Below, in pieces: positions 1 through 64,000 of a DNA stretch of 64,000 nucleotides. Origin of the DNA: Gemmatimonadaceae bacterium (GTDB taxonomy: Bacteria > Gemmatimonadota > Gemmatimonadetes > Gemmatimonadales > Gemmatimonadaceae); NCBI GenBank assembly GCA_020851035.1, contig JADZDM010000023.1, positions 124,001-188,000 of the forward strand, read 5' to 3'. Positions within the stretch are counted from its first letter, which is position 1; each line of letters starts with the position of its first letter. The position numbers and the translations under genes were made by a program. The notes beneath the pieces were generated by a model. The model did not search any database, was not told where the DNA came from, and saw nothing but the letters and a program-made list of their open reading frames with translations.

Positions 1-615
1 CTTCGTGATCGAGACGTTGAACGCGAGCAGTTTCGCCGGATCGACCTGCACCTGGTATTCCTTCTCGAAGCCGCCGAACGACGCGATCTCTGCGACGCCA
101 GGCACCGCCGTCAATGCCGGTCGGACAGTGAAGTCCTGCAGCGCGCGCAGGTCGGCCAGGGTTCGCGTGCCGGTGGTGTCGGCGAGGATGTACTGCATCA
201 CCCAGCCGACACCCGTCGCGTCGGGCCCGAGCATGGGCACGGCACCGTCGGGCAGCTTGCCGCGCACCGCGTTCAGGTATTCAAGCACCCGTGTGCGTGC
301 CCAGTAGAGGTCCGTACCGTCCTCGAAGACGACGTACACCGCCGAGAGACCGAACTGCGACATCCCGCGCACGAACTTGATGTTGGGCACCTTGAGCAGC
401 TCGGCCTCGAGCGGATACGTGACCTGATCCTCGACGAGCTGTGGTGCCTGTCCCGGCCACTCGGTCATGACGATGACTTGCGCATCGGACAGGTCCGGGA
501 TCGCGTCGACCGGTGTGGTGAGCAACGCCCAGACACCGGCGGCGGAGACGAGCGCGGTCGTCAGGCAGACGGCAAGCGGATGGCTGACGGACCAGCGGAT
601 GATGGACTTGAGCAT
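1..615 (-). CDS. cusA: CusA/CzcA-type heavy-metal RND efflux pump, N-terminal part
   Basis: This is the first ~205 residues of an inner-membrane resistance-nodulation-division pump that exports metal ions (Cu/Ag or Co/Zn/Cd type) using proton flow. The start ATG lies 5 bases after the stop of the adaptor gene, and the frame runs off the left edge of the window, so the C-terminal ~800 residues are missing. Visible hallmarks are an N-terminal membrane helix (about residues 13-31), the family segment DAIPDLSDAQVIV just after it, and TGVGWVMQY around residue 135. The adaptor and TolC-like genes directly upstream on the same strand complete a tripartite pump. The Met-rich adaptor favours copper/silver as substrate, but the metal-selecting residues lie outside the window. 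Confidence 0.9.
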   Translation of the reverse strand, partial: MLKSIIRWSVSHPLAVCLTTALVSAAGVWALLTTPVDAIPDLSDAQVIVMTEWPGQAPQLVEDQVTYPLEAELLKVPNIKFVRGMSQFGLSAVYVVFEDGTDLYWARTRVLEYLNAVRGKLPDGAVPMLGPDATGVGWVMQYILADTTGTRTLADLRALQDFTVRPALTAVPGVAEIASFGGFEKEYQVQVDPAKLLAFNVSITK

Positions 616-620
616 GGCCG

Positions 621-1919
621 TCAGCGCTTGCTGTTCTTGGTGATGCCCGGCATGCCCTTCATGCCTTTCGTATCCGCGCCCTTCATCTGCATGCCGTCCA
701 TGCCTTCCATGCCTTGCATGCCGCTGCCCATGCTCAGCATGCTCTTCATCACCTCGCCCAGATTCGACTCGGAGTCCAGGAGGAACTGTGCGGAGGTGAC
801 GACGCGCTGCCCGGGCTCGACGCCAGCGAGGATTTCCGTGTAGTCACCCGCGGTCGCGCCAACCTCCACGTCCTGCGGCTGCAGTGTGCCGGCACCCAGA
901 TCGATGAACACCACAGCGCGCTCGCCTGTGCGGAGCACGGCGGAGGTCGGGACCGTGAGCGCGTCACGCGATGGCGTCGACAGGCGCACCAGCGCGTACA
1001 TGCCGGGCCTGAGTGCGCCGTTCGAGTTGTCGAGCGCGATGCGCGCACGCGTCGTCCGCGCGTCCGCCTGCACGGTCGGGTAGACGTACTCGACGCGCCC
1101 GGTGAACGACCGGCCTGGAAGCCCGGTGATCTCGATGCCGGCGGTCGTGCCAGCACGCACACTGGCCGCATCCGCTCCGCGCAGGTCCGCTTCGACCCAC
1201 ACACGCGACAGATCGGAGATCGTGTAGAGCATCTGGCCCGACATCACCGCCTGACCCTGCACGACGGGTCGCTGCATGACGACTCCGGTCGCGGGGGCGT
1301 GCAGTGTGATCGTCTGACGCACACGCCCCGTTCGCAGGATCTCGTCGATCTGCCGCTCCGACACCTCCCAGAGCAGTAGTCGGCGCCTCGCCGCCGCCAC
1401 CAGATCGGTGGAATTGTCCGGCAAGCCTGGCACCGCGCTCTGGCCGAGGGTGCGCTGCAGCCCGGCGGCGAGCAGCAGCTCCTGCTGTGCCGCAACGAGA
1501 TCCGGGGCGTACAGCTCGAGCAGCGGTTGTCCGCGACGCACCGGTTGCCCGGTGACGTTCACGTACAGCCGCTCGACGAATCCGGCGACGCGCGGTGCAA
1601 CCTGCACGACGCGGGTCTCATCGACCATCACGTTGCCCGTCGCCCGTGCCTCATTCGTCAGCGTGCGCATGTCCGCGGTCCCAAAGGTGATGCCGAACGT
1701 GCGGATCTGGCCGGCAGTGAGCGCGACGGAGCCATCAGCGCTCATCGTCATGCCGGTCATGCCCTGCATTCCCTCCATGCCGGCCATGCCGTCACTCGAA
1801 CGCGCCGTTGGCATCGTTCCCTCGCGAGACACACGGCTTCGCCAGATCCACAGCGCGCCGATCACCATCGTGGCCAGTCCGAGTCCGACCAACCATCGCG
1901 TGCGCAGTGCGGCGGTCAT
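621..1919 (-). CDS. cusB: CusB-type periplasmic adaptor subunit of metal efflux pump
   Basis: This 432-aa membrane-fusion (HlyD-family) protein links the inner-membrane pump to the outer-membrane channel. I take the ATG that overlaps the upstream stop as ATGA; a longer reading adds 25 residues of non-protein-like sequence. A single N-terminal anchor (LVGLGLATMVIGALWIW) is followed by a barrel-sandwich/hairpin region (GFVERLYVNVTGQPVRRGQPL) and C-terminal beta-barrel segments. Both ends are rich in methionine: a GM-repeat around residues 45-60 and a longer run (MLSMGSGMQGMEGMDGMQM) near the C terminus. Met clusters bind Cu(I)/Ag(I) in CusB and CusF, so copper or silver is the likely substrate. 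The duplicated Met-rich ends are unusual and could replace a separate CusF chaperone. Confidence 0.9.
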   Translation of the reverse strand: MTAALRTRWLVGLGLATMVIGALWIWRSRVSREGTMPTARSSDGMAGMEGMQGMTGMTMSADGSVALTAGQIRTFGITFGTADMRTLTNEARATGNVMVDETRVVQVAPRVAGFVERLYVNVTGQPVRRGQPLLELYAPDLVAAQQELLLAAGLQRTLGQSAVPGLPDNSTDLVAAARRRLLLWEVSERQIDEILRTGRVRQTITLHAPATGVVMQRPVVQGQAVMSGQMLYTISDLSRVWVEADLRGADAASVRAGTTAGIEITGLPGRSFTGRVEYVYPTVQADARTTRARIALDNSNGALRPGMYALVRLSTPSRDALTVPTSAVLRTGERAVVFIDLGAGTLQPQDVEVGATAGDYTEILAGVEPGQRVVTSAQFLLDSESNLGEVMKSMLSMGSGMQGMEGMDGMQMKGADTKGMKGMPGITKNSKR

Positions 1920-3343
1920 GGGAGGATCTCCCTGCCGACGACACGTTCGAGCTCCGCCAGTGTCGTGGCAAAATCCGTGAGCACGCGGAAACACTCCGTC
2001 TCGTAGTTGAACAGCGTCGCCTGGGTTTCGAGCACGGGGAGGAACTCGACGCGGCCGACCTGATAGCTCGCCAGCGACGACGTGAGCGCGGCACGGCCCT
2101 GCGGGATGATCGCCGTCTTGTAGAGGGCGAGCTGTGTGCGCTGCCGCTCGAGATCAGCACTCAGGCGCACGACCTCGGCGCGGATCGCATTGCGCCGTGC
2201 AGCGAGCTCCGACTCGAGGGCGGCAAGGTCCGCGCGCGCAGCGGCGGAGAGCTGGTCTTCGCGGGCTCGACGCTGCAGACGGATGGGGATTGCGACAGTC
2301 GCCGTCACGAGGTCCGTGAACCCGCGACGCTGCCCATAGTCGAACGCCACCTCGAAGTCGGGAAGGTGCTCCTTCCCGGCGCGTTCGACGCGGGTCGTCT
2401 GCGCGGCGATGGTGGCCTGCGCCTCGCGCAGCATCGGACTCGCATCGAGCGCCATCGTCGTCAGCGCATCCACCGGCGGCAGTGGCGAGTTCGCGGCGCG
2501 CGCACCAAGCGTGGCCGACACGAACCTGACCTGACCGGCGGAGTCCGCGACCGCCGCACGCGCGATGCGCCCTGGCACCTCAGCTCCGACTAGCGGTGTC
2601 TCGACCGGCCGGTCGAGAACGGCGTTGAGCCGCGCGAGCGCCGCGCGTCGCTGCTCGATCAGGGTCACGGCCTGCTCGCCGAGTCGGCCTGCCTCGATGC
2701 GCGCGCGCAGCACGTCCTGCTGGCCACCTTGGCCAACGCCGTATCGCGAGTCCGCCACCTTAACCACATCGACCAGCAGGTCACGATTCCGGTTGACCAC
2801 GTCGAGCGCCCGGTCGGTGAAAGCGATCTCGTAGTACGCGCGCTGCACGTCGCGGATCACGTCGAGTCGCGTGACCGTGACGGCCGCCTCGCTCGCCTCG
2901 ACCTCGCGGGTGGCGATGCGGCGGTCGCGACCGAGCTTGCCCGGATATGGAATCGTCTGGCGGACCCCCACCATCTTCATGGTGAAGGAGTCATAGAATC
3001 CCGGTCTGCTGGCCGGGAAGTCCCGCAGGCCCACCGTCAGCATCGGATCGGGACGCAGACCTGCCGGACCGACGCGCGAGCGCATGGCGTCAACGCGGAA
3101 CCGGGCAGCACGCAGCGTTGGGCTGGAGGCGGTGGCGACGGCGATCAGCGCCTCGAGGGAGGCGCTATCGGGCGCAGGTCGTGGCTGTGCACTGACGGTG
3201 GCGGGCAGCAGTGGCGACGACAGCAAGCCGAGCGTCGCGATCACCGCCTGCGTCTGTCGTGTTCGTGCGCTGCGATCCAGAAGCCGACGGCAGACCGGTG
3301 GCAGCCACGAACGTGGCTGCCGAGGGCAGTCGTGGGGAAACAT
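1916..3343 (-). CDS. TolC-family outer-membrane efflux channel
   Basis: This ~475-aa outer-membrane factor would form the exit duct of the CusBA pump. The signal-like stretch AVIATLGLLSSPLLPATVSAQ is followed by two TolC-type halves rich in long amphipathic helices, for example REVEASEAAVTVTRLDVIRD and RRNAIRAEVVRLSADLERQR. Two in-frame ATGs are possible, at 3391 and 3343; neither has a clear ribosome site. I chose 3343 because the extra 16 residues look non-coding and lengthen the signal peptide N-region. Its stop overlaps the adaptor start by four bases, so the three pump genes are translationally coupled. Confidence 0.88.
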   Translation of the reverse strand: MFPHDCPRQPRSWLPPVCRRLLDRSARTRQTQAVIATLGLLSSPLLPATVSAQPRPAPDSASLEALIAVATASSPTLRAARFRVDAMRSRVGPAGLRPDPMLTVGLRDFPASRPGFYDSFTMKMVGVRQTIPYPGKLGRDRRIATREVEASEAAVTVTRLDVIRDVQRAYYEIAFTDRALDVVNRNRDLLVDVVKVADSRYGVGQGGQQDVLRARIEAGRLGEQAVTLIEQRRAALARLNAVLDRPVETPLVGAEVPGRIARAAVADSAGQVRFVSATLGARAANSPLPPVDALTTMALDASPMLREAQATIAAQTTRVERAGKEHLPDFEVAFDYGQRRGFTDLVTATVAIPIRLQRRAREDQLSAAARADLAALESELAARRNAIRAEVVRLSADLERQRTQLALYKTAIIPQGRAALTSSLASYQVGRVEFLPVLETQATLFNYETECFRVLTDFATTLAELERVVGREILP

Positions 3344-3482
3344 GGCAATGTCCGACGAGAGTGGTCCGGGTGCGCGCAGTGCCGTCGGCATGACGGCGTG
3401 GTGCGAGCATCGGTGCCGCGCGCGACGCCGGATCGGCGGTCACGCACGGACGAACCGCCTGGCGTGCTGCCAGGCGGAACCG

Positions 3483-3917
3483 TCAGGACATCGGTTTCGG
3501 TGGCGGGTGATCCGGCGCGCTGGCCTCGGTCACCGGCATGCGGACGACCAGTTGCAGCGCATGGACCATCGGCACTGGTAGCCGAATCTGCGGCGGCCCA
3601 GCTGTGGTGACTGCGGCGAAGGTGCAGACCGTCATCGAGTCGCAGCCGGTGCGTTCGCCGTGCGTGTCACAGGGCGGCTCATCGTGGCCGGTCCCCAAGC
3701 CCGGCACACCTTCCGCTGCGTGATCCGCAGACGACATGTCCATGCCGGCCATCGCCATGCCGCCCATGTCCATCCCCGACATCGACGCCGTGCCCGTGAG
3801 GCTGGCACTCCCGGCGAACAGGTTCACGACCGGGCACCGGTCTCCACCGCTGACCAGCGACAGCTGGAGCGAGAGGAACCCGAGGACCAGAAGGAATGCG
3901 CGGCTGGCGAGGAGCAT
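3483..3917 (-). CDS. Small secreted Met-rich protein preceding the metal efflux genes
   Basis: This 144-aa protein has an N-terminal hydrophobic segment (FLLVLGFLSLQLSLVSG), probably a signal peptide. A Met/Gly/Asp cluster (MSGMDMGGMAMAGMDM) sits around residues 45-60, and a His/Cys-containing middle contains GHDEPPCDTHGERTGC. It is not assigned to a named family. The Met-rich motif and its position as first gene of the minus-strand efflux operon suggest a periplasmic copper or silver binding role, by analogy with CusF or CopC; this is inference. The start is the ATG preceded 5 nt away by a TATCTT -10 element, predicting a leaderless transcript. The same frame stays open to 4520, but the longer reading is Arg-rich and overlaps the divergent gene. 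Confidence 0.7.
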   Translation of the reverse strand: MLLASRAFLLVLGFLSLQLSLVSGGDRCPVVNLFAGSASLTGTASMSGMDMGGMAMAGMDMSSADHAAEGVPGLGTGHDEPPCDTHGERTGCDSMTVCTFAAVTTAGPPQIRLPVPMVHALQLVVRMPVTEASAPDHPPPKPMS

Positions 3918-3922
3918 GTCCA

Positions 3923-3928
3923 AAGATA
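3923..3928 (-). promoter_or_regulatory. -10 element TATCTT for the metal efflux operon
   Basis: On the minus strand TATCTT ends 5 nt before the ATG at 3917, placing the expected transcription start at or next to the start codon. No Shine-Dalgarno sequence is present. The rest of the 3918-4116 divergent region shows no other clear motif. Confidence 0.5.
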
Positions 3929-4116
3929 GTCCGGAGGGCCGACTGACGTTCCCAATCTTCTCGTCTAGGCCGGCCCGCACACCGTAGCTGCGACACCCCG
4001 GCCGCCGCAACCGAAAATCGCGACCGCAGCCCCCGGCCCTCACACCTGACCCTCGCGCATCGCCCTCGGGCGCTGCGGCCGCCACCACCGGCGCCGCTCC
4101 AAGTCCGGAGCCGCAC

Positions 4117-4731
4117 ATGATCGTTCCACCCAGTCGTCTCGCCGCACTCCTCGCGGCACTCACGACCGCCAGTACGACCACGGCCACCGAGGCCGCCGCC
4201 GGTGAACTGTACGACGCAACGCGCCCACACCTCGTTCGCATCTGCGCGACGCTGATCACGCGCGCACCTGGCAAGCCATGGCTGGCCGCCGAGGACCTCG
4301 CGCAGGACACGTTGGTCGACGCCTTGCCGGCGCTGCAGCGTGGCGCGTGTCCCAACGCCAACAACAACGGATTGCTGCGCTGGCTCACCACCGTCGCGTG
4401 GCGCCGGCTGCTCACGGAGGCACGCCCCGGGATTGGTGTCTCCGATGCCGAGATCGAGGAGGTGCTGCTCGGCACGCATGCCAGGAACAGCACGGTCCAT
4501 GGCGATGACGACTCGCGCACATGGCGCGACCGCGCGGTGCGGCTCGCACATGACGCGGCGCTCGAGGGACTGCCTGTCTCGCATCAGCGCACGTGGGTGT
4601 TGGTCGCCGAGCATGAGTTGCCTAAGACTGAAGCAGCGGCCGCGCTGGGCGTCAGCCGTCGGACGGTCTACAACCGCCTCGCACAGGTCGAAACGCATCT
4701 GCGCGCGGCGCTCGCCCCGTACGCACCGTGA
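4117..4731 (+). CDS. Sigma-70-like (ECF-type) regulatory protein
   Basis: This 204-aa protein resembles an extracytoplasmic-function sigma factor. A region-2-like segment (LAAEDLAQDTLVDALPAL, about residues 54-71) matches the helix that contacts core polymerase and the -10 element. A C-terminal region-4-like helix-turn-helix follows (LPKTEAAAALGVSRRTVYNR, about residues 167-186). The linker between them is longer than usual. It opens the plus-strand cassette of the putative integrative element, 117 bp ahead of a ClpX-like ATPase gene. It could direct expression of the element's own genes, or act as a DNA-binding replication or excision factor. No anti-sigma gene is adjacent. Confidence 0.65.
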   Translation: MIVPPSRLAALLAALTTASTTTATEAAAGELYDATRPHLVRICATLITRAPGKPWLAAEDLAQDTLVDALPALQRGACPNANNNGLLRWLTTVAWRRLLTEARPGIGVSDAEIEEVLLGTHARNSTVHGDDDSRTWRDRAVRLAHDAALEGLPVSHQRTWVLVAEHELPKTEAAAALGVSRRTVYNRLAQVETHLRAALAPYAP

Positions 4732-4848
4732 GCGCCAGCGTCAGCGCCGCGCGAGCGCCGCCGGGCAGTGTGGAATCGTGCGTTGCACAGCGATGCGATA
4801 CGAGATGAGGGCATGCCGCCCCGTGCGTTCACACTCTGATCCGCCGCG

Positions 4849-5880
4849 ATGCCACCTATCGATGAATTTCACGAGCCCACACACGACGAACCGCCCTCTG
4901 AGCCAACGCTGGCCATGCCGTCGATGAATCTCGACGACGATCCGCGCAGCACACTCGCACGCATTCTGGAACAGCTACTCCACGCATTCGGCACCGACGC
5001 TGGTCCGGATGTCGAGCGAGTGCTCACGACGCTGGCGCTTGCGCTGACGCGCCATGTTCACGAACCCTATGCCCTGAGAGCGGTGTTTGTCGCACCAGCC
5101 GGCAGCGGCAAGACGCGCCTCTTGCGGCTCATTGCGTCCATCGTACGTCTGCCCGCCGTCATCATTCCGGTGGTCGATCTCGCCGAGACCGGATGGAGGG
5201 GCGCGCAGATCGGCGATGCGTGTCGCCTGCTGCATCCGTCCCTCTTCGTCCGCGACGAGTTCTCGCGGCGCATCACCGTCCCGACGACGACCGTCGCACT
5301 GCCGTCAGTCGTGCTGCTCGATGAGCTCGACAAGATCAGCCTCCGGCACGCTGGAATCGCGCTGGAAGGGAGTGCAGCTGCCGCACGCCTAGGGAAGCAG
5401 CAATCGCTACTGCCGGTACTGGATCCTGAGAGTGATTTGCTCGTGCAGTACGACGATGCCTCGGCACCGTTTCGCTGGTCGTTGCGGAACAGCATCGTGC
5501 TGTGCGCGGGGGCATTCGCCATGGCGCCGTCAGATCGTGCGCTCACGCCCGCGGACCTGATCGATGTCGGGCTGAGTTCAGAGTTGGTGGATCGCCTCGG
5601 TCCGGTGTGGATGCTCCCGATGCCCGGGGCGTCGACGCGCGCAAGCATCGCACGCATCAAGCTGCGCGATGTCGAAGCCTTCGCGCTGCGGCTCGGCGTC
5701 ACCGTCACGGGGATCGAGGCGTATGCCGCGACGCTGCCGGCACCCGGCGACACACCCGACTTCATCGGGCTGCGCGGACTCCTGCATGCCGTCACGCAGC
5801 GCGTGCTCGAAGCGGTGGCAGACGCGCTGACGCAGCAGCGCACGCACGTCGACCTGATGGACGCACGAGGTGACGCATGA
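4849..5880 (+). CDS. ClpX-like AAA+ ATPase lacking the zinc-binding N-domain
   Basis: This 343-aa ATPase shows a Walker A (APAGSGKTRLL, about residues 84-94), a pore-loop-like GWRG at the position of ClpX GYVG, a Walker B followed by DKIS (VVLLDELDKIS), a sensor-1/GAF segment (IVLCAGAFAM matching ClpX ICGGAF), the ClpX-type stretch PADLIDVGLSSELVDRLG with a candidate arginine finger, and a sensor-2 GLRGLLHAV. The order and spacing match ClpX/HslU-type unfoldases. The ClpX zinc-binding N-domain is absent, and I see no IGF loop for ClpP docking, so it probably remodels proteins without degrading them. By analogy with ClpX acting on the Mu transpososome, a target could be the element's own recombinase; that is inference. 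The following frame begins with an ATGA overlap. Confidence 0.75.
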   Translation: MPPIDEFHEPTHDEPPSEPTLAMPSMNLDDDPRSTLARILEQLLHAFGTDAGPDVERVLTTLALALTRHVHEPYALRAVFVAPAGSGKTRLLRLIASIVRLPAVIIPVVDLAETGWRGAQIGDACRLLHPSLFVRDEFSRRITVPTTTVALPSVVLLDELDKISLRHAGIALEGSAAAARLGKQQSLLPVLDPESDLLVQYDDASAPFRWSLRNSIVLCAGAFAMAPSDRALTPADLIDVGLSSELVDRLGPVWMLPMPGASTRASIARIKLRDVEAFALRLGVTVTGIEAYAATLPAPGDTPDFIGLRGLLHAVTQRVLEAVADALTQQRTHVDLMDARGDA

Positions 5881-6089
5881 TGCGAAGCGCAGCGCTACGC
5901 CGCTTGGCCTCGCGTCCTCGGTGCCGCGCACCCTGGCTGCCGCGCGCACGCTGGTGCGCGGCGGTCGTGAAACACCTTCGCGTACTCCGCCCCCGCCACA
6001 GCACCGGCAGGCTAACGGTGCGGCGCGGCGCGGCGAACGCGCCACGCGCAGACCACCACGCACCCGGCACCGGCCGGAGGAGTATCCTG

Positions 6090-6476
6090 ATGGCCCCGAC
6101 TCGCATCTACCCCATTCCGCCCCTTACCCCGCTCCTCGCGCTGCAGCGCAACGCACTTTCGGAAGTTGAAGAGTTCGGTCTGCCAGCGATGACACAGTTC
6201 CTCCAATGCATGCGTCGCCGGATCGTGCGATATGTCGACCCGCTGTATTGCGGACTTCGGTGCCCTGTGCTGTCGCGCGATGAGTATCTCGAGTACGCGC
6301 TGATCACCATTGCGGCGCAGCTCGAACTTTGCACTGCCGAGACGGATGACGCGCTCTTCGCATGGATCAGTGCGCGCACGCACGCGGCCATGCTCGAATT
6401 GCATGCGTTTCTGCACGCGGGCGCGCGACGGCGGCGGCAAGTGCCGAGTCCCGTATCCGGCGGCCTGGCAGCGTGA
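6090..6476 (+). CDS. Unknown 128-aa protein of the integrative-element cassette
   Basis: I do not recognise this protein. It is mostly helical with conserved-looking aromatic and Cys positions (RYVDPLYCGLRCPVLSRDEY) and ends in a basic tail (ARRRRQV). The start ATG at 6090 has a GGAGG ribosome-binding site 8 nt upstream. An in-frame ATG at 5877 overlaps the ATPase stop as ATGA, but the 71 extra residues are Arg-rich and do not look like protein. Its stop overlaps the next start as GTGA, so the two small proteins are likely made together. Confidence 0.55.
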   Translation: MAPTRIYPIPPLTPLLALQRNALSEVEEFGLPAMTQFLQCMRRRIVRYVDPLYCGLRCPVLSRDEYLEYALITIAAQLELCTAETDDALFAWISARTHAAMLELHAFLHAGARRRRQVPSPVSGGLAA

Positions 6477-6883
6477 GCGCGACACCCCCAGGTGCAACGC
6501 GCACGGTCGAGGTGCTTGTGCTCCGCCCGGTGGGAGCGGACGCCGCGTCCGCACTGACCACCGAGACGGCACGCAGCACGGACGTGCTGTCCGCCGTCAG
6601 CTCAAGCGACGAAGACGCACGCGCGATCCGCCTGACCCCGCGGCAGGCGTGCGTCGTGATGACCGAGCAGGACGCGGCGCTGCTCGTCCTCGCCGTGGCT
6701 GCGGGCCTACGGGCGGACGCCAGCGGAGTCGCGCCGTTGCGCGACGAAGAACGCCAGCGCGTGCGAAAGGTCGTGACGCTGATCCATCGCACACTCGCCC
6801 GCGAGCTGCGCGCCGTGGTGCGTGCGCGAGCAGCGCCGATGTGCGCCGCGCCCAGCGCAACACACGTCGACGTCGCGGCCTGA
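6473..6883 (+). CDS. Unknown 136-aa protein of the integrative-element cassette
   Basis: Unrecognised. The GTG start overlaps the previous stop by four bases, which fixes the start and implies co-expression. The N-terminal ~50 residues are polar; the second half is helical (CVVMTEQDAALLVLAVAAGL, then a basic RKVVTLIHRTLARELRAVVR). No catalytic motif is visible. Its neighbours (sigma-like protein, ClpX-like ATPase, recombinase) suggest an accessory function of a mobile element. The 281 bases after it, up to 7164, hold no recognisable gene. Confidence 0.5.
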   Translation: MSATPPGATRTVEVLVLRPVGADAASALTTETARSTDVLSAVSSSDEDARAIRLTPRQACVVMTEQDAALLVLAVAAGLRADASGVAPLRDEERQRVRKVVTLIHRTLARELRAVVRARAAPMCAAPSATHVDVAA

Positions 6884-7164
6884 CGGATGACGGTCGGCGC
6901 AATGAATAGCTGGCTGTCCGGTAACGGTGTGCACACGCGTGCGATAACACAGTAGAGGCACCGACGCACGCGTTCACCGGGTGACGACACCGCACGACGA
7001 CACAGCGCCACGGCTCGTCCTTTCCCGCTCCCTCGGCCACGAGGGCTGTTTGCGCGGGATCGGTCCGAGTCCGTGCCGGTACGCGGACCAGCAGCACGTT
7101 CCAGAAGCCGACGCATCGCGACGGCGAGAGATCCATCACCACACCACGCATGGAGTGCAATCAC

Positions 7165-7902
7165 ATGACTGCTCGAATCCCCGCTGGTCCCCCGCTCTCG
7201 CGTGCGGATGACACGCAGCAGGCCGTGAACCGTGAGGTCGCTGCACTGATCGAGGAGACGAAGAACGCGATTGGCATCGTCGCCGGGAGTCTGCTGACCT
7301 CCATTCTCGCGTTCCCATACTTCGGGTTGGCGCACGGGTACGCCACGCTGCACGAGACGATCAGCCACGAGTGGCGTGGAGGTCCGACCATTGCTGGGAT
7401 CCACTTGTGGCTTCGCCGCGTGATTGCACACACGCTCGCGGCGGCGGATGCAGTGAGTGTATCCGACCGCGATACCGCGGTGCTTGCGGCGTTGTGTCGT
7501 GAGTTCGGAGTGTGTGCGGAGACACCGCCGGACGCGATCACGATCTTCTCGGTCGCAGATCATGGCCCCCTGCCTGGCGCGGCGGCATTCATGCAGCGGC
7601 TGCAGGACGCGATGCACCGCCAGAACGACCTCGCCGCTGCAGAGGACGAGGAATTCACCCGAGTCATCGAGACGGTTCGCGCGCTCGAGCTGCACCCGTG
7701 GGTTCCCGTCACCTCGCGGGCGGCCGCGGTCGCGATGGCCGGCCGCGCGAGCGCCGCGGCGCTGCTCAGTGTGCCAGAGACCACCGGGCCGATCCGTCTG
7801 CCGCGTCGGCACGCGCTCGCCAAGATCAACTTCGGGCCGCTCGGCGCAGTCGATACGCCGGCGCTCCATCCGGCGGGCGTTCCCGAAGGTCTGCCGTTCT
7901 GA
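7165..7902 (+). CDS. Unknown 245-aa protein of the integrative-element cassette
   Basis: Unrecognised. The ATG at 7165 has GGAG 9 nt upstream and is preferred over the ATG at 7150. The protein is mainly helical and begins with a region resembling a membrane-associated or dimerisation helix (TKNAIGIVAGSLLTSILAFP, about residues 30-49). It contains several His and Asp residues but no metal site I can name. The C-terminal quarter has a Pro-rich linker and a conserved-looking IRLPRRHALAKINFG. It may belong to the same transcription unit as the genes before it. Confidence 0.5.
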   Translation: MTARIPAGPPLSRADDTQQAVNREVAALIEETKNAIGIVAGSLLTSILAFPYFGLAHGYATLHETISHEWRGGPTIAGIHLWLRRVIAHTLAAADAVSVSDRDTAVLAALCREFGVCAETPPDAITIFSVADHGPLPGAAAFMQRLQDAMHRQNDLAAAEDEEFTRVIETVRALELHPWVPVTSRAAAVAMAGRASAAALLSVPETTGPIRLPRRHALAKINFGPLGAVDTPALHPAGVPEGLPF

Positions 7903-8015
7903 GTGCGCGTGCCCTCTCGGCGTCACGCCCGACGGTCGGTGCCCCCGATATGCGGTGCTCACCCTGCGGCATCGGCGTGATGTACACGCCGATGATCTCT
8001 CTCGCAGGAGCGCGC

Positions 8016-8258
8016 ATGGCAAACAACCCGAGTTCCGCCGGATCGAGTGCAGTACCCGCCGTCCCGCAGGTGCGGTACGCGCGGCTCTGGAAGTCGGTGG
8101 TCAGTGGCGTCGTCCCGTCACGCACGGATGATGTCGACGCGTGGTATGGCGTCGCGCAGCACCTGCTCGGCGTTGCGCTGCACGAGGCCCATCTGGACCG
8201 AGTGCTCGATGACGTCACGAACGGAGACGTTCACCCGATGACGCAACACGCCGCGTAG
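8016..8258 (+). CDS. Small unknown protein (80 aa)
   Basis: A short helical protein of unknown function with Trp/Tyr-containing segments (YARLWKSVV, DAWYGVAQHLLGVALHEAHL). AGGAG lies 6 nt before the ATG, and the upstream in-frame ATG at 7980 lacks such a site. It is convergent with the helix-turn-helix gene at 8351-9052; the 92 bp between them contain no clear terminator. Confidence 0.4.
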   Translation: MANNPSSAGSSAVPAVPQVRYARLWKSVVSGVVPSRTDDVDAWYGVAQHLLGVALHEAHLDRVLDDVTNGDVHPMTQHAA

Positions 8259-8350
8259 CACGTCACGGTGCAGACACGCAGCGCCACGATGGTATGGGCA
8301 CGAGGCCTGTCACCGTCGTCCCGCTGCGTGCTGTGCGTTGTGCCGCATCT

Positions 8351-9052
8351 TCATCGCGCGTGTGGAATCTGCCATCGACCATCGCTCGCACGTGCGAATC
8401 CGAAACGGCGCAGTGCCTCATCGAACTGCGCGTTGAAATCCCCGTCGTCCTCATCGCTCTCCTGGAACGCCGCGCCAAGTCGTGAGCGCAATTGGGCGGT
8501 AGTCAGGCCCCCGCGCCCGAGACTCAGCGCATCGTGCATGAGAAGGCCGGCAACTCGCATACGCAGTGCCGGCACCGCCCAGCCCGCACGTTCAGCATGC
8601 TCGTCCAACGCGGGGGCAATCGCAGAGATGGGGCGGTCCAGATCTGGCAAGCCAAGCTTCTCGCGGAGCCGATCACCCATGCGCCGGGCACGATTCCGCT
8701 TGAAGCGCGGTGGGCCGATCTCGAGCGCGTCCGCCACCACGTCGATGGTGTCGACGATGGGCGCGGTATTCGCCGCCGCCTCTTTCTGAGCCCGACGAGC
8801 CGCACGCTTCGCCTGCTTCTCGAGCGCGTCACCCTCGTTCCAGGCTGCCCCCTTCGTGCGGTGCCGGTCGAATACGACCTCGGCGGCGATGCCGTCAGCC
8901 TCCTGGGCCTTCTTCCAGCCATGGACCGAGGATGGGTGCGCCTTCACGAATTCGGCGACGGCTCGGACCGACGTCGCCCCTCCCTCGAGCAGAAACACGG
9001 CCGTGTCCCGGCGAATCTGTATGTCCTCGGGGCTCATGAGCGGTCGTGCCAT
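8351..9052 (-). CDS. Helix-turn-helix protein of unknown function
   Basis: This 233-aa protein begins with a homeodomain-like/helix-turn-helix segment (residues ~15-50, FLLEGGATSVRAVAEF then KAHPSSVHGWKKAQ) that resembles the DNA-binding part of transposase or terminase small subunits. A basic coiled stretch (KQAKRAARRAQKEAAA) and a longer helical C-terminal part follow. The ATG at 9052 has GAGGTG about 6 nt upstream. It is the only minus-strand gene inside the plus-strand cassette and lies next to the recombinase module, so it could be the element's regulator or an excision factor. Neither role is shown by the sequence. Confidence 0.55.
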   Translation of the reverse strand: MARPLMSPEDIQIRRDTAVFLLEGGATSVRAVAEFVKAHPSSVHGWKKAQEADGIAAEVVFDRHRTKGAAWNEGDALEKQAKRAARRAQKEAAANTAPIVDTIDVVADALEIGPPRFKRNRARRMGDRLREKLGLPDLDRPISAIAPALDEHAERAGWAVPALRMRVAGLLMHDALSLGRGGLTTAQLRSRLGAAFQESDEDDGDFNAQFDEALRRFGFARASDGRWQIPHAR

Positions 9053-9139
9053 CGGCGGCACCTCAGTCAGAAGTTGGAGCGCGGCGCCATGGCGGATACC
9101 GTCGCTTATCTGTCTGATTGTACTCCGAGGCTCTGCAGC

Positions 9140-9499
9140 ATGCAACGCGACACTGCTGCTTCAGCCACACCCCCGGTCATTGCTGCGGTCCTCGACCTGA
9201 TCCGGACCCTTCGACTCGCGTACGCGCCAGTGATCGCCGGGGGAGAGTCATCTGATCGAATCTACCACGTCCTGCACGTACTCGCTGGTCAGGTCAGCGC
9301 GCACGAGGTTCGACTTTGCCGGACGCCTCCCGTCCGTCTAGCCGGAGCTGTCGGGCAAGGTCACATCACCGCGACGATGGCGGCATGTCGCGTGGATGCG
9401 GTTCTGGGCGCTGGCGCTCACCCGGCGGCCGGCAAGAAGTCGCGTACGCTACGGAGCGACTGTGGACTGACCCGCGGTCGCAACCGCAGGCTCTCGTGA
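9140..9499 (+). CDS. Small protein translationally coupled to the recombinase
   Basis: A 119-aa reading frame starts at an ATG with GAGG about 10 nt upstream. Its TGA overlaps the recombinase start as GTGA. The first ~55 residues look like a helical protein (PPVIAAVLDLIRTLRLAYAP); the tail is basic (GKKSRTLRSDCGLTRGRNRR). Small genes coupled to an integrase often encode excisionases or regulators, but I see no definite helix-turn-helix here. Support comes mainly from the overlap pattern. The -10-like TTATCT at 9103-9108 could serve it. Confidence 0.4.
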   Translation: MQRDTAASATPPVIAAVLDLIRTLRLAYAPVIAGGESSDRIYHVLHVLAGQVSAHEVRLCRTPPVRLAGAVGQGHITATMAACRVDAVLGAGAHPAAGKKSRTLRSDCGLTRGRNRRLS

Positions 9500-11700
9500 T
9501 CGACTTCGGCACCACAGGTCCCGACGCAGGGTCCACGCACAGCGCCCTCGCCGCCATCCTCTGCTCGGCGCTCCATCCGGAGTTCCTGCAGGCGTTCGGC
9601 GCAGGCGAGTCGCGGTGGTTCAGTGTCTTCGGCAAGACACTCGTGCTCGATGGCGCAGGAGTGCGCGCGGAGAGCGTTCGGTTGGCCTTCCGCCCTGACG
9701 TGGTGACCCGGCTCACCTCCCCGCAGGACGCGGCTTGGTTCGCGGTCGTCCAGCCTGATGTCGAGGCGTGCCTCTCGCGGGCCGAGCACCATATCGCCGG
9801 ACTTGAGGTGCCAAAGGCGGATACTCCGCCCACGCCGCCGATGGTCGGTGATCCCGACCAGCCCGACGGGCAGGCGACGGACGCGCTCCCCCCGCTCAGC
9901 CCTCTCACCCTCGCCACAGCCGTGTCGACCGACGCGGCTGCGAAGCCGGACAGCGTCTCCGACGACCTCGGACCGCTGGGTGAGGAGATGTCTGCACACG
10001 CGCGCGAACTCGCTGCGATGCCGACGCCTCCCCCCGTCTCGCCCAAACAGCAGGCCCATCTCGAACGCATGAGAGAGACGCGCATGGGAAAGAAGAAGGC
10101 CGCGAAGGTCGATGACCCGACGAGCTTCATCGTCGAGGCACACGGGCACTCCGTGCAGGTTGTGCGCAAGGCGAACGGCACGTTCCATCGGAGGCATGCT
10201 GTCTTCGTCCGCGACGCCAAGACGGGTGCGCTCAACAAGGAAGTCCGTCAGCGGTCCTTGGACACAAGCGACCGAGCCGTCGCGCGCGGTCTCGCCGTCG
10301 AATTCCTGCGACGGGTCGCCGCCGAAAAGCGCGGAATGCCCCTGAATACGGGGGCAACGCAGGGCACCGTGGCTGACCCGGCGGACAATGGCGGCCAGAC
10401 GTCGGTAATGACGGCCGTCGAGCGCTACGTCGCGTCGGAGGACATGGAACGGCTCACACCGAAGACGCAGTCCTCATACCGCAGCGCGCTGGCCGCGCTC
10501 ACCGCGTCGCTCGGCCCGGAGACGGCCCTCGAGACGGTAGGGCGAAATGACCTGAAGCGGCACTGTGAAGCACGGCTCGCACCTGGTTTCCGGTACCGCC
10601 CTGTGGACCGCAACGGGCACTGGGGCCGTGTGGACATCATCAAGGCGACGGCCGTCACGGAGGGAACGGTGAACGCTGACCTGACCACCTTCGCCATCCT
10701 TTGGAACTGGTGCGCCCGCACGACGGATGGTCGCGGCGAGCCGCTGGTACGACTCAGCCTTCCGGTCATGCCGCGGCTCTTCCAGAACGACGATGCGCAT
10801 CGTCCGTCAGCCAACCCTGAGCGTTCGGAGCGTTTGATCGCGTTCCTTGACGCGCTCATCGACGATCTCGAGAGCCAGATCCGGACAACGGCCGACATGA
10901 CGACGAAGCAGGGGCTCGACTTGAGCTACGCCCTCCGACGTGCGCTGTTCGCGCGTGTCGGCATCGTGCTGGCCGGACTGTACGGCGTCCGCCGTGGTAG
11001 TATCGCGTCGCTGGCGTGGGAGAACGTGGATCTGGAAGGCACCACGAGCGACGATGGCCCCCAGATCACGTTCCTCCTGAAGAACACGTCCGGTGGTCGC
11101 CCGATTCGGCACAGGGTGTTGATCCCGAAGGACGAACTCCCCATGGTCAGCCTGTTGCTGAACACGGTCGGTTCGCAGGGCGCCTCGCCATATGTGTTTC
11201 CCAAGGCGACGAACGTCACGAGACACGTGACTGGCGACGAGCTTGGCGCGTGGCTCGATGGCTTCACGGAGCGGGCAGGCTTGCTCAAGCAGAAGGGTGG
11301 CATCTGGCATCCGTTCCGGCGCGGATGGGCGCAGGCGTTGCTCGCGAAGGGCTGGGACGCGCAGCAGGTCGCCAAGTACGGCGGGTGGCGCGACCTCGCG
11401 ACCTTCCACAAGAGCTACGCGCTCCGCCTGCCTGAGACGGAGAAGGCCATGATCCACAGCACGCCAATGGCGCAGCTTCTGGCGCGCCGCGAAAGCGGCG
11501 GCGCCGCGGTAGACTCCCCGGCCGCAGACCACCCGGCGGAAGCCGCCATGACGCAGCCGACCAAGCGCGGGGCGATGCCGCGCAATGTGCCTCAGAGTGG
11601 AGCGCGCGTCCTGGAGTTTCCGAAGCGCCGGGATGCGGGCCGACCGGATGTGAGCCGGGAGAGCCATCGCTCCGCGCCGCGCTCGCGCCGCGATGACTGA
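9496..11700 (+). CDS. Tyrosine recombinase (phage/ICE-type integrase) with long N-terminal extension
   Basis: This 734-aa enzyme would integrate and excise the element by site-specific recombination. Catalytic residues are visible: Arg499 or Arg500 in GLYGVRRGSIASLAW, the H-x-x-R box His605/Arg608 (WHPFRRGWAQALLAKG), Trp631 in YGGWRDLATF in the second His/Trp position, and the nucleophile Tyr641 in HKSYALR. A SAM-like core-binding domain precedes the catalytic domain (SEDMERLTPKTQSSYRSAL). The first ~190 residues are an extra domain of unknown function, then a basic linker (RMGKKKAAK). I chose the GTG that overlaps the preceding stop as GTGA. The gene ends 124 bp before the 3' end of a tRNA-Gln gene, a typical integrase-attachment layout. 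Confidence 0.85.
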   Translation: MIDFGTTGPDAGSTHSALAAILCSALHPEFLQAFGAGESRWFSVFGKTLVLDGAGVRAESVRLAFRPDVVTRLTSPQDAAWFAVVQPDVEACLSRAEHHIAGLEVPKADTPPTPPMVGDPDQPDGQATDALPPLSPLTLATAVSTDAAAKPDSVSDDLGPLGEEMSAHARELAAMPTPPPVSPKQQAHLERMRETRMGKKKAAKVDDPTSFIVEAHGHSVQVVRKANGTFHRRHAVFVRDAKTGALNKEVRQRSLDTSDRAVARGLAVEFLRRVAAEKRGMPLNTGATQGTVADPADNGGQTSVMTAVERYVASEDMERLTPKTQSSYRSALAALTASLGPETALETVGRNDLKRHCEARLAPGFRYRPVDRNGHWGRVDIIKATAVTEGTVNADLTTFAILWNWCARTTDGRGEPLVRLSLPVMPRLFQNDDAHRPSANPERSERLIAFLDALIDDLESQIRTTADMTTKQGLDLSYALRRALFARVGIVLAGLYGVRRGSIASLAWENVDLEGTTSDDGPQITFLLKNTSGGRPIRHRVLIPKDELPMVSLLLNTVGSQGASPYVFPKATNVTRHVTGDELGAWLDGFTERAGLLKQKGGIWHPFRRGWAQALLAKGWDAQQVAKYGGWRDLATFHKSYALRLPETEKAMIHSTPMAQLLARRESGGAAVDSPAADHPAEAAMTQPTKRGAMPRNVPQSGARVLEFPKRRDAGRPDVSRESHRSAPRSRRDD

Positions 11701-11714
11701 GCGTTCGGCAGCCG

Positions 11715-11772
11715 TTATGACCGAGGTATGGCTGCGGTCATAAATGATATGGCTCGCTGTGACCGCAGCCAT
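11715..11772. repeat. Nested inverted repeats between recombinase and tRNA-Gln
   Basis: TTATGACCG at 11715-11723 is inverted as CGGTCATAA at 11735-11743. ATGGCTGCGGTCA at 11728-11740 is inverted perfectly as TGACCGCAGCCAT at 11760-11772. Three copies of the core CGGTCA/TGACCG therefore sit within 58 bp. Likely roles are recombinase arm-type binding sites or an operator; the position supports an attachment-site function. Confidence 0.7.
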
Positions 11773-11774
11773 AA

Positions 11775-11822
11775 ACGGAAAGCCCGGCGGCGCCTAAGTG
11801 CAGGCACCGCCGGGCTTTCCGT
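11775..11822 (-). terminator. Hairpin terminator downstream of tRNA-Gln
   Basis: ACGGAAAGCCCGGCGG at 11775-11790 pairs perfectly with 11807-11822, with three further base pairs after one mismatch and a short loop. It begins 3 bases from the 3' end of the tRNA-Gln gene. It could also stop plus-strand transcription from the recombinase. Confidence 0.75.
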
Positions 11823-11824
11823 AT

Positions 11825-11895
11825 TGCCCCTCCAGGGCTCGAACCTGGACTCTTCTGATCCAGAATCAGACATGTTGCCAGTTACACCAAGGGGC
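11825..11895 (-). tRNA. tRNA-Gln (anticodon CTG)
   Basis: The 71-nt gene folds as a cloverleaf: acceptor GCCCCTT/GAGGGGC, anticodon stem TCTGA/TCAGA around the loop TTCTGGA with anticodon CTG, T-arm CCAGG/CCTGG around TTCGAGC, and discriminator A. The CCA end is not encoded. The 3' end faces the recombinase gene, so it is the probable integration target of the element at the left of the window. Confidence 0.95.
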
Positions 11896-12024
11896 ACCAC
11901 AACCCGACCACCTTGCGGCCGCCGGATGCCGAAAAACTAGCCGTTCTCCCCACCCGCTTCAAGGGGACGTGACAGGCTGACGCGAATCACCACCGGCTCA
12001 GTCGGGAGCCACGCCCGCCCCGGC

Positions 12025-12030
12025 TAGCTT
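12025..12030 (+). promoter_or_regulatory. -10 element TAGCTT before the GTG start at 12039
   Basis: TAGCTT ends 8 nt before the GTG start codon with no Shine-Dalgarno in between, which predicts a leaderless or nearly leaderless mRNA. Confidence 0.45.
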
Positions 12031-12038
12031 GCGCCACA

Positions 12039-13400
12039 GTGACCCGACCCCCACGCCGCACCCGACCCGCCGCCCTCCCCCTCCTCGGCGCCCTCCTCCT
12101 CTCCGCCACGGCCTGCCGACCCGGCTGGGACGCCCTCGGCAGCACCCACGCCCAGGCGCAGGCCAACGGCGTCACGCTCGCCGACGCCCTCTACCGCCGC
12201 TACCTCATCGTCGAACGCACACCGTTCTACGCCGCGGCCCGCGCGAAGATCGGCAAGCGTGCCCTCTCGCCCTCGGCGGTCTTCGAGGACACCACGGTCT
12301 GGACCAGCCGCCCCGACGCGAAGACCCGGCTGCTCCTCGCCGAGGGCGTCTCGACGGCGGATGGACGCTACCGCTTCACCCCGCGCGCGAACGCAGCCTA
12401 CCCCGACCGACTCGCCGACGCGCGCCACCTCACCCAGCTCACGCACCTCGCGCGGGAGGGAGAGTATGAATGGCGCACCTCGGTGGACTTCGCGATCGGC
12501 TCCATGACCCCGAACGACTGGGGCACCGGGTTCCGCGGCGCGCTGGCGAGCGCCGAGGGCCGGAGTGACGCCGACCTGCGCGCCGACCTGCGCAGCACCA
12601 TGCCCCGCACCACCGCCGCACTCGGCCGCATGTTCGCCCTCGACACGCTGCACGCCCAGCCACTCACCGACGGCACGACGGCGGTCACCGTCGTCATGCG
12701 CCTGCAGCCGGACCGCATGAAGGCGGAGTTCCCGCTCTACGCGAAGTTCGTGGCGAAGTACGTCGGCGGCGCCGCATTCCACGTGGTGCTGCGCGACGCG
12801 CGCGGTGCACGCTGGATGGAGATCCGCAGCGCGGATCGTCGCACCACCGTGCGGCTGCGCGTTCGCAACGGCGGCCTGCAGCCACTGGAGGGCCCGGCGC
12901 GTGTGATGCCAGACTCACTGCGGATGGTGATCGATGCCAGCTCGAAGTTCTCCATCTTCACCATCGGGTTCCGCGGCATGGAGGGCACGTTGTCGTTCGT
13001 GCGCACGCCGACGGATCGCGCGTGGGTGATGCGCTTCGACCATGCCCCGGACTGGCAACTGCCGCTGGGCGCCGCCGCCATGCTGCGCACGCCGCTGAGG
13101 CGCCCGTTCGAGCAGGGGGGCATCAGCGGCCGCGTCAGCTACCGCATCGGCGCTGCCGGCCAGACCTGGATCTCCCGCGACTTCCGCGTCGCCGTGCAGG
13201 AGTCCGCCGTCACGCGCTTCCTCGGCGGATTCAGCGGCTCCGCCTTCAGCGAGTTCGACGGGCCGGCGGAACGCGATGAGAACCGCTTCAATGCCGAGCT
13301 CTTCCAGGCCATGCGGGACGACCTGCGGGCCTTCCGCTACGGCTCGCGGCCCGGGCTGAACCCGGCGTCAGGCGGTGCGCTGGGGAGCGGCGATGAGTGA
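12039..13400 (+). CDS. Lipoprotein of unknown function
   Basis: This 453-aa protein has a basic N terminus, a hydrophobic core and a lipobox (LLSATAC, Cys near residue 26), so it should be lipid-anchored on the periplasmic side. The mature part alternates short beta strands and loops (FHVVLRDARGARWMEIR, RTTVRLRVRNGGLQPLEG) and contains no catalytic motif I recognise; a lipocalin or beta-sandwich fold seems possible. It begins with GTG. A hairpin terminator lies 10 bp after the stop, shared with the convergent tRNA-Ala. Confidence 0.75.
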   Translation: MTRPPRRTRPAALPLLGALLLSATACRPGWDALGSTHAQAQANGVTLADALYRRYLIVERTPFYAAARAKIGKRALSPSAVFEDTTVWTSRPDAKTRLLLAEGVSTADGRYRFTPRANAAYPDRLADARHLTQLTHLAREGEYEWRTSVDFAIGSMTPNDWGTGFRGALASAEGRSDADLRADLRSTMPRTTAALGRMFALDTLHAQPLTDGTTAVTVVMRLQPDRMKAEFPLYAKFVAKYVGGAAFHVVLRDARGARWMEIRSADRRTTVRLRVRNGGLQPLEGPARVMPDSLRMVIDASSKFSIFTIGFRGMEGTLSFVRTPTDRAWVMRFDHAPDWQLPLGAAAMLRTPLRRPFEQGGISGRVSYRIGAAGQTWISRDFRVAVQESAVTRFLGGFSGSAFSEFDGPAERDENRFNAELFQAMRDDLRAFRYGSRPGLNPASGGALGSGDE

Positions 13401-13409
13401 CAACGAAAA

Positions 13410-13441
13410 GGGGCGGCGAATCCCGTGGGATTCACCGCCCC
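13410..13441 (-). terminator. Bidirectional hairpin terminator
   Basis: GGGGCGGCGAATCCC pairs with GGATTCACCGCCCC around a GTG loop. The AAAA at 13406-13409 supplies a T-run on the minus strand, so it mainly terminates the tRNA-Ala transcript, and it can also serve the plus-strand lipoprotein gene. Confidence 0.8.
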
Positions 13442-13525
13442 TGCACCAGCTGGGCCACGCACGCTGTCATTGGAACTCTCCGTCCTACCGAGCAGCGGCG
13501 GGCATTTGCTCTGTCAATCACACGA

Positions 13526-13598
13526 TGGAGCTGAGGGGAATCGAACCCCTGACCTCTGCAGTGCGATTGCAGCGCTCTACCAACTGAGCTACAGCCCC
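13526..13598 (-). tRNA. tRNA-Ala (anticodon CGC)
   Basis: The 73-nt gene gives acceptor GGGGCTG/CAGCTCC, which includes the G3:U70 wobble that identifies alanine tRNAs. The anticodon stem CTGCA/TGCAG encloses the loop ATCGCAC, and the T-arm is AGGGGTTCGATTCCCCT-like. Anticodon CGC reads GCG codons, which are frequent in this GC-rich genome. CCA is not encoded. Confidence 0.96.
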
Positions 13599-13765
13599 GA
13601 CTCTGTAGGCGCCGCACACAAGCGTGTATCGGCACCTCGCACAGTCTCCTGAAGCTAGTAACCCTCTCGCCTCAGGTCAACTCCAGCTCCCTTACCCCGG
13701 GAACCGGACTGCAGACCTGTCCTTCTGTACCCCAGACGCGCCAGATGTTCCCCCGTCACACCGCC

Positions 13766-15175
13766 ATGCACAGATTCGACTCCCGCTTCGTCCAGGACCA
13801 GCTCACCCTTCGCACCGAGGCGCGGAACGCGGTCCGCCTCCAGCCCGAGGGGGAGTACGTCCTGTACTGGATGCAGTCCACGCAGCGGCTCGTCGAGAAC
13901 TGGGCCCTCCGGCAAGCCACGCTGGAGGCCGACCGGCTGGGCAAGCCGCTGGTGATCTACCAGGGGCTGAATCCCCACTACGAGTACGCCAGCGCGCGCA
14001 CCCACGCCATGATCCTCGGCAATGCCGCGGAGCTGGCGGCGCAGGCGGAGTCGCTGGGCTACACCTACCTCTTCCACCTGCGCCACCGGCTGGATGGCGA
14101 CAACCGGGTGGTGGACCGGCTGGCCGCCCGGGCGGCGCTGGTCGTGACTGACGCGTTCCCGACGGCCGGGGTCGACGCCCGGACGAACCGCGTCGCCAGC
14201 CGCCTGCCCTGCCGCCTGCTGGCGGTGGAATCCCACGCCATCGTGCCGGCGGGGGCCTTCGCGAAGGAGGAGTACGCCGCCCGGACCATCCGGACGAAGC
14301 TCGCGCGGCTGCTGGACCTGAGCCTGGAGCCGGTCGCGGATGTGCCCCCGCGAAAGCGGGTCACTGCCGCGCTCCGGCGCTCGCTGGAGGTGGAGAGCCT
14401 GAACTTCGCCGGGCTGGACCTGCCCGCCGAGATCGCGCGGTGTGCGATCGACCACTCGGTGGCGGCGGTGCCCGGGGTGGCGCCGGGCCTGACGGCGGCG
14501 CGGGCCCGGCTGGAGGCCTTCTGCCAGGCGGTGCTGCCGGATTACGCCGAGCGTCGCAACGACCCTGCGGACGTCGAGGGGTCGAGCCGGCTGTCACCGT
14601 ACCTGCATTTCGGGCACATCGCGGCGGCCGAGGTGGCGCGCACGGTGCGCGAGCGCGGTGCGCCGGACCAGGTCGCGAAGTTCTTCGACGAGCTGGTGAC
14701 CTGGCGCGAGCTGTCGCTCAACTTCTGCGTGCGGAACCCACAGTTCGGCACGCTGGACGGCCTGCCCAACTGGGTGCGGGAGAACATGGCGCGCCATGCC
14801 GGCGACCCACGGGAGCACGTGTACTCCACCGACGAGTTCGAGCGGGCCGCGACGCATCATCCGCTGTGGAATGCGGCGCAGCGCGAGCTGCTCGCGACCG
14901 GCCGGATGCACAACGTGATGCGGATGTACTGGGGCAAGTACATCGTGCTCTGGAGCGCGACCTATGCCGACGCGCTGTCCACGATGGTGCGGCTGAACAA
15001 CCGGTACGCGCTGGACGGCCGCGATCCGAGCAGCCACGCCGGCATCCAGTGGTGCCTGGGCAAGTTCGACCGCCCCTGGCAGCGCCGGCCGGTGCTGGGC
15101 ACGATCCGTTACATGTCGCTGGACCTGGCGTACCGGAAGTTCGACGCGCGCGGTTACGAGCAGCGCTGGGGCTGA
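13766..15175 (+). CDS. phr: Class II CPD photolyase
   Basis: This ~469-aa flavoprotein repairs UV-induced cyclobutane pyrimidine dimers using blue light and FADH-. The C-terminal half carries the class II signature: GRMHNVMRMYWGKYIVLW, then LNNRYALDGRDPSSHAGIQW, and RPVLGTIRYMSLDLAYRKFD near the end. The N-terminal half (YVLYWMQSTQRLVENWAL) is the alpha/beta antenna domain. Length fits the class. ATGs at 13745 and 13766 are both possible; I prefer the second because it begins closer to where family homology normally starts. It is a single gene, with no linked cryptochrome or regulator. Confidence 0.93.
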   Translation: MHRFDSRFVQDQLTLRTEARNAVRLQPEGEYVLYWMQSTQRLVENWALRQATLEADRLGKPLVIYQGLNPHYEYASARTHAMILGNAAELAAQAESLGYTYLFHLRHRLDGDNRVVDRLAARAALVVTDAFPTAGVDARTNRVASRLPCRLLAVESHAIVPAGAFAKEEYAARTIRTKLARLLDLSLEPVADVPPRKRVTAALRRSLEVESLNFAGLDLPAEIARCAIDHSVAAVPGVAPGLTAARARLEAFCQAVLPDYAERRNDPADVEGSSRLSPYLHFGHIAAAEVARTVRERGAPDQVAKFFDELVTWRELSLNFCVRNPQFGTLDGLPNWVRENMARHAGDPREHVYSTDEFERAATHHPLWNAAQRELLATGRMHNVMRMYWGKYIVLWSATYADALSTMVRLNNRYALDGRDPSSHAGIQWCLGKFDRPWQRRPVLGTIRYMSLDLAYRKFDARGYEQRWG

Positions 15176-15239
15176 GGGCGGCGCCAGCCGGACCCACCGC
15201 GCTGGCGGAACGGCCAGGGCGCGGGGGGCAGACGTGACA

Positions 15240-15273
15240 AAGGGCGCTCCGTCACCGAGTCGGAGCACCCCTT
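15240..15273 (-). terminator. Hairpin terminator below the KGG-repeat gene
   Basis: GCTCCG at 15246-15251 pairs with CGGAGC at 15261-15266; GGG and CCC extend the stem after one mismatch. On the minus strand it is followed by a short T-run. It lies about 80 bp beyond the KGG gene and can also serve the convergent photolyase gene. Confidence 0.6.
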
Positions 15274-15353
15274 GTGCATGTCCTGCAGACCATCGGCGTC
15301 GTCATGCGGCAGTGCTGTGCTCGCAGTCCGGACCGAGGATCGGTCGTCCGAGG

Positions 15354-15653
15354 TTATCGACGGGTCTCGTCGGTACCACCGCGACGGTTGCGGCTGCGTG
15401 CACCGCCACCTTCACGGCCGATCGAGGCCATGTGCGCGCGATCGCGACTGACGATCTCGCCTCCCTTCTTCCCCGCGTTGCGGGCTTCGTCGCGGGACCA
15501 CTCATGAGCGGTGCCCTTTGCATGTGCCGCCCGGCCGCCCTTGGAGGCGATTTCCTTCTGCCGGTTGGGATCCATGCTGGCGAACCCTCGCGTGCTCTTT
15601 CGCGGCTTTTCGTCGCCCATAGGCGACGAGCCGCGGTCCATCGTCTCTGCCAT
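15354..15653 (-). CDS. KGG-repeat general stress protein
   Basis: This 99-aa very hydrophilic protein contains KGG-type repeats (residues ~36-42 IASKGGRAAH, ~58-65 AGKKGGEIVS, and the degenerate SIGREGGGA). Small KGG proteins such as Bacillus GsiB and enterobacterial YciG are induced by starvation, heat or desiccation and are thought to protect cell components; the mechanism is not established. The ATG at 15653 has a strong AGGAGG site 7 nt upstream, one of the few strong Shine-Dalgarno sites in the window. Confidence 0.85.
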   Translation of the reverse strand: MAETMDRGSSPMGDEKPRKSTRGFASMDPNRQKEIASKGGRAAHAKGTAHEWSRDEARNAGKKGGEIVSRDRAHMASIGREGGGARSRNRRGGTDETRR

Positions 15654-16020
15654 GCAGCGTCCTCCTGCCCCGTGAAAGGTTACCACCCCGGTTTGCCCGG
15701 TCGGAGCTGGAACCAATGCAGCAGCGGCCCACCCCCTCCGCTTCCAGTCGGGGCGCGGCCGAACCGAACCGATCCAGCACTCAGGATCCTCCGGCGACGA
15801 TGGCTGTTACACCGTCTCCGGACGCCCCGGGTGTTCTGTCAGGCATCCGCCTGGATTCCTGACAAGTCCTGCGAACCTCAGCCTATGCACGTTACGGGCC
15901 GCTGGCCGAGGCCGCTCTGCAATATTACACCCGTTTCCCTGACCAGACGGCAAATCCACCCGATTTCTGTCAAGATTCCGTATGGTCGAGTTCGCTAAAT
16001 AGGCGGCGCTATATTCTGGC
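15654..16020. other. Intergenic region with one strong 28-nt hairpin
   Basis: This 367-bp divergent region holds promoters for the KGG and RNase Z genes and no visible reading frame. At 15837-15864, TGTCAGG and CCTGACA pair at the outside, then ATCC and GGAT inside one mismatch, closing a 4-nt loop. A related TGTCAAG occurs at 15968-15974. The hairpin may be an operator or a structured leader; its position ~180 bp upstream of either gene does not decide. Confidence 0.5.
16010..16015 (+). promoter_or_regulatory. -10 element TATATT for RNase Z
   Basis: TATATT ends 5 nt before the ATG. The expected transcription start coincides with the start codon, and there is no Shine-Dalgarno sequence. Confidence 0.6.
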
Positions 16021-16962
16021 ATGTCGCTCAGTCTCAGATTCCTCGGCACCTCCGCCGCACGCCCGACCGTGGAGCGCAACGTCACCGCGCTCGCCCTCGT
16101 CCGTGAAGGGGAAACACTCCTGTTCGACTGCGGCGAGGGCACCCAGCGCCAGATGATGCGCTACGGCGTCGGGTTCACCACCGGCGAGATCTTCTTCACG
16201 CATTTCCACACCGACCACGTCCTAGGCGTGATCGGGCTCACGCGGACGATGGCCCTCCAGGGCCGGACCGAGCTCCTCCGCCTCTACGGACCGCCCGGCG
16301 CACTCAAGGCGTTGCGGGCGTGCATCGCGTTCGGGGGCGAGCGCCTCACGTTCCCGGTAGAAATTGCCGAGCTCGAACCTGGCGCCGTGCTCGATCGGAC
16401 CGACTATTCCGTGCACGCCATCGCCGCCGATCATCACGGCGCGTCGGCGCTCGGCTACGCGCTGATCGAAAAGATCAGATTGGGCCGATTCAATCCGGAC
16501 CTCGCACGCAGCATCGGCATTCCCGAGGGTCCGCTCTGGGGACGCCTCCATCGCGGCGAACCGGTGACGCTTCCCGACGGACGCGTGGTGGATGCGACGA
16601 TGCTGGTCGGCCAGCCACGCGCCGGACGCCGCGTCGTGATTTCCGGCGACACCCGCCCCACCACCGCGCTGCGCGAGATCGCCGCGCAGGCCGACCTGCT
16701 CGTGCACGAAGCCACCTTCGGCGACGACGAGGCGGAGCGCGCGGTGGAAACCGGCCACAGCACCGCCCGCGAGGCAGCGACGGTGGCGCGTGACGCCGGC
16801 GTGAAGCGACTGCTGCTCACGCACTTCTCGGCGCGCTATTCGCGCGATCCCGGGGAACTCGTCACGCAGGCACAGACGGTGTTCGCGGCCACCGTCGCGG
16901 CGCGTGACGGCCTGGAGATCGAGGTGCCGTTCGAGGCCGAAATGACCGAATCGATCCGATGA
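16021..16962 (+). CDS. rnz: Ribonuclease Z (tRNA 3' endonuclease)
   Basis: This 313-aa metallo-beta-lactamase-fold enzyme trims the 3' trailers of tRNA precursors, leaving the discriminator base to which CCA is added. That role fits the absence of encoded CCA in both tRNAs of this window. The zinc-binding HFHTDH motif lies at about residues 61-66, with further ligands in AADHHG (~140), SGDTRP (~210) and LLTHFSARY (~270). The N-terminal FLGTSAARPT and DCGEGTQRQM segments are typical of bacterial RNase Z. Length is normal. Confidence 0.95.
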   Translation: MSLSLRFLGTSAARPTVERNVTALALVREGETLLFDCGEGTQRQMMRYGVGFTTGEIFFTHFHTDHVLGVIGLTRTMALQGRTELLRLYGPPGALKALRACIAFGGERLTFPVEIAELEPGAVLDRTDYSVHAIAADHHGASALGYALIEKIRLGRFNPDLARSIGIPEGPLWGRLHRGEPVTLPDGRVVDATMLVGQPRAGRRVVISGDTRPTTALREIAAQADLLVHEATFGDDEAERAVETGHSTAREAATVARDAGVKRLLLTHFSARYSRDPGELVTQAQTVFAATVAARDGLEIEVPFEAEMTESIR

Positions 16963-16995
16963 GCGCGTGACCGCGCGGACGCGGCTGCGCGACGC

Positions 16996-17475
16996 TCAGC
17001 TGCGCGACGGGTCGGTGTCGTCCAGGTCGTCGGGGGTGGTGACGTGCAGCTCGTCGGTCGGCTCCCATCGCGTCACCGACACTTCGCCGGGCTGCCAGAG
17101 CAGGCGCGAGGGCATGCCATCGACGACCGCGAGCCATTCCACGCGCCCGTTGCGCGGCGACCGGCAGGTGGCGCCGAGCGGCTCGAGCTCGCGCCGCAGT
17201 GCCTCCACCTCGGCCGCGCGACGGCGCACGTCGCGGTGCGCGGTGCGGGAGAGCTGCGAGTCCATGTCGGCATCGAGCGCCGCGAGCACCGTGTCGTAGC
17301 GCGTGACGGCGGCGCGCCATGCCTCCCAGGCGACGCGCAGGTCGGCCACGATGCGTTCGACGAGCGGCAGCATGCGGGTGGCGAGCGCCATCGTCATCGG
17401 TGGCGTCTCGTCGCGCGGCGGCGAGGAGACGGGCAACGGACGTGCTCGCGGGTTCTGGTCTCCGCCGATCGTCAT
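16996..17475 (-). CDS. DUF2203 family protein
   Basis: This 159-aa cytoplasmic protein has the two parts typical of DUF2203: an N-terminal helical/coiled region (LPLVERIVADLRVAWEAW to AEVEALRRELEPLGA), and a C-terminal strand-rich part (GRVEWLAVVDGMPSRLLWQP, then GEVSVTRWEP). The function of the family is unknown. The ATG overlaps the upstream lipoprotein stop as ATGA, so the start is well fixed. Confidence 0.8.
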   Translation of the reverse strand: MTIGGDQNPRARPLPVSSPPRDETPPMTMALATRMLPLVERIVADLRVAWEAWRAAVTRYDTVLAALDADMDSQLSRTAHRDVRRRAAEVEALRRELEPLGATCRSPRNGRVEWLAVVDGMPSRLLWQPGEVSVTRWEPTDELHVTTPDDLDDTDPSRS

Positions 17476-18662
17476 AGTGCCGCCTGCCTGGCTGCGGTGG
17501 GGCGCGCGCGGTTGCGCAGCGACGCTGCGCGAACCTGATCCGAATAATAGCCTGACTCGCTGAATGCGCGCTGCAACGCCCGGCGCCACTGGCCGGCGGG
17601 CGCGATCAGGGAGTCGGCGACGAGGATCAGGCGCCGGACCGGGCCGCGCATCGCGAGCACCGGGCGCGGGCCACGCCGCGTGTCCGCCGTCACCATCGCC
17701 ATGTCCTCGCGGTCGGCGTGCACGGTGAGGGCCAGCGTCCCGATCGCGAACGCGAGGGTCGAGTCGTCACCTTCCCGTGGCAGCGTGCCGACGGCGCCGG
17801 GCCACCACCCCGTGGCCGGGAGGGTAACCGGCTCGAGTGCATAACGATGCGCATCGTGCTCCTCGTCGATGACCTGTTCGTCATGGAGGAGAAACTGTGC
17901 GGCCAGCGAATCGTTCCGTCGCACCAGCGAGAAACTGAGCGAGTCCATCAGCAGCGCGCCGATGGCGGCGCCGGCCGCACGACCCACCGCCCCACCCTGC
18001 TTCGTCGCGAGCGACACCGCCGAGCCGATGTGCTGCCGGGCCGTCACCATCGCGTCGGCCGCGGCACGGTGCGGCACGAGGTCACCGAGCGCGAGCCGGC
18101 GGCCGGTGGCCAGATCAACGGTGGCGCGGTAGGTGTCGTGGGTGCCCAGCTCGCCGACGGTGCGGTCCACGTGCACCTCGAGACCCATCACCGGCCCCAC
18201 CACCTCGAGGGGCGTGATGCTCGACTCGAGCGCCCGGCCCTCGTCCGGCGGGAGCTCCTCCTCGCTGTCGAGCCGCTCGGCGCCGGGGTGGGCCGCCACC
18301 CACGCCATCGCCTCGCGCAGGACGGTGGAATCGGCGAAGACCAGCGCACTGTCGCCGGAGACCAGGTCACGGCGATAGACGCGGGTGACGAGGAACGAGG
18401 CCTCCTCGAAGTCGATCGGATCCTCGGCGACGTAGATCTCCACCAGCCGGCCCGCGAGTTCGGCCACCAGCATGGGGGCCCGCAGCACCTGCACCGTGTC
18501 GCGGCCGGCGCGCACCCAGGCCGTGGAGTCATCCGTCACGACGAGGAACTCCGCCTCCGCCATCGGCGTCGCCGGCAGTGCGGGCCGGCAGCCAGTGCCG
18601 GCCGACACCAGCACCAGGCAGGCCGCCGCGCGGCGCAGGCACGCGCCCACCGCACGCCTCAC
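17472..18662 (-). CDS. Lipoprotein of unknown function
   Basis: This 396-aa protein starts at a GTG that overlaps the dehydrogenase stop as GTGA. A hydrophobic leader ends in a lipobox-like VSAGTGC (Cys near residue 25). The mature part contains repeated beta-rich segments and resembles a periplasmic binding or scaffold protein, with no active-site motif. It is the middle gene of a three-gene coupled unit (dehydrogenase, lipoprotein, DUF2203). The longer open frame upstream is antisense-style, Gly/Arg-rich and not credible. Confidence 0.7.
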   Translation of the reverse strand: MRRAVGACLRRAAACLVLVSAGTGCRPALPATPMAEAEFLVVTDDSTAWVRAGRDTVQVLRAPMLVAELAGRLVEIYVAEDPIDFEEASFLVTRVYRRDLVSGDSALVFADSTVLREAMAWVAAHPGAERLDSEEELPPDEGRALESSITPLEVVGPVMGLEVHVDRTVGELGTHDTYRATVDLATGRRLALGDLVPHRAAADAMVTARQHIGSAVSLATKQGGAVGRAAGAAIGALLMDSLSFSLVRRNDSLAAQFLLHDEQVIDEEHDAHRYALEPVTLPATGWWPGAVGTLPREGDDSTLAFAIGTLALTVHADREDMAMVTADTRRGPRPVLAMRGPVRRLILVADSLIAPAGQWRRALQRAFSESGYYSDQVRAASLRNRARPTAARQAAL

Positions 18663-19561
18663 GAGCGCAGCTCGACCCCGGCCCACCGCTCCACGAGCTT
18701 CACCGCCTCGACGTGGTCCACCTCGTCGCCCAGCTCGAGGTGCGCGATGCGCATCAGGTCGGCCGCGAGCTGCAGGGTGGGCGCGGCACCCTTCTGGCTG
18801 CGCGCGATGCCGGCGGCGATGCCGGCATCCTTGTCCAGGAGCGCGAGGCGGAAGGTGCGCGGGAAGGCGCCCGTGAGCACCCGATCCGGAAAGAGGTTCA
18901 TCGAGGCGTTGGAGCGGCCCGACGAGGCATTGATGACGTCGAGGGCCACCTGTGGTGCCACGCCGGCCTTCATGGCGGCCACCAGCCCCTCGGCGGTGGA
19001 CCACAGGTGCAGGGCGAGCAGCGCGTTGTTCACGGCCTTGATCGCGTCACCGGCACCGACGGCGCCGCAGTGCACGATCTTGCCGGCGAAGCTCTCCAGC
19101 ACCGGCCGGGCACGTTCGAGCGCCGCGGCGTCGCCGCCGACCATGACGGTGAGGGTGCCGGCGTCGGCACCGGCCACCCCGCCGCTCACCGGGGCGTCGA
19201 TGAACGCGATGCCGGCGGTGGCAAGGTCCGCGGCGATGCTGCGGCTGGTGTCCGGGTCACCGGAGGTGCAGTCCACCAGCAGGGCACCCGGCCTGATCGC
19301 GTCGCGCATCGCGTTGCCGCCATCGGCGAGCAGGGTGGCCACGTGCGACGATTCGGGGAGGCAAGTGATGATGATGTCGGCGTCGCGCACCGCATCGGCC
19401 GGGGTCGCGGCCACCCGTGCGCCCGCCGCCGCAGCGGCGCTCCCGGCGGCCCGTTCCGCCGTGCGATTCCAGATCGTGAGGGCGTGGCCGGCGCGGGCGA
19501 CATGCGCGGCCATGGGGGCGCCGATGGCGCCGAGTCCGAGAAACGCGACGGAGAGTGGCAT
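18659..19561 (-). CDS. NAD(P)-dependent beta-hydroxyacid dehydrogenase (3-hydroxyisobutyrate dehydrogenase family)
   Basis: This 300-aa cytoplasmic oxidoreductase carries the Rossmann motif GLGAIG at residues 8-13, the substrate-binding signature DAPVSGGVAGADAGTL (~residues 119-134), and the catalytic Lys in GDAIKAVNNALLALH (~residue 170). The family includes 3-hydroxyisobutyrate, tartronate semialdehyde and glyoxylate/succinic-semialdehyde reductases; the sequence does not settle the substrate. A -10 element lies 5 nt before the ATG, suggesting a leaderless transcript that continues through two coupled genes. Confidence 0.88.
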   Translation of the reverse strand: MPLSVAFLGLGAIGAPMAAHVARAGHALTIWNRTAERAAGSAAAAAGARVAATPADAVRDADIIITCLPESSHVATLLADGGNAMRDAIRPGALLVDCTSGDPDTSRSIAADLATAGIAFIDAPVSGGVAGADAGTLTVMVGGDAAALERARPVLESFAGKIVHCGAVGAGDAIKAVNNALLALHLWSTAEGLVAAMKAGVAPQVALDVINASSGRSNASMNLFPDRVLTGAFPRTFRLALLDKDAGIAAGIARSQKGAAPTLQLAADLMRIAHLELGDEVDHVEAVKLVERWAGVELRS

Positions 19562-19566
19562 GCCGA

Positions 19567-19572
19567 AAGCTA
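19567..19572 (-). promoter_or_regulatory. -10 element TAGCTT for the dehydrogenase operon
   Basis: On the minus strand TAGCTT ends 5 nt before the ATG at 19561. No Shine-Dalgarno is visible. It lies back-to-back with the plus-strand element at 19609-19614. Confidence 0.5.
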
Positions 19573-19608
19573 AATCGGGCGGTCCACGGTGATGGGTGTG
19601 CCGGGTCG

Positions 19609-19614
19609 TATCTT
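19609..19614 (+). promoter_or_regulatory. -10 element TATCTT for the HMA-like gene
   Basis: TATCTT ends 7 nt before the ATG at 19622, consistent with a leaderless mRNA. Confidence 0.5.
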
Positions 19615-19621
19615 GCGCCAC

Positions 19622-19858
19622 ATGCGGACACTCGTCGAGGTGGAGGGCATGCGCGCCGTGCACTGCGTGCGCGCGGTGCAGACGGCACTCGTGATGGTGG
19701 ATGGGATCCGCTGGTGTGACGTGACGCTGGGCCGGGTGGAGGTGGAGCACGATGGTGCGGCCACCGAGGCGGCGTTGCGCCAGGCGATCGGGGTGGCAGG
19801 CTTCGCGGTGTCGGCGGTCCGGTCCGAACGCCGCCTGCCGGTGGTCGGCGAGTCGTGA
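19622..19858 (+). CDS. Heavy-metal-associated-like domain protein with incomplete metal site
   Basis: This 78-aa protein has the length and ferredoxin-like pattern of a CopZ/Atx1 metallochaperone: MRTLVEVEGM, then a helix, a strand WCDVTLGRVEVEHD, a helix EAALRQAIGVAGFAV and a last strand. The usual GMxCxxC motif reads GMRAVHC, so the first Cys is replaced by Ala and only the second remains. A Cys at WCDV is not in the usual place. It may bind metal weakly, use another site, or serve as a protein-interaction domain. It is monocistronic, so no partner is indicated. Confidence 0.6.
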   Translation: MRTLVEVEGMRAVHCVRAVQTALVMVDGIRWCDVTLGRVEVEHDGAATEAALRQAIGVAGFAVSAVRSERRLPVVGES

Positions 19859-20045
19859 CAGGGGGCGTGGCTCCGGCCGCGATTCGTGGGGTTACCCCAT
19901 GTGGCGGGCCGGCCTAACTTGGCCCAACGCCGCAGCGGGTGACGGGCGGCACCAGCTCCATGACGACCGGACGGTCGTCTTCCTTCCGTGACGACGGTTG
20001 CTGTGCCCGGTCAGGGCCGCCAACCGCACGAGTGACCGGTTCCTG

Positions 20046-21461
20046 ATGGCGAAGAAGCGACGCGACGACGATCTCCCGATCGCCGCCCTGCTCGCCCCGG
20101 ACATTCTCGCGCTGCTGGACGAGGCGCCGGAAGCCGTGGCAGCGGAGACGGAAGAGATGCATCCGGCCGACCTGGCGGATGTCGCGGCAGCGATCCCGCG
20201 GGACCGGGTGGTGGCGCTGCTGAACGCGCTGGGTGCGGGGCGCGCGGCCGACGTGCTGGAATATCTCGACGACGAGCTGCGCAGCGACGTCCTCGAGACG
20301 ATGACCACGCGACAGGCCGCGCAGCTCGTCACGGAGATGACGCCGGACGACCGTGCCGACGCGCTCGACGAGCTCGAGGAGGAGGTGGCCGACGAGATCC
20401 TGTCGGCACTCCCGCCGGAGCAGCAGCGCGAGACGGAGCAGCTGCTTGCCTACGACGAGGACACGGCCGGCGGGCTGATGACGACGGAGTTCGTCTCCGT
20501 GCCGAGCTCGCAGCGGGTGGAGGACGCGCTGGCCAGCGTGCGCGCCATCGCGCGGGTGGGGCGCAAGGAGGCGATGTACACGATCTACAGCACCGACGAG
20601 GCGGGGCGCGTGAACGGCGTGATGTCGCTGCGCGAGCTGCTCGCGGCGCCCGACGGGGTGCCGGTGTCGGAGATCGCGTGGACCGAGGTGGTGACGGTGA
20701 CCGTGCACGCGGGCCGCGAGGAGATCGTGGAGCGCACGTCGAAGTACGACCTCGTGGCGGTGCCGGTTGTGGACGAGAACATGCGCCTGGTGGGTGTGGT
20801 GACGGTGGACGACGTCATCGACATCGTGCAGGAGGACGCCACCGAGGACGTGCAGAAACTCGGCGGCATGGAGGCGCTCGACGATCCGTACATCGACTCC
20901 GGCTTCTTCACGCTGCTCCGCAAGCGGGCCGGCTGGCTGACCGTGCTGTTCATCGGCGAGATGCTGACGGCGGTGGCGATGGGCCGGTTCGAGGGGGAGA
21001 TCCAGCGTGCCGCCGTGCTGGCGCTGTTCGTGCCGCTGATCATCAGCTCCGGAGGCAACTCCGGTTCGCAGGCCACGTCGCTGCTGATCCGCGCCCTCGC
21101 CCTGCGCGAGGTGCGCCTGCGCGACTGGTGGCGGGTCGCGATGCGCGAGCTGCCGAGCGGCCTGCTGCTCGGCACGATCCTCGGCGTGCTGGGCTTCGCG
21201 CGGATCGAGATCTGGGAGGCCCTAGGCTGGACGAGCTACGGGGCCGGCCACACGCTGCTGGCATTGACGGTGGCGCTCTCGCTGATCGGCGTGGTGACGT
21301 TCGGCACGCTGGTGGGTGCGATGCTGCCGTTCGCGCTCAAGCGTTTCGGGCTGGACCCGGCGAGCGCCTCGGCACCGCTGGTGGCGACGCTGGTGGACGT
21401 GACGGGGCTCGTGATCTACTTCACACTCGCATTGCTCCTGCTCCGCGGCACTTACCTGTGA
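20046..21461 (+). CDS. mgtE: Magnesium transporter/channel MgtE
   Basis: This 471-aa protein has the full MgtE layout: a helical N-domain (residues ~30-130), a CBS-domain pair that senses cytoplasmic Mg2+ (~140-265, ending VDENMRLVGVVTVDDVIDIV), a connecting helix, and five membrane helices in the C-terminal third with the pore signature LIISSGGNSGSQATSLLIR. The start ATG at 20046 is preferred over one at 19998. A TAACTT element at 19916-19921 could start a ~120-nt leader; I do not see M-box riboswitch sequences in it. The stop overlaps the EamA start as GTGA. Confidence 0.95.
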   Translation: MAKKRRDDDLPIAALLAPDILALLDEAPEAVAAETEEMHPADLADVAAAIPRDRVVALLNALGAGRAADVLEYLDDELRSDVLETMTTRQAAQLVTEMTPDDRADALDELEEEVADEILSALPPEQQRETEQLLAYDEDTAGGLMTTEFVSVPSSQRVEDALASVRAIARVGRKEAMYTIYSTDEAGRVNGVMSLRELLAAPDGVPVSEIAWTEVVTVTVHAGREEIVERTSKYDLVAVPVVDENMRLVGVVTVDDVIDIVQEDATEDVQKLGGMEALDDPYIDSGFFTLLRKRAGWLTVLFIGEMLTAVAMGRFEGEIQRAAVLALFVPLIISSGGNSGSQATSLLIRALALREVRLRDWWRVAMRELPSGLLLGTILGVLGFARIEIWEALGWTSYGAGHTLLALTVALSLIGVVTFGTLVGAMLPFALKRFGLDPASASAPLVATLVDVTGLVIYFTLALLLLRGTYL

Positions 21462-22348
21462 CGACTCCAACACCGGCGACCGCGCATCCGTGGCGCGGGA
21501 CGCTGCTGGTGCTGCTCAGCGCGGCCTGCTTCGGCACGACGCTGATCTTCTCCCAGCGCGCGATCGACGGCGGCGCCAGCCTCTCGACGCTGCTGACGTA
21601 TCGCTACCTGCTGGGCACGATCCTGCTCGGGATCATCGCGGGCGGACCGGCGCCGGTGCTGGCCGTCGGCGCGCGGAAGTGGCAGTTGCTGTTGGTGGGG
21701 GGTGCGGCGCAGACCGCGATCGCCGGCCTGTCGGTGGCCGCACTGCAGGTGATGCCCGCCGCGGCAGTGGCGTTCCTGTTCTACACCTATCCCTCGTGGG
21801 TGACGCTGCTGGCGGTGCTCCGCCGGACCGAGACGGTGGGCCCGATGAACGTGCTGGCGCTGGTGCTGTCCCTGGCCGGCATCGTGACCATCGTGGGCAA
21901 CCCGTTCGCCGCGCAGCTCGCGCCGCGCGGCATCGCCCTCGCCCTGACGGCCGCGGTGGTGTACGCGCTGCTGATCCCGTGGCTGGGCCGGATCCAGTCG
22001 GGGTTGAAGCCGGCGGCGGCCATGACGTGGATGGTGCTGGGTGCGGGCGTGCTCTTCCTGGTCGGCGCGCTCGTGACCGGGGCGCCGCTCTATCCGGCGA
22101 GCCGGTCGCTGCTGATCAACGGTGCCGCCCTCGCGATCATCCCGACCGCGATCGCGTTCATCGCCTTCCTGCGCGGGCTGACGGAACTCGGGCCGGTGCG
22201 CACGTCCATCGTCAGCACGGTGGAGCCGTTCTGGACGGCGCTGCTGGCCGGCGTCGTGCTGGGGCAGGCGGTTGGCGTGCGCATCTGGCTCGGCGGTGCG
22301 CTGATCGCGGCGGCGATGGTGGTCCTGCAGCGAAAGCCTGCAACCTGA
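21458..22348 (+). CDS. EamA/DMT-family transporter
   Basis: This 296-aa protein contains about ten membrane helices arranged as two EamA repeats (LLVLLSAACFGTTLIFSQRA opens the first; ALTAAVVYALLIPWLG the second). Members of the drug/metabolite superfamily export amino acids, sugars or drugs; the substrate cannot be read from sequence. The GTG start overlaps the mgtE stop by four bases. An A-family inverted-repeat element begins 23 bp after the stop. Confidence 0.88.
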   Translation: MTTPTPATAHPWRGTLLVLLSAACFGTTLIFSQRAIDGGASLSTLLTYRYLLGTILLGIIAGGPAPVLAVGARKWQLLLVGGAAQTAIAGLSVAALQVMPAAAVAFLFYTYPSWVTLLAVLRRTETVGPMNVLALVLSLAGIVTIVGNPFAAQLAPRGIALALTAAVVYALLIPWLGRIQSGLKPAAAMTWMVLGAGVLFLVGALVTGAPLYPASRSLLINGAALAIIPTAIAFIAFLRGLTELGPVRTSIVSTVEPFWTALLAGVVLGQAVGVRIWLGGALIAAAMVVLQRKPAT

Positions 22349-22371
22349 TCGAGTGTTGCCGCGCGCGAGGC

Positions 22372-22593
22372 ATCGTCAACAAGGTTCACGCGGAAAACGC
22401 GGAAAACGCGGAAAGGTGCCTCTACCGCGCTGCCACCCTGGAGACGGCTCGACCCGAAGAAGATGCTGTAGGAACTGCGCGTTCGCGCACGCAGTTCCTA
22501 CAGCATTCCTTCAAGGTGCATTCGGCCGGACGTGGCCTTGGGGTAGGGCCTTTCCGCGTTTTCCGCGTCTTCCGCGTGAACCCTGTTGACGAT
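22372..22593. repeat. Long nested inverted-repeat element, A-type copy
   Basis: The 45-nt outer arms at 22372-22416 and 22549-22593 are inverted copies matching at 43 of 45 positions. Each arm contains tandem CGCGGAAAA-like units next to GTTCACG. A perfect 17-bp hairpin (22463-22479 with 22490-22506) occupies the centre and contains GGAACTGC/GCAGTTCC. No reading frame explains it. It fills the gap between the EamA and SURF1 genes. Confidence 0.9.
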
Positions 22594-22621
22594 CTCCGAA
22601 CGACGCAGACCGTCGCGACGC

Positions 22622-23374
22622 TCAGGTGTCGTCGACGCGCGGGAGGTGGCGGCGGCGGTCGTTGTACGCGAAGATGCCGGCGCCGAGCAGCGCGATGGTG
22701 GCGAAGCTGAACCACTGCACGGCGTAGCTCTTGTGGGCGCCCTCGCTGGGTGGCGGCGGGACGAGGCGCGGGGGGATGCCGGCCCTGGGTGCGGTGTCGC
22801 CCAGTTGCACGAGCAGGAGGGGCTTCACGGGGTACGGCATGCCCTTCTGCACTTCGGCGAAATCGAGCGTGCGCATGATCTTCGGGCTCGTGATCCCTGC
22901 CGCACCGGAGTCGGGGGTCGAGGCCGGGAGGGCGAAGGCCAGCACCTGCGCCGTGTCGGGCTCGCGCCACGCCGCGCGGTCGACATCCTTGCCATTGGGT
23001 GAGTAGACCCAGCCGCGGTTGACGAGGTACGCCGTGTCGCGTCCGGCGACGCGCAATGGCGTGAGCAGGTTCACGCCCGGTGAGCCGCCGCGGATGCGCT
23101 GCGTGATGAGCACCTCGTTGGCGTAGTCGAAGACACCGGTGACGGTGACGCGACGGTAGCGCATGGCGGCGCTGTCGGCGGGCAGCGACTCGACCGGGAC
23201 GGGGGGTGCCGTGAAGTGGGACGCGACCTCGGCGTTCAGCGCGCGTCGCCATGCGAGCCGGTCGAGCTGCCAGAACCCGAGGCGGATGCAGCCGGCGGCG
23301 ATGGCGACGGCGAGCACGATGAAGACGAAGACGCGCGGGCGGGTGCCGGGCGCCGGACTGCGGTCGTCGCGCAC
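22622..23374 (-). CDS. SURF1 family cytochrome oxidase assembly protein
   Basis: This 250-aa protein has the SURF1 pattern: an N-terminal membrane helix, LGFWQLDRLAWRRAL (residues ~33-47), RYRRVTVTGVFDY (~72-84), VNRGWVYSP (~120) and a second C-terminal helix opening with SYAVQWFSFATIALL. SURF1 proteins help insert heme a into aa3-type oxidases. No oxidase structural genes are in the window. The start is GTG and shares one base with the preceding stop (TAGTG). Confidence 0.92.
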   Translation of the reverse strand: MRDDRSPAPGTRPRVFVFIVLAVAIAAGCIRLGFWQLDRLAWRRALNAEVASHFTAPPVPVESLPADSAAMRYRRVTVTGVFDYANEVLITQRIRGGSPGVNLLTPLRVAGRDTAYLVNRGWVYSPNGKDVDRAAWREPDTAQVLAFALPASTPDSGAAGITSPKIMRTLDFAEVQKGMPYPVKPLLLVQLGDTAPRAGIPPRLVPPPPSEGAHKSYAVQWFSFATIALLGAGIFAYNDRRRHLPRVDDT

Positions 23375-24186
23375 TAGAACAGTGTCATCTGTTCGCCGAG
23401 CTGGTCCGGCGTCACCGGCACCTGGCCGAGGAGACGCTGGAGCTGGCGGACACTCTCGGGGCTGTGGCCGGAGAAATGGTTGTTCACGAAGCCGTAGATC
23501 GTCTTCACGCGCGTCTGCAGTCCCTTGATGGCGGTGGCCCAGGCGTTGAGCTCGCGGGTGCGGTCGACCTGGATGTGACTGTAGTCGGTGAAGTCCCGGT
23601 TGGGTCCCATCCAGCGCAGGTAGGCGGTGGGTGAGGTCGGGGTTTCGGCCAAGGCGAGCATCTGCTTGCGCGGGATCCAGCGGGCGTCGGTGAGCGTCAG
23701 TGCGACGCTGTATTCACGCAGCAGGGCGAGGACGCCCTCGTTGATCCATCCGCGCTGGCGGAACTCGATCGCGAACGGGATCTCGCGGACCGGGAGGGTG
23801 GGGAGGAACGCGGCGAGCGCGGGGAGCTCCGAGGGCGCGAAATCGGGGCCGAGCTGGATCAGGACGATCCCAAGCTTGTCCTCGAGTTCGCGGGCGCGAT
23901 CGAGGAAGAGGTTCGTGAGGTCGGCGGAATCACGGAGACGGTTGTCGTGCGTGATTTCCTGCGGGAGTTTGAGGGCGAACTTGAAGCCCTCGGGGACCTT
24001 GTTGCCCCACCCGCGCACGCTGCGCACCGACGGAATGGCGTAGAACGTCGAGTCGATCTCGACCGTCGGGAACGCGCGCGAGTACACGCCGAGGTAATCG
24101 GGCGCTTTCGTGCCGGACGGATAGAACGCGCCGACCCACGCGTCGTAGTTCCAGCCCTGAGTGCCGAGCCGGATCGTGGCTGCCAT
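23374..24186 (-). CDS. DUF72 (YecE-like) TIM-barrel protein
   Basis: This 270-aa protein carries DUF72 landmarks: LGTQGWNYDAWVGAFYPSGT at the N terminus, YLGVYSRAFPTVEIDSTFY (~residues 31-49), FKFALKLPQEITHD, and YGFVNNHFSGHSPESV near the end. The biochemical role of the family is unknown; a nucleic-acid or repair role has been proposed for some members. The ATG at 24186 is preferred over the longer frame. It precedes the SURF1 gene with a one-base overlap. Confidence 0.88.
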   Translation of the reverse strand: MAATIRLGTQGWNYDAWVGAFYPSGTKAPDYLGVYSRAFPTVEIDSTFYAIPSVRSVRGWGNKVPEGFKFALKLPQEITHDNRLRDSADLTNLFLDRARELEDKLGIVLIQLGPDFAPSELPALAAFLPTLPVREIPFAIEFRQRGWINEGVLALLREYSVALTLTDARWIPRKQMLALAETPTSPTAYLRWMGPNRDFTDYSHIQVDRTRELNAWATAIKGLQTRVKTIYGFVNNHFSGHSPESVRQLQRLLGQVPVTPDQLGEQMTLF

Positions 24187-24298
24187 AGAGCAAAGGTGGC
24201 AGGCGGGGGAAGGGGAGCCAAGTGCCGCTGGCGTCGGGGCAGCAAACTCCACCAGAATACGCCGGATATCGAGTCAGCAACAGTGCGTCATGGCGCCA

Positions 24299-25795
24299 TC
24301 AACGATACGTTTCGAAGAATCCGATGCCTTCGCCGGTAAGGGCCGCACCGCCGACCCGTCCCGCGAGACGGGCCCGGCCCTTCATCTGGAGGAACCACGG
24401 CGTCGCCAGCCGACGCGCGTACGCCCCCTCGCCCCGCTCGATCAGCCCCGCGCGCGTGTCGCTCGCCACCACGTCCTCGATCGCCAGCCGCAGGTCCAGC
24501 GTGTCCGCACCGCGCACGTCGAACAGCCGTGCCGTCGCCGGACCGCGTCCGGGTCCCGCCACGGCACGCGAGTCGTCGTACGCCACCACGCGCGGCCGGA
24601 ACACCGCCCGGAAGCCGAGCGAGTCCACGAGGTACACGAACAGCGGCGCCTCGGCGGCGCCCTGCGCCGCGTCAGGTGGGCGCACGCGGCCGTACAATAC
24701 CGTGTACGCCCCGGCGCGCGCCGAGCCCCAGTCCCAGGTCACCCCCTGCCAGGTGCCCCAGTTGTGGTCGTGGTACGCCTGCGCCCCGTCGAATGCCGCA
24801 CACGCCGCCGCGATGCAGATGCGCCCCGTGGCCGATGCGCGCAGTCCCATCACGGCATAGCCCGAGGGCGATTCGCCACCGAGCAGCGTCGCGCCGGGAA
24901 ACCATGCCCGCGGCGCCGGGCTCACCACGAGGTCGATCCCGAGCGGCGCCGCCGACCCATCCTCGGCACGCGCGGTGCCGCGCACGCGGTAGTTGCCGGC
25001 CGAGTCGAGGGTCACGCTGCCGGCGCTCCCGAAATCGACGTCGGCATCGCGCGTGCTGAACCGCACCTCGCCGTTCGGCACGGCCAACGAGAAGCGCCGC
25101 GCCGCGCGGCCGGTCTCGTGCACGGTCACCAGCAACTGGCCGGCCCAGCGGCCCTGCGGCACCGCCCCGCCGACGATGTAGGTGATGAAGTACCAGTGGT
25201 TCGCGTCGGGTGAGATCACGTTGAAGTAGTGCCACTCGCCCCAGCTCTCCGGTGTCGCGGCGCCGGCCGGCGGCAGGTGGAAGTGGTCCGCATCGTGGCG
25301 CAGTTCGCGCAGTGTCGGCGCGACCCAGCGACGGTCGCCCGCGTCATTCCGCCAGTCACCCGCCGCCAGCGGTGGCGCGGCGCCGACGGCGCGGGTGGCG
25401 TCGGGAATTTCCCCCGCCGCGCGCACTGGCACCTCGCGGCCATCCGGCAGCGTGACGTAGAGCAGCCGCGATTCCACCTGCGGCGCCACGGCCAACACGT
25501 TCCCCGCCTGGCGCGGCGAGGCCAGCAGCTGGTGGTACAGGAAGCGGGCGTTGGCGATCGAGAAGAACAGCCCGCCCACACCGCCGGTCTTCATCACCTC
25601 GACATCCAGTCCCTCCGGCAGCACGGTCACGTCACCGCCGCCCACGAGCTTCTCGTCGCTGGCCTGCGCGATCATCGCGTCACCCACCGAGAGCAGCACG
25701 ATCATGACCGCGACGCCCAGCCCGTAGCCGGCGAGCAGGAAGAGGGTGCGGAGCTTGCGGAAGCCGAGGTTCCGCAGCGCGAGCTGCCAGGTCAC
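24299..25795 (-). CDS. Fusion of MacB-like membrane segment to AttH/CrtC lipocalin-like domain
   Basis: This 498-aa protein starts at a GTG overlapping the ATPase stop. Residues 1-~50 contain [18 protein letters not shown] and a membrane helix, as in the N terminus of FtsX/MacB permeases. Residues ~150-490 match the AttH/CrtC two-lipocalin fold: [19 protein letters not shown] (~200) and the diagnostic [18 protein letters not shown] (~345). Agrobacterium attEFGH encodes an ABC ATPase, permeases and a separate secreted AttH; here AttH is tethered to a permease-type segment instead. The natural ligand of the family is uncertain, probably a lipid-like molecule. It is the last gene of the operon. 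Confidence 0.78.
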
Positions 25796-26475
25796 GGCTG
25801 CGCCCCGGGCACGATGCGGCCGTCGCGCATGTGGATGCGGCGACCGGCGGCGGCCGCCATCTGCGCGTCGTGCGTGACCACCACGATCGTCGTGCCGTCG
25901 GCATGCAGGCGGCGGAACAGGTCGATCATCTCGAGGCCGGTTGCGGCATCGAGCTCGCCGGTGGGTTCGTCGGCCAGGAGCAGAGCCGGCTGGTTGGCCA
26001 GTGCGCGCGCGATCGCCACCCGCTGTTGTTCGCCGCCGCTGAGCTGCGACGGCCGGTGCGTGGCCCGTGCGCCCAGCCCGACGTAGCCGAGCAGCGACTG
26101 CACGCGCGCACGCCGCACGTCGCGCGGCACCCGCGCCTCGGCCAGCGGCAGCTCCACGTTTTCGGCGGCAGTCAACGCCGGCATCAGGTAGAAGCGCTGG
26201 AACACGAAGCCGATCCGGCGGAGCCGGAACGCGGTCGCCTGCGCGTCGTCGAGGCGGTCGATGCGCTGTCCCGCGATGCTCAGCGACCCGGCATCGGGCG
26301 TGTCGACGGCACCGAGGAGGTTGAGCAGCGTGCTCTTGCCGCAGCCGGAGGGACCGACGATGGCCACCCACTCACCGGCCTGCACGTCGAAGCTCACGCC
26401 GCGCAGCGCATGCACCGCGCTGCCGCCCATGGCATAGTCGCGTGCCAGGTCGCGCACCTCCACGATGGCGGTCAT
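25792..26475 (-). CDS. ABC transporter ATP-binding protein (LolD/MacB type)
   Basis: This 227-aa ATPase shows Walker [12 protein letters not shown] (~residues 40-50), Q-loop [11 protein letters not shown], signature [15 protein letters not shown] (~143-157), Walker [13 protein letters not shown] and switch His in VVVTHDAQM. It belongs to the LolD/MacB/FtsE branch that powers mechanotransmission or lipoprotein/lipid export with FtsX-type permeases. It overlaps the permease before it and the AttH fusion after it by four bases each. Confidence 0.93.
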
Positions 26476-27659
26476 GCGACGGCCTCGCGGCGCAGCGTGA
26501 CGGCGATGGGCAGCGAAGCCGCGCGCCACGCCGGGTAGATCCCGGCCAGCACGCCGGCGGTGACGAGCAGGCCGAGGGCGATGCCGGCATCGCGCGGCTG
26601 GAAGACGAAGAACCGGAACGTCGCGGGCATGCCTGGGAAGTCTGCGAGGATGCGCTCGAGCCACTGCGCGGTGACGAGGCCGATGCCGATACCGGCGAGC
26701 GCGCCGGTGCCGGTGAGGGCCACGCCCTCGGTCACGACCTGCTGCACCACACTGCCCTTCCCGACCCCGATGGCGCGCAGCACCGCGATTTCGCCCGCCC
26801 GCTCGTTCACGCCGATCGTGATGAGCGTCGTGACCAGCAGCACGCCCACGGCGAGCGAGATGCTGCCGAGCACCAGCGCCAGCTGCCGGAAGTACGAGAG
26901 TCGCTGCTCCACCTGCGCGGTGGCGTCCGCGAGGGAGATGGCCGAGACGCGCGCACTCACGGCCTGGACGCGCGTGCGGACCGCGTCGAGATCCTCGCCG
27001 GCGGCGGCACGCACCATCAGCAGCGACACCTGGTCACGCCGCGATGGGCCACCGAGGTCCTGCAGTGCGGTGAGCCGCATCGCCAGCGTGGGCTGCGACG
27101 TGGCGGTGTAGAAGAAGCGGCCGACCCCACGGATGGTGAACGGGCGCCGTGCGAGCACGGTGCGCAGCTGCGGGTCGTAGCCGACGGCCAGCGAGACGGT
27201 GTCACCCACCTGGCGACCGGTGAGGGCCAGCCAGCGCTCGTTGACGACGATGTCGCCGCTGGCACTGACATCCGCGCCGCGCACGAGCTCGTAGTCACCC
27301 TGCACCGCCGGTTCGATGCCCAGCGTGAACGCCGTCACGGTGCGCTCGCCGGTGGTGACCTGCGACTGCCCGCCCAGCACCGGGCTGACGGCCGTCACGC
27401 CGCGGAGGGCGCGGATCCGCTGCACGAGTGCGGTGGCGCTGTCCATCGTCGCATCACTGTCGAATGGCAACGTGCCCTTCGGCGCCACACGCAGCTGGTA
27501 GCCGCGGATCAGCAGGAACCCCTGGAAGTTCTCGCGCATGCCCGACGCGAGCATCACCATGTCGAGCAGCAGCGCGGTGGAGACGGCGATGCCCAGCAGC
27601 GCGAGCAGGGTGCGGGCGGGGTGGCGGAGCAGCGCCAGGAACGCAAGGCGGAACGGCAT
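26472..27659 (-). CDS. FtsX/MacB-type ABC permease
   Basis: This 395-aa protein has an N-terminal helix (FLALLRHPARTLLALLGIAV), a ~210-residue periplasmic MacB-like domain and three C-terminal helices (LALVLGSISLAVGVLLVTTL and following) with the cytoplasmic FtsX motif ERAGEIAVLRAIG. That is the typical four-helix MacB architecture. It shares one base with the preceding permease stop (TGATG). Confidence 0.9.
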   Translation of the reverse strand: MPFRLAFLALLRHPARTLLALLGIAVSTALLLDMVMLASGMRENFQGFLLIRGYQLRVAPKGTLPFDSDATMDSATALVQRIRALRGVTAVSPVLGGQSQVTTGERTVTAFTLGIEPAVQGDYELVRGADVSASGDIVVNERWLALTGRQVGDTVSLAVGYDPQLRTVLARRPFTIRGVGRFFYTATSQPTLAMRLTALQDLGGPSRRDQVSLLMVRAAAGEDLDAVRTRVQAVSARVSAISLADATAQVEQRLSYFRQLALVLGSISLAVGVLLVTTLITIGVNERAGEIAVLRAIGVGKGSVVQQVVTEGVALTGTGALAGIGIGLVTAQWLERILADFPGMPATFRFFVFQPRDAGIALGLLVTAGVLAGIYPAWRAASLPIAVTLRREAVA

Positions 27660-28516
27660 CAGCGGCCCAGCAGCGACAGCGGCGGTCGCGCCACGAGCCG
27701 ACGCGCCGCCACCCACCCCGCCACCGTGCCGAGCACCACCGACAGGGCACAGGCGAAGAGGATCGTCTCACTGGTGACGAGCGTGAACGCCAGCGTGGTG
27801 CGGTGCACGCCCTGGAAGTGCCAGTTCACCAGCCGCGCCATCACGATGCCGAGCCCGACGCCGAACAGGGAGCCGAGGAGCGCGATCAGGCCCGCCTCGA
27901 GCACCACCGACCGCACGATCGTGGCAGACGAGATGCCCATCATCCGCAGCGCGGCCACATCGCGGCGGCGTTCGTCGATCTTGAGCAGCAGGATGCAGAG
28001 CAGGAACGCGGCACTGGCCACGATCGTGATCACGCCGATGGCGCGATGGAAGCGCCGCACGACCTGGAAGGTGCGGCTGGTGCGCACCGCGATCTCGGCG
28101 CTCGGCCAGGCGCGGAAGCCGAAGGCGGCGGCGTTGACGGTGGTGAGCAGGGCGGCGCGGGCGCTGTCACCGCTGGTGCGGATCGCGAAGCGGTCCACGC
28201 GGTCGCCGTAGCCGGAGAGGCGCTGCAACTGGTCGAGGTGGAGCCGCGCCCGGTACTCCTGCCGCGCGATCTCGCTGGGATCGGCGCGCCGTGCCAGCAG
28301 CGCGCTGACCACGGCCCGCTCGGCGGTGCGGTCACCCGTGAGTGCGGAGATGCGCACGGTGTCGCCGAGCCGCAGGCCGGCGTCGGTGGCGAGCCGCGCA
28401 TCGAGGGCGATGGTCCGCACGAGGGCCGACCGGGTCGGGGCGGAGTCGATGACCTGGGCCGCCACCGGCGCCGCCGCGAGCAGCGCCATCGGCCCCGCCA
28501 GCCAGTGGCGGATCAC
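27659..28516 (-). CDS. FtsX-type ABC permease, second subunit
   Basis: This 285-aa protein has a cleavable-looking N-terminal hydrophobic segment, a short periplasmic domain and three membrane helices with the FtsX-like motif ERRRDVAALRMMGIS (~residues 182-196). It is shorter than the partner permease because the periplasmic domain is reduced. The GTG start overlaps the regulator stop as GTGA. Together with the partner, the ATPase and the AttH fusion it should form an AttEFGH-like exporter. Confidence 0.85.
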   Translation of the reverse strand: MIRHWLAGPMALLAAAPVAAQVIDSAPTRSALVRTIALDARLATDAGLRLGDTVRISALTGDRTAERAVVSALLARRADPSEIARQEYRARLHLDQLQRLSGYGDRVDRFAIRTSGDSARAALLTTVNAAAFGFRAWPSAEIAVRTSRTFQVVRRFHRAIGVITIVASAAFLLCILLLKIDERRRDVAALRMMGISSATIVRSVVLEAGLIALLGSLFGVGLGIVMARLVNWHFQGVHRTTLAFTLVTSETILFACALSVVLGTVAGWVAARRLVARPPLSLLGR

Positions 28517-29202
28517 GCGCGGTCGGCGATGCGGACGGCGCGGGCGGCGGTGGGACCGATCTGGCGCAGCACGCTGCCCACCATCACCTCGATCGGGCCG
28601 TCGTACGGGGCGCGGGCCTGCACGTTCACCATGGCACCAGGTCGCAGTTCGAGTTCGCCGAGGTAGCGGAGCATCACGGGATCCTTGTCACTGACGCTCA
28701 TGACGATGCCGATGGTTCCCACGGGCCACTCGGCGAGGGAGCTGTGGCGCGTCTCGTCGACCGTGCCGTCACGGGTGGGGATCGGCGCGCCGTGCGGGTC
28801 GAAGCGGGGATCCCCGAGGGCGTGTGCCATGCGATCGATAAGCGCGTCGCTCGCGGCATGCTCCAGCTGCTCCGCCTCCGCGTGCACGTCGTCCCATGGC
28901 ACGCCGAGGACGGTGGCGAGGTAGCTCTCGAGCACGCGGTGGCGGCGCAGGGTGCGGAGGGCGGCCGCGCGGCCGCTCGCCGTGAGGCGCGCGCCGCGAT
29001 ACGGCTCGTGCTCCAGCAGGCCCTGTGCGGCGAGGCGGCGCACCATCCCGCTCACGCTCGCCGGCGCGAGCAGCAGCCGCTCGGCGAGCGCGTTGGTGGT
29101 GGCGGCCTTCCCGCCCTGCTGGATGTCGTAGATCGCCTTGAGGTAATCCTCGACCGGCGCCGTGAGCGCCGGGGCGGCGGGTGTGGCGCGGTGGCGGTCC
29201 AC
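28513..29202 (-). CDS. mntR: MntR/DtxR-family metal-dependent repressor
   Basis: This 229-aa regulator has the family's winged helix (VEDYLKAIYDIQ, then ALAERLLLAPASVSGMVRRL), a dimerisation/metal region and a C-terminal FeoA/SH3-like domain (~residues 145-225). Metal ligands can be aligned: His in RHRVLESYL, and Glu/Glu/His in AEQLEHAASD. The first of these Glu residues occupies the position that is Cys in iron-sensing DtxR and Glu in Mn-sensing MntR, which favours Mn2+. It starts at GTG, 7 bp after the UspA gene, in the same operon as an Nramp transporter it probably represses. Confidence 0.85.
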   Translation of the reverse strand: MDRHRATPAAPALTAPVEDYLKAIYDIQQGGKAATTNALAERLLLAPASVSGMVRRLAAQGLLEHEPYRGARLTASGRAAALRTLRRHRVLESYLATVLGVPWDDVHAEAEQLEHAASDALIDRMAHALGDPRFDPHGAPIPTRDGTVDETRHSSLAEWPVGTIGIVMSVSDKDPVMLRYLGELELRPGAMVNVQARAPYDGPIEVMVGSVLRQIGPTAARAVRIADRA

Positions 29203-29209
29203 GATCGGC

Positions 29210-29665
29210 TCAGCGCGGGGTGCGGCGGGTGGTGGTCGCGGCGGGCATGCCGCGGACGAGCAGCACCGGCACCAGCGACCGGTGGCGCACCGCGTTCGCC
29301 ACGCTCCCGCGCACGACGTCGTTCAGGAAGCCGTGGCCATGCGTGGCCATCGCGATCAGGTCGCACGCCTCGCGCGCCGCCGCCTCGCAGATCTCGTGCG
29401 CCGGGTCGCCCGAGGCCAGCACCGAGTCCACGTCCAGCGCAGCGCCGGCCAGCCCGGCGACACACTGGTCCAGGTAGGCGCGGTCGGCGCGCATCTCCTC
29501 CGACTCGCGCAGCTTCAGCGACTGGATGTTCCGCGCGGCGAAGCCGTCGGCCACGTGCATCAGCGTCACGCGCGCGTTGCAGAGCGTGGCCAGCGTGCGC
29601 ACGTGGTCCAGAATCGCCGCATCGTACGACGAGTTCTCGAGCGGGACGAGGATGTGCCGGTACAT
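29210..29665 (-). CDS. Universal stress protein (UspA family)
   Basis: This 151-aa single-domain protein begins HILVPLENSSYDAAIL and has the ATP-binding signature in THGHGFLNDVVRGSVANAV (~residues 113-131), matching G-2x-G-9x-G-S. UspA-type proteins bind ATP and support survival under stress or growth arrest. It lies 1 bp after the Nramp gene and 7 bp before the repressor gene, so it is probably induced together with metal uptake. Confidence 0.9.
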   Translation of the reverse strand: MYRHILVPLENSSYDAAILDHVRTLATLCNARVTLMHVADGFAARNIQSLKLRESEEMRADRAYLDQCVAGLAGAALDVDSVLASGDPAHEICEAAAREACDLIAMATHGHGFLNDVVRGSVANAVRHRSLVPVLLVRGMPAATTTRRTPR

Positions 29666-29666
29666 G

Positions 29667-31067
29667 TCAGGTGAGCCAGTCGCGCACGACCTGGAACAGC
29701 AGCCACGCGTTGAGCGACGCGATCGTGATCGCGATCAACCAGGCGAGCGCCGTCAGCCACCGGGCGTTCACGAACTCGCCCATCTTGCGGCGGTCGGACG
29801 TGAACATCACCAGCGGGAAGACCGCGAACGAGAGCTGCAGGCTGAGAATCACCTGACTGAGGACGAGGAGTCGTGAGGTGCCGCTGGCGCCGTACAAGAT
29901 ACTGACCACCACCGCCGGTACAATCGCGATCGCCCGCGTGATGAGGCGGCGCACCCACGGCTGGAGGCGGAGGTTGAGGAACCCCTCCATCACGATCTGG
30001 CCGGCGAGCGTGCCGGTGAGGGTGGAATTCTGCCCCGAGGCCAGCAGGGCCAGCGCGAACGCGGTGCTGGCGCCGGCACCGAGCAGCGGCGTGAGCAGTT
30101 TCCACGCATCCTGGATCTCGGCCACGCCGCTGTTGCCGGTGGTGTGGAAGGTGGCGGCGGAGACGATCAGGATCGCGGCGTTGATGCCGAGTGCGAAGGT
30201 GAGGGCGATGGTGGAGTCGGCGAACGCGAAGCGGACCGCCTCGCGCTTGCCCTCGGTGGTCTCCTCGTACTTGCGCGTCTGCACGATGCTGGAGTGCAGG
30301 TAGAGGTTGTGCGGCATGACGGTGGCGCCGAGGATGCCGATGGCGATGTAGAGCATGTCGCGGTTGCCGAGGATCTCCGGGCCGGGCACGAAGCCACGCA
30401 GCACGCCGCCGACGTCGGGGCGGGAGAGCACGAGCTCGAACAGGAAGCAGATCCCGACGATGGCAACCAGCGCGATGACCATCGCCTCGAGCAGCCGGAA
30501 GCCCTTGCCCTGCAGCCAGAGCACGACGAGCACGTCGAGGGCGGTGAGCGTGACGCCGACCGGGAGCGAGATGCCGAAGAGGAGCTGGAGGGCGATGGCG
30601 GTGCCGATCACCTCGGCCAGGTCGCAGGCCGCGATGGCCAGCTCGGCGATGATCCAGAGCGCGAAGGACAGGCGCGGCGGATAGGCGTCGCGGCAGGCCT
30701 GCGCGAGGTCGCGCCCCGTGACGATGCCCAGCTTGGAGGCCAGTCCCTGGAGCAGGACGGCCATCAGGTTGCTGAGCAGGATGACGTAGAGGAGCGAGTA
30801 GCCGAACTGGGCGCCGCCGGCGAGGTCGGTGGCCCAGTTGCCCGGGTCCATGTAGCCCACCGCGACCAGGTATCCCGGTCCGCCGAAGGCGAGGAGTTTC
30901 CGGAACCAGTTGCCCTGACTGACCGGGACCGTGCGGTACGCCTCGGCAAGGGAGGGGGCGACGCGCGTGCGGCGCCAGGCCGGGATGTCGCCGGTGAGGA
31001 CGACAGGCTCGGGTGTCGGCCCGGCAGGCCCTGCCGGACCACCCGGCGTCCGGCTCGGTACGGTCAT
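29667..31067 (-). CDS. mntH: Nramp-family divalent metal transporter (MntH-like)
   Basis: This 466-aa protein carries the Nramp metal-site motif DPGNWATD in helix 1 (~residues 78-85) and [17 protein letters not shown], the family transport signature including the helix-6 MPH (~residue 235). About eleven membrane helices are evident. Nramps import Mn2+ or Fe2+ with protons; the adjacent MntR-like gene points to Mn2+. The N-terminal 45 residues are Pro-rich. It is the first gene of a seven-gene operon, with an operator-like inverted repeat upstream. Confidence 0.93.
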
Positions 31068-31084
31068 GGAGTTCCGAAGAAGTG

Positions 31085-31106
31085 ATTTCGCACAAGCGAA
31101 ATTATC
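31085..31106 (-). promoter_or_regulatory. Candidate MntR operator overlapping the mntH promoter
   Basis: ATTTCGC at 31085-31091 and GCGAAAT at 31096-31102 form a perfect 7-bp inverted repeat with a 4-bp spacer. A minus-strand -10-like GATAAT (31106-31101) overlaps its edge. This size and symmetry suit DtxR/MntR-family operators, and the site sits ~20 bp before the mntH start codon. Confidence 0.6.
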
Positions 31107-31321
31107 GGCACCCCGGATCCGGAAGTCCAGCCCTCCCCCGCGTTCCGCCCCGGCCCGGGCCGGACGGAGGTCTGCCCAGACGCGCTCGCGACGCCGACAC
31201 CCCGCCACCGCGCCTTAACGTCGGCCGGCCCGCGAAGTCTGCCCCCCTGTCACCGCCGCAGTGCTCCGCACCCCGCACTGCCGATCCCCCTCCCCCTCGC
31301 TCCCCAGACCGGTACCCGACC

Positions 31322-32173
31322 ATGCCGACGCCGCGCGCCCTCCTCCGCTCCACCGCCACCGCCCTCACCCTCGCCGCCCTCCTCACCGCCTGCGGCGACG
31401 GTGCCACCGCCCCCGCCGACAGCGGCATCAGCGCCGCCGTCGCCGCCGCCACCACCCTCGATGTCGCCACCATCGCCGGTGATGCCGCCAAGGAGGACGT
31501 CGAGATGTTCCGGGTCAACCGCGGCGCCTTCGGCATCGCGCAGGCCACCGACTTCGAACGCTTCGCCCGCTGGGAGACCTGCCCGTTCGACACCACGACC
31601 GCGCGCTTCACCTGCACCACGCGCACCCGCGGCCCCTTCTCGCTGACCCGCAGCTACGCCTACGCCGACGAGCAGGGTGCCGCGCAGTCCGCCTTCAGCG
31701 CCACCACCACCGCCAGCGCGAACTTCAAGTGGACGCTCACCGGCGAGATCACCCGGAAGCGCTGGAGCGGCACCATGAGCCGCTCCCGCGACATCACGCT
31801 CTCCGGCCTGCTCGGCGCCAACACCTCCGTGACGGTGAACGGCACCGGTGCCGCCGAACGCCAGCGCACCGTGTTCCTGCGTGACAGCAGCGGCGCGAAC
31901 GGCCTCACCCGCTCCTACGACATGGAGGCCTCGCTGGCGATCGCCAACGTCGTCACCCCCGCCATCCGCCTCCCCGATGCCTGGCCGCTCTCCGGCACCG
32001 TCACGCGGAACTACACCGTCGTCCGCACCGACGCCACGAACGGGACGACGACCACCGTGCGCAACAGCGTGGTCACGTTCAACGGCACGCAGTTCGCCGC
32101 GCTGGTGGTCAACGGCAAGGAATTCATCCTCGACCTGGACACCGGCGAGGTCACGCCGAAGCCGGCCAGCTGA
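31322..32173 (+). CDS. Lipoprotein of unknown function
   Basis: This 283-aa protein has a signal peptide with lipobox LLTACG (Cys ~24). The mature part is rich in Thr/Ser and beta strands, with repeated patterns (TARFTCTTRTRGPFSLTRSY; SANFKWTLTGEITRKRWSG). It resembles secreted beta-sandwich proteins of soil bacteria but matches no family I can name. A strong hairpin after the stop is shared with the convergent Nudix gene. Confidence 0.7.
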   Translation: MPTPRALLRSTATALTLAALLTACGDGATAPADSGISAAVAAATTLDVATIAGDAAKEDVEMFRVNRGAFGIAQATDFERFARWETCPFDTTTARFTCTTRTRGPFSLTRSYAYADEQGAAQSAFSATTTASANFKWTLTGEITRKRWSGTMSRSRDITLSGLLGANTSVTVNGTGAAERQRTVFLRDSSGANGLTRSYDMEASLAIANVVTPAIRLPDAWPLSGTVTRNYTVVRTDATNGTTTTVRNSVVTFNGTQFAALVVNGKEFILDLDTGEVTPKPAS

Positions 32174-32190
32174 CCCGGTGCCCCACTGCC

Positions 32191-32226
32191 GCCCCGTCCT
32201 GCATCGACGCCGATGCGGGGCGGGGC
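32191..32226. terminator. Bidirectional hairpin between convergent genes
   Basis: A 16-bp stem (32191-32206 with 32211-32226, two imperfect positions) with a 4-nt loop sits between the convergent lipoprotein and Nudix genes. There is no long T-run, so termination is inferred from position. Confidence 0.55.
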
Positions 32227-32241
32227 GTCAGGCGTTCCGGC

Positions 32242-32814
32242 TCAGGGGAGCGCCACCGACAGGAACTGCGTCAGGATCCGCTCCGTCATCCCCCAGACGA
32301 TGTCGTCGCCGCACCGATAGGCGGGGAAGCGCATCCGGGCGCCGCCCCGGTCGAACGCATGCTCCCATTGCACGGCAGGGTCGCGCAGGGAGCGCACCTT
32401 CTGCCAGAACGCCGAATGCACCTCGACGTTCGGCACGAGGGGCACCGGGACGGTGACGTGGAACACGTACGGGCGCACGGCAATCGACGGCAGCACCGGC
32501 GACCGCGGACGCAGGTCGTCCAGCACACCCAGCATCGTGCCGGTCAGGTCGAGATCCAGCGCCAGCTCCTCGCGCGTCTCACGTCGCGCCGTCTCCTCGA
32601 GCGAGCGGTCCGCCGGCTCCCGCCGTCCCCCGGGAAACGCCACGTGCCCGCTCCACGGATCACCGGCGCGCTCCGCCCGCCGGATGAAGAGCAACTCCGC
32701 ATCCGACACGGAATGCCCCCGCAGCACCAGCGCCACCGCCGCCCACCGCAGCCCGGCCTCCTCCGGCTCCTCCACGCGCGCATGCGCACGGAGCGCCCGC
32801 ATCAGCGCGTCCAT
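32242..32814 (-). CDS. Nudix hydrolase, probable CoA pyrophosphatase
   Basis: This 190-aa enzyme contains a Nudix box spanning GGRREPADRS, a glutamate-rich middle and RETREELALDL (~residues 59-80), which binds Mg2+ and hydrolyses nucleoside diphosphate derivatives. The segment before it (LLFIRRAERAGDPWSGHVAFPG) matches the extra signature of the CoA-diphosphatase (NUDT7/YeaB-like) group. The likely product pair is phosphopantetheine and 3',5'-ADP. It lies 35 bp from the rhodanese gene on the same strand. Confidence 0.85.
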   Translation of the reverse strand: MDALMRALRAHARVEEPEEAGLRWAAVALVLRGHSVSDAELLFIRRAERAGDPWSGHVAFPGGRREPADRSLEETARRETREELALDLDLTGTMLGVLDDLRPRSPVLPSIAVRPYVFHVTVPVPLVPNVEVHSAFWQKVRSLRDPAVQWEHAFDRGGARMRFPAYRCGDDIVWGMTERILTQFLSVALP

Positions 32815-32849
32815 CCGGGGCGGAACGGTCCGGGCGCCGGTCGTGCGGA

Positions 32850-33206
32850 CTAGCCCTCGACCTCGCCGTTCGCATCCACCCACGCGCGAAAGCCACCGGC
32901 CAGCGAAGACACGTTCGCGTACCCCATCGCCCGCAGCGACTCGGCCGACAACGCCGACCGGTTCCCCGACGCACAGTACAGCACGACCTGTGCATCGCGC
33001 GGCACCGAACCCTCGATCTTGCTCTCGATGGTCCCCCGCGACATGTGCACCGCGCCCGCCGCATGCCCGAGGTTCCACTCACGGTCCTCGCGCACGTCGA
33101 TCAGCACCACCGATCCGCCGGCGGCGCACCGTGCAACGGTCTCCGCCGCCGTCACTTCCGTGATGCGCGCCTTCGAATCGGCAACCAGCTCGGCAAAGCT
33201 CTTCAT
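32850..33206 (-). CDS. Rhodanese-like sulfurtransferase domain protein
   Basis: This 118-aa single-domain protein has the rhodanese active-site loop CASGNRS (Cys ~78) and the second motif AGGFRAWVDANGEVEG at the end. The strand VVLIDVREDREWNLGH is also typical. Single-domain rhodaneses move sulfane sulfur or act in stress responses; the acceptor is unknown. Confidence 0.9.
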   Translation of the reverse strand: MKSFAELVADSKARITEVTAAETVARCAAGGSVVLIDVREDREWNLGHAAGAVHMSRGTIESKIEGSVPRDAQVVLYCASGNRSALSAESLRAMGYANVSSLAGGFRAWVDANGEVEG

Positions 33207-33217
33207 GTCCCTGCTCC

Positions 33218-34156
33218 TCAGGCCACGGTGATCCTGCGCACGGCGTCGCGGATCACCAGCGATCGCGCCGCCGCATCCAGCGTCGCCTCCGCACCGAGCG
33301 GCAACGTCCACTGATCGGCAATATGGCCGATCGGGAGGTTCGCCAGACAGGGGACCTGCAACCGGTCGGCGAGTTCGGACACCAACGCGCCGATCGACGT
33401 GGCCCCGGGATGCTCATCCTCCGGCACCTGCGTGAACTGGCCCACCGCCAACCCCACACACCCGCGGAAGGCCCCCGCCTGCTCGAGTTGCCGCAACTGC
33501 CGGTCGACACGATACGCCGCCTCGTTCACGTCCTCGAGCACGAGGATCGCGCCCGCCCCACGCACCGCATCCGGCGTCCCGCACAACGCCGCCAGCAACG
33601 CGAGGTTCCCCCCGGCCAGGCGCCCGGTCACGACCCCCTCACGCACGACCGCAGCATCCTCCCACACACCACACGGCTCCGCCGACCCGCTCACGGCAGC
33701 GTGCAGCGACGCCGCGCTCAGCGCCGGCAACGGCGCGCGCCCCGTGTGCCCGTGGAACGTCACCACCCCGGCACGCGCCGCGATCGCACAGTGCAGCGCC
33801 GTCACGTCCGAATACCCGATCACCGCCCGCGGTCGCCGCATGAACGCCTCCAGCGACAGCGCCGGCACGATCCGCGTCAGCCCGAACCCGCCACGCACCA
33901 GCCACACGGCGTCGATCGCCGGGTCGTCGAGTGCCCACTGCACATCCGACAGCCGCTCGGCATCGCTCCCGGCAAGGTATCCGCGCCGACCGAGCACGTG
34001 CCGGCCGCGCACGGGCTCCCACCCGAAACCACGCACGCTCGCCTCCGCGATCGCCACGTCGGACTCCCCCCGCAACGGCCCCGACCCGCACACCAGCGCC
34101 ACCCGCGCCCCCGACGACAACACCGCCGGCCAGGATGATTTCGATGAGATCTGCAT
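33218..34156 (-). CDS. LD-carboxypeptidase (S66/MccF-like)
   Basis: This 312-aa peptidase fits family S66: VALVCGSGPL at the N terminus, WLVRGGFGLTRIV (~residues 85-97), the nucleophile Ser in VIGYSDVTALH (~114), and Glu/His in the C-terminal domain (LVLEDVNEAAYRVDR and NLPIGHIADQWTLPLG). S66 enzymes recycle peptidoglycan tetrapeptides or inactivate microcin C-like toxins. It is divergent from the methylase-helicase pair with only 45 bp between starts. Codons on this strand end largely in G. Confidence 0.9.
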   Translation of the reverse strand: MQISSKSSWPAVLSSGARVALVCGSGPLRGESDVAIAEASVRGFGWEPVRGRHVLGRRGYLAGSDAERLSDVQWALDDPAIDAVWLVRGGFGLTRIVPALSLEAFMRRPRAVIGYSDVTALHCAIAARAGVVTFHGHTGRAPLPALSAASLHAAVSGSAEPCGVWEDAAVVREGVVTGRLAGGNLALLAALCGTPDAVRGAGAILVLEDVNEAAYRVDRQLRQLEQAGAFRGCVGLAVGQFTQVPEDEHPGATSIGALVSELADRLQVPCLANLPIGHIADQWTLPLGAEATLDAAARSLVIRDAVRRITVA

Positions 34157-34201
34157 GAACGGGATGGTAAGGCTTCGCACGCCCCACGCTACCGTGGCGA
34201 C

Positions 34202-37200
34202 ATGCTCTCCACACGCACCGCCCACCTCCTCCTCGCACAAGCCACATCCCGCACGGGACTGGTCGCCCTCGCCCGCGCACTGGGCTTCCACGCCCCACCC
34301 CAGCCACTCGGCAGCCGACCGATGCGCGCCATGCGCATCGACCGCTTCGACGGCGCCGCACTCACGCGCATCACCCGCGATGCACACGCCGCCGTCCTCA
34401 TCGCCGACCACATCCCGCAGGAACACTGGCGCGAGACACTGCACGACATCATCACCCACCTCGACCGCCTCACCGACCCGCGACGCTGGCTCGTCATCCT
34501 CCACTGCCGCGACGACGGCCCACTCGCCATCGCCTGCTGGCTCAGCTCCGCCCGCGGCCCCCGGCTCGCCGTCCTGCACACCACGCCGCCACGCATTCTC
34601 GACTCCGATGCGCAGACCGTCGCCGCACTCGCCACCGCCTGGCACCCGGACCCGACGCTCACCTGCCTCCGCTGGCACGAACTGCTCGGCAGGCACGCCA
34701 TCGGACGCCGGTTCTTCCGCGCACTCGACACCCATGTCTCCGACATCGCCGCCGCCTGGCCCGCGCGCGTCCACGACGACGACCGCCGCACCCTCGCACT
34801 CATCCACGTCGCACGGCTCCTCTTCCTCAAGTTCCTCGAGACGAAGGGCTGGCTCGATGACGACCGCAACTTCCTCGCACGCCACGCCGAACACATCCTC
34901 GAACACCACGGCAGGCTGTGGCCGCAGCTCCTCGCCCCGCTGACCTTCGGCACCCTCAACACGCCGCGTCGCAACCGCGCCCCCGCCGCCCGCGCGTTCG
35001 GACGCATCCCGTTCCTCAACGGCGGCCTCTTCGCCACCTCCACCACCGAACGCCGCGCCCGACACCCCGCCCTGCACGACGAGCAGCTCGCACCGCTCCT
35101 CCTCGACACCCTCGCCCGCTTCCGGTTCACCGCCCGCGAGGACGCACGCACCTGGTCGGAAGCCGCCGTCGATCCCGACCTCCTAGGCCGGACCTTCGAG
35201 GCGCTCATGGACGCCACCGTCCGCCGCGGCACCGGCACCTTCTACACCCCCGCAGCGCTGGTCTCGACCCTCGTCGACGATGCGCTCGAACACGCGATCC
35301 CCCTGCCACGCCCCCTCGTCCGCGCCGCACTCGACGGCGCACCGCTCGCCAGCGCCGACGCCTCGCGCATCCGCCACCACGCAGAACGCCTCCGCACCCT
35401 CGACCCCGCCTGCGGCTCCGGCGCACTCCTCGTCGCCACCCTCGAGCGCCTCGCCTCCCTCCGGCAATCACTCGGCGATCCGCGCAGCATCGCCGAACTG
35501 CGGCGCGAGACCCTCACTCACTCCATCTTCGGCGTCGACATCGCCCCGATGGCCGTCTGGCTCTGCGAACTGCGCCTCTGGCTCTCCGTCGTCATCGACG
35601 ACGACACCACCGACCCCCTCGCCATCACCCCTCTCCCCAACCTCGATCACCACATCCGCATCGGCGACTCACTCGGCGTGCACGCCTTCGATGACGCCGG
35701 CCGATTCGCGCAGTCCGCACGCCTCGCCAAGCTCCGCGAGCACTACGCCCGAAGCTCCGGCACCCGGAAGCGCACGCTCGCCACCCGGATCGATGCCGCA
35801 GAACGCGACAGCGCACGCGACATCGCCCTGCGCGCGTCCCGGGCACTCCGGCAGGAACGGGCCGACCTCCTGCACCTCGCACGCGGACACACCCTCTTCG
35901 GCGCCCGCCACGGCCTCTCGGCCACACAACGACGACGGCTCGCGACACTCCGCGAACTCCTCGCACAACACCGACGCACCATCCGGCGCCTCGACGACGG
36001 TGCCACTGCCGACTTCGACTTCCGGACCCACTTCGGCGACGCCGCCGCCGCGGGCGGCTTCGACCTCGTCATCGGCAACCCACCCTGGGTGCGGTCACAC
36101 CACATGGACCACGACACCAGGCACCGGCTCCGCTCACGATTCGCCGCGGTGATGCGACACACCAACGCCGGCACCCCCTTCGGTGTGCAGGCCGACATCG
36201 CCATCCCGTTCACCCACCGCGCACTCGACCTCACACGCCCCGGCGGCATCCTCGCCTTCCTCCTCCCCGCCAAGCACTGGCGCTCCGTCGCCGGCGGCGC
36301 CCTCCGCCACCACCTGCTCCACCACGCACAACCCCTCCACCTCCGAGACCAGTCCCACGACAACGGAGGCTTCTCCGCCGCCGTCTACCCATCCACGATC
36401 GTCATGCGCCGCAACCACCCGCAGGATGCCGACACGGCACCCCCCGGCGCCCCGGTGACCTGCCACACCACCGACGCCGCCGGCACCGCGCACGCGTTCC
36501 ACATCGCCACCAGTCACCTCCCCGCCGCCACACTCCCCGGTGCCCCATGGCGCATCGTCCCCGATGACGTCCGCACCGCCGCCGACACCCTCCACCACGC
36601 CGGCAGCCGCTGGACCGACTCGCGCCTCCCACCCCCCGCACTCGGCATCAAGACCGGCTGCAACGACGCCTTCCTCGTCGGTCTCACCGACGTGCCCACG
36701 TCACTCCGCGCCTGGGTGCGCCCCGCACTCCGTGGCGACCAGGTGCGCGCCTGGCACGCCGCCGACTGCACCACCGGCATCGTCGTCCCCACCGACAGCG
36801 ACGGCCGCACCCTCACACGCCTCACCGCCCCACTGACTCGGCACTTCACCCCACACCAGCGCGCCCTCCTCGCCCGCACCGACCTCCGCCCCCGCGAACC
36901 GTGGTGGTCGCTCTTCCGCACCGACCTGCTCGCCCCCACCGGCTGGCGCGTCATCTGGGCCGACATCGGTCGCTCCCTTCGCGCCACGATCCTCCCGCCA
37001 CACGCCGCCGCCGTCCCACTCAACTCGTGCTACGGCGTGCGACTGCACGACCCCGTCGATGCACACACCCTCGCCACCCTCCTCAACGCCCCCTCCACGA
37101 CCGCATGGCTGTCGCTCGTGGCAGAACCCGCGCGCGGTGGATACCACCGCTTCATGGGATGGACCGTCCTCGCCCTCCCCCTCCCCCCATGGGAGCGCGC

Positions 37201-37381
37201 CCGCGAACTGCTCGCCCCACTCGGCGCACGCGCACGACGCGGCGAGCCCGTGAACGTGGAGACACTCCACACCCGCACGCTCGACGCCTACGGCCTGCGC
37301 CACCGCGACCTCGCCCCCCTCATGCGCTGGACCTCCGACGCACTTCGCGCTGAACGCACCAGCCGGTCCCGCGCCTCATGA
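34202..37381 (+). CDS. Eco57I-type DNA adenine methyltransferase, possible restriction/defence component
   Basis: This 1059-aa protein shows the Eco57I/PglX N6-adenine methylase layout. Residues ~195-275 hold the helical family segment ending IPFLNGGLFATS. RRGTGTFYTPAALV at ~340 precedes motif I DPACGSG (~401-407). IFGVDIAPMAVWLCELRLWL follows, and motif IV NPPW is at 626-629. A C-terminal target-recognition-like region includes LGIKTGCNDAFLV (~815). The first ~170 residues are an unassigned domain. I see no nuclease motif that I can name. The gene overlaps the helicase as ATGA, so both are made together. BREX (PglX) and DISARM also pair methylases and helicases, but their other genes are missing. 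Codons end overwhelmingly in C. Confidence 0.85.
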   Translation: MLSTRTAHLLLAQATSRTGLVALARALGFHAPPQPLGSRPMRAMRIDRFDGAALTRITRDAHAAVLIADHIPQEHWRETLHDIITHLDRLTDPRRWLVILHCRDDGPLAIACWLSSARGPRLAVLHTTPPRILDSDAQTVAALATAWHPDPTLTCLRWHELLGRHAIGRRFFRALDTHVSDIAAAWPARVHDDDRRTLALIHVARLLFLKFLETKGWLDDDRNFLARHAEHILEHHGRLWPQLLAPLTFGTLNTPRRNRAPAARAFGRIPFLNGGLFATSTTERRARHPALHDEQLAPLLLDTLARFRFTAREDARTWSEAAVDPDLLGRTFEALMDATVRRGTGTFYTPAALVSTLVDDALEHAIPLPRPLVRAALDGAPLASADASRIRHHAERLRTLDPACGSGALLVATLERLASLRQSLGDPRSIAELRRETLTHSIFGVDIAPMAVWLCELRLWLSVVIDDDTTDPLAITPLPNLDHHIRIGDSLGVHAFDDAGRFAQSARLAKLREHYARSSGTRKRTLATRIDAAERDSARDIALRASRALRQERADLLHLARGHTLFGARHGLSATQRRRLATLRELLAQHRRTIRRLDDGATADFDFRTHFGDAAAAGGFDLVIGNPPWVRSHHMDHDTRHRLRSRFAAVMRHTNAGTPFGVQADIAIPFTHRALDLTRPGGILAFLLPAKHWRSVAGGALRHHLLHHAQPLHLRDQSHDNGGFSAAVYPSTIVMRRNHPQDADTAPPGAPVTCHTTDAAGTAHAFHIATSHLPAATLPGAPWRIVPDDVRTAADTLHHAGSRWTDSRLPPPALGIKTGCNDAFLVGLTDVPTSLRAWVRPALRGDQVRAWHAADCTTGIVVPTDSDGRTLTRLTAPLTRHFTPHQRALLARTDLRPREPWWSLFRTDLLAPTGWRVIWADIGRSLRATILPPHAAAVPLNSCYGVRLHDPVDAHTLATLLNAPSTTAWLSLVAEPARGGYHRFMGWTVLALPLPPWERARELLAPLGARARRGEPVNVETLHTRTLDAYGLRHRDLAPLMRWTSDALRAERTSRSRAS

Positions 37382-39537
37382 ACACGCAAGCAGCCAACAC
37401 GCACGACATCGTCACGCGACTCGCCCGCGCCGCCCTCCACGCACGCGCCCTCCACTGCGACGCGCCCGCGACTCGACTCGGCTCCATCAGCCTCCTGCCA
37501 CACCAGGACGCCGCCGTTCACTGGCTGCACACCCGCCTCACCCGGCACGGCGGCGCCCTCCTCGCCGATCCCCCCGGACTCGGCAAGACCTTCGTTGCCC
37601 TCGCCGTGGCGGCCCGCATGCACATCAGGCCCCTCGTGATCGCGCTGGCGGCGCTGCGCGATCACTGGCGCGAGGCCGCCCGACGCTGCGACGTCGCGAT
37701 CGACTTCGTGAGCACCGAGCAACTCAGCGCACCCGCCGAGCCGCGCCACGGCGCACGCGCGCTCGTCATCATCGACGAGGCGCACCACCTGCGCACCCCC
37801 GCCACGCGCCGGCACCACCGCACCGCCGCACTCTGCCGCGATGCGCAGGTCCTGCTGCTCAGCGCAACGCCCATCCATAACCACAGCCACGACCTCGCCC
37901 GGATCACCCGGCTCTTCCACCTTCCCGCCAGCGCACCGGTCGCCAGGCTCCTCCGCCAGCGCCTCACCCTGCGGCGCACCCTCGACGACATCCGCGCCGC
38001 TTGGCCCGATCCCCGCGTGCCCGTGTCCGTGCCCGTCGTCCGGCAGCGCGGAACCCTGGCACTCGCGACCCGGCCCAGCCGCGTGCCAGCCGCCGTGATG
38101 GCCCTGCCCGCCCTGCCACCGCGCGACCAGCAGAACGGCCATCCACTCGTCCAGCTCGGGCTCCTGCACGCCCTGCGTTCGAGCGATGCCGCCGCCCGCC
38201 AGCGCATCCGCCACCGCATCGCCGTCACGCTCGCCATCGAACTCGCCGCCGAAGCCGGCGTGACACCCTCGCACCTGCTGACGCGCGCCTTCCGCCCACT
38301 CCACGACGACATCCAGCTCGGCATGCCCCTCCTGCTGGGCGATGCGACGGGGCGAGCCGATGCCGAACTCGCCGCAGCCGCACGTGCGCAACGCGAGGCG
38401 CTCGAGGCCATGCTCCCGTTGCTCGACGCCGGCAGCGATGCGCACCGCGCCCGTGCACTCGGCCGCCTCGCCAGGTGGTCGCGCAGCCCCGTCGTCGCCT
38501 TCACCTGGAGCAGCGCCACCGCCCGCGCCCTGCACCACCTCCTCCGGGACCACGCCGGCATCGCACTCCTCACCGGCAGCACTGCGCGCATCGCCAGCGG
38601 CTCCATCTCGCGATCCGAGGTGCTGCGACGCCTCCTCCCCGACGCCCGCGGGCTCCAGGCTCCGCGACAGGACCGCGTCCGGCTGCTCATCACGACCGAC
38701 GTGATCAGCGAAGGCCTCTCGCTCAGCGGCGTCCGCACCATCATCCACCTCGACCTCCCGTGGACCATGGCCCGGATCCACCAGCGCACCGGGCGCGCAG
38801 CACGGATCGGCGCACCCGTCTCCGCAGTCGACGTCGCACACCTCCCCGCACCACTGCCCCGCACCACCTACGACACCATCGACCGGCTCCTCGCCCGCAA
38901 GGACCTCGCGATGCGTGTCATGCACACCGGTGCACACCACGGGGCCGGCGACGTGGCGGCGCTGCTGGCACCACTCGCCATGCGCGCACACTCCTGCGAC
39001 CAGGTGCGCCGTCGCTGGGGCACGCTGCAGCACGACAGCGTCGCCGCGCCCCTGATCGTCGCCATCGTCCGGCTCGACGATCGGCGCCTGCTGGTGGCCC
39101 TCGACGCGGATGACACGCCACGCCGGCCGACCGGCGACGACTGGCACATCCTGGCCCGCGCGTCACCACGCACGCACATGCCGGGCATGCGCCGCAGGCT
39201 GCGTGAGCGGTTGCAGCAGTATCTCGCGGATCGCGAAACCACCCTCCGCGTCACCCGCAACGATGACCGGCGATGGCAGGCACGGATCGCGGATGACGAG
39301 ATGGTGCTGCGTCGTCACGCCGGCGCTCGCGCAACCACCGCCGCCAGCGTGTCCGCCAGCCGGGCCGCAGCCATGCGCATCACACGCCCCGGTGAACTCG
39401 CGGCGCTGCGCGACCGCGTCACACCCGGATCCGTCGAGTTCACGGCGGACGCGTCGAGCCCCGGGCCGGGCGCGACAGGCGTGCGGATCGTGTGCGGCGT
39501 GGCGATCGTGCCGGCACCGCGGCCAGCCGGTCCGTGA
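37378..39537 (+). CDS. SNF2-type helicase coupled to the DNA methylase
   Basis: This 719-aa superfamily-2 ATPase has motif I PPGLGKTF (~residues 66-73), motif II DEAH (~132-135), motif III LLLSATPIHNHS, motif V TTDVISEGLSLSG and motif VI IHQRTGRAARIG (~463-474). This is the RapA/SNF2 pattern found in many defence loci. The region between the two RecA-like domains is Arg-rich; the C-terminal ~170 residues are unassigned. Nothing in it marks a nuclease. The start overlaps the methylase stop by four bases, strongly suggesting a two-protein complex that recognises and moves on DNA according to its methylation. Confidence 0.85.
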   Translation: MNTQAANTHDIVTRLARAALHARALHCDAPATRLGSISLLPHQDAAVHWLHTRLTRHGGALLADPPGLGKTFVALAVAARMHIRPLVIALAALRDHWREAARRCDVAIDFVSTEQLSAPAEPRHGARALVIIDEAHHLRTPATRRHHRTAALCRDAQVLLLSATPIHNHSHDLARITRLFHLPASAPVARLLRQRLTLRRTLDDIRAAWPDPRVPVSVPVVRQRGTLALATRPSRVPAAVMALPALPPRDQQNGHPLVQLGLLHALRSSDAAARQRIRHRIAVTLAIELAAEAGVTPSHLLTRAFRPLHDDIQLGMPLLLGDATGRADAELAAAARAQREALEAMLPLLDAGSDAHRARALGRLARWSRSPVVAFTWSSATARALHHLLRDHAGIALLTGSTARIASGSISRSEVLRRLLPDARGLQAPRQDRVRLLITTDVISEGLSLSGVRTIIHLDLPWTMARIHQRTGRAARIGAPVSAVDVAHLPAPLPRTTYDTIDRLLARKDLAMRVMHTGAHHGAGDVAALLAPLAMRAHSCDQVRRRWGTLQHDSVAAPLIVAIVRLDDRRLLVALDADDTPRRPTGDDWHILARASPRTHMPGMRRRLRERLQQYLADRETTLRVTRNDDRRWQARIADDEMVLRRHAGARATTAASVSASRAAAMRITRPGELAALRDRVTPGSVEFTADASSPGPGATGVRIVCGVAIVPAPRPAGP

Positions 39538-39550
39538 CGGCCGGTCCGGC

Positions 39551-39556
39551 TATATT
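39551..39556 (+). promoter_or_regulatory. -10 element TATATT for the HAD phosphatase gene
   Basis: TATATT ends 7 nt before the ATG at 39564, directly after the helicase stop. It predicts a leaderless mRNA independent of the helicase transcript. Confidence 0.55.
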
Positions 39557-39563
39557 GCCGGCG

Positions 39564-40256
39564 ATGACCAGCCACCCCGCACAGCCACCACGCCCCGTCC
39601 TGTTCGACCTCGATGGCACCCTCGCCGACACCATCCCGCTGCTGCTCGCGTCGATGCGGGCCGCGTACACCGAGATCGGTGGCCGGATTCCCGGCGACCG
39701 TGAATGGCTCCGGGGCATGGGCACGCCACTCCGCGCGCAGTTCATGCTCTTCGAGGACAACGACGTCGAGCGCGTCGAGGCGCTGATTGCCGTCTATCGC
39801 GACTTCCAGGTCAGCAACCTCGCCGCCTTCGTCACCGAGTACGCCGGCATCCGCGAGCTCATCGGCGCGCTGCAGTCGGCAGGCCATCCCATCGGCATCG
39901 CCACCGGCAAGGGTGACTGGATGGCGCGCATCACGCTCGAACACGTCGATCTCCTCACGCCGTTCGCGGTGATCATCGGCGCCGAGTCCACGGCGCGGCA
40001 CAAGCCCGATCCCGATCCGCTGCTGCTGGCGGCCGAGCGGCTGGGCGTGGCGGCGGCGGGCACGTTGTACATCGGCGATGCGCCGAACGACGTGCTGGCC
40101 GCGCGTGCCGCAGGGATGGTGGACGTGTGGGCCGCGTGGGGACCGTTTCCGCCGGCCGAGCTCGAGCCCTTCGCGCCCACACACACTGTGCAGTCACCGA
40201 TGGACATCCTGGCGCTCATTGCCGGGCTCGACGCCGTCACCGGCACTCCGGCCTAG
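39564..40256 (+). CDS. HAD-family phosphatase (phosphoglycolate phosphatase-like)
   Basis: This 230-aa hydrolase has motif I FDLDGTLADT (nucleophile Asp ~15), motif II IATGKG, motif III Lys in HKPDPDPLLLAAERLG, and motif IV YIGDAPNDVLAARAAG. The helical cap between motifs I and II is of the C1 type found in Gph, PpaX and beta-phosphoglucomutases. The substrate cannot be fixed from sequence. Confidence 0.9.
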   Translation: MTSHPAQPPRPVLFDLDGTLADTIPLLLASMRAAYTEIGGRIPGDREWLRGMGTPLRAQFMLFEDNDVERVEALIAVYRDFQVSNLAAFVTEYAGIRELIGALQSAGHPIGIATGKGDWMARITLEHVDLLTPFAVIIGAESTARHKPDPDPLLLAAERLGVAAAGTLYIGDAPNDVLAARAAGMVDVWAAWGPFPPAELEPFAPTHTVQSPMDILALIAGLDAVTGTPA

Positions 40257-40311
40257 AAACCGCGGCCCCCGTGCCGCCGTACACTTCCACAGACCCGAGC
40301 CCGGAGCCGTC

Positions 40312-41112
40312 ATGCAGCAGAAGGAGAAGCGCGTCGTGCTGGCAGTGTGCGCCGCCGCACTGGCCGGATGCGTGCAGCAGAAGCCGACACCGGAGTCCTT
40401 TGCATGGACTGGACCGGTGGCGTCAGGCGCATGGCTGCGCATCCGGAACGTGAACGGGGATTTCGACGTGCGGCAGGCCGAGGGCGACAGCGCCGGGATC
40501 CGCTTCGAGATCGAGCGGTCGAGCCAGTTCGCCCCCGAGGCGCGGGTCACCGTGGTGAAGGTTGGCGACGACATCATCGCCTGTGTCCTCTATGGCGGCC
40601 GCGGCGAGTGCGGCGCGGAGGCGTATGACGGTGGCGGCTCGTCCACGTACCGTCGCATCCCGTTCCTCAACGGCAGCACCAGTGCCCGCGGCACCATCCT
40701 CGTGCCACGCGGCGTGCGCGTCGAGGTGCAGTCCACGAATGGGGACGTCGACGTCGCCACGGTCGGGAGCGACGTCGCGGTGACCACCGTGAACGGGGAC
40801 GTCGACGTCCACGGCTCGCGTGCGTCGGTGAAGGTCCGGACCACCAATGGCGACGTCGCCATCGGCGCCGAATCGGTCGACGGCGAGTTGCAGGTGCAGA
40901 CCACCAATGGCGACGTGGAGCTCGACCTGCCGGCCGGGCTCAACGCAGCGCTCGCCATGACCACCGTGAACGGCGGCCTGAACCTCGACGTCCCGGCGAC
41001 GGTCACGTCGCGGTCCCCGAAGTCCATCCTCGCGAACATCGGCACGGGCGGCACCACGATCCGGCTGCAGACCACCAACGGCGACATCAGCCTCCGGCCG
41101 CGGACGCCCTGA
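40312..41112 (+). CDS. DUF4097-like lipoprotein with NGDV repeats
   Basis: This 266-aa protein has a lipobox-like LAGC at ~residue 19. The body is a series of ~20-residue repeats built around TNGDV or VNGDV (RNVNGDFDV, QSTNGDVDVATV, TTVNGDVDVHG, RTTNGDVAIG, QTTNGDVELD, QTTNGDISL). That pattern suggests a right-handed beta-solenoid like DUF4097 adhesin-type domains. Its function is unknown. GGAG about 7 nt before the ATG acts as the ribosome site. Confidence 0.8.
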   Translation: MQQKEKRVVLAVCAAALAGCVQQKPTPESFAWTGPVASGAWLRIRNVNGDFDVRQAEGDSAGIRFEIERSSQFAPEARVTVVKVGDDIIACVLYGGRGECGAEAYDGGGSSTYRRIPFLNGSTSARGTILVPRGVRVEVQSTNGDVDVATVGSDVAVTTVNGDVDVHGSRASVKVRTTNGDVAIGAESVDGELQVQTTNGDVELDLPAGLNAALAMTTVNGGLNLDVPATVTSRSPKSILANIGTGGTTIRLQTTNGDISLRPRTP

Positions 41113-41116
41113 GGCG

Positions 41117-41130
41117 GGCGCCCGGGCGCC
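41117..41130. repeat. Perfect 14-bp palindrome between convergent genes
   Basis: GGCGCCCGGGCGCC lies between the ends of the DUF4097-like and dehydratase genes. It may help termination of both; there is no T-run. Confidence 0.4.
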
Positions 41131-41133
41131 GGC

Positions 41134-41424
41134 CTACTCCCCGCCGAGCGTCTCGATCACCCCGGCGAGGTCCACGTCCTGCTGCGTCAGCCCGCCGGAA
41201 TCGTGCGTGGAGAGTGCGATCGTGACCTTCGTGTAGCGGATGTCGATGTCGGGGTGATGCTGCGCCGCCTCCGCGGCATCGGCGATACGGGTCACGAACG
41301 CGATCGCCGCCGGGAAGCTCGGCAGTGAGAACACCTTCGACATCACGCCGGAGCGCTTGCTCCAGCCTGGAAGCCGGCCGAGTGCACGCTGGAGTTCGAT
41401 GTCGGAGAGGAGGGGCGCTGACAT
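41134..41424 (-). CDS. phhB: 4a-hydroxytetrahydrobiopterin dehydratase
   Basis: This 96-aa protein has the pterin-4a-carbinolamine dehydratase pattern: LQRALGRLPGWSKRSG, FVTRIADAAEAAQHHPDIDI with the catalytic HHP, and LSTHDSGGLTQQDVDLA. It regenerates tetrahydrobiopterin after aromatic amino acid hydroxylation, or acts as a general pterin-handling enzyme. No phenylalanine hydroxylase gene is adjacent. Confidence 0.93.
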   Translation of the reverse strand: MSAPLLSDIELQRALGRLPGWSKRSGVMSKVFSLPSFPAAIAFVTRIADAAEAAQHHPDIDIRYTKVTIALSTHDSGGLTQQDVDLAGVIETLGGE

Positions 41425-41560
41425 TGCAGGAGGCTCGGGACGGGGAAGGCTCGAGTCACCCGTGGCACGCACCGGATGACCATGCCCTGATCCTCGTTCC
41501 CGCAGCCCGCGCGCACAAGGGCACGCGGCGGACCGCCGCCGGCGCGGGATCGTCCGCCCG

Positions 41561-42067
41561 TCAGCCCGCCTTGGTGTCCGCCGTCGGCCCGTAGACATCC
41601 GGCACCGGCACGTCGAGCAGCCGGAGATAGACCGTGAGCTGGCCGCGATGATGGATCATGTGATTCAGCACCGATGTGCGGAGCACCGCGATCCGCGGCA
41701 TCGTGAAGATCGTGACCGGGCCGGTCTTGAGCGACCAGGGCGCGTGCATCTGCTCATCCGTCATCCCGGCCAGCGCCGCGCGGAAGGTCGCAACGCCGCT
41801 GTCGAAGGCGGCCAGCAGTGCCTCGGTGGTGCTGAACGCGGGCCGCGAATCGGCGCCACCCGATCCGGCGAGGTCGAGTTCGGGCTGCGTCAGGGTCATC
41901 AGCCCCCAGTGCGGGAAGTTGCCGATGTGCATGGCGAGCCCCGCCAGGGCGAAGGACTTCGGGTGCGGCTTCCACTCCGCCTGCCCGGCGGGAACGACGG
42001 CCAGCACGCGCCTGGTGGCGGCCATCTCCATGTCGAACTCGGGAAGGAACGACGCTGCGATGCTCAT
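41561..42067 (-). CDS. DinB-family protein
   Basis: This 168-aa four-helix protein has the DinB metal-binding pattern: a His in LAMHIGNFPHW (~residues 46-54) and two in NHMIHHRGQLTVYLRLL (~134-150). DinB/YfiT-like proteins include bacillithiol- or mycothiol-dependent transferases; the substrate here is unknown. The ATG at 42067 is chosen over a Met further upstream. Confidence 0.88.
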   Translation of the reverse strand: MSIAASFLPEFDMEMAATRRVLAVVPAGQAEWKPHPKSFALAGLAMHIGNFPHWGLMTLTQPELDLAGSGGADSRPAFSTTEALLAAFDSGVATFRAALAGMTDEQMHAPWSLKTGPVTIFTMPRIAVLRTSVLNHMIHHRGQLTVYLRLLDVPVPDVYGPTADTKAG

Positions 42068-42394
42068 GGTCTGGATGGTGAAGCGTGAGGGGAGTTGATC
42101 GTGCCGGTGCATCGACGGCGGAAACTGCGCCCGGGACCCATGCGCCGCCATCGGCCGTTCCCCGTCAGCCGCGCCCGGCACTCACCCGTCGGCCGGCGCT
42201 CCCATGCGCTGCATGGGCCCGTGTGATGTCCCACACGTGCGTGACAGCGGAAGTCGCCAGGGTTTCCGTGGCCCGGCACGGCAGAAACCGGAGCCGTACC
42301 AGCGGTATTGCGAGGATTCTCAACGCCGCCAGCCGGGATGCCCCGACCGGCGACTGCTTCCGGAACTTCAACTACACGCCACTAGGCTTCCTCC
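42068..42394. other. Divergent intergenic region with two short hairpins
   Basis: No gene is visible. CCCATGC/GCATGGG at 42201-42217 (3-nt loop) and CGTGTG/CACACG at 42220-42237 are adjacent inverted repeats. They may be an operator for the DinB gene or the repair operon. A -10 element for the exonuclease gene is at the right end. Confidence 0.4.
42383..42388 (+). promoter_or_regulatory. -10 element TAGGCT for the repair operon
   Basis: TAGGCT ends 6 nt before the ATG at 42395, consistent with a leaderless message for exonuclease-ligase-helicase. Confidence 0.45.
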
Positions 42395-43453
42395 ATGCTG
42401 CGTGTCACCGTATCCGGCCTCTATTGTGACGCCGGCGACTTCTTCATCGACCCCTGGCGGCCCGTGCCGCGTGCGATCGTCACGCACGCCCACGGCGACC
42501 ACCTCACCTGGGGATGCGGCAGCTATCTCGTCAGCGCGCCGGGCGTCGGCGTGACCCGGGAACGCCTCGGCCAGTGGCAGGATCGCGTCGAGGGTATCCC
42601 GTTCGGCGAGACCCGCACGATCAACGGGGTGCGCGTCTCGCTGCATCCGGCCGGTCACATCCTGGGCTCGGCACAGGTGCGGCTCGAACGGGGGGGCGAG
42701 GTCTGGGTGGCCTCGGGCGACTACCAGGTCGATCCCGATCCGACCTGCGATGCCTGGGAGCCCGTGCGCTGCCACACGTTCATCACCGAGAGCACCTTCG
42801 GCCTGCCGATCTACCGCTGGCCGGCTCCGCGCGAGGTCTTCGCGGCGATCGATGCCTGGTGGCGTGCGAACGCGGCCGAGGGGCGGAGCTCATTGCTGTT
42901 CGGCTATGGGCTGGGCAAGGCGCAACGGCTCCTCGCCGGCATCGACCCGTCCATCGGCCCGATCCTGGTGCACGGCGCGGTGGATCGCATGACGCAGCTC
43001 TACCGCGAGGCTGGCGTGGCGATGCCGGACACTCGGTATGCCACCACCGCACGCGGCGAGTCCGCCGGCGCGCTGGTGGTGGCGCCGCCGAGTGCCGACG
43101 GCAGCACGTGGGCGCGCAAGTTCGGCGCGCAGTCGACGGCGTTCGCCAGCGGCTGGATGCTGGTGCGCGGGGCGCGGCGGCGGCGCAGCGTGGACCGTGG
43201 CTTCACCCTCTCGGATCACGTGGACTGGCCGCAACTGCTGGCGGCGATCGCGGCGACCGGCGCCGCGCGCGTGCTGGTGACGCATGGCTTCACCGGGCCC
43301 GTGGTGCGCTGGCTGCGCGAGCACGGCCTCTCGGCCGACGTGCTCGCGACGCGCTACGAAGGTGAGCGTGACGACGCCGCTGAGGGGCCGGCCGATGCGG
43401 CGGCCCCGGTGACCGACGTGTCGCCCGATCCGGTGGAGCCGGCCGGGGGATGA
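42395..43453 (+). CDS. Ligase-associated DNA exonuclease (metallo-beta-lactamase fold)
   Basis: This 352-aa nuclease has the MBL motif THAHGDHLTWG (~residues 30-40), further ligands in HPAGHILGSAQV (~84-95) and SGDYQVD, and a beta-CASP-like second half including GFTLSDHVDWPQLL (~268-281) and VTHGFTGPV. It belongs to the ligase-associated exonuclease group found with the ATP-dependent ligase, Lhr-type helicase and PdeM. The ATG overlap with the ligase gene confirms the operon. Confidence 0.92.
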   Translation: MLRVTVSGLYCDAGDFFIDPWRPVPRAIVTHAHGDHLTWGCGSYLVSAPGVGVTRERLGQWQDRVEGIPFGETRTINGVRVSLHPAGHILGSAQVRLERGGEVWVASGDYQVDPDPTCDAWEPVRCHTFITESTFGLPIYRWPAPREVFAAIDAWWRANAAEGRSSLLFGYGLGKAQRLLAGIDPSIGPILVHGAVDRMTQLYREAGVAMPDTRYATTARGESAGALVVAPPSADGSTWARKFGAQSTAFASGWMLVRGARRRRSVDRGFTLSDHVDWPQLLAAIAATGAARVLVTHGFTGPVVRWLREHGLSADVLATRYEGERDDAAEGPADAAAPVTDVSPDPVEPAGG

Positions 43454-45072
43454 AGGCCTTCGCCGACCTGTACGATGCCATCGACCGCACCACCGCCACG
43501 CAGGGGAAGGTGGCGGCCCTGGTGGAGTATTTCCGCGGTGCGCCCCCGGCGGACGCGGCGCTGGCGGTGTCGTTCCTCGTCGGTCGGCGGCCGAAGCGGC
43601 TGGTGAAGTCGGGCGACCTGCGTCGCTGGGCCGCCGAGGCCGCGGATGTCCCCGACTGGCTGTTCGAGGAGAGCTATGCGCAGGCCGGCGACCTCGCCGA
43701 GACGATCTCGCTGCTCGTGCCCGAGACGGCGGCGCGGGACGACGCCGGCGGCGTGGTCGAGCCGTCGCTCGCCTGGTGGGTGGCGGAACGGCTGCTGCCG
43801 CTCGCGCGGATGGAGCCGGCGCAGCAGCGCGCCAGCCTGCTCGACACCTGGGCCACCCTGCGTGGCGCATCGCGCTTCGTGTTCAACAAGCTGATCACCG
43901 GGGCGTTCCGCATGGGCGTGTCCGATGGCCTGCTCGTGCGCGCGCTGTCGCAGGTGAGCGGCGTGGATGGCGATGCCATCAGTCACCGGCTGATGGGCCA
44001 GTGGGAGGCGACCGGTGAGTGGTACGCGCGCCTCGTGTTTCCCGAGACGCAGGATGCGGACTGGAGCCGGCCCTACCCGTTCTACCTCGCCTACCCGCTC
44101 GAGGCGGAACCCGGCACGCTCGGCGCGGCAACGGAGTGGCAGGTCGAATGGAAATGGGACGGGATCCGTGCCCAGCTCGTCCGTCGCCGCGGGAAGACGT
44201 TCCTCTGGAGTCGTGGCGAGGAGCTGCTCGCCGGCCGCTTCCCCGAGGTCGAGCAGACGGCGGAGTTCCTGCCCGACGGCACCGTGATCGACGGGGAGCT
44301 GGTGGCCTGGCGTGACGGCGCGCCGCTGCCGTTCTCCGAGCTGCAGCGTCGCATCAACCGCAAGGTCGCCGGCAGGAAGCTGCTCGCCGACGTGCCGTGT
44401 GCGATGATCGCCTACGACCTGCTGGAGCAGGACGGCGAGGACCGGCGCGCGGCGGACATGGCGGCGCGCCGTTCCGCGCTCGAGGCGGTGGTGCACGCCC
44501 TGCCATCCGGCGGCACGATGCACCTCTCACCCGTGATCATGGCGACCGACTGGCCGCAGGTGCTCGCGTCGCGCGCCGGCTCGCGCGCGATGCGTGCCGA
44601 GGGGCTGATGCTGAAGCGGAAGTCGTCCGCGTACGGCGTGGGGCGACGGGTGGGCGACTGGTGGAAGTGGAAGGTCACGCCGCTCACGGTGGATGCGGTG
44701 CTGGTGTACGCGCAGGCCGGCCACGGCCGGCGCGCGGGGCTCTACACCGACTACACCTTCGCCGTGTGGGACGGTGATGCACTGGTGCCGTTCGCGAAGG
44801 CGTACTCCGGCCTCACCGACGCCGAGATCCGGGCGGTGGACCGCTACGTGCGCCAGCATACGCTCGAGAAGTTCGGGCCCGTGCGCACCGTCACCCCGGG
44901 CCTGGTGTTCGAGCTGGCGTTCGAGGGGATCCAGGAGAGTGCGCGCCACAAGAGCGGGATTGCGGTGCGGTTCCCGCGCATCAGCCGCTGGCGCACCGAC
45001 AAGCAGCCGCGTGATGCCGATTCGCTGGAGACGATCCGGGCGATGCTGCAGGCTGGCCGCGAGACACCGTGA
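43450..45072 (+). CDS. ATP-dependent DNA ligase
   Basis: This 540-aa ligase has the nucleotidyltransferase motif I EWKWDGIRAQLV with AMP-accepting Lys235, motif III VIDGELVAWRDG, motif IV EGLMLKRKSSAYGVG, motif V WWKWKVTPLTVDAVLVY, and an OB-fold domain with LVFELAFEGIQESARHKSGI. The N-terminal ~200 residues form the helical DNA-binding domain. Neighbours identify it as the repair-associated ligase rather than the replicative NAD-dependent one. Confidence 0.95.
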   Translation: MKAFADLYDAIDRTTATQGKVAALVEYFRGAPPADAALAVSFLVGRRPKRLVKSGDLRRWAAEAADVPDWLFEESYAQAGDLAETISLLVPETAARDDAGGVVEPSLAWWVAERLLPLARMEPAQQRASLLDTWATLRGASRFVFNKLITGAFRMGVSDGLLVRALSQVSGVDGDAISHRLMGQWEATGEWYARLVFPETQDADWSRPYPFYLAYPLEAEPGTLGAATEWQVEWKWDGIRAQLVRRRGKTFLWSRGEELLAGRFPEVEQTAEFLPDGTVIDGELVAWRDGAPLPFSELQRRINRKVAGRKLLADVPCAMIAYDLLEQDGEDRRAADMAARRSALEAVVHALPSGGTMHLSPVIMATDWPQVLASRAGSRAMRAEGLMLKRKSSAYGVGRRVGDWWKWKVTPLTVDAVLVYAQAGHGRRAGLYTDYTFAVWDGDALVPFAKAYSGLTDAEIRAVDRYVRQHTLEKFGPVRTVTPGLVFELAFEGIQESARHKSGIAVRFPRISRWRTDKQPRDADSLETIRAMLQAGRETP

Positions 45073-47567
45073 GCGGCGCGACCATCGCCCGCGCCGCCGC
45101 GCCACACGACATCGACTCCTGGTTCGCGGCCAACGGCTGGTCTCCGTTCGCCTTCCAGCGCGAGGTGTGGCAGGCGTACGCGGCGGGGGCGTCCGGGCTG
45201 ATCCACGCCGCCACCGGCACCGGCAAGACGTACGCCGCCTGGCTTGGGCCGGTGCAGGAGTGGATGTCGCGCAACGCCGTTGCTGCCACCCCGCGCAGGC
45301 GCAGCACGAATGCCCCGCTGCAGGTGCTCTGGATCACGCCGCTCCGCGCGCTCGCCGCCGACACCGAGGCGGCCCTGCGGGCCCCGATCGAGGCGTTGCA
45401 GCTGCCGTGGACCATCGAGTCGCGCACCGGTGACACCGCCGGGAAGGTGCGGCGGGCGCAGCGCGACCGCCTGCCGACCGCCCTGGTCACCACGCCCGAG
45501 TCGCTGGAACTGCTTCTCTGCCGCGACGACCAGGAGGGGCTGTTCGAGACGTTGCAGTGCGTGATCGTGGACGAGTGGCACGAGCTGATGGCCACCAAGC
45601 GCGGGGTGCAGGTGGAGCTGGCCCTCGCGCGGCTGCGGGCACTCTGCCCGACGCTGCGCACCTGGGGCCTGTCGGCCACCCTCGGCAACCTCGGCGTGGC
45701 CTGCGAGACGTTGCTGGGGCGCCACGGCAGCACCGGCGTGCCCAATCCCGGCGTGCTGGTGCGCGGCATCGTGCCGAAGGAGATCGCGATCGAGTCGCTC
45801 CTCCCGGAGACGATGGACCGGTTTCCGTGGGCGGGGCACCTGAACACGAAGCTGCTGCCGCAGGTGATCGCGCGGATCGAGGCGGCGCAGTCGGCGATCA
45901 TCTTCACCAACACGCGATCGCAGTGCGAGATCTGGTACCAGTCGATCGTCGCCGAGCGGCCGGAGTGGCTCGAGACCGTGGCGATCCACCACGGGTCGCT
46001 GGACAAGGGGCAGCGGCAGGTGGTGGAGGACGGCTTGAAGAGCGGCCGGTTCCGCGCCGTGGTGGCCACGTCGTCGCTGGACCTCGGCGTCGACTTCGCC
46101 CCGGTGGACGTGGTGATGCAGGTGGGCAGCCCGAAAGGGGTCGCGCGGCTGCTGCAGCGTGCCGGCCGGTCGGGGCATGCGCCGGGCCGGGTGTCCACGG
46201 TGGTGTGCGTGCCGACGCACGCCTTCGAGCTGGTGGAGGTCGCGGCCGCGCGTGACGCGATCCGTGACGGGAAGATCGAGAGCCGCGATCCCGTGGACCG
46301 GCCGCTGGACCTGCTGGCGCAGCACCTGGTGACGCGTGCCATCGGCGGCGGGTTCACGCGCCCGGAGATCATGGCCGAGCTGCGCACGTCGCGCGCCTAC
46401 GCGCCGCTCACCGACGCGGAACTGGACTGGGTGCTGGACTTCATCACCCACGGCGGTGCGGCGCTCCGCGCCTATCCCGAGTATGCCCGGGTGGTGAACG
46501 AGTACGGGCACTACTTCGTGACGGATCGGAAGGTCATCCAGCGCCACCGCATGGGCATCGGGACCATCGTGAGCGACACGGCGCTCTCGGTGCGCTTCCT
46601 GACCGGCGGCCGGCTGGGCACGATCGAGGAGAGTTTCATCGCGCGCCTGAAGCCGAAGGACCGCTTCATCTTCGCCGGCCGCGCGCTGGAGTTCGTGCGC
46701 GTGAAGGACCTCACGGCCTGGGTGCGGAAGGCGCGCAGCCCCACCGGGGCCGTGCCGAGCTGGCAGGGGTCACGGATGCCGCTGTCCACGGAGCTGTCCA
46801 TCGCGGTGCGGCAGACGCTGGAGGAGGCGCGCCAGGGTGTCTTCACGAGCCGCGAGATGGAGGCGGTGCGCGGCATCATGGAGGTGCAGGCCGCGCGCTC
46901 GATCATCCCGGCCCCGGACGAGCTGCTGATCGAGCGGGTGGACACGCGTGAGGGCCATCACCTCTTCGTCTACCCGTTCGAGGGGCGCCTCGTGCACGAG
47001 GGGCTCGCCGCGCTGTGTGCCTATCGCATCGCACAGCTCGCGCCGATCACCTTCAGCTTCGCCTGCAACGACTACGGCTTCGAGCTGCTGGCCCCGGAGC
47101 CGATCCCGATCGCGGAGGCGCTGGAGTCGGGGCTGTTCGGCAGCGCCCACCTGCTGCACGACATCACGCAATCGCTCAACGCCGCCGAGCTCGCGCGCCG
47201 GCAGTTCCGCGAGATCGCGCGGGTGGCCGGCCTGGTCTTCCAGGGGTTCCCGGGGCAGTCGAAGTCGATGAAGCAGGTGCAGGCGTCGAGCGGGCTGCTG
47301 TACGACGTGTTCGCGAAGTACGACCCCGACAACCTGCTGCTGCTGCAGGCCCAGCGTGAGGTGCTGGAGCGGCAGCTCGAGGCGAGCCGCATCGGGGCCA
47401 CGCTGCGGCGGCTGGAGGCGAGCACCGTGCGCCTGGTGGACGTGGACCGCCCCACACCGCTGGCGTTCCCGTTGCTCGTGGACCGCTCGCGGGCACGACT
47501 CAGCACGGAGAAGCTGAGTGACCGGGTGAAGCGGATGACGGCGCAGGCGGAGCGCGGCACGCCGTAG
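45069..47567 (+). CDS. Ligase-associated DEXH-box helicase (Lhr-Core type)
   Basis: This 832-aa helicase starts at a GTG overlapping the ligase stop. Motif I ATGTGKT is at ~residues 47-53, motif II DEWH at ~167-170, motif III LSATLGNL, motif IV IIFTNTRSQCEIWY, motif V VATSSLDLGVDFAPVD and motif VI LQRAGRSGHAPG (~360). The C-terminal half holds the Lhr winged-helix and beta-barrel domains. Lhr-Core helicases translocate 3' to 5' on DNA and are induced by DNA damage in mycobacteria. Confidence 0.93.
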   Translation: MSGATIARAAAPHDIDSWFAANGWSPFAFQREVWQAYAAGASGLIHAATGTGKTYAAWLGPVQEWMSRNAVAATPRRRSTNAPLQVLWITPLRALAADTEAALRAPIEALQLPWTIESRTGDTAGKVRRAQRDRLPTALVTTPESLELLLCRDDQEGLFETLQCVIVDEWHELMATKRGVQVELALARLRALCPTLRTWGLSATLGNLGVACETLLGRHGSTGVPNPGVLVRGIVPKEIAIESLLPETMDRFPWAGHLNTKLLPQVIARIEAAQSAIIFTNTRSQCEIWYQSIVAERPEWLETVAIHHGSLDKGQRQVVEDGLKSGRFRAVVATSSLDLGVDFAPVDVVMQVGSPKGVARLLQRAGRSGHAPGRVSTVVCVPTHAFELVEVAAARDAIRDGKIESRDPVDRPLDLLAQHLVTRAIGGGFTRPEIMAELRTSRAYAPLTDAELDWVLDFITHGGAALRAYPEYARVVNEYGHYFVTDRKVIQRHRMGIGTIVSDTALSVRFLTGGRLGTIEESFIARLKPKDRFIFAGRALEFVRVKDLTAWVRKARSPTGAVPSWQGSRMPLSTELSIAVRQTLEEARQGVFTSREMEAVRGIMEVQAARSIIPAPDELLIERVDTREGHHLFVYPFEGRLVHEGLAALCAYRIAQLAPITFSFACNDYGFELLAPEPIPIAEALESGLFGSAHLLHDITQSLNAAELARRQFREIARVAGLVFQGFPGQSKSMKQVQASSGLLYDVFAKYDPDNLLLLQAQREVLERQLEASRIGATLRRLEASTVRLVDVDRPTPLAFPLLVDRSRARLSTEKLSDRVKRMTAQAERGTP

Positions 47568-47584
47568 CAGCACAGCGGCAGCGA

Positions 47585-50524
47585 TCAGTCGCGCGGCGCG
47601 GTCGATGTCTCCAGCGCCTCGAGCGCGCCCCGGTATTCCGCATCGCGCCGGTCGATCGCCACCGCGTTGCCGTACGCCTCGCGCGCATCGGCAATCCGTC
47701 CCTGGGCCTCGAGCACCTGCCCCAGGCGCCACCACGACTGCCCCCGGGGCGGCATCGCCGGCAGGAACGGCCCGCGCAGGTACTCGCGCAGCGCCGACTC
47801 GCCCGCGGCGAGGTCCACGCCGAGTTCCGCCGCGAGCTGGCCCTGCTGGAACAGCGCCGCGCGATCCGATGGCATGAGCCGACGGTAGTGGCCCAGCGCC
47901 TCACGCGCGACGTCGGCCCGGCGCAGCCGGGAGGCGAGGTCGAAGCGCGCGAACCAGGCCGGCGCGCTGTCGGGATGCATCGTCACGAGGTGCGCGAAGA
48001 TCGAGTCCGCGATGGCGGTGCGCCCGTCCGCACGCGCCAGGTGCCCGCGCATCAGCGCCCCCCGGTACGGATGCGCGCGTTCCAGCCGTGCCGTGAGCCG
48101 CCCGGTCTCCGCCCGGCTGCCTCCGGCGAACGCGGGCAGGAGGCGCGCCATCCAGGCCAGTGACTCCAGCGCCTGCACGTCGGTGGAGTCGCGGCGCAGC
48201 GCCGCGAGGAACGCCGCCCGCGCACGACGCGCACCCAGGTATCGACTGGCTACGCCCGGCTGGCTCCCGCGCTGGAGCTGCGCCTGCCCGGTGAGCACCA
48301 GCGCCGGTGCGGAACTGTCGCGAGACGCCGCGAGCATTGCGAGGGCGGAATCGGGCTGGCCACGCGCCACCAGGGCCGCCGCGTCGGGCGCTGCGCCCGC
48401 CGGCGCGCCGGCCTGCACCGCCAGCATCGTCCCGACGGCCAGCACCAGGCTCACGCGCGCGCCGGTGGAGCGCTGGGTGGTCGACGCGCCACGGCGCACC
48501 GGGTAGTCGCGCTCCACGTCGCGCCAGGCCTCACTGATGGAGGCGGCAATCGCCCCCGCGGCCGCGGCGTCGGTGGACGAGGCCAGCCGGCGCACGCTGG
48601 TCCAGAGCGTCTCCAGTCGCGCCGCCGCCTCGTCGCGACGCGTGCTGACGACCAGCAGCCGGGCACGCGAGCGCAGCACGGCATCGCGCTGGTCCACCAG
48701 CAGCTGCACCGCCTCGGGATCGCCGGCGTCCGACTCGTGTCGCACGATCTCGGCCTCGAGGCGTTCCAGTTGCTCGCGCGGCGCGGTCTTCTCGAGCAGC
48801 ACGAGTTCACGTTCGTGCGCCGTGATCGCATCCAGCAGCCGGCGCGCGCCGGTGATGGCCGCGGTCCCGCTCTCGCTCGCCGCGGGCGGCAGCGTGCCGG
48901 CCGCCGCGAGGATCTGCGACACGAACTCCTGCGGCGTCTTCGGGCGACGGTCCGCCGCCTGCTGCCGGTAGATCCGCTGGATGCGCGGGTCGCGCCAGAA
49001 CGCGGAGTCGGTCGGCTTGTAGGTCAGGCGCTGCCGGTCCATGTAGCCCGCATCGGCGCCACGCGTGGCACGCTTCACGAGGAGGTTGGACAGCGTCGCC
49101 GCCACCACGAGGACGAGCAGGAAGACCACCAGTCCCACCAGCGGCACCAGCATGTCGAGCCGCGCCAGCCACGGCGCCTGGAAGAATGCGTGCGCCGCGG
49201 GAATCCGGTCGCGGATGGCGAGACGGCGAGGATCGGTGGCCCACGCCATCAGCGGCGCCTCGGCCAGCAGCAGCAGCGTGAGCAGGCCGGTCGTCGTCCG
49301 TGCCCCCTTGAGCGCGCCCGGCAGCCGGTCGTACACGTCGCCGGCGCGGCGCCAGCTGCGCGGCCACCAGAGCCACCACCAGCGCGGCGGCAGCGTGACC
49401 ACGCGCCGGATCGTCCCCCACTCGTAGCCGCGCTTCCGCGCCTCGCGCACCTGCAGGCCATTCAGCAGGAATGCAAGCGGCGGCAGCATCCAGACCCACG
49501 CCTGGATCGAGAACAGCCGGCCACCGCGGAGCAGGGCCGAGAGCGCCAGTGCCGCACAGATCGCCGTGGTCACGACCACCTTGGCGCCGAGCTGCTGCAG
49601 CTCCGCCAGTTCGTACGTCAGCGTGTCGTCGTCGTACGCGGACCCACCGACGGCGGCGCGCAGGCTCCGCCCGTCGGCGATGCGCTTCGACGGATCCTTC
49701 TCGAGGCAGCGCATGATCGCGTCGGCCAGGTCGGCCGGCACGGAGGGGGCCACCGCCGACAGCGGCTTCGGCGGCACGGAGATGTGCTGCATGAGCAGCT
49801 CGCGGAAGCTCGCGCCGTCGAACGGCAGCGTGCCGCTGAGCATCTGGTAGCCCACCACGCCCACCGAGTACAGGTCACTCCGCCCGTCGAGGGACGGCTC
49901 GGCGGTCGCCTGCTCGGGAGACATGTAGTGCGGCGTGCCCATCACGGCGCCGACCTGCGTGAGGCTGGTGCCGGACTGCAGGGTGTCGGCGCGTGCGATG
50001 CCGAAGTCGGTGAGCAGCGCGCGACCGGTACTGTCGTCGATGAGGATGTTGTCCGGCTTGACGTCGCGGTGCACGATGCCTTGGCGGTGCGCATGATCGA
50101 GCGCCTCGGCCACCTGCGCGAGCATCGTGCGCGCGGTCTCGGCGTCGAGGACCTGCTCGCGATCGAGGCGCGTGCCGAGCGACTCGCCACGCACGTAGCC
50201 CATCACGAACCACACCAGGCCGCGGCGTTCGCCGAATGCGTACAGGGGCACGATGCCAACGTGCTGCAGGCTGGCGACGGTCTTCGCCTCGCGACGGAAT
50301 CGTTCGAGCACGCCGGCATCGGTGGCCGAGCCCGGGGGCAGCACCTTGATCGCGACGAGGCGCTCCAGCGCCCGGTCGCGGGCCAGGTACACGGCCCCCA
50401 TGCCACCGCGACCGATCAGGCGGACGATCTCGTACTCGTCGCCCACGGCCGCGACGAGGGCCTCGCGCAGGCTGTCGCCCTGCGCCTCGTCCAGCATCGG
50501 TTCCGACTCGATCGCACTGCTCAT
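47585..50524 (-). CDS. Hanks-type Ser/Thr protein kinase with membrane and TPR-like C-terminal regions
   Basis: This 979-aa protein has a complete kinase domain at residues ~30-300: glycine loop IGRGGMGAVYLA, VAIKVL, catalytic HRDVKPDN, DFGIA and APE-like SPEQ. About four membrane helices follow (~320-520, e.g. VPLVGLVVFLLVLVVAATLS), then a coiled-coil region (ELVLLEKTAPREQLERLEAE), another helix (~705) and TPR-like repeats to the end (LFQQGQLAAELGVDLAAGES). The kinase faces the cytoplasm; the rest may be a sensor or scaffold. It is convergent with the helicase gene, and it lies between the repair operon and PdeM. Confidence 0.9.
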   Translation of the reverse strand: MSSAIESEPMLDEAQGDSLREALVAAVGDEYEIVRLIGRGGMGAVYLARDRALERLVAIKVLPPGSATDAGVLERFRREAKTVASLQHVGIVPLYAFGERRGLVWFVMGYVRGESLGTRLDREQVLDAETARTMLAQVAEALDHAHRQGIVHRDVKPDNILIDDSTGRALLTDFGIARADTLQSGTSLTQVGAVMGTPHYMSPEQATAEPSLDGRSDLYSVGVVGYQMLSGTLPFDGASFRELLMQHISVPPKPLSAVAPSVPADLADAIMRCLEKDPSKRIADGRSLRAAVGGSAYDDDTLTYELAELQQLGAKVVVTTAICAALALSALLRGGRLFSIQAWVWMLPPLAFLLNGLQVREARKRGYEWGTIRRVVTLPPRWWWLWWPRSWRRAGDVYDRLPGALKGARTTTGLLTLLLLAEAPLMAWATDPRRLAIRDRIPAAHAFFQAPWLARLDMLVPLVGLVVFLLVLVVAATLSNLLVKRATRGADAGYMDRQRLTYKPTDSAFWRDPRIQRIYRQQAADRRPKTPQEFVSQILAAAGTLPPAASESGTAAITGARRLLDAITAHERELVLLEKTAPREQLERLEAEIVRHESDAGDPEAVQLLVDQRDAVLRSRARLLVVSTRRDEAAARLETLWTSVRRLASSTDAAAAGAIAASISEAWRDVERDYPVRRGASTTQRSTGARVSLVLAVGTMLAVQAGAPAGAAPDAAALVARGQPDSALAMLAASRDSSAPALVLTGQAQLQRGSQPGVASRYLGARRARAAFLAALRRDSTDVQALESLAWMARLLPAFAGGSRAETGRLTARLERAHPYRGALMRGHLARADGRTAIADSIFAHLVTMHPDSAPAWFARFDLASRLRRADVAREALGHYRRLMPSDRAALFQQGQLAAELGVDLAAGESALREYLRGPFLPAMPPRGQSWWRLGQVLEAQGRIADAREAYGNAVAIDRRDAEYRGALEALETSTAPRD

Positions 50525-50711
50525 GGCTCGTTCTCCGTACGAATCCGGGGCGCACGTCCAGCCCACAGGTTAACCGAGCGAGGCCCAGTTGTTGAGCCTG
50601 TTGGCGTGAGGCCGCGCCTGCGCGCCAGCGACATCCCGGATGGCGCGGGGCAGGCCGTGATCGCGGTGCGGGCACGGGCGCCGCGCGCCGCCGGGCCGTG
50701 GCGGTGCGGCG

Positions 50712-50717
50712 TAGTTT
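50712..50717 (+). promoter_or_regulatory. -10 element TAGTTT for pdeM
   Basis: TAGTTT ends 7 nt before the ATG at 50725. No Shine-Dalgarno sequence is present. It fixes the start at 50725 rather than the earlier in-frame codon at 50698. Confidence 0.5.
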
Positions 50718-50724
50718 CGTGCGG

Positions 50725-51420
50725 ATGACTGCGACCATCTCCCTCGCGGGCGTGACCGTGGACCTGCTCGCCGACCGCGCGATGTTCGTGCACGAGGGCC
50801 GCACCCTCATCGTCGCCGACGTGCACTGGGGCAAGGCGGCGACCTTCCGCGCCCTCGGTGTGCCGGTGCCCCACGGCACCACGCGCACCGGCCTCGATCG
50901 GCTCTCCGCGCTGCTCGACGACACCGACGCACGACAGCTCATCGTGCTCGGTGACCTGTGGCATGCGCGTGCCGGCAAGACGCCGGCCACCCTGCGCGCC
51001 ATCGAGGCGTGGCGCACGGCGCGGCCGGCGCTCGCGATCACGCTCGTGCGCGGCAACCACGACCTGCACGCCGGCGACCCGCCGCCCGCGCTTGGCATCA
51101 CCTGCGTCGATGCCCCGCTCCGGTTCGGGCCATTTGCGCTCTGCCACCATCCCGGCGACGGCCAGGACGGCTACGTGCTCGCCGGCCACGTGCATCCCGT
51201 GGTGCGGCTGCATGGCCGCGGGCGCCAGCGCCTGACCCTGCCCTGCTTCGCATTCGGGGCGCGGGGCGGGCTGCTGCCGGCGTTCGGCGAGTTCACCGGG
51301 GGCGGCGTGATCGACCAGCGCGACTTCGCGCGCACCTTCGTGATCGCCGACGACAGCGTGCTGCCGCTGGCCGTCGCCGGCGACGCGGCTCAGCCGCCGC
51401 CGTACGTCACGCCGGGATAG
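50725..51420 (+). CDS. pdeM: Ligase-associated DNA damage response endonuclease PdeM
   Basis: This 231-aa metallophosphoesterase shows all family motifs: DVHWGK (~residues 32-37), GDLWH (~76-80), RGNHDLH (~110-116) and GHVHPV (~156-161), which bind two metal ions. It is the fourth member of the ligase/exonuclease/Lhr set and is usually encoded beside them; here a kinase gene intervenes. Its last 31 bp overlap the convergent M50 protease gene. Confidence 0.92.
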   Translation: MTATISLAGVTVDLLADRAMFVHEGRTLIVADVHWGKAATFRALGVPVPHGTTRTGLDRLSALLDDTDARQLIVLGDLWHARAGKTPATLRAIEAWRTARPALAITLVRGNHDLHAGDPPPALGITCVDAPLRFGPFALCHHPGDGQDGYVLAGHVHPVVRLHGRGRQRLTLPCFAFGARGGLLPAFGEFTGGGVIDQRDFARTFVIADDSVLPLAVAGDAAQPPPYVTPG

Positions 51421-52097
51421 AGCACCGCCAGCGAGCCATAGAAGAGCGGCTGGAAGATGTACCCGAACACCTGCCACGCCAGGAAGTAGCCCACGAAGTT
51501 CAGCGCCGGCGTGCGCCAGATCAGGTTCTGCCACACCCGCCCCTTCGCCTCGCCCACCAGCAGCGGGATCGCCGCGCTGCCATCCATCGGCGGGAACGGC
51601 AGCAGGTTGAACGCGGCCAGGAGCAGGTTCATGGAGAACATGGTGCCGAGGAAGAACGCGATCGCCGTCCACACCGGCCCGCCCTCGGTGCCGACGATGT
51701 GGCCGAAGGGTGCGCGGGTCGGCGCGTAGAACAGCCCGGTGTAGTCTCCGGCCCTGATCGCCAGGCCGGAGAGCAGCACCAGCAGCAGGTTCGCCCCGGG
51801 ACCCGCCAGCGCCATCCACGCCGAGCGCTTCGGGTAGCGCTGCGCCCACGCCGGATCGTATGGCGCACTCGCGAAGCCGATCGGGAAGCCCATCGTGAGC
51901 GCGGTCAGCAGTGGCAGGACCACCATGCCGAACGGCTCGCGCCGGATGTGGGGCCACGGGTCGAGTGACACCTGGCCGCCGTGATAGGCCGTCAGGTCGC
52001 CCCCGAGCTTCGCGGCCCACGCGTGGGCCGCCTCGTGCAGCGTGGTGGAGAGGAGGAACACGACGTAGAACGTCAGTCCCTCACCGATGTCGTTCAT
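51390..52097 (-). CDS. Site-2 protease family membrane metalloprotease (M50)
   Basis: This 235-aa protein has about six membrane helices, the zinc motif HEAAH (residues ~21-25) and the second ligand in NLLPFPPMDGSA (~165-176). It resembles the compact rhomboid-like or YwhC-type M50 group without a PDZ domain. Such proteases cut membrane-embedded regulators; the substrate is unknown. Its 3' end overlaps pdeM on the opposite strand by 31 bp. Confidence 0.9.
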   Translation of the reverse strand: MNDIGEGLTFYVVFLLSTTLHEAAHAWAAKLGGDLTAYHGGQVSLDPWPHIRREPFGMVVLPLLTALTMGFPIGFASAPYDPAWAQRYPKRSAWMALAGPGANLLLVLLSGLAIRAGDYTGLFYAPTRAPFGHIVGTEGGPVWTAIAFFLGTMFSMNLLLAAFNLLPFPPMDGSAAIPLLVGEAKGRVWQNLIWRTPALNFVGYFLAWQVFGYIFQPLFYGSLAVLYPGVTYGGG

Positions 52098-52190
52098 GCA
52101 GGGGGCGGGGTGTGGGGTGCAGGAAGGCCGGGAACCCGGACGTGTCGCGGATCCCCGGCCTCACCCGTCCATGGAAACCTAACGGAGGCG

Positions 52191-54386
52191 TCAGCGGCCT
52201 CCGCCAGCCGCCGTCGCCGCCGGTGCCGTGGCCTTCGTGCCCTGCAGCCAGTAGCCGAACCACTGCCGCAGCCGGCCGAGGCGGTCCACCAGCAGCCAGG
52301 GCTCACCGGCGCGGGACAGCTCGTGCGTGCTGCGCGGGTAGCGCACCAGCTCCGCCGGCACCCCGAGCTTCTTCAGCGACGTGTACCACATCTCGGCGCT
52401 GCCCATCGCCGTGCGGAAGTCTTCCTCGCTCTGCACGATCAGCATCGGGGTCTTCACGTTCTTCACGTAGCGGATCGGCGACAGGCGGTCGTAGAGCGCC
52501 TGGTTGTCCCACGGCTTGCCGTAGAACTCGAACTCGGTGAGCCCCTGCACGTCGCTGGCGCCGTACCAGTAGGTCCAGTCGGTGATCGTGCGGTCGGTCT
52601 CGATGGCGGCGAAGCGGGTGGTCTTCGTGGCCAGCCAGGTGGTCATGAAGCCGCCGTAGCTGCCGCCGGTGGCCCCCATCTTCGTGCTGTCGATGTCCGC
52701 ACGGCGCGCTATGATGTCGGTGGCCTTCATCAGGTCGTCGTAGTCCTCGAGCCCCCACCGTCCGCGCGTGACGTAGGTGAAGTCGGCACCGTAGCCGCTG
52801 GACCCGCGCGGGTTCGTGAAGAGCACGAACATCCCCTGCGCGGCCAGGTTCTGGAACTCGTCGAACCAGCCTTCGTTGTACTGCGAGTGCGGACCGCCAT
52901 GGATGTACAGCACGACCGGGTACTTCCTGCCCGGCTCGTAGCCGTACGGCTTCATCAGCCACCCCTCGATCTCGAGGTTGCCGACGCTGCGATAGGTGAA
53001 CCGCTCGGCATCACTCCATGCAACGTCCGCATTCAACGCATCGTTGAAGTGCGTGACCTGCCGCTCGTTGCCGCCGCTTGCATCCGACACGAACAGCTCG
53101 GTCGGCTTCGTCATCGAGGTCGAGACGTAGGCCATCACGCGGGCATTCGCGTCGAGCGAGATGCCGGTGGCGCGCCGGCGGCCGCCGACGAGCTCCCGCG
53201 GGGCGCCGCCGTTCATGTCGGCGTCGAGGATCGCCGCCCGCCCGCCGATCGACGCCGTGAAGCGGATGGCGCCGGTCGGGAGCCAGGTGATCGCATCGGG
53301 CTCGTACTGCCAGCTGCCGAGCAGGTTCCTCGGCGTGCCACCGGCCACGTCCACCACGTAGATCCGCGCCGACTTCGTGCGCGCCGGCCGCCCGATGAAC
53401 GCGATCTGCCGTCCATCCTTCGACCACTCGAGATCCGACTCGGCGCCCAGCCACTCGGCCACCTTGCGCGGCGCGCCACCGGCCACCGGCATCACGTAGA
53501 TGTCGGCATCGTTGCGCTCGGCCTCGTCACGCACGCGGTTGTACGGCAGCACGCCGAGGGAGTCGCGCTCCTTCTCGACGAGGCTGTCGGAACGCAGTCG
53601 GGCATCGGCGATGAAGGCGACCCACTGGCCGTCGGGTGACACCACCGGCGAGCGGTGCGAGTACGCGTCGCGCGTGAGCTGCACCTTCGTCGTGTCGCCG
53701 TAGGCCTGCTTCCAGAGCTGCGTCGGCCGATAGGTGCGTGCGGTGCGGCGTCCGGGGATCCAGTTGCGATCGTTCGACTTGAACGGGAAGTCCACGAAGT
53801 GGCGGCCGTCGAAGCGCGCGGGGTCGGCGGGCAGCGTGATGGCGTCGAACGGCGGCCGGGCGAGTGCGCCCATGCGCGCGTACGGATCACGTCCCGGTGA
53901 CGTGGTGTCGGCCGGTGCGGCGTCCGACCAGACCGCGAACTGTCCGCTGGCGGGGGTGCTGCCCTGCGACGGCATGGTGGGCAGCTGCATCGCCTCGCCG
54001 CCGGGCACGTCGGTGCGCAGGACCCACGTGGTGCCCTTGCCGCCGGGACGGGTGGAGGTGAACAGGAGCGACTTGCCATCGGGCGACCAGCGCGGCGCGC
54101 TGCTTTCGTACCCCGGTGACGTCCAGCGCTGCGGCGCACTCCCGTCGAGCGCGGCGACCCAGACCTCCTGGTGTCGCTTGTTCTCGGCCTCCCGCACGGT
54201 CATGACGGTGAAGGCGACGCGGCCGCCGTCGGGGGAGACGGCGGGCTGGCTGACGGTGGTGACGCGGTACCAGTCGCGCAGGGTCATGGCGCGCGGCTGT
54301 GCCGGGGCCTGTGCCTGCAGCGCGCCGGCGCCGACGAGGCCCGCCAGCAGGAGCCGGTGGCCGGTGGAATGAAGGGCGAGTGACAT
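52191..54386 (-). CDS. S9 family prolyl oligopeptidase-like peptidase, secreted
   Basis: This 731-aa enzyme has a signal peptide (LLLAGLVGAGALQAQA), a WD40/TolB-like propeller with repeats such as PAVSPDGGRVAFTV and APRWSPDGKSLLFTS, and a C-terminal alpha/beta hydrolase domain. The catalytic Ser is in GGSYGGFM (~575), with Asp and His (STHELSR) further on. It probably degrades peptides or N-acylated peptides in the periplasm. It is a single gene. Confidence 0.93.
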   Translation of the reverse strand: MSLALHSTGHRLLLAGLVGAGALQAQAPAQPRAMTLRDWYRVTTVSQPAVSPDGGRVAFTVMTVREAENKRHQEVWVAALDGSAPQRWTSPGYESSAPRWSPDGKSLLFTSTRPGGKGTTWVLRTDVPGGEAMQLPTMPSQGSTPASGQFAVWSDAAPADTTSPGRDPYARMGALARPPFDAITLPADPARFDGRHFVDFPFKSNDRNWIPGRRTARTYRPTQLWKQAYGDTTKVQLTRDAYSHRSPVVSPDGQWVAFIADARLRSDSLVEKERDSLGVLPYNRVRDEAERNDADIYVMPVAGGAPRKVAEWLGAESDLEWSKDGRQIAFIGRPARTKSARIYVVDVAGGTPRNLLGSWQYEPDAITWLPTGAIRFTASIGGRAAILDADMNGGAPRELVGGRRRATGISLDANARVMAYVSTSMTKPTELFVSDASGGNERQVTHFNDALNADVAWSDAERFTYRSVGNLEIEGWLMKPYGYEPGRKYPVVLYIHGGPHSQYNEGWFDEFQNLAAQGMFVLFTNPRGSSGYGADFTYVTRGRWGLEDYDDLMKATDIIARRADIDSTKMGATGGSYGGFMTTWLATKTTRFAAIETDRTITDWTYWYGASDVQGLTEFEFYGKPWDNQALYDRLSPIRYVKNVKTPMLIVQSEEDFRTAMGSAEMWYTSLKKLGVPAELVRYPRSTHELSRAGEPWLLVDRLGRLRQWFGYWLQGTKATAPAATAAGGGR

Positions 54387-54566
54387 GGGCTCGACGGATG
54401 TGCGGAAGGGGGTCCAGCGATGCGCGCATCTTACGGGCGCGAGCGGCGCAGCGCTGGCCGGTCCGCCGCCGTCAGGGCGCGCGGCGCGATGGTCGCGTCC
54501 GTCGCCGCGGCGGCGCGTGCGGCACGCCGTTCCCGGCCGGGCGAGGTGCACCGCCCGGCCCGGTCA

Positions 54567-54971
54567 TCACGGCGCGGGCCGGATCCCCGTGTCGTAGAGC
54601 GCGACGACGGCGCCGGCCGGGTCGGCGATTACGGCGTAGCGCGCCGTCTCGCCCATGCGCTGTGGTGTGAGCCAGACCTTGCCGCCTCCCGCCACGCAGG
54701 CGGCGAGGCTGGCGTCGAGGTCGGCGACGGTGATGTAGACCATCCAGACCGGGGGCAGCACGGCGTTGCTGCCCCGCCGGTGGCAGATGCCGGCGACGGG
54801 TGAGTCGGTGCCGGGCAGGGTCATGACGTAGTCGTCGTAGTCACCCATCGAGAGCGGCGTGACCGACCACCCGGCCACGGCCGCGTAGAAGTCGCGCAGG
54901 CCGCTGGCATCGGGCACGGTGATGTCGGCCCAGCTGATGCTGCCGGCCTGAGGCGGTGGTGGCGTGCTCAT
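54567..54971 (-). CDS. VOC (glyoxalase-like) family protein
   Basis: This 134-aa protein has two beta-alpha-beta units typical of the vicinal oxygen chelate fold: ADITVPDASGLRDFYAAVAGW at the start of the first and MVYITVADLDASLAACVAGG for the second, ending in AVIADPAGAVVALYD. Metal ligands and substrate are not certain. Similar small proteins occur in antibiotic-biosynthesis and stress settings. Confidence 0.85.
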   Translation of the reverse strand: MSTPPPPQAGSISWADITVPDASGLRDFYAAVAGWSVTPLSMGDYDDYVMTLPGTDSPVAGICHRRGSNAVLPPVWMVYITVADLDASLAACVAGGGKVWLTPQRMGETARYAVIADPAGAVVALYDTGIRPAP

Positions 54972-55301
54972 GCGGGATGGGTGATTGGCTGACTGACGAG
55001 ATTGGTGTGGCTTCATGCTGACGCCATGCTGTGCTCGATGCAAGCACACTCGACCGTCGGGTTGCAGAGTTCGGTTGTCGCGAGAGCTGCTCCCGGAAAC
55101 TGTTGCAGTCACTCGCAGTTCCGTTCCGCGTTTTCGGCGTGAACCCTGTGACCATGCCCGAGCGACACGGGGGCTGGCCACCTGCGACACGGAGGCAGCG
55201 GGTGCGCGACGACAGCGTCGCGACAGGGGCGCGGTCACTGTCGTCTTGCTTGACCTTCGGCGTTTATTCGGTATCGTCAACAGTCCCACGACGAGCCGAC
55301 G
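54972..55301. other. Intergenic region carrying a degenerate half of the A-type repeat
   Basis: No gene is visible. At 55115-55156 the sequence runs GCAGTTCC, TTCCGCGTTTTC, GGCGTGAACCCTGTGACC: the right half of the A-type element with changes. GGAAACTG just upstream is a relic of the central hairpin. The left half is missing. The promoter of the ImuA-like gene should lie in the remaining part. Confidence 0.6.
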
Positions 55302-56306
55302 ATGCCTGCCCCTGCTGCTGCCCTGGATGCCCTGCGCCATGCCCTCGACACGGTGGTCGAGCGGGAGCGCCCGCGGGATGATCCATCACTCCCCACCGGG
55401 ATGGCCGAGCTCGACTCGCTGCTGGGTGGCGGATTGCCGAGGGGGCGGTTGTCGGAGTTGCAGGCCCCGCGGGGGCAGGGCCGGACGACGTTGCTGCGGA
55501 GTCTGGTGGCGCACACGCTGGCGAGTGGGCGCTGGGTGGCGATCGTGGATGCGCAGCGGACGCTGGCACCGGCGGACTGGGCTCGCCTGGCCAGTCCGTC
55601 CGCCAGCGGTCCGGGGGCGATCGGCACCACGCCACGGCCGAAAGCCGGGCCGGTGGCTCCCGAGCTGGAGACGAGCCGGCTGGCGGTGATCCGGCCTCCG
55701 GACCCATCGCGGGCGGCGTGGTGTGCCGACGTGTTGTTGCGATCGGGGGCGTATGCGCTGGTGGTGCTGGACGGGGTGCCGGCGTTGCAGCGGAACGTGG
55801 TGCTGCGGCTGACGCGCCTGGCGCATGACCGGCAGGTGGTGTTCCTGCTGGCCTGTGATGCGGAGTCGGCGATCCCCACGGTGGGGGCCTCGGTGCGGCT
55901 GGGGCTCCGGCTCGAGTCGCCGGAGCCGGTGCCGGCGGGTCGGGCCTGGCGCGAGCAGCCGGCCACCACCCGTCCGATGCGGTTGCTGGGCAAGGGGATT
56001 CCCGCGGTGCTCGACGCGCCGGATGCCCCGCCCCCGCCGTCGACCCAGCTCGCGATCACCGTGGCCAAGGGTGGGCCGCCCTCCACGATGCGCCTGCCGT
56101 ACGTGATCACCACCCCCCGTCGCCTGGGGCGGCATGCCGAGGTGCCCGACCGGCGCGGGGTGGCGCGCCAGGTGGGGGCACCACCGAAGGCCGCCGGGAG
56201 CGGCATCGTGTCAGCGGGGGCGACACCGGTCGCGAAGACCATCGGGCGCGTCGATCGCGGATCGTCCGGCCGCCGCGCCGCCGACTCGCGCTACGGGCGT
56301 CGGTGA
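55302..56306 (+). CDS. ImuA/RecA-like ATPase-fold protein
   Basis: This 334-aa protein begins with the ImuA/RecA layout: LPTGMAELDSLLGGGLPRGRL (~residues 30-50), a P-loop region APRGQGRTTLL in which the Walker A Lys is Arg, WVAIVDAQRTLAPADWARL, and a Walker B-like ALVVLDGVPAL (~150-160). The last ~100 residues are basic and Pro-rich, probably disordered. ImuA supports the mutagenic ImuB-DnaE2 polymerase in damage-induced mutagenesis, but no imuB or dnaE2 follows here. Confidence 0.65.
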   Translation: MPAPAAALDALRHALDTVVERERPRDDPSLPTGMAELDSLLGGGLPRGRLSELQAPRGQGRTTLLRSLVAHTLASGRWVAIVDAQRTLAPADWARLASPSASGPGAIGTTPRPKAGPVAPELETSRLAVIRPPDPSRAAWCADVLLRSGAYALVVLDGVPALQRNVVLRLTRLAHDRQVVFLLACDAESAIPTVGASVRLGLRLESPEPVPAGRAWREQPATTRPMRLLGKGIPAVLDAPDAPPPPSTQLAITVAKGGPPSTMRLPYVITTPRRLGRHAEVPDRRGVARQVGAPPKAAGSGIVSAGATPVAKTIGRVDRGSSGRRAADSRYGRR

Positions 56307-56324
56307 ACATCAAGATCAACTGAT

Positions 56325-56527
56325 TGACGCAAAGGCGCGAAAGGCGCAAAGAACGCAAAGGGGTCGACGCATCAGGCATGCCTCGCTCGCACGAGAAGCA
56401 TCGCATTTGAGGGGAACTGCAGTGCAGTTGCAGTTCCCACAGCCGTCTCGATGCCACGTGCTACGCCGACGATGGCCGAGGGCACGGATCTCTTTGCGTC
56501 CTTCGCGCCCGTTGCGCCTTTGCGTCA
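56325..56527. repeat. Long nested inverted-repeat element, B-type copy 1
   Basis: The 36-nt arms at 56325-56360 and 56492-56527 are inverted copies matching at 31 of 36 positions, built from GACGCAAAGGCGC-like units. The centre holds a perfect 10-bp hairpin, GGGAACTGCA (56412-56421) with TGCAGTTCCC (56429-56438). The same GGAACTGC core is found in the A-type element. Confidence 0.9.
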
Positions 56528-56569
56528 TGCGGTTGCTGTTCGTGACTCGAAGATGCGCGTGACGGACGT

Positions 56570-56575
56570 GATATT
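56570..56575 (+). promoter_or_regulatory. -10 element GATATT for the methyltransferase-like gene
   Basis: GATATT ends 7 nt before the ATG at 56583, which supports that start over in-frame codons at 56451 and 56553. Confidence 0.5.
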
Positions 56576-56582
56576 GAGCCCC

Positions 56583-57044
56583 ATGCTGACGCAACTCGAG
56601 CTCCGCATCCCGCCGCCAATCCTGGCCGGCGTCACGGCACTGGTGATGTGGATGGGCGCGCACGACAACGCGCCGTTCGCGCGGCCGCCGTGGCTGGGGG
56701 CGCTGGTGGCGGGGATCGCGGTCGCGGCGGGGCTGGTGTTCGCGGTGGCGGTCGCGACGATGGTGCGGGCGCGGACCACCGTGACGCCAATCCGGCCCGA
56801 GCGGGCCAGCACGCTCGTCACGACGGGGATCTTCAGCGTGACGCGGAACCCGATCTACGTGGGTGATGCGCTGGCATTGCTGGCGTACGCCTGTCACCTG
56901 TGGCAGCCGCAGTCGTTCGTGGCGGTGCCGGTGTTCGTGGCGTGGATTCACCGCTTCCAGGTGCTGCCCGAGGAGCGGGCGCTGCGAGCGAAGTTCGGGG
57001 CGGCGTACGAGGCGTACCTGTCCCGGACGCGGCGCTGGATCTAG
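56583..57044 (+). CDS. Isoprenylcysteine carboxyl methyltransferase-family membrane protein
   Basis: This 153-aa protein has about four membrane helices and the ICMT/PEMT-like C-terminal signature: VTTGIFSVTRNPIYVGDAL (~residues 79-97) followed by EERALRAKFGAAYEAYLSRT RRWI-type ending with the conserved E-E-x-x-L and Y residues. Bacterial members methylate unknown substrates using S-adenosylmethionine. It is 88 bp upstream of the BlaI gene, but a separate promoter lies between. Confidence 0.82.
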   Translation: MLTQLELRIPPPILAGVTALVMWMGAHDNAPFARPPWLGALVAGIAVAAGLVFAVAVATMVRARTTVTPIRPERASTLVTTGIFSVTRNPIYVGDALALLAYACHLWQPQSFVAVPVFVAWIHRFQVLPEERALRAKFGAAYEAYLSRTRRWI

Positions 57045-57073
57045 CGCGACCCAGGCATCTACGGGAAAAGCAG

Positions 57074-57102
57074 TTGACAAACCACGCGACGGGCGCGATA
57101 GT
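57074..57102 (+). promoter_or_regulatory. Consensus-like promoter for the blaI-M56 operon
   Basis: TTGACA at 57074-57079 is followed after 17 nt by GATAGT at 57097-57102, the best sigma-70-type promoter I see in the window. It lies ~30 bp before the BlaI start codon, with no clear BlaI/MecI dyad. Confidence 0.65.
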
Positions 57103-57132
57103 ACGGAAGAACCCGTAGCCAAGGTGCCCCGC

Positions 57133-57510
57133 ATGCCTGACCCGCTCTACTTCCCGCCCCGCGAACTGGCCGTCATGTCCGTCCTCTGGCGCACCGGCGG
57201 TGCCACCGTGGCCGAGGTGAAGGACGCCCTCGAGGAGCCGTTGGCGTACACCACTGTGCTCTCCGCCCTCCAGACGCTCGAAGAGAAGGGCTACGTCGGG
57301 CACGAGGCCGAGGGGCGCGCCTACCGCTACAAGGCGCTCGTCGCCGCCGCGGCGGCCGGCGACAGCGCCCTCGCCCGCGTCCGCGAGTCGATCTTCCAGG
57401 GCTCGGCCGAAAAGCTGTTCGCGCACTTCGTGAGCGACGAGAAGCTCAGCCGCAGTGAGCTGGAGCGGATGCGCCGCCTGCTGGCCGACCGGCTCGGGGA
57501 GGAGGCATGA
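57133..57510 (+). CDS. BlaI/MecI/CopY-family transcriptional repressor
   Basis: This 125-aa protein has the family's winged helix: PPRELAVMSVLWRTGGATVAE at the N terminus, then YTTVLSALQTLEEKGYVGHE (~residues 39-58) as recognition helix and wing, and a C-terminal dimerisation helix pair. BlaI-type repressors are inactivated by proteolysis when the partner M56 sensor is triggered. The M56 gene starts in its stop codon (ATGA), the standard arrangement. Confidence 0.92.
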   Translation: MPDPLYFPPRELAVMSVLWRTGGATVAEVKDALEEPLAYTTVLSALQTLEEKGYVGHEAEGRAYRYKALVAAAAAGDSALARVRESIFQGSAEKLFAHFVSDEKLSRSELERMRRLLADRLGEEA

Positions 57511-59048
57511 TCGCCTGGTCGATGGCGCAACTGCTGCTGCTCGGCGCGTTGCTGGCGCTGGCGGCGTACGGGGCCGAGTCGGCGCTCACCGTGGCCGGTC
57601 GGCAGACGCGATGGGTGTGGCTGTCGGCGTTGTTGATGACGGTGGTGCTGGGTGCGCTGGCGCCGATGCGCCTGATGCAGGGCGGGCGCGCAATCGAGCT
57701 GACACTCTCGGCCGCGCCGGCCACGGCGATCGCTGCGCCGGCGGCGCCAGCGGGCGCACTGGAGCTGTTGCAACGCACGTGGAGCGCAGCGCGCTCGCGT
57801 GGCGAGGCCCTCGTGCAGCAGGCGTGGAGCGCATGGCACGACGTGATGCCGGCGCAGGTCGAGACCGCGCTGCTGCTGGCCTGGCTGGTGGCCAGCCTCG
57901 CACTGCTGCTGCTGTTCGTGGGCGTGCATGTGCGCTACCACCGCCGTCGCGCGCAGTGGCCGCAGCGCCTGGTGCGTGGCACCACGGTGCGGGTGGCCGA
58001 CGACACCGGCCCCGCCGTGATCGGCGTGACGCGCACCGAGATCGTGGTGCCGTCCTGGCTGCTTGCTCGCGAAAGCCGGGAGCAGGAACTGGTGCTCGCA
58101 CATGAACTCGAGCATGTGCGGCTGCACGACCCGCTGCTCCTCGCGGTGGCCCAGGCAGCGGTGGTGCTGCTGCCCTGGCACCCGGCGGTGTGGTGGATGG
58201 CCAGCCGGATGCGGCTGGCGGTGGAGCTCGACTGTGACCGGCGCGTGCTGCAGCGCGGAGCCAGTGCACGGGATTACGGCACGCTGCTGATCGACCTCAC
58301 GGATCATCGCGCCGGTTTCGGCGCGGCGCTCCCCGCCTTTTCCTGCTCGCCTTCCCATCTGGAACGGAGACTGGTTGCCATGACCCCGAAGCGCCTGAAG
58401 TACCCGCTCGTTCGCGCCCTCACCGCCGGCGCCTTCGCGTCGCTCGCGCTGCTGGCCGCGTGCGAGGCCAAGCTGCCGACGTCGGAGGAAGTGAACGCGA
58501 TGACGGCCAGGTCAGCCACCGAGGCGGCCGCGTTCGCGACGATGGTGGACACGGCGGCGGTCCGGTACTTCATCGACGACGTCCCAGCGACGAAGGCCCA
58601 GGCCGAGAAGCTCAGTGCGGAGCAGATCGCGACGGTGAATGTGCTGCAGAAAGGCACGCAGAGTGGCGGCGAGGTGCGCATCATGACCCGCACGCCGACC
58701 CCGGCCGACTCGACCGACCCGACGCGTATCATGCTGCGCCGCGCCGACCCGACGCAGGTGACGTTCCACACGCCTGGCGACACGGTCACGGCCTCTGCGG
58801 GCAGCACCACCATCGCGCGCACGCAACTCGACGCGAAGCGCGCCGATGAGAGCAAGCCCCGCACGCCATTCACCGGCCTGCTGGTCGTCGACGGCGTGGC
58901 GCGTGAATCGAACGCCATGAACACGATCTCGCCCGACCAGATCATCTCCGTGAACGTCATGAAGGGCGCGGCTGCGACGGCCAAGTACTCCGACCCGCGC
59001 GCGGCCAACGGTGTGATCGAGATCGTCACCAAGAAGGCGACGCCCTGA
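57507..59048 (+). CDS. BlaR1/MecR1-like M56 membrane metallopeptidase with plug-like C-terminus
   Basis: This 513-aa protein has four N-terminal membrane helices, the zinc motif HELEH at ~residues 199-203 with downstream ligand in ELDCDRRVL, and a fifth helix region around 310 (RALTAGAFASLALLAACEA). In place of the penicillin-binding sensor of BlaR1, the extracytoplasmic part ends in a receptor-plug-like segment (SPDQIISVNVMKGAAAT then ANGVIEIVTKK), as in TonB-dependent receptor plugs; an earlier similar unit (SAEQIATVNVLQKG) suggests a duplication. It probably senses an envelope signal and cleaves the BlaI repressor. Confidence 0.88.
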   Translation: MIAWSMAQLLLLGALLALAAYGAESALTVAGRQTRWVWLSALLMTVVLGALAPMRLMQGGRAIELTLSAAPATAIAAPAAPAGALELLQRTWSAARSRGEALVQQAWSAWHDVMPAQVETALLLAWLVASLALLLLFVGVHVRYHRRRAQWPQRLVRGTTVRVADDTGPAVIGVTRTEIVVPSWLLARESREQELVLAHELEHVRLHDPLLLAVAQAAVVLLPWHPAVWWMASRMRLAVELDCDRRVLQRGASARDYGTLLIDLTDHRAGFGAALPAFSCSPSHLERRLVAMTPKRLKYPLVRALTAGAFASLALLAACEAKLPTSEEVNAMTARSATEAAAFATMVDTAAVRYFIDDVPATKAQAEKLSAEQIATVNVLQKGTQSGGEVRIMTRTPTPADSTDPTRIMLRRADPTQVTFHTPGDTVTASAGSTTIARTQLDAKRADESKPRTPFTGLLVVDGVARESNAMNTISPDQIISVNVMKGAAATAKYSDPRAANGVIEIVTKKATP

Positions 59049-59070
59049 GGCCTGCGTCGCACGACTGCAC

Positions 59071-59270
59071 GGCATGACGCAAAGGCGCAAAGGGCGCGGA
59101 GGGCGCAAAGAGTTCGGGCCCGAATCGTGACTCCGTGAATTGAGGGGAACTGCCTTGGCTGTTGCAGTTCCCCTCAATTGCGTTGACGCTCGTGCGGGCC
59201 GGGCAGTGCCCCTCGCGCAGGACCGCCGTTCTTTGCGTCCTCCGCGCCCTTTGCGCCTTTGCGTCATGCC
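59071..59270. repeat. Long nested inverted-repeat element, B-type copy 2
   Basis: The 40-nt arms at 59071-59110 and 59231-59270 are inverted copies matching at 39 of 40 positions. The centre is a perfect 16-bp hairpin (59138-59153 with 59164-59179) containing GGGGAACTGC. This is the most perfect copy in the window and sits 23 bp after the M56 stop. Confidence 0.93.
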
Positions 59271-59303
59271 GTAGCTTTTCCCGACCCCAAACGGAAGAAG
59301 CGA

Positions 59304-59414
59304 ATGACGAGAGCCGCAGTGATGCCAGCGCCACACGCACCGATCGAGGTGCGCGAGTATCCGGCGCCGGTGCTCGGCCGGAACGAAGCCGTGCTGCGCA
59401 CGCTGTTGTGGGAG
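59304..59414 (+). pseudogene. Zinc-dependent alcohol dehydrogenase remnant (N-terminal 37 codons)
   Basis: The reading MTRAAVMPAPHAPIEVREYP continuing APVLGRNEAVLRTLLWE is the start of a medium-chain zinc-type dehydrogenase. The expected Cys-Gly-Thr-Asp catalytic segment should follow, but the frame runs straight into a half copy of the A-type repeat and stops at 59504. The rest of the gene is gone. Confidence 0.65.
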
Positions 59415-59518
59415 CGCAGTTCCTTAAGCATTTCTTCACTGCGGGCTTCGCAGGAGATAGTGCCGCTGTTGCACTTTTCCGCGTTCTCCGCGCTTTCCGC
59501 GTGAACCTTGTTGACGAT
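59413..59518. repeat. Right half of an A-type inverted-repeat element
   Basis: GCGCAGTTCCTTAAGCATT at 59413 matches the right side of the A-type central hairpin, and 59474-59518 matches the A-type right arm at 40 of 45 positions. The left half is absent, and the junction falls exactly where the alcohol dehydrogenase homology ends. Confidence 0.8.
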
Positions 59519-59563
59519 GCCGGCAAAGCCCGACCCCGCGACCAACCGGCACCACGACCCAGT

Positions 59564-61033
59564 TCAGCGTGACCAGATCACGACGCTCCCGCATCCGTTC
59601 TGCTCACGGAACTGCGGCGGCACCGTCATCGCCGGGTAGACCTCGATGCCGATCAGGTCGGCCGGTCGCACGTAGCCATCGATGTCCAGCGCGCTCAGGC
59701 CGCGCATGAGCATGCCATTCACGAACACCGACGCCCGACATTCACCTGCGATCACGTCGCGCATCCCGATGAATTCCTCACCGCTCGTGTCGCGCTCGAG
59801 CCAGACACCGGGGATGGTCCGGAACAGGTCCGAGGTGACGAGCGGGTTGCGCCGCTGCACGTCCTCGCTGCCGATGACCCGGCCGGTGCCCGACGAGCGG
59901 CGACGCTGCGCGAACTCCTGCTGCCGCAGGTTGCCACCGCGCATCGCCGTCACGCGCACGGTGTCCAGCACCGCCTTCAGCGTCACCATCGCGACACGCA
60001 CCGGCGCGGCGCCATCGACCACGTCCACCGGCATCAGCACCGGGAATCGCGCCACCGCCCGCACCTCCAGCATGCGTGTGCCGGTCGGCGCGCCCGTCAG
60101 CACCCAGCGCCCGGTCGCATCGCTGCGCGTCTGCGGACCGTTCACGATGCCCACGCGCGCACCGACCAGCGGCTCGCCGCCCAGCGCCGAGACCACGATG
60201 CCGCTCAAGCGACCATCACCGCTGCGCCGTAGGCCACGTGAGCGTGACGACGAGTCCACCGGCGCCGCCGCACTGTCCTGGCCGGCGACGACCGCGGTGC
60301 CGAAATACAGGTCGCGTCGCAGGAAGCCGCTGGCCGGCACCTCGAGCTCCAGCGCCTCGGTGCTGTCGGCGCCGTGCGACGCCCAGAGCAGGATCGTGCC
60401 GGCACTCGGCGCGCCGCAGACGGCATACCACCCCGTCTCCTGCGCCATCGCCGAGCGGTGCGCGACACTTCGATGGATCGAGCCACGCTCGAGTGTCAAC
60501 TCGATCCACTGCGCCCGCACGGCGGCCGAGTCCACCGCGGCGCCGCGCGGTGCCATGCGCGCATACCCGATGATCAGCGCATCGCCGCGGGACACCGCGT
60601 CGGCGCCGCAGAGTGCGGTGCGCAGCTTCGTCGGCGACGGGATGGAGATATCCGCACGGAGCGCCGCGATGCCGTCCGACGAGACCTCGCGCGGATTCGG
60701 CTCGAGCCCCAGCGAGTCCAGCATCGGATGCAGGAAGCCGAGCAGGTACCGTCCGCGCGGCACGGCCGTGAACAGGAATCGTCCTGCAGAGTCGCTGGTC
60801 ATCGTGCGCACCGACGCGTCGGCATTGTCCGCGTCGACGAGCTGCACCATGGCACCGCCAAGCGGTGCCTGCGCCAGGCTGTCGAACACGACTCCGCTCA
60901 CCGAGCCACCCGCGCTGCCGCCGGCGAGCCGCACCACCTGCGCGGGCACGGCCGTCACGAGCGCGACGGCGACCGCCGTGACGGCAGCCACCCGTCCACT
61001 CCAATCACGTGGGCGGATCATGTGGGAAAGCAT
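59564..61033 (-). CDS. Secreted carboxypeptidase-regulatory-like/TonB-plug-like protein
   Basis: This ~489-aa protein has a signal peptide (VAAVTAVAVALVTAVPAQV), two carboxypeptidase-regulatory-like beta domains (SGVVFDSLAQAPLGGAMVQL at ~50; SGIVVSALGGEPLVGARVGI at ~270), then a plug-like region (GSEDVQRRNPLVTSDLFRTI to IEVYPAMTVPPQF). There is no outer-membrane beta-barrel after the plug, so it is not a normal TonB-dependent receptor. Cys pairs (CGADAV, YAVCGAP, GECRAS, NGCGSV) could form disulfides. Starts at 61057, 61033 and 61021 are possible; 61033 follows a TATCGT -10-like sequence by 9 nt. Confidence 0.75.
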   Translation of the reverse strand: MLSHMIRPRDWSGRVAAVTAVAVALVTAVPAQVVRLAGGSAGGSVSGVVFDSLAQAPLGGAMVQLVDADNADASVRTMTSDSAGRFLFTAVPRGRYLLGFLHPMLDSLGLEPNPREVSSDGIAALRADISIPSPTKLRTALCGADAVSRGDALIIGYARMAPRGAAVDSAAVRAQWIELTLERGSIHRSVAHRSAMAQETGWYAVCGAPSAGTILLWASHGADSTEALELEVPASGFLRRDLYFGTAVVAGQDSAAAPVDSSSRSRGLRRSGDGRLSGIVVSALGGEPLVGARVGIVNGPQTRSDATGRWVLTGAPTGTRMLEVRAVARFPVLMPVDVVDGAAPVRVAMVTLKAVLDTVRVTAMRGGNLRQQEFAQRRRSSGTGRVIGSEDVQRRNPLVTSDLFRTIPGVWLERDTSGEEFIGMRDVIAGECRASVFVNGMLMRGLSALDIDGYVRPADLIGIEVYPAMTVPPQFREQNGCGSVVIWSR

Positions 61034-61134
61034 GGCCCTGGCACGATACCACCGCAAGCCTCGCCGCCGGGGGCGCTGCCCGCGAGTGCCGTGCCCGAAC
61101 CTGCACCCGGCACAGGTGCCGTCATCTGCTGTCC

Positions 61135-61806
61135 CTACGCCGCCAGCACGCTCCAGCCGAGCATCACCCCGACCACCAGGCTGGCAGTGGCCGCCGCCAC
61201 GCGAATGCTCATGCCCCAGTGCGTGCTCCTCGCGACCGCGAGGCCGGCGAGCCCGCTGACGATCAGCGACACCACGCTCATGCCACCGATGGTGCCGATG
61301 CCGAACGCCGCGAGGTAGCCGAACTGCGCGCGCACCGAGGCCGTGGCCGCCACCAGCAGCACGATCACCGCGCCGCTGCCCGCCAGACCGTGCGCGATGC
61401 CGAAGCCGAACGCGCCCCGGGCGCTGCGGATGCGCTCGGGATGCACGTGTGCCACATGCGCATGGTGCGCCGCCGCATGCGCGTCACCCAGCCTGGCGCG
61501 GTGCCGGCGCGCCTCGGCCCACAGCGTCGAGAGGCCGAGCGCGATGAGCATCGCGGCCACCAGCAGCTCGAAGGTGGAGTAGAACGCCGGTGGAACACGG
61601 ATGCCCAGCACCGCGATGAGGACCGTCACGACGGCCACGCTGGCCGTGTGCCCCGCCCCCCACGCCAGCCCCAGCGCAGCCGAGGAGCGCCAGCCGCGCT
61701 CACGGGTCGCGAACATGCTCACGGCCGCGAGATGATCGGGCTCGAAGGCGTGGCGGAAGCCGACCAGGAACCCGATCCCGGTGAATGCCAGGAAGCCGAA
61801 CGTCAC
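61135..61806 (-). CDS. NiCoT/UreH-like nickel transporter
   Basis: This 223-aa membrane protein has six predicted helices. The helix-2 motif GFRHAFEPDHLAAV matches the nickel/cobalt permease signature (R-H-A-x-x-x-D-H), with further conserved GAGHTASVAVVT and GIAHGLAGSGAV. A His-rich cytoplasmic loop (HAAAHHAHVAHVHPE, ~residues 108-122) could gather metal. The GTG start overlaps the hypF stop as GTGA, linking nickel supply to NiFe hydrogenase maturation. Confidence 0.85.
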   Translation of the reverse strand: MTFGFLAFTGIGFLVGFRHAFEPDHLAAVSMFATRERGWRSSAALGLAWGAGHTASVAVVTVLIAVLGIRVPPAFYSTFELLVAAMLIALGLSTLWAEARRHRARLGDAHAAAHHAHVAHVHPERIRSARGAFGFGIAHGLAGSGAVIVLLVAATASVRAQFGYLAAFGIGTIGGMSVVSLIVSGLAGLAVARSTHWGMSIRVAAATASLVVGVMLGWSVLAA

Positions 61807-64000
61807 GACGCCCCCGCCGCCGCGACCATCACCTGGCCCAGCGCGAGGCCGCCATCGTTCGGGGGAACCAGTCGGTGTGTCAGCACGGTGAATCCGAAGT
61901 GCCGCAGGCGGCGCGCGGCGAGGGTGAGCAGGAGCACGTTCTGGAACACCCCGCCGGTGAGCCCGACGACGCCTGTCCCGTGCGACTCGCGCACGCGTCG
62001 CGCGACGGCAACGATAACGTCCGCCAGCGCGCTGTGCACATCCAGCGCGATGCTGCGACGGTCACGGCCTTGCGCAACGTCCTGCGCGAGCTCGCGCCAG
62101 AAGTCGCCAAGCGTGAGCTGCACCGCGCCGCCGCCGGCGTCATCGAGGGCGATGACATAACGGCAGCTGAAGCCGATCGGTGCCCGCTTCGCCAGCGCCT
62201 CGAACTCGATCGCCGCCTGGCCCTCGTACGTGACCGATTGGCGGCCACCGGCGAGCGCCGCGCAGGCATCCAGCAGGCGGCCCGCCGACGACGTCAGGTG
62301 CGTGCGCACGCCCGTCGCCAGCTGCGTACGGAGCACCCGCACGGCCTCCCCGCGCAACGCCTGCATCGGCGCCAGCGCCTCGTGCCACGGCACGCCGGCC
62401 GCGTGCAGGTGCGCCAGCGCGAGCCGCGCCGGCTGGCGCACCGCGGCGTCACCCCCGGCGAGCTGGATCGGCGCGAGATGCGCGACCCGCTCGAACCCGT
62501 CGTAGTCCGCCAGCAGGAACTCCCCGCCCCAGATCGTGCCATCGGTGCCGTAGCCGGAGCCGTCGAACGCGACACCGAGCAGGCGCGTGTCACCGCGCAA
62601 GCCATGTTCCGCCATCAGCGCCGCCACGTGGGCATGGTGGTGCTGCACCCGTCGCAGCCGCAGTCCGCGCTCGGCGGCGAAGCGCGAGGCCCAGACGGTG
62701 CTGCGGTACGCCGGGCTCAGGTCCGCCGCCACCACCTGCGGCCGCACGCCGAAAAGCGGCATCAGGTGCGACACCGTGCGCGTCATCGCACGCTCGGTCT
62801 CGAGGTTCTCCACGTCACCGATGTGCGGAGACAGGAACGCATACGCGTCACGCGCCAGGCACACCGTGGCCTTCAGCTCACCACCCACCGCCAGCACCGG
62901 CACCACGGCGTGCGGAAGCGAGACGGGATACGGCGCATAGCCACGCGATCGCCGGATCGGCAGCTCGGCACCGAGGGCGATGCGGATCACGGAATCGTCG
63001 GCCGGTGCGTGGATCGGGCGGTCGTGGAACAACAGCCCGTCCACCAGGCCGGCCAGGCGCACCAAGGCGTCGGCCGGCTGGTACGCGATCGGTTCGTCGG
63101 CGAGGTTGCCGGAGGTCATCACCAGCGGACCGACCTCGCTCAGCAGGTGATGCAGCGGCGAGTAGGCGAGCATCAGGCCGACCGAGTCCTGCCCTGGGGC
63201 GACCGACGCGGCGAGTGTCGTGTCGGCCCTGGGCGCCAGCAGCACGATCGGGTGCGCTGGCGCGCCGAGCAGCGCCTCCTCGGCCTCGGTCATGAGCGCC
63301 ACGTCACGCGCCATCGCCAGGTCGCGCACCAGGACGGCCAGCGGCTTGTCCGGCCGATGCTTCCGCGCGCGAAGCAACGACACCGCGCCCTCGTCATCCG
63401 CACGGCAGGCGAGGTGAAACCCGCCCACGCCCTGCACCCCCACCACCTGTCCGCATCGCAGCGCGTCGATCGCCACCGCGAGCGCCTCCGCGCCGCGGCG
63501 GGACGTCACGCCGCTGGTCCCGTCGCACCAGGCGAGCTGCGGCCCGCAAGCGGGGCAGGCGTTCGGCTGCGCATGGTGCCGGCGGTTGGCAGGATCACCG
63601 TACTCCGCGGCACAGGCGGCGCACATCGTGAATGGCGCCATGGTGGTGGCCGGCCGGTCGTACGGCAGCGCGGTCACGATGGTGTAGCGGGGGCCGCAGT
63701 TCGTGCAGTTGATGAACGGGTAGCGATGCCGCCGGTCGGCGGGATCGTGCAGCTCGCGGAGGCAATCGCGACAGGTGGCGACGTCGGGCTGGACCGGCGT
63801 GACCCGCGTGGCGTCGTGTCGGCTCTGCACGATCGCGAAGCCGGCGGCGCCGGTGGTCGCGATCTGCGCCGACTCGACCGACTCCACCCGGGCCAGCGGT
63901 GGCGCCTCGAGCGTGAGGGCCTGCAGGAAGGCCTCGACCTGGCTCTCCCCCCCTTCGACCTCGATGAACACGCCGTCCGAATCGTTGCCGACGAGCCCGG
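61803..64000 (-). CDS. hypF: Carbamoyltransferase HypF, hydrogenase maturation (N terminus beyond window)
   Basis: HypF converts carbamoyl phosphate into the thiocarboxamide on HypE that becomes the cyanide ligands of NiFe hydrogenase. About 732 residues are inside the window; only a short N-terminal piece of the acylphosphatase domain is missing at the right edge (NDSDGVFIEVEGG is present). Two zinc-finger units follow: CRDC with INCTNC, and CAAC with ACPAC. Then come a YrdC-like domain (GQVVGVQGVGGFHLAC), and a Kae1-like domain with HHHAHVAALMAEHG and the final GGVFQNVLLLTLAARRL. No hydrogenase structural gene is in view. Confidence 0.94.
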   Translation of the reverse strand, partial: GLVGNDSDGVFIEVEGGESQVEAFLQALTLEAPPLARVESVESAQIATTGAAGFAIVQSRHDATRVTPVQPDVATCRDCLRELHDPADRRHRYPFINCTNCGPRYTIVTALPYDRPATTMAPFTMCAACAAEYGDPANRRHHAQPNACPACGPQLAWCDGTSGVTSRRGAEALAVAIDALRCGQVVGVQGVGGFHLACRADDEGAVSLLRARKHRPDKPLAVLVRDLAMARDVALMTEAEEALLGAPAHPIVLLAPRADTTLAASVAPGQDSVGLMLAYSPLHHLLSEVGPLVMTSGNLADEPIAYQPADALVRLAGLVDGLLFHDRPIHAPADDSVIRIALGAELPIRRSRGYAPYPVSLPHAVVPVLAVGGELKATVCLARDAYAFLSPHIGDVENLETERAMTRTVSHLMPLFGVRPQVVAADLSPAYRSTVWASRFAAERGLRLRRVQHHHAHVAALMAEHGLRGDTRLLGVAFDGSGYGTDGTIWGGEFLLADYDGFERVAHLAPIQLAGGDAAVRQPARLALAHLHAAGVPWHEALAPMQALRGEAVRVLRTQLATGVRTHLTSSAGRLLDACAALAGGRQSVTYEGQAAIEFEALAKRAPIGFSCRYVIALDDAGGGAVQLTLGDFWRELAQDVAQGRDRRSIALDVHSALADVIVAVARRVRESHGTGVVGLTGGVFQNVLLLTLAARRLRHFGFTVLTHRLVPPNDGGLALGQVMVAAAGAS

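Follow-up and report, generated by a model that had tools for sequence, protein, structure and literature searches.

A gene-less nested hairpin in a Gemmatimonadaceae genome whose tandem-unit arms also flank genes of the predicted nuclease family GxxExxY

The DNA analysed here is a 64-kb window of the assembly G000 (34 contigs, 4.97 Mb), located at G000:C23:124001-188000. Between the stops of two convergent genes in this window, EamA (22348, forward strand) and SURF1 (22622, reverse strand), lies a nested inverted repeat of 222 bp, here called A-type. An inverted-repeat search placed it at 22372-22593, with arms of 45 nt that are 96% complementary (43/45), and thus recomputed the same coordinates and identity as the initial annotation, which had also called the element intergenic, as it is. 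Each arm contains three 9-nt units of the ACGCGGAAA type, inverted as a set in the right arm, a number far above chance. Exact ACGCGGAARACGCGGAA is confined to the two arms within the window, and at up to three mismatches it had nine matches there versus 0.6 ± 0.8 in shuffled sequence, so the tandem units described earlier for the arms hold up. Furthermore, the inner pair (22463-22479 and 22490-22506) is 17 nt long and 100% complementary, in line with the perfect 17-bp hairpin claimed for it. The core reads TGTAGGAACTGCG...CGCAGTTCCTACA and resembles a GTAG-tagged palindrome, with its GTAG paired with CTAC inside a symmetric stem. The whole 222-nt element is predicted to fold into one hairpin (-149.3 kcal/mol versus -80 ± 5 in shuffles, z -13.8). 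An Rfam scan of the window returned two tRNAs only, with no family above its gathering score at the element. The features are listed in Table 1.

Table 1 Features of the A-type element, its flanking genes and its decayed relatives (window coordinates)
Feature	Position	Strand	Basis or remark
EamA transporter gene, flanking	21470..22348	+	context only
Left arm: ATCGTCAACAAGGTTC plus three 9-nt units ACGCGGAAA	22372..22416	+	inverted-repeat and pattern search
Tandem 9-nt units of left arm	22388..22414	+	inverted-repeat and pattern search
Middle layer, left side	22417..22462	+	folding, copy alignment; copy-specific, partly self-complementary with 22507-22548
Core hairpin GCTGTAGGAACTGCG..loop..CGCAGTTCCTACAGC	22463..22506	.	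kept also in copies with unrelated arms
Middle layer, right side	22507..22548	+	folding, copy alignment
Right arm, inverted copy of left arm (43/45)	22549..22593	-	inverted-repeat search
Tandem 9-nt units of right arm	22551..22577	-	inverted-repeat and pattern search
SURF1 gene, flanking; stop at 22622	22622..23374	-	context only
Strongly decayed copy: half core and short arm	55110..55160 (limits approximate)	-	
Decayed A-type copy: one arm (94% over 48 bp) and half core	59408..59518 (start approximate)	-	

Eleven full-length dispersed copies (209-228 bp, the window copy included) were found in G000. The others are 71-79% identical to the window element with both ends aligned, and many partial copies accompany them, either truncated or consisting of arm pairs with other interiors. 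The arm pattern TCAACANNGTTCACGCGGAA (up to three mismatches) had 58 matches in the assembly, mostly as inverted pairs, versus none for the reversed control. The initial annotation had proposed a genome-wide copy count and would have been refuted by a single occurrence, shared by related genomes within a conserved gene, which is not what the many dispersed copies show. In an alignment of the 11 copies, conservation was seen in both arms and in the core but not in the middle layer. The middle layer was rejected as a generally conserved paired region because its pairing is clear in only about 3 of the 11 copies (permutation 104/10000). According to the same alignment, the gene-less copies carry a core hairpin of their own, not gene remnants. 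Nests of inner and outer arm pairs with a spacing of about 79 bp occur on C1, C12 and C14. These compound nests (L035, C1:200971-201355; L031, C12:161613-161980; L033, C14:29333-29790) have outer arms about 79 bp out and a full element inside, and they include a case in which an arm and its flank are duplicated in tandem.

In two arm pairs on C21, the arms stand about 590 bp apart and enclose an ORF in place of the core. The pair at C21:439208-439797 has A-type arms, its left end being 93% identical over 46 bp and its right end 91% identical to the window element, and the pair at C21:446669-447266 has related GGGGCGGAG arms. Both ORFs match PF13366 (PDDEXK_3; 128 and 109 bits, cut-off 22) and TIGR04256 (GxxExxY; 128 and 111 bits, cut-off 35), with E values of 1e-31 to 1e-37, and the gene-bearing copies thus encode members of the GxxExxY family. 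G000 has four GxxExxY genes in total, all with inverted tandem-unit arms nearby; the gene on C2 has inverted CGCAAGG-like units on both sides, and the gene on C34 has a CACGGAG-type hairpin immediately upstream.

The A-type element is lineage-specific, because its DNA, compared with 60 relatives, matched only members of the genus apart from one weak match. The core GGAACTGC N4-20 GCAGTTCC had 38 matches in G000, 15 and 5 in two congeners, and 0-4 in other genomes of the phylum. It also occurs with unrelated arms. Being restricted to the genus, it was rejected as a phylum-wide marker of GxxExxY. The EamA-SURF1 spacer of G001, of the same genus, is only about 37 bp long and lacks the element, which bears on the earlier proposal to look for an unoccupied site in relatives. 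The homologous spacer of G002 (G002:C180:2900-3450, L074) holds about 550 bp of several other tandem-unit hairpins, which suggests that this spacer was repeatedly occupied. In two Sphingomonas genomes that are 91% identical, most hairpin sites are common to both, and two checked sites are occupied in one genome only. No precise empty site was obtained from G001, G002 or the two Sphingomonas genomes, where spacers were diverged or re-occupied by other hairpins. Likewise, no target-site duplication was seen beside the G000 copies (the unoccupied spacers in relatives being too diverged to define a junction), and the insertion sites have no recognisable common target beyond the element ends. The initial annotation had offered three roles for the element, namely a mobile non-autonomous element, a nucleoid-protein or recombination site, and a structured transcript. 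The first is the best supported, given the dispersal, the absence from G001 and the ends shared with nuclease-gene copies; a target-site duplication was not seen.

We then considered GxxExxY genes beyond the source genome, using 80 loci from a one-genome-per-species collection, 77 of them testable. By record title they came from Pseudomonadota, Verrucomicrobiota, Desulfobacterota, Acidobacteriota, Bacteroidota, Planctomycetota, Chloroflexota, Cyanobacteriota and others, and each was scored by the best inverted repeat between the 350-bp flanks on either side of the domain. A score of at least 40 was reached by 52 of the 77 loci, versus 0 of 406 controls of the same geometry shifted by 1.3-1.9 kb; of 143 control genes scored with the regions that flank them, again none reached it. 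The 25 loci from sphingomonads mostly represent a single orthologous site and cannot count as independent; when they were set aside, 31 of 52 loci scored at least 40 and 38 of 52 at least 33. Among Gemmatimonadota loci, 11 of 20 scored at least 40 and 13 of 20 at least 33. The association of GxxExxY with arms is therefore strong and general across phyla, yet not universal, and the arms are not obligatory, because 13 of the 77 loci scored below 30 and 7 of the 20 Gemmatimonadota loci have no arms. Where arms are present, they are nearly always built of tandem units TCACGCnnAGnCGCnnAGnCGCnnAG or the CACnnAG variant, and compact arm-ORF-arm units measure about 440-600 bp. GxxExxY was found in 131 of 395 sampled genomes of the phylum, several of which have multiple genes. 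It was also present in eight plasmid records, with arms at 4 of 7 loci, and one of these records is annotated fabD - GxxExxY protein - fabG (L246). The window element was absent from the eight plasmid records with GxxExxY, and phage records gave no GxxExxY match.

The unit sequence is specific to each genome, being common to the GxxExxY flanks and the gene-less hairpins there. For example, TCACGCGGAGNCGCGGAG (up to one mismatch) had 2-30 matches per genome in 12 genomes with CGCGGAG-type arms, versus 0-1 for controls. These matches largely form inverted pairs, whose partners in many cases lie about 70-250 bp from each other and in some cases about 422-424 bp. In the sample examined, the 422-424-bp pairs of G399, G400, G401 and G402 and the long CGCAACG pairs of G412 and G413 contain GxxExxY, and the short arm pairs are gene-less hairpins. 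A spacing of 424 bp was nevertheless rejected as a sure sign of GxxExxY, since the L206 and L207 pairs of G401 are gene-less compound hairpin clusters. With no mismatch allowed, the rare unit TCACGCAACGNCGCAACG occurs 9, 6 and 9 times in the three genomes with CGCAACG GxxExxY flanks, and eight other genomes have none. In one of the three (L108), CGCAACG stands in both GxxExxY flanks in the same orientation.

The position of the copies relative to genes bears on a reading in which the hairpins are bidirectional terminators or mRNA 3'-end stabilisers under selection and GxxExxY is bracketed for the control of its expression. A heuristic gene call placed 6 of 16 G000 copies between convergent genes, the other 10 between codirectional genes and none between divergent genes, a distribution that, together with the very stable folds, would suit such a function. 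REPs, however, show the same placement downstream of genes (Di Nocera et al. 2013, PMC3733652). A terminator function also leaves the shared long ends, the dispersal and the absence in relatives unexplained, and it gives no account of why GxxExxY in particular carries arms in many phyla, so we regard it as improbable.

The two arms of an element evolve together. In sphingomonads, most GxxExxY genes occupy a single site, between fabD and fabG within a fatty-acid synthesis cluster (L100-L168), with arms that vary by species (CGCGGAG, CGCAGAG, CGCGAAG, CGCAAAG and so on). Across 17 sphingomonads, the agreement of left and right arms at this site was 0.93 within a locus versus 0.82 between loci (0/5000 permutations). 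For 18 elements of G000 it was 0.86 within versus 0.79 between (0/5000 permutations). This excess of within-element agreement shows joint arm evolution, with which conversion, hairpin-templated repair and replacement from other copies would all be compatible. Nests in Sphingomonas have CGCGGAG arms enclosed by CGCGAAG arms. GxxExxY is a fixed resident in sphingomonads, and it is likewise fixed at C2/L227. A homing-like element, in which GxxExxY would cut element-free sites, repair would copy in the arm-gene-arm unit and gene-less hairpins would be derivatives, fits less well. The PD-(D/E)XK fold, the compact units of arm, ORF and arm and the multiple GxxExxY genes of several genomes are what homing would lead one to expect. 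One fixed location throughout sphingomonads, insertion sites without a recognisable common target outside the element ends, and gene-less copies with a core of their own instead of gene remnants make it highly improbable.

Another alternative is a REP/RAYT origin. Here the genome's Y1 (HUH) tyrosine transposases would move the hairpins, and GxxExxY would be a frequent passenger between the ends. The GTAG within the core hairpin, as in GTAG-tagged REPs, and the known occurrence of RAYT-like genes with long terminal inverted repeats, many with the GGGGWSAS motif, which Di Nocera et al. (2013) termed TIRtrons (PMC3733652), are consistent with this origin, as are the three Y1_Tnp genes of G000 (C25:163197-163523, C21:174827-175159 and C2:173384-173707; L087-L089). 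However, these genes have different tandem arms or repeats of their own, one of which, GGGGACAG, fits the TIRtron consensus GGGGWSAS. Their arms and repeats, e.g., GTTCAAGGGGACGGAGATCTTGAAC and GGACTCTGTCCCCTTTCTGTGCCC, are TIRtron-like and separate from the A-type hairpins. Beside the three genes there is no core hairpin and no intact A-type arm pair, and RAYT was rejected as the owner of the A-type arms on account of the other arms in its flanks. Furthermore, Y1_Tnp was not found in the congeners G001 and G002 (about 90% complete), in which core hairpins are present, and passenger status would leave unexplained why the same protein family stands between such arms in many phyla. We consider this origin unlikely. 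Because the three Y1_Tnp genes have arms of their own, a TIRtron-like and a GxxExxY system appear to coexist in G000, and the A-type arms are not common to both.

The arrangement nevertheless resembles several known systems. Like REP/REPIN sequences with their RAYTs (REPtrons), it combines a resident nuclease gene that has a repeat on either side with dispersed gene-less palindromes, a genome-specific repeat that matches the flanks of the gene, and placement downstream of genes. Unlike them, its nuclease has a PD-(D/E)XK fold and not an HUH Y1 domain, and its elements are about 90-220 bp long, with arms of 25-45 nt made of tandem units of about 9 nt around a core, whereas REPs measure 20-40 bp. 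GTAG-tagged REPs are 20-40-bp palindromes with an unpaired GTAG at one end, linked to a RAYT gene that the same repeat flanks; the core GTAG of the window element is paired and no RAYT is linked to it, and we therefore did not file it as a REP. The earlier statement that tandem units set the element apart from REP/BIME sequences thus stands for the arms, but the separation is incomplete because the core looks like a GTAG-tagged palindrome. As in TIRtrons (TIRYTs), a gene is bracketed by long inverted repeats that are also dispersed as families, but the TIRYT genes encode HUH tyrosine transposases, in many cases with GGGGWSAS repeats, and the gene in the present system is GxxExxY, with a CGCnnAG/CACnnAG-like unit. 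With MITEs, the element shares that it is multi-copy, non-coding and dispersed and has terminal inverted repeats common to a gene-bearing copy. It differs in the tandem units within its ends and in the gene of the longer copy, which encodes GxxExxY, a predicted nuclease, and no known transposase. We did not file it fully as a MITE either, because no target-site duplication was found and a transposase is unproven.

The GxxExxY protein itself is well conserved. H18, G22, G24-E27, Y30, Q48, D67, E77, K79, G104, N108 and F109 are invariant in 60 aligned relatives, all of which match PF13366, and this set spans most of the GPGLLESxYE motif region together with the PD-(D/E)XK active site (D67, E77 and K79). 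An AlphaFold2 model (pLDDT 96) has a restriction-endonuclease-like fold. Its closest solved chain is SSO0001 (4ic1, Z 9.2), which we take to be a Cas4 protein, and further neighbours include other nucleases, among them archaeal Hjc Holliday-junction resolvases (Z 6-7). Such weak Z values (at most 9.2) support the fold and say nothing of function. A search of solved structures by sequence gave nothing significant, and PADLOC and PHROGs gave only weak similarity to Cas4/RT-associated PD-(D/E)XK proteins. That GxxExxY may cut cruciforms is an attractive idea in view of the Hjc neighbours. One could also imagine GxxExxY as a guard that resolves or trims the cruciforms of such repeats and is kept beside them without moving them, a role in keeping with the Hjc neighbours and with arms that form long cruciform-capable palindromes. 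The Hjc Z values, however, are in the range of a common arrangement, and a guard alone would leave the genome-specific unit match unaccounted for; we give it very little credence.

Taken together, the window element is probably a gene-less member of a dispersed hairpin family whose arms also flank GxxExxY, in a system that is like REP/RAYT and uses another nuclease. From the shared arms we infer that GxxExxY acts on the hairpins. It would recognise the arms, or the hairpin or cruciform that they form, and cut there; repair or copying of the hairpin could then carry new copies into spacers downstream of genes and, by the same process, keep the two arms alike. The GxxExxY gene would often be stationary, like RAYT genes, with hairpins spreading in trans, and gene-less copies such as the window element would be the passengers of an arrangement whose nuclease is unrelated to HUH tyrosine transposases. 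We conclude that the element likely behaves as a REPIN or MITE would within a system based on GxxExxY. More tentatively, and with some doubt, GxxExxY proteins could be pan-bacterial hairpin-mobilisation enzymes, namely PD-(D/E)XK nucleases of about 125 aa that recognise tandem-unit arms, copy hairpins via a cruciform or single-strand intermediate and homogenise the arms, by a mechanism other than HUH, DDE, serine or tyrosine transposition.

The recurrent pairing of GxxExxY with hairpins offers a first concrete, testable role for an orphan family, in moving or maintaining hairpins. It suggests a second, independent bacterial route to REP-like repeats, and it brings together the scattered TTCACGCGGAGACGCGGAG-type repeats of many bacterial genomes as one phenomenon. 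In the open-access literature searched, GxxExxY, PF13366 and TIGR04256 are mentioned only incidentally, with no function or flanking repeats given, and the unit sequences appear nowhere in a relevant context. Provisionally, the system seems to be new as far as that literature goes.

Several further observations concern the sphingomonad genomes. L206 and L207 (G401 C1:3476 kb and C1:2163 kb) are two 1.1-kb stretches, each made up of several nested tandem-unit hairpins, that are 96% identical in inverted orientation, apparently a recent duplication. L172, L190, L193 and other Sphingomonas hairpins have a REP-like CCGCGGCAGCGGCTCTC palindrome at their centre, comparable to the GTAG-like core in G000. 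Hairpin cores may be REPs captured inside arms, or the reverse. Inverted repeats of other, unrelated families, for example CGTCATCCCGGCGAACGCCGGGATCCATGG, adjoin the arm matches at L207 and L214.

Follow-up and report, generated by a model that had tools for sequence, protein, structure and literature searches.

MITEs are short gene-less elements with inverted terminal arms, lying between genes and having larger, gene-bearing versions. REPINs come as paired inverted repeats around a hairpin, with a RAYT gene, coding for a Y1/HUH transposase, as partner (Bertels and Rainey 2011, PMC3116915). The intervening sequences (IVSs) of 23S rRNA are inverted-repeat elements of uncertain origin: they are flanked by inverted repeats, carry the S23 ORF and are cleaved by RNase III (PMC4990558). 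Casposons, finally, include some Cas4-like genes (PMC4046053). GxxExxY (PF13366/TIGR04256), a Cas4/RecB-like PD-(D/E)XK nuclease, does not figure in this picture: in the accessible portions of the open-access literature it receives passing mentions, with no function, repeats or mobility ascribed to it, and a literature search with the repeat sequences described below retrieved unrelated primers and papers only. We read two palindromic elements of a Gemmatimonadaceae genome, W1 and W2, as gene-less MITE- or REPIN-like kin of an element that bears GxxExxY, the nuclease being what probably mobilises them, and give this reading a probability of about one half.

The window, a 64-kb stretch (C23:124001-188000) of a 5.0-Mb draft in 34 contigs, contains the elements listed in Table 1. 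Inverted repeats had been reported by an earlier note at 56325-56527 (W1) and 59071-59270 (W2), and both are real and in place: in W1, 56312-56365 is complementary to 56487-56540 over 54 nt (78%), and in W2, 59069-59111 to 59230-59272 over 43 nt (98%). In single-stranded DNA folding, W2 came out 14.7 SD and W1 6.1 SD lower than shuffled sequence (z -14.7 and -6.1). The core was said to be that of the A-type element as well. This stands for an 8-bp stem, GGAACTGC/GCAGTTCC, common to W1, W2 and the A-type W3 (core 22471-22498), but not for the rest, as core lengths differ by arm type. Throughout the window a two-unit CRCRRAR pattern matches these palindromic elements and one half element, and nothing else. 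Where the half element at 59406-59515 begins, an alcohol-dehydrogenase-like reading frame breaks off; in a congener, G002, the frame runs on. In this single case the frame is cut within a few bases of the core half, and the half element is compatible with breakage close to the hairpin tip.

Table 1. Palindromic elements of the window (window positions) and GxxExxY genes of the genome (contig:position).
Feature	Position	Strand	Remarks
W1, B-type palindromic element	56318..56535	.	intergenic, between ImuA-like gene and isoprenylcysteine-methyltransferase-like gene
W1 left arm, GACGCAAAGGCGCGAAAGGCGCAAAGAACGCAAAG, CRCRRAG-type units	56325..56366	+	
W1 core hairpin, GGAACTGC-AGTGCAGTT-GCAGTTCC	56413..56437	.	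25 nt
W1 right arm, inverted	56491..56527	-	
W2, B-type palindromic element	59069..59272	.	directly 3' of BlaR1-like gene (end 59048)
W2 left arm	59069..59111	+	43 nt, 98% complementary to W2 right arm
W2 core hairpin, GGAACTGC-CTTGGCTGTT-GCAGTTCC	59146..59171	.	26 nt; TTGAGG/CCTCAA stem outside
W2 right arm, inverted	59230..59272	-	
W3, A-type element, arms CAACAAGGTTCACGCGGAAAACGCGGAAA..	22377..22588	.	28-nt core 22471-22498 within TGCTGTA/TACAGCA stem
A-type element, right half	59406..59515	.	core half GCAGTTCC 59416-59423; arm 59477-59512; left arm absent
A-type element, degenerate right half	55115..55150	.	GCAGTTCC and one arm
GxxExxY gene L080	C21:439290		between A arms
GxxExxY gene L077	C2:79051		between B-like arms
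GxxExxY gene L079	C21:446826		between A-variant arms
GxxExxY gene L078	C34:36750		directly adjoins C-armed palindrome

Genome-wide counts were made from pattern searches and fetched sequence stretches. Exact matches to the core pattern number 49 genome-wide, against 0 in a reversed-sequence control. Two arm families around one core had been proposed; the families are distinct and their cores related, but there is a third family. The three are A (CAACARGGTTCACGCGGAAAACGCGGAAA), B (GACGCAAAGGCGCAAAGGGCGC) and C (GGTTCCCACGGAGCCACGGAG), with units CGCGGAA, CGCAAAG and CACGGAG respectively, all of which fit the class CRCRRAG/CRCRRAR with a period of 8-9. The suggestion to check over the whole genome whether arms pair like with like gave a clear answer: each of the 79 arm pairs found at up to 3 errors is of a single type (51 BB, 17 AA, 11 CC), none being mixed. 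Mixed pairs seen at 4 errors are chance C-type matches in GC-rich DNA, and 0 are left at up to 3 errors. The length class of the core follows arm type in 45/49 elements, with 27-28 nt for A (12/12), 25-26 nt for B (23/27) and 44-46 nt for C (10/10). The exceptions are four B-armed elements, three with an A-type core and one with a C-type core; the modular exchange that the earlier note had in mind has therefore taken place to some extent. These are three coherent subfamilies with occasional arm/core exchange, and mixing is real yet rare. Cores number 49, 8 and 16 per genome within the genus and 0-4 in those members of the family outside it that were searched. A shared enzyme recognising the core hairpin, the other proposal made to account for a common core, is a mere candidate; cores are common in the genus alone, whereas arms occur in 21 phyla.

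A TnpA-REP-like Y1/HUH partner was a further suggestion, and the genome does have three PF01797 (Y1, RAYT-like) genes. Together with the REPIN-like make-up of the elements, inverted repeats paired about a hairpin (PMC3116915), their presence would suit an account in which the elements are REPINs mobilised by one of these transposases. However, no arm pattern and no full core lie within 1.5 kb on either side of the three Y1 genes, a single GGAACTGC being present at one edge; the repeats adjoining L006, a RAYT-like gene, differ from these in kind, and the arms track GxxExxY. With Y1 loci that lack these arms, RAYT was rejected as the partner, and the REPIN account can be given hardly any credence.

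That short repeats of such a kind accompany GxxExxY genes was a lead, which was then tested. Four PF13366 genes are present in the genome; three are enclosed by arms and one adjoins them. The remaining three nucleases share only 39-56% identity with the first, from which it follows that the GxxExxY gene itself was not recently amplified. The nuclease motifs (E, D, ExK, QxxxY) have been retained. The nearest folds to the predicted model (pLDDT 94.7) are Cas4 SSO0001, AdnAB, AddAB, LHK-Exo, RecE and lambda exonuclease, all as weak matches (best E 0.038, none at or below 0.001). With D, ExK and QxxxY, and with the core fold as modelled, the partner gene belongs with the PD-(D/E)XK (RecB-like) nucleases. 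A sequence search of solved structures with GxxExxY gave a sole match, which is irrelevant (E 0.41).

The association is not a peculiarity of this genome. A contig scan yielded 80 PF13366 loci from 21 phyla, archaea included, of which 75 could be tested; they represent the LGPGLLES subgroup of GxxExxY, an alignment of all subgroups being too diverse for such a scan. When the upstream flank was aligned with the reverse-complemented downstream flank (score at least 30), matched inverted flanks were found at 57/75 loci vs 0/60 outward-shifted windows, and cross pairs of flanks with the same consensus matched in 12.8% of cases. Arrays of CRCRRAG lie on both sides of 45/75 loci and on at least one side of 66/75 (controls 2/57), leaving 9/75 with no arm array on either side. 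Within Gemmatimonadales, where arms are more varied, a strict CRCRRAG test was positive on both sides of 10/32 loci, and several genes of that order sit between two complete palindromes (L126, L129, L137, L138 and L142). GxxExxY is thus linked with matched inverted arms in bacteria and archaea, across 21 phyla. Over 101 genomes of the order the gene is present in 18/21 arm-bearing vs 19/80 arm-free genomes (Fisher p = 3e-7, uncorrected for shared ancestry). In several genomes gene-less palindromes far outnumber genes, with 76 arm matches for one gene in G014 and 119 for one in G024, and 19/30 sampled CRCRRAG arm loci are paired, gene-less palindromes. The gene tree, built on only 115 columns, mixes phyla: it requires 42 changes, where the minimum would be 20 and shuffled labels give 56.7. 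A search for phage carriers gave no match, and the GxxExxY loci inspected showed neither Cas1 nor a helicase or CRISPR partner.

S23/IVS genes (PF05635) provide a telling comparison. In 40 of the same genomes, matched arms at the same threshold (at least 30) flank 22/30 S23 loci, vs 0/23 controls; CRCRRAG arms are present at 0/30, the S23 arms being built of other short units. Given CRCRRAG at GxxExxY loci and its absence from those of S23, the arm unit is dependent on which gene is carried. Judging from these sequences, the simplest explanation would be that each protein, or a dedicated machinery, recognises its own arms. In the genome under study S23 was rejected as a partner: PF05635 was not found there, in a search whose controls were silent but whose model was positive in 34/40 other genomes.

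A comparable architecture around S23, which is unrelated to GxxExxY, makes a common host or trans-acting machine possible. GxxExxY would then be a passenger, and inverted-array elements of every sort (with GxxExxY, with S23 or gene-less) would be moved by a separate trans-acting machine, be it a reverse transcriptase, some other transposase or the replication and repair systems, the arms being just its substrate. One and the same architecture in two unrelated small proteins is what such a passenger would lead one to expect, and the divergence of the nucleases within one genome fits too, as does G120, a genome with many arms in which the GxxExxY gene was not detected. It is harder to reconcile with CRCRRAG arrays on at least one side at 66/75 GxxExxY loci vs 0/30 S23 loci, or with the co-occurrence of arms and gene (p = 3e-7), and we consider it unlikely. 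The IVSs suggest yet another track, in which the elements would act as RNA, their arms forming a long stem cut by RNase III, and would spread through an RNA intermediate. IVSs do combine flanking inverted repeats, an S23 ORF and RNase III cleavage (PMC4990558), and in other genomes matched inverted arms flank S23 genes. By contrast, an Rfam search for structured RNA returned no curated-family match up to E 1, and the fold predicted for GxxExxY is of the DNA-exonuclease type; action through RNA is very improbable.

How the arms of an element relate to each other, and elements to their sites, bears on whether anything moves at all. Arms within an element resemble each other more than same-type arms from different elements do (z 7.3 for B, 4.1 for A, 4.4 for C), and rare variants are present in both arms of an element, as cases in point CTGAGG in L017 and AACAGCG in L035. 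This co-variation makes concerted copying or correction plausible. The idea of repair between arms, put forward in the earlier note, is plausible to that extent, given the likeness within elements, but W2 is at most a putative corrected copy of W1. Three pairs of elements (L058/L063, L031/L032 and L017/L053) are 92-94% identical at different places; their interiors are nearly identical, their arms more diverged and their flanks unrelated, and the shared stretch stops close to GAACNGC, a motif lying beyond the B arms. This shows either that whole elements, with their interiors, are present at new places, or that interiors are swapped between arms. Element ends carry tandem units and (AACAGC)n arrays.

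Orthologous sites in congeners were compared as well. In G002, palindromes occupy both the W1 and the W2 positions, with a similar core and with arms that read CACAGAGCCAC on the outside and CACGCGGGG on the inside. G001 has an A-like palindrome at the W2 position and none at the W1 position, where the next gene is also absent. The same intergenic sites with different elements in different species fit recurrent insertion, whether at permissive sites or at older palindromic ones. No clean empty site and no target-site duplication were obtained from these congeners, which are only about 70-75% identical and in which the sites hold other palindromes or are rearranged; nor was an insertion-free close relative found as an empty site for annotated GxxExxY insertions on Bacteroides and Sphingomonas plasmids. 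In Bacteroides GxxExxY also lies between radA and an FAD-protein gene. It could be argued that the palindromes are static, serving as terminators or mRNA-stabilising hairpins, expanded by slippage and corrected by template switching (as quasi-palindromes), with no movement of the unit. Elements lying 3' of stop codons, as W2 does, would be in line with this, and so would the co-variation of arms within elements, the tandem units and (AACAGC)n end arrays suggestive of slippage, and the different palindromes at one site in congeners. Yet near-identical pairs, interiors included, lie at unrelated sites, the W1 site of G001 is without a palindrome, and terminators are not expected to associate with one nuclease family in 21 phyla. 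Static palindromes are therefore improbable.

The mobilisation of W1 and W2 by GxxExxY, the reading that we prefer, may be pictured as follows. Fuller members of the family would be those with a single GxxExxY gene between inverted arrays of CRCRRAG-type units, and the arms are probably recognition or processing sites of the nuclease. Acting in trans, the nuclease would process gene-less palindromes in a folded single-stranded form or as cruciforms, and these would be copied into new intergenic sites; the likeness of the two arms would be kept either because the element is copied as one folded unit or through templated correction. GxxExxY as the mover, the hairpin as its substrate and the copying step are all what we infer. 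Weighing against the reading are the 9/75 loci with no arm array, the majority of Gemmatimonadales loci that did not pass the strict CRCRRAG test, the arms of G120, the low identity among the nucleases, and the architecture that S23 has in common with GxxExxY. Extended to a class, the proposal is that stand-alone RecB-like nucleases (GxxExxY) of bacteria and archaea recognise the inverted short-repeat arrays around their own gene and mobilise gene-less palindromes in large numbers in trans, with S23/IVS as a parallel class using another protein and another arm code; in this general form it is tentative. GxxExxY proteins are spread over many phyla; their association with matched inverted arms, whose units vary with the gene carried, makes their role testable. 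A possible explanation is also at hand for a common, unexplained type of repeat (ACGCAAAGGCGCAAAG, CACAGAGACACAGAG and similar). If the nuclease does mobilise palindromes, mobilisation would proceed via a fold known from nucleases but not from transposases, and the S23/IVS parallel would bear on the unsettled origin of rRNA intervening sequences.

Set beside known systems, the elements resemble REPIN/RAYT in several ways (Bertels and Rainey 2011, PMC3116915): there are many short intergenic inverted-repeat pairs around a hairpin and few copies of a partner gene, which is flanked by the same repeats, and repeat sequences are lineage-specific. They differ in that the partner is a PD-(D/E)XK nuclease, not a Y1/HUH transposase, that elements are about 200 bp long, that arms are tandem arrays of 8-9-nt units and that no REP-type motif or tag came to light in searches made for other ends. 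The elements work like REPIN/RAYT, yet they are not members, because a Y1 partner was looked for and not found. With MITEs they have in common short, gene-less elements with inverted terminal arms between genes, larger gene-bearing versions, and near-identical copies at unrelated sites; no known transposase is present here, however, the arms are internally repetitive, and the element whose terminal repeats they match bears a nuclease with a putative role in transposition. The IVSs of 23S rRNA likewise have a small single ORF bordered by stem-forming inverted repeats, and mobility is suspected for them, but GxxExxY has another fold and other arm units, the examined loci lie between protein-coding genes, not in rRNA, and the ORF is not S23 (PF05635). 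As for Cas4, AddAB and lambda exonuclease, they are the nearest folds to the GxxExxY model, with D, ExK and QxxxY conserved, whereas GxxExxY, about 120 aa long, stands alone between its arms. Taken together, the roughly 80 small palindromes of this genome and the arms of like kind that flank GxxExxY in bacteria and archaea of some 20 phyla point to a widespread and apparently undescribed kind of miniature mobile DNA.

Genes for a BlaI-like repressor and for a BlaR1-like sensor/peptidase lie in the interval between W1 and W2, the two B-type palindromic elements of the window. In the congener genome G002, a palindrome within a palindrome occupies the site orthologous to W1 and likewise the one orthologous to W2, with CACAGAGCCAC arms outside, CACGCGGGG arms inside and the core in the middle. 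Elsewhere in the window, an A-type element represented by its right half ends an alcohol-dehydrogenase-like gene after some 100 nt, the breakpoint lying a few bases off the core half of this half element; the G002 counterpart of the gene is unbroken across the compared stretch.

Other repeats occur in the genome of W1 and W2. Long (AACAGC)n hexamer arrays edge B elements, and the same unit, GCAACT-like, is present again inside B-type cores. Contig C14 has direct repeats in tandem, about 80 bp long, and every copy includes an A-type arm's right half. Tandem GAAAGGGGACAGAGTCCGGGCACA repeats adjoin one RAYT-like Y1 gene, and a similar-looking GGGGACAGAG-type repeat apparently lies, judging from ORF translations, near another; this is a distinct family of repeats within this genome.

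Positions of the features described, by window or retrieved locus
Feature	Locus	Position
BlaI-like and BlaR1-like genes	window	57126-59048
Half A-type element, alcohol-dehydrogenase-like gene	window	59304-59515
Nested palindromes, G002	L101	700-1040, 3110-3360
(AACAGC)n array	L032	2250-2330
(AACAGC)n array	L092	560-610
Tandem repeats, C14	L037	600-800
GAAAGGGGACAGAGTCCGGGCACA repeats	L006	2290-2440
GGGGACAGAG-type repeat	L005	~2015-2110
GxxExxY insertion, Bacteroides finegoldii	L261	2424-2900
GxxExxY insertion, Sphingomonas parapaucimobilis	L262	2441-2960

Where S23 four-helix-bundle genes (PF05635) are found outside rRNA, matched inverted arrays flank them, built of units of 6-8 nt that vary between loci (L231-L260); genome G167 has 35 PF05635 matches. 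On plasmid/chromid records, radA and an FAD-protein gene lie on either side of the GxxExxY nuclease gene and its matched arms in B. finegoldii; in S. parapaucimobilis the neighbours are fabD and fabG.
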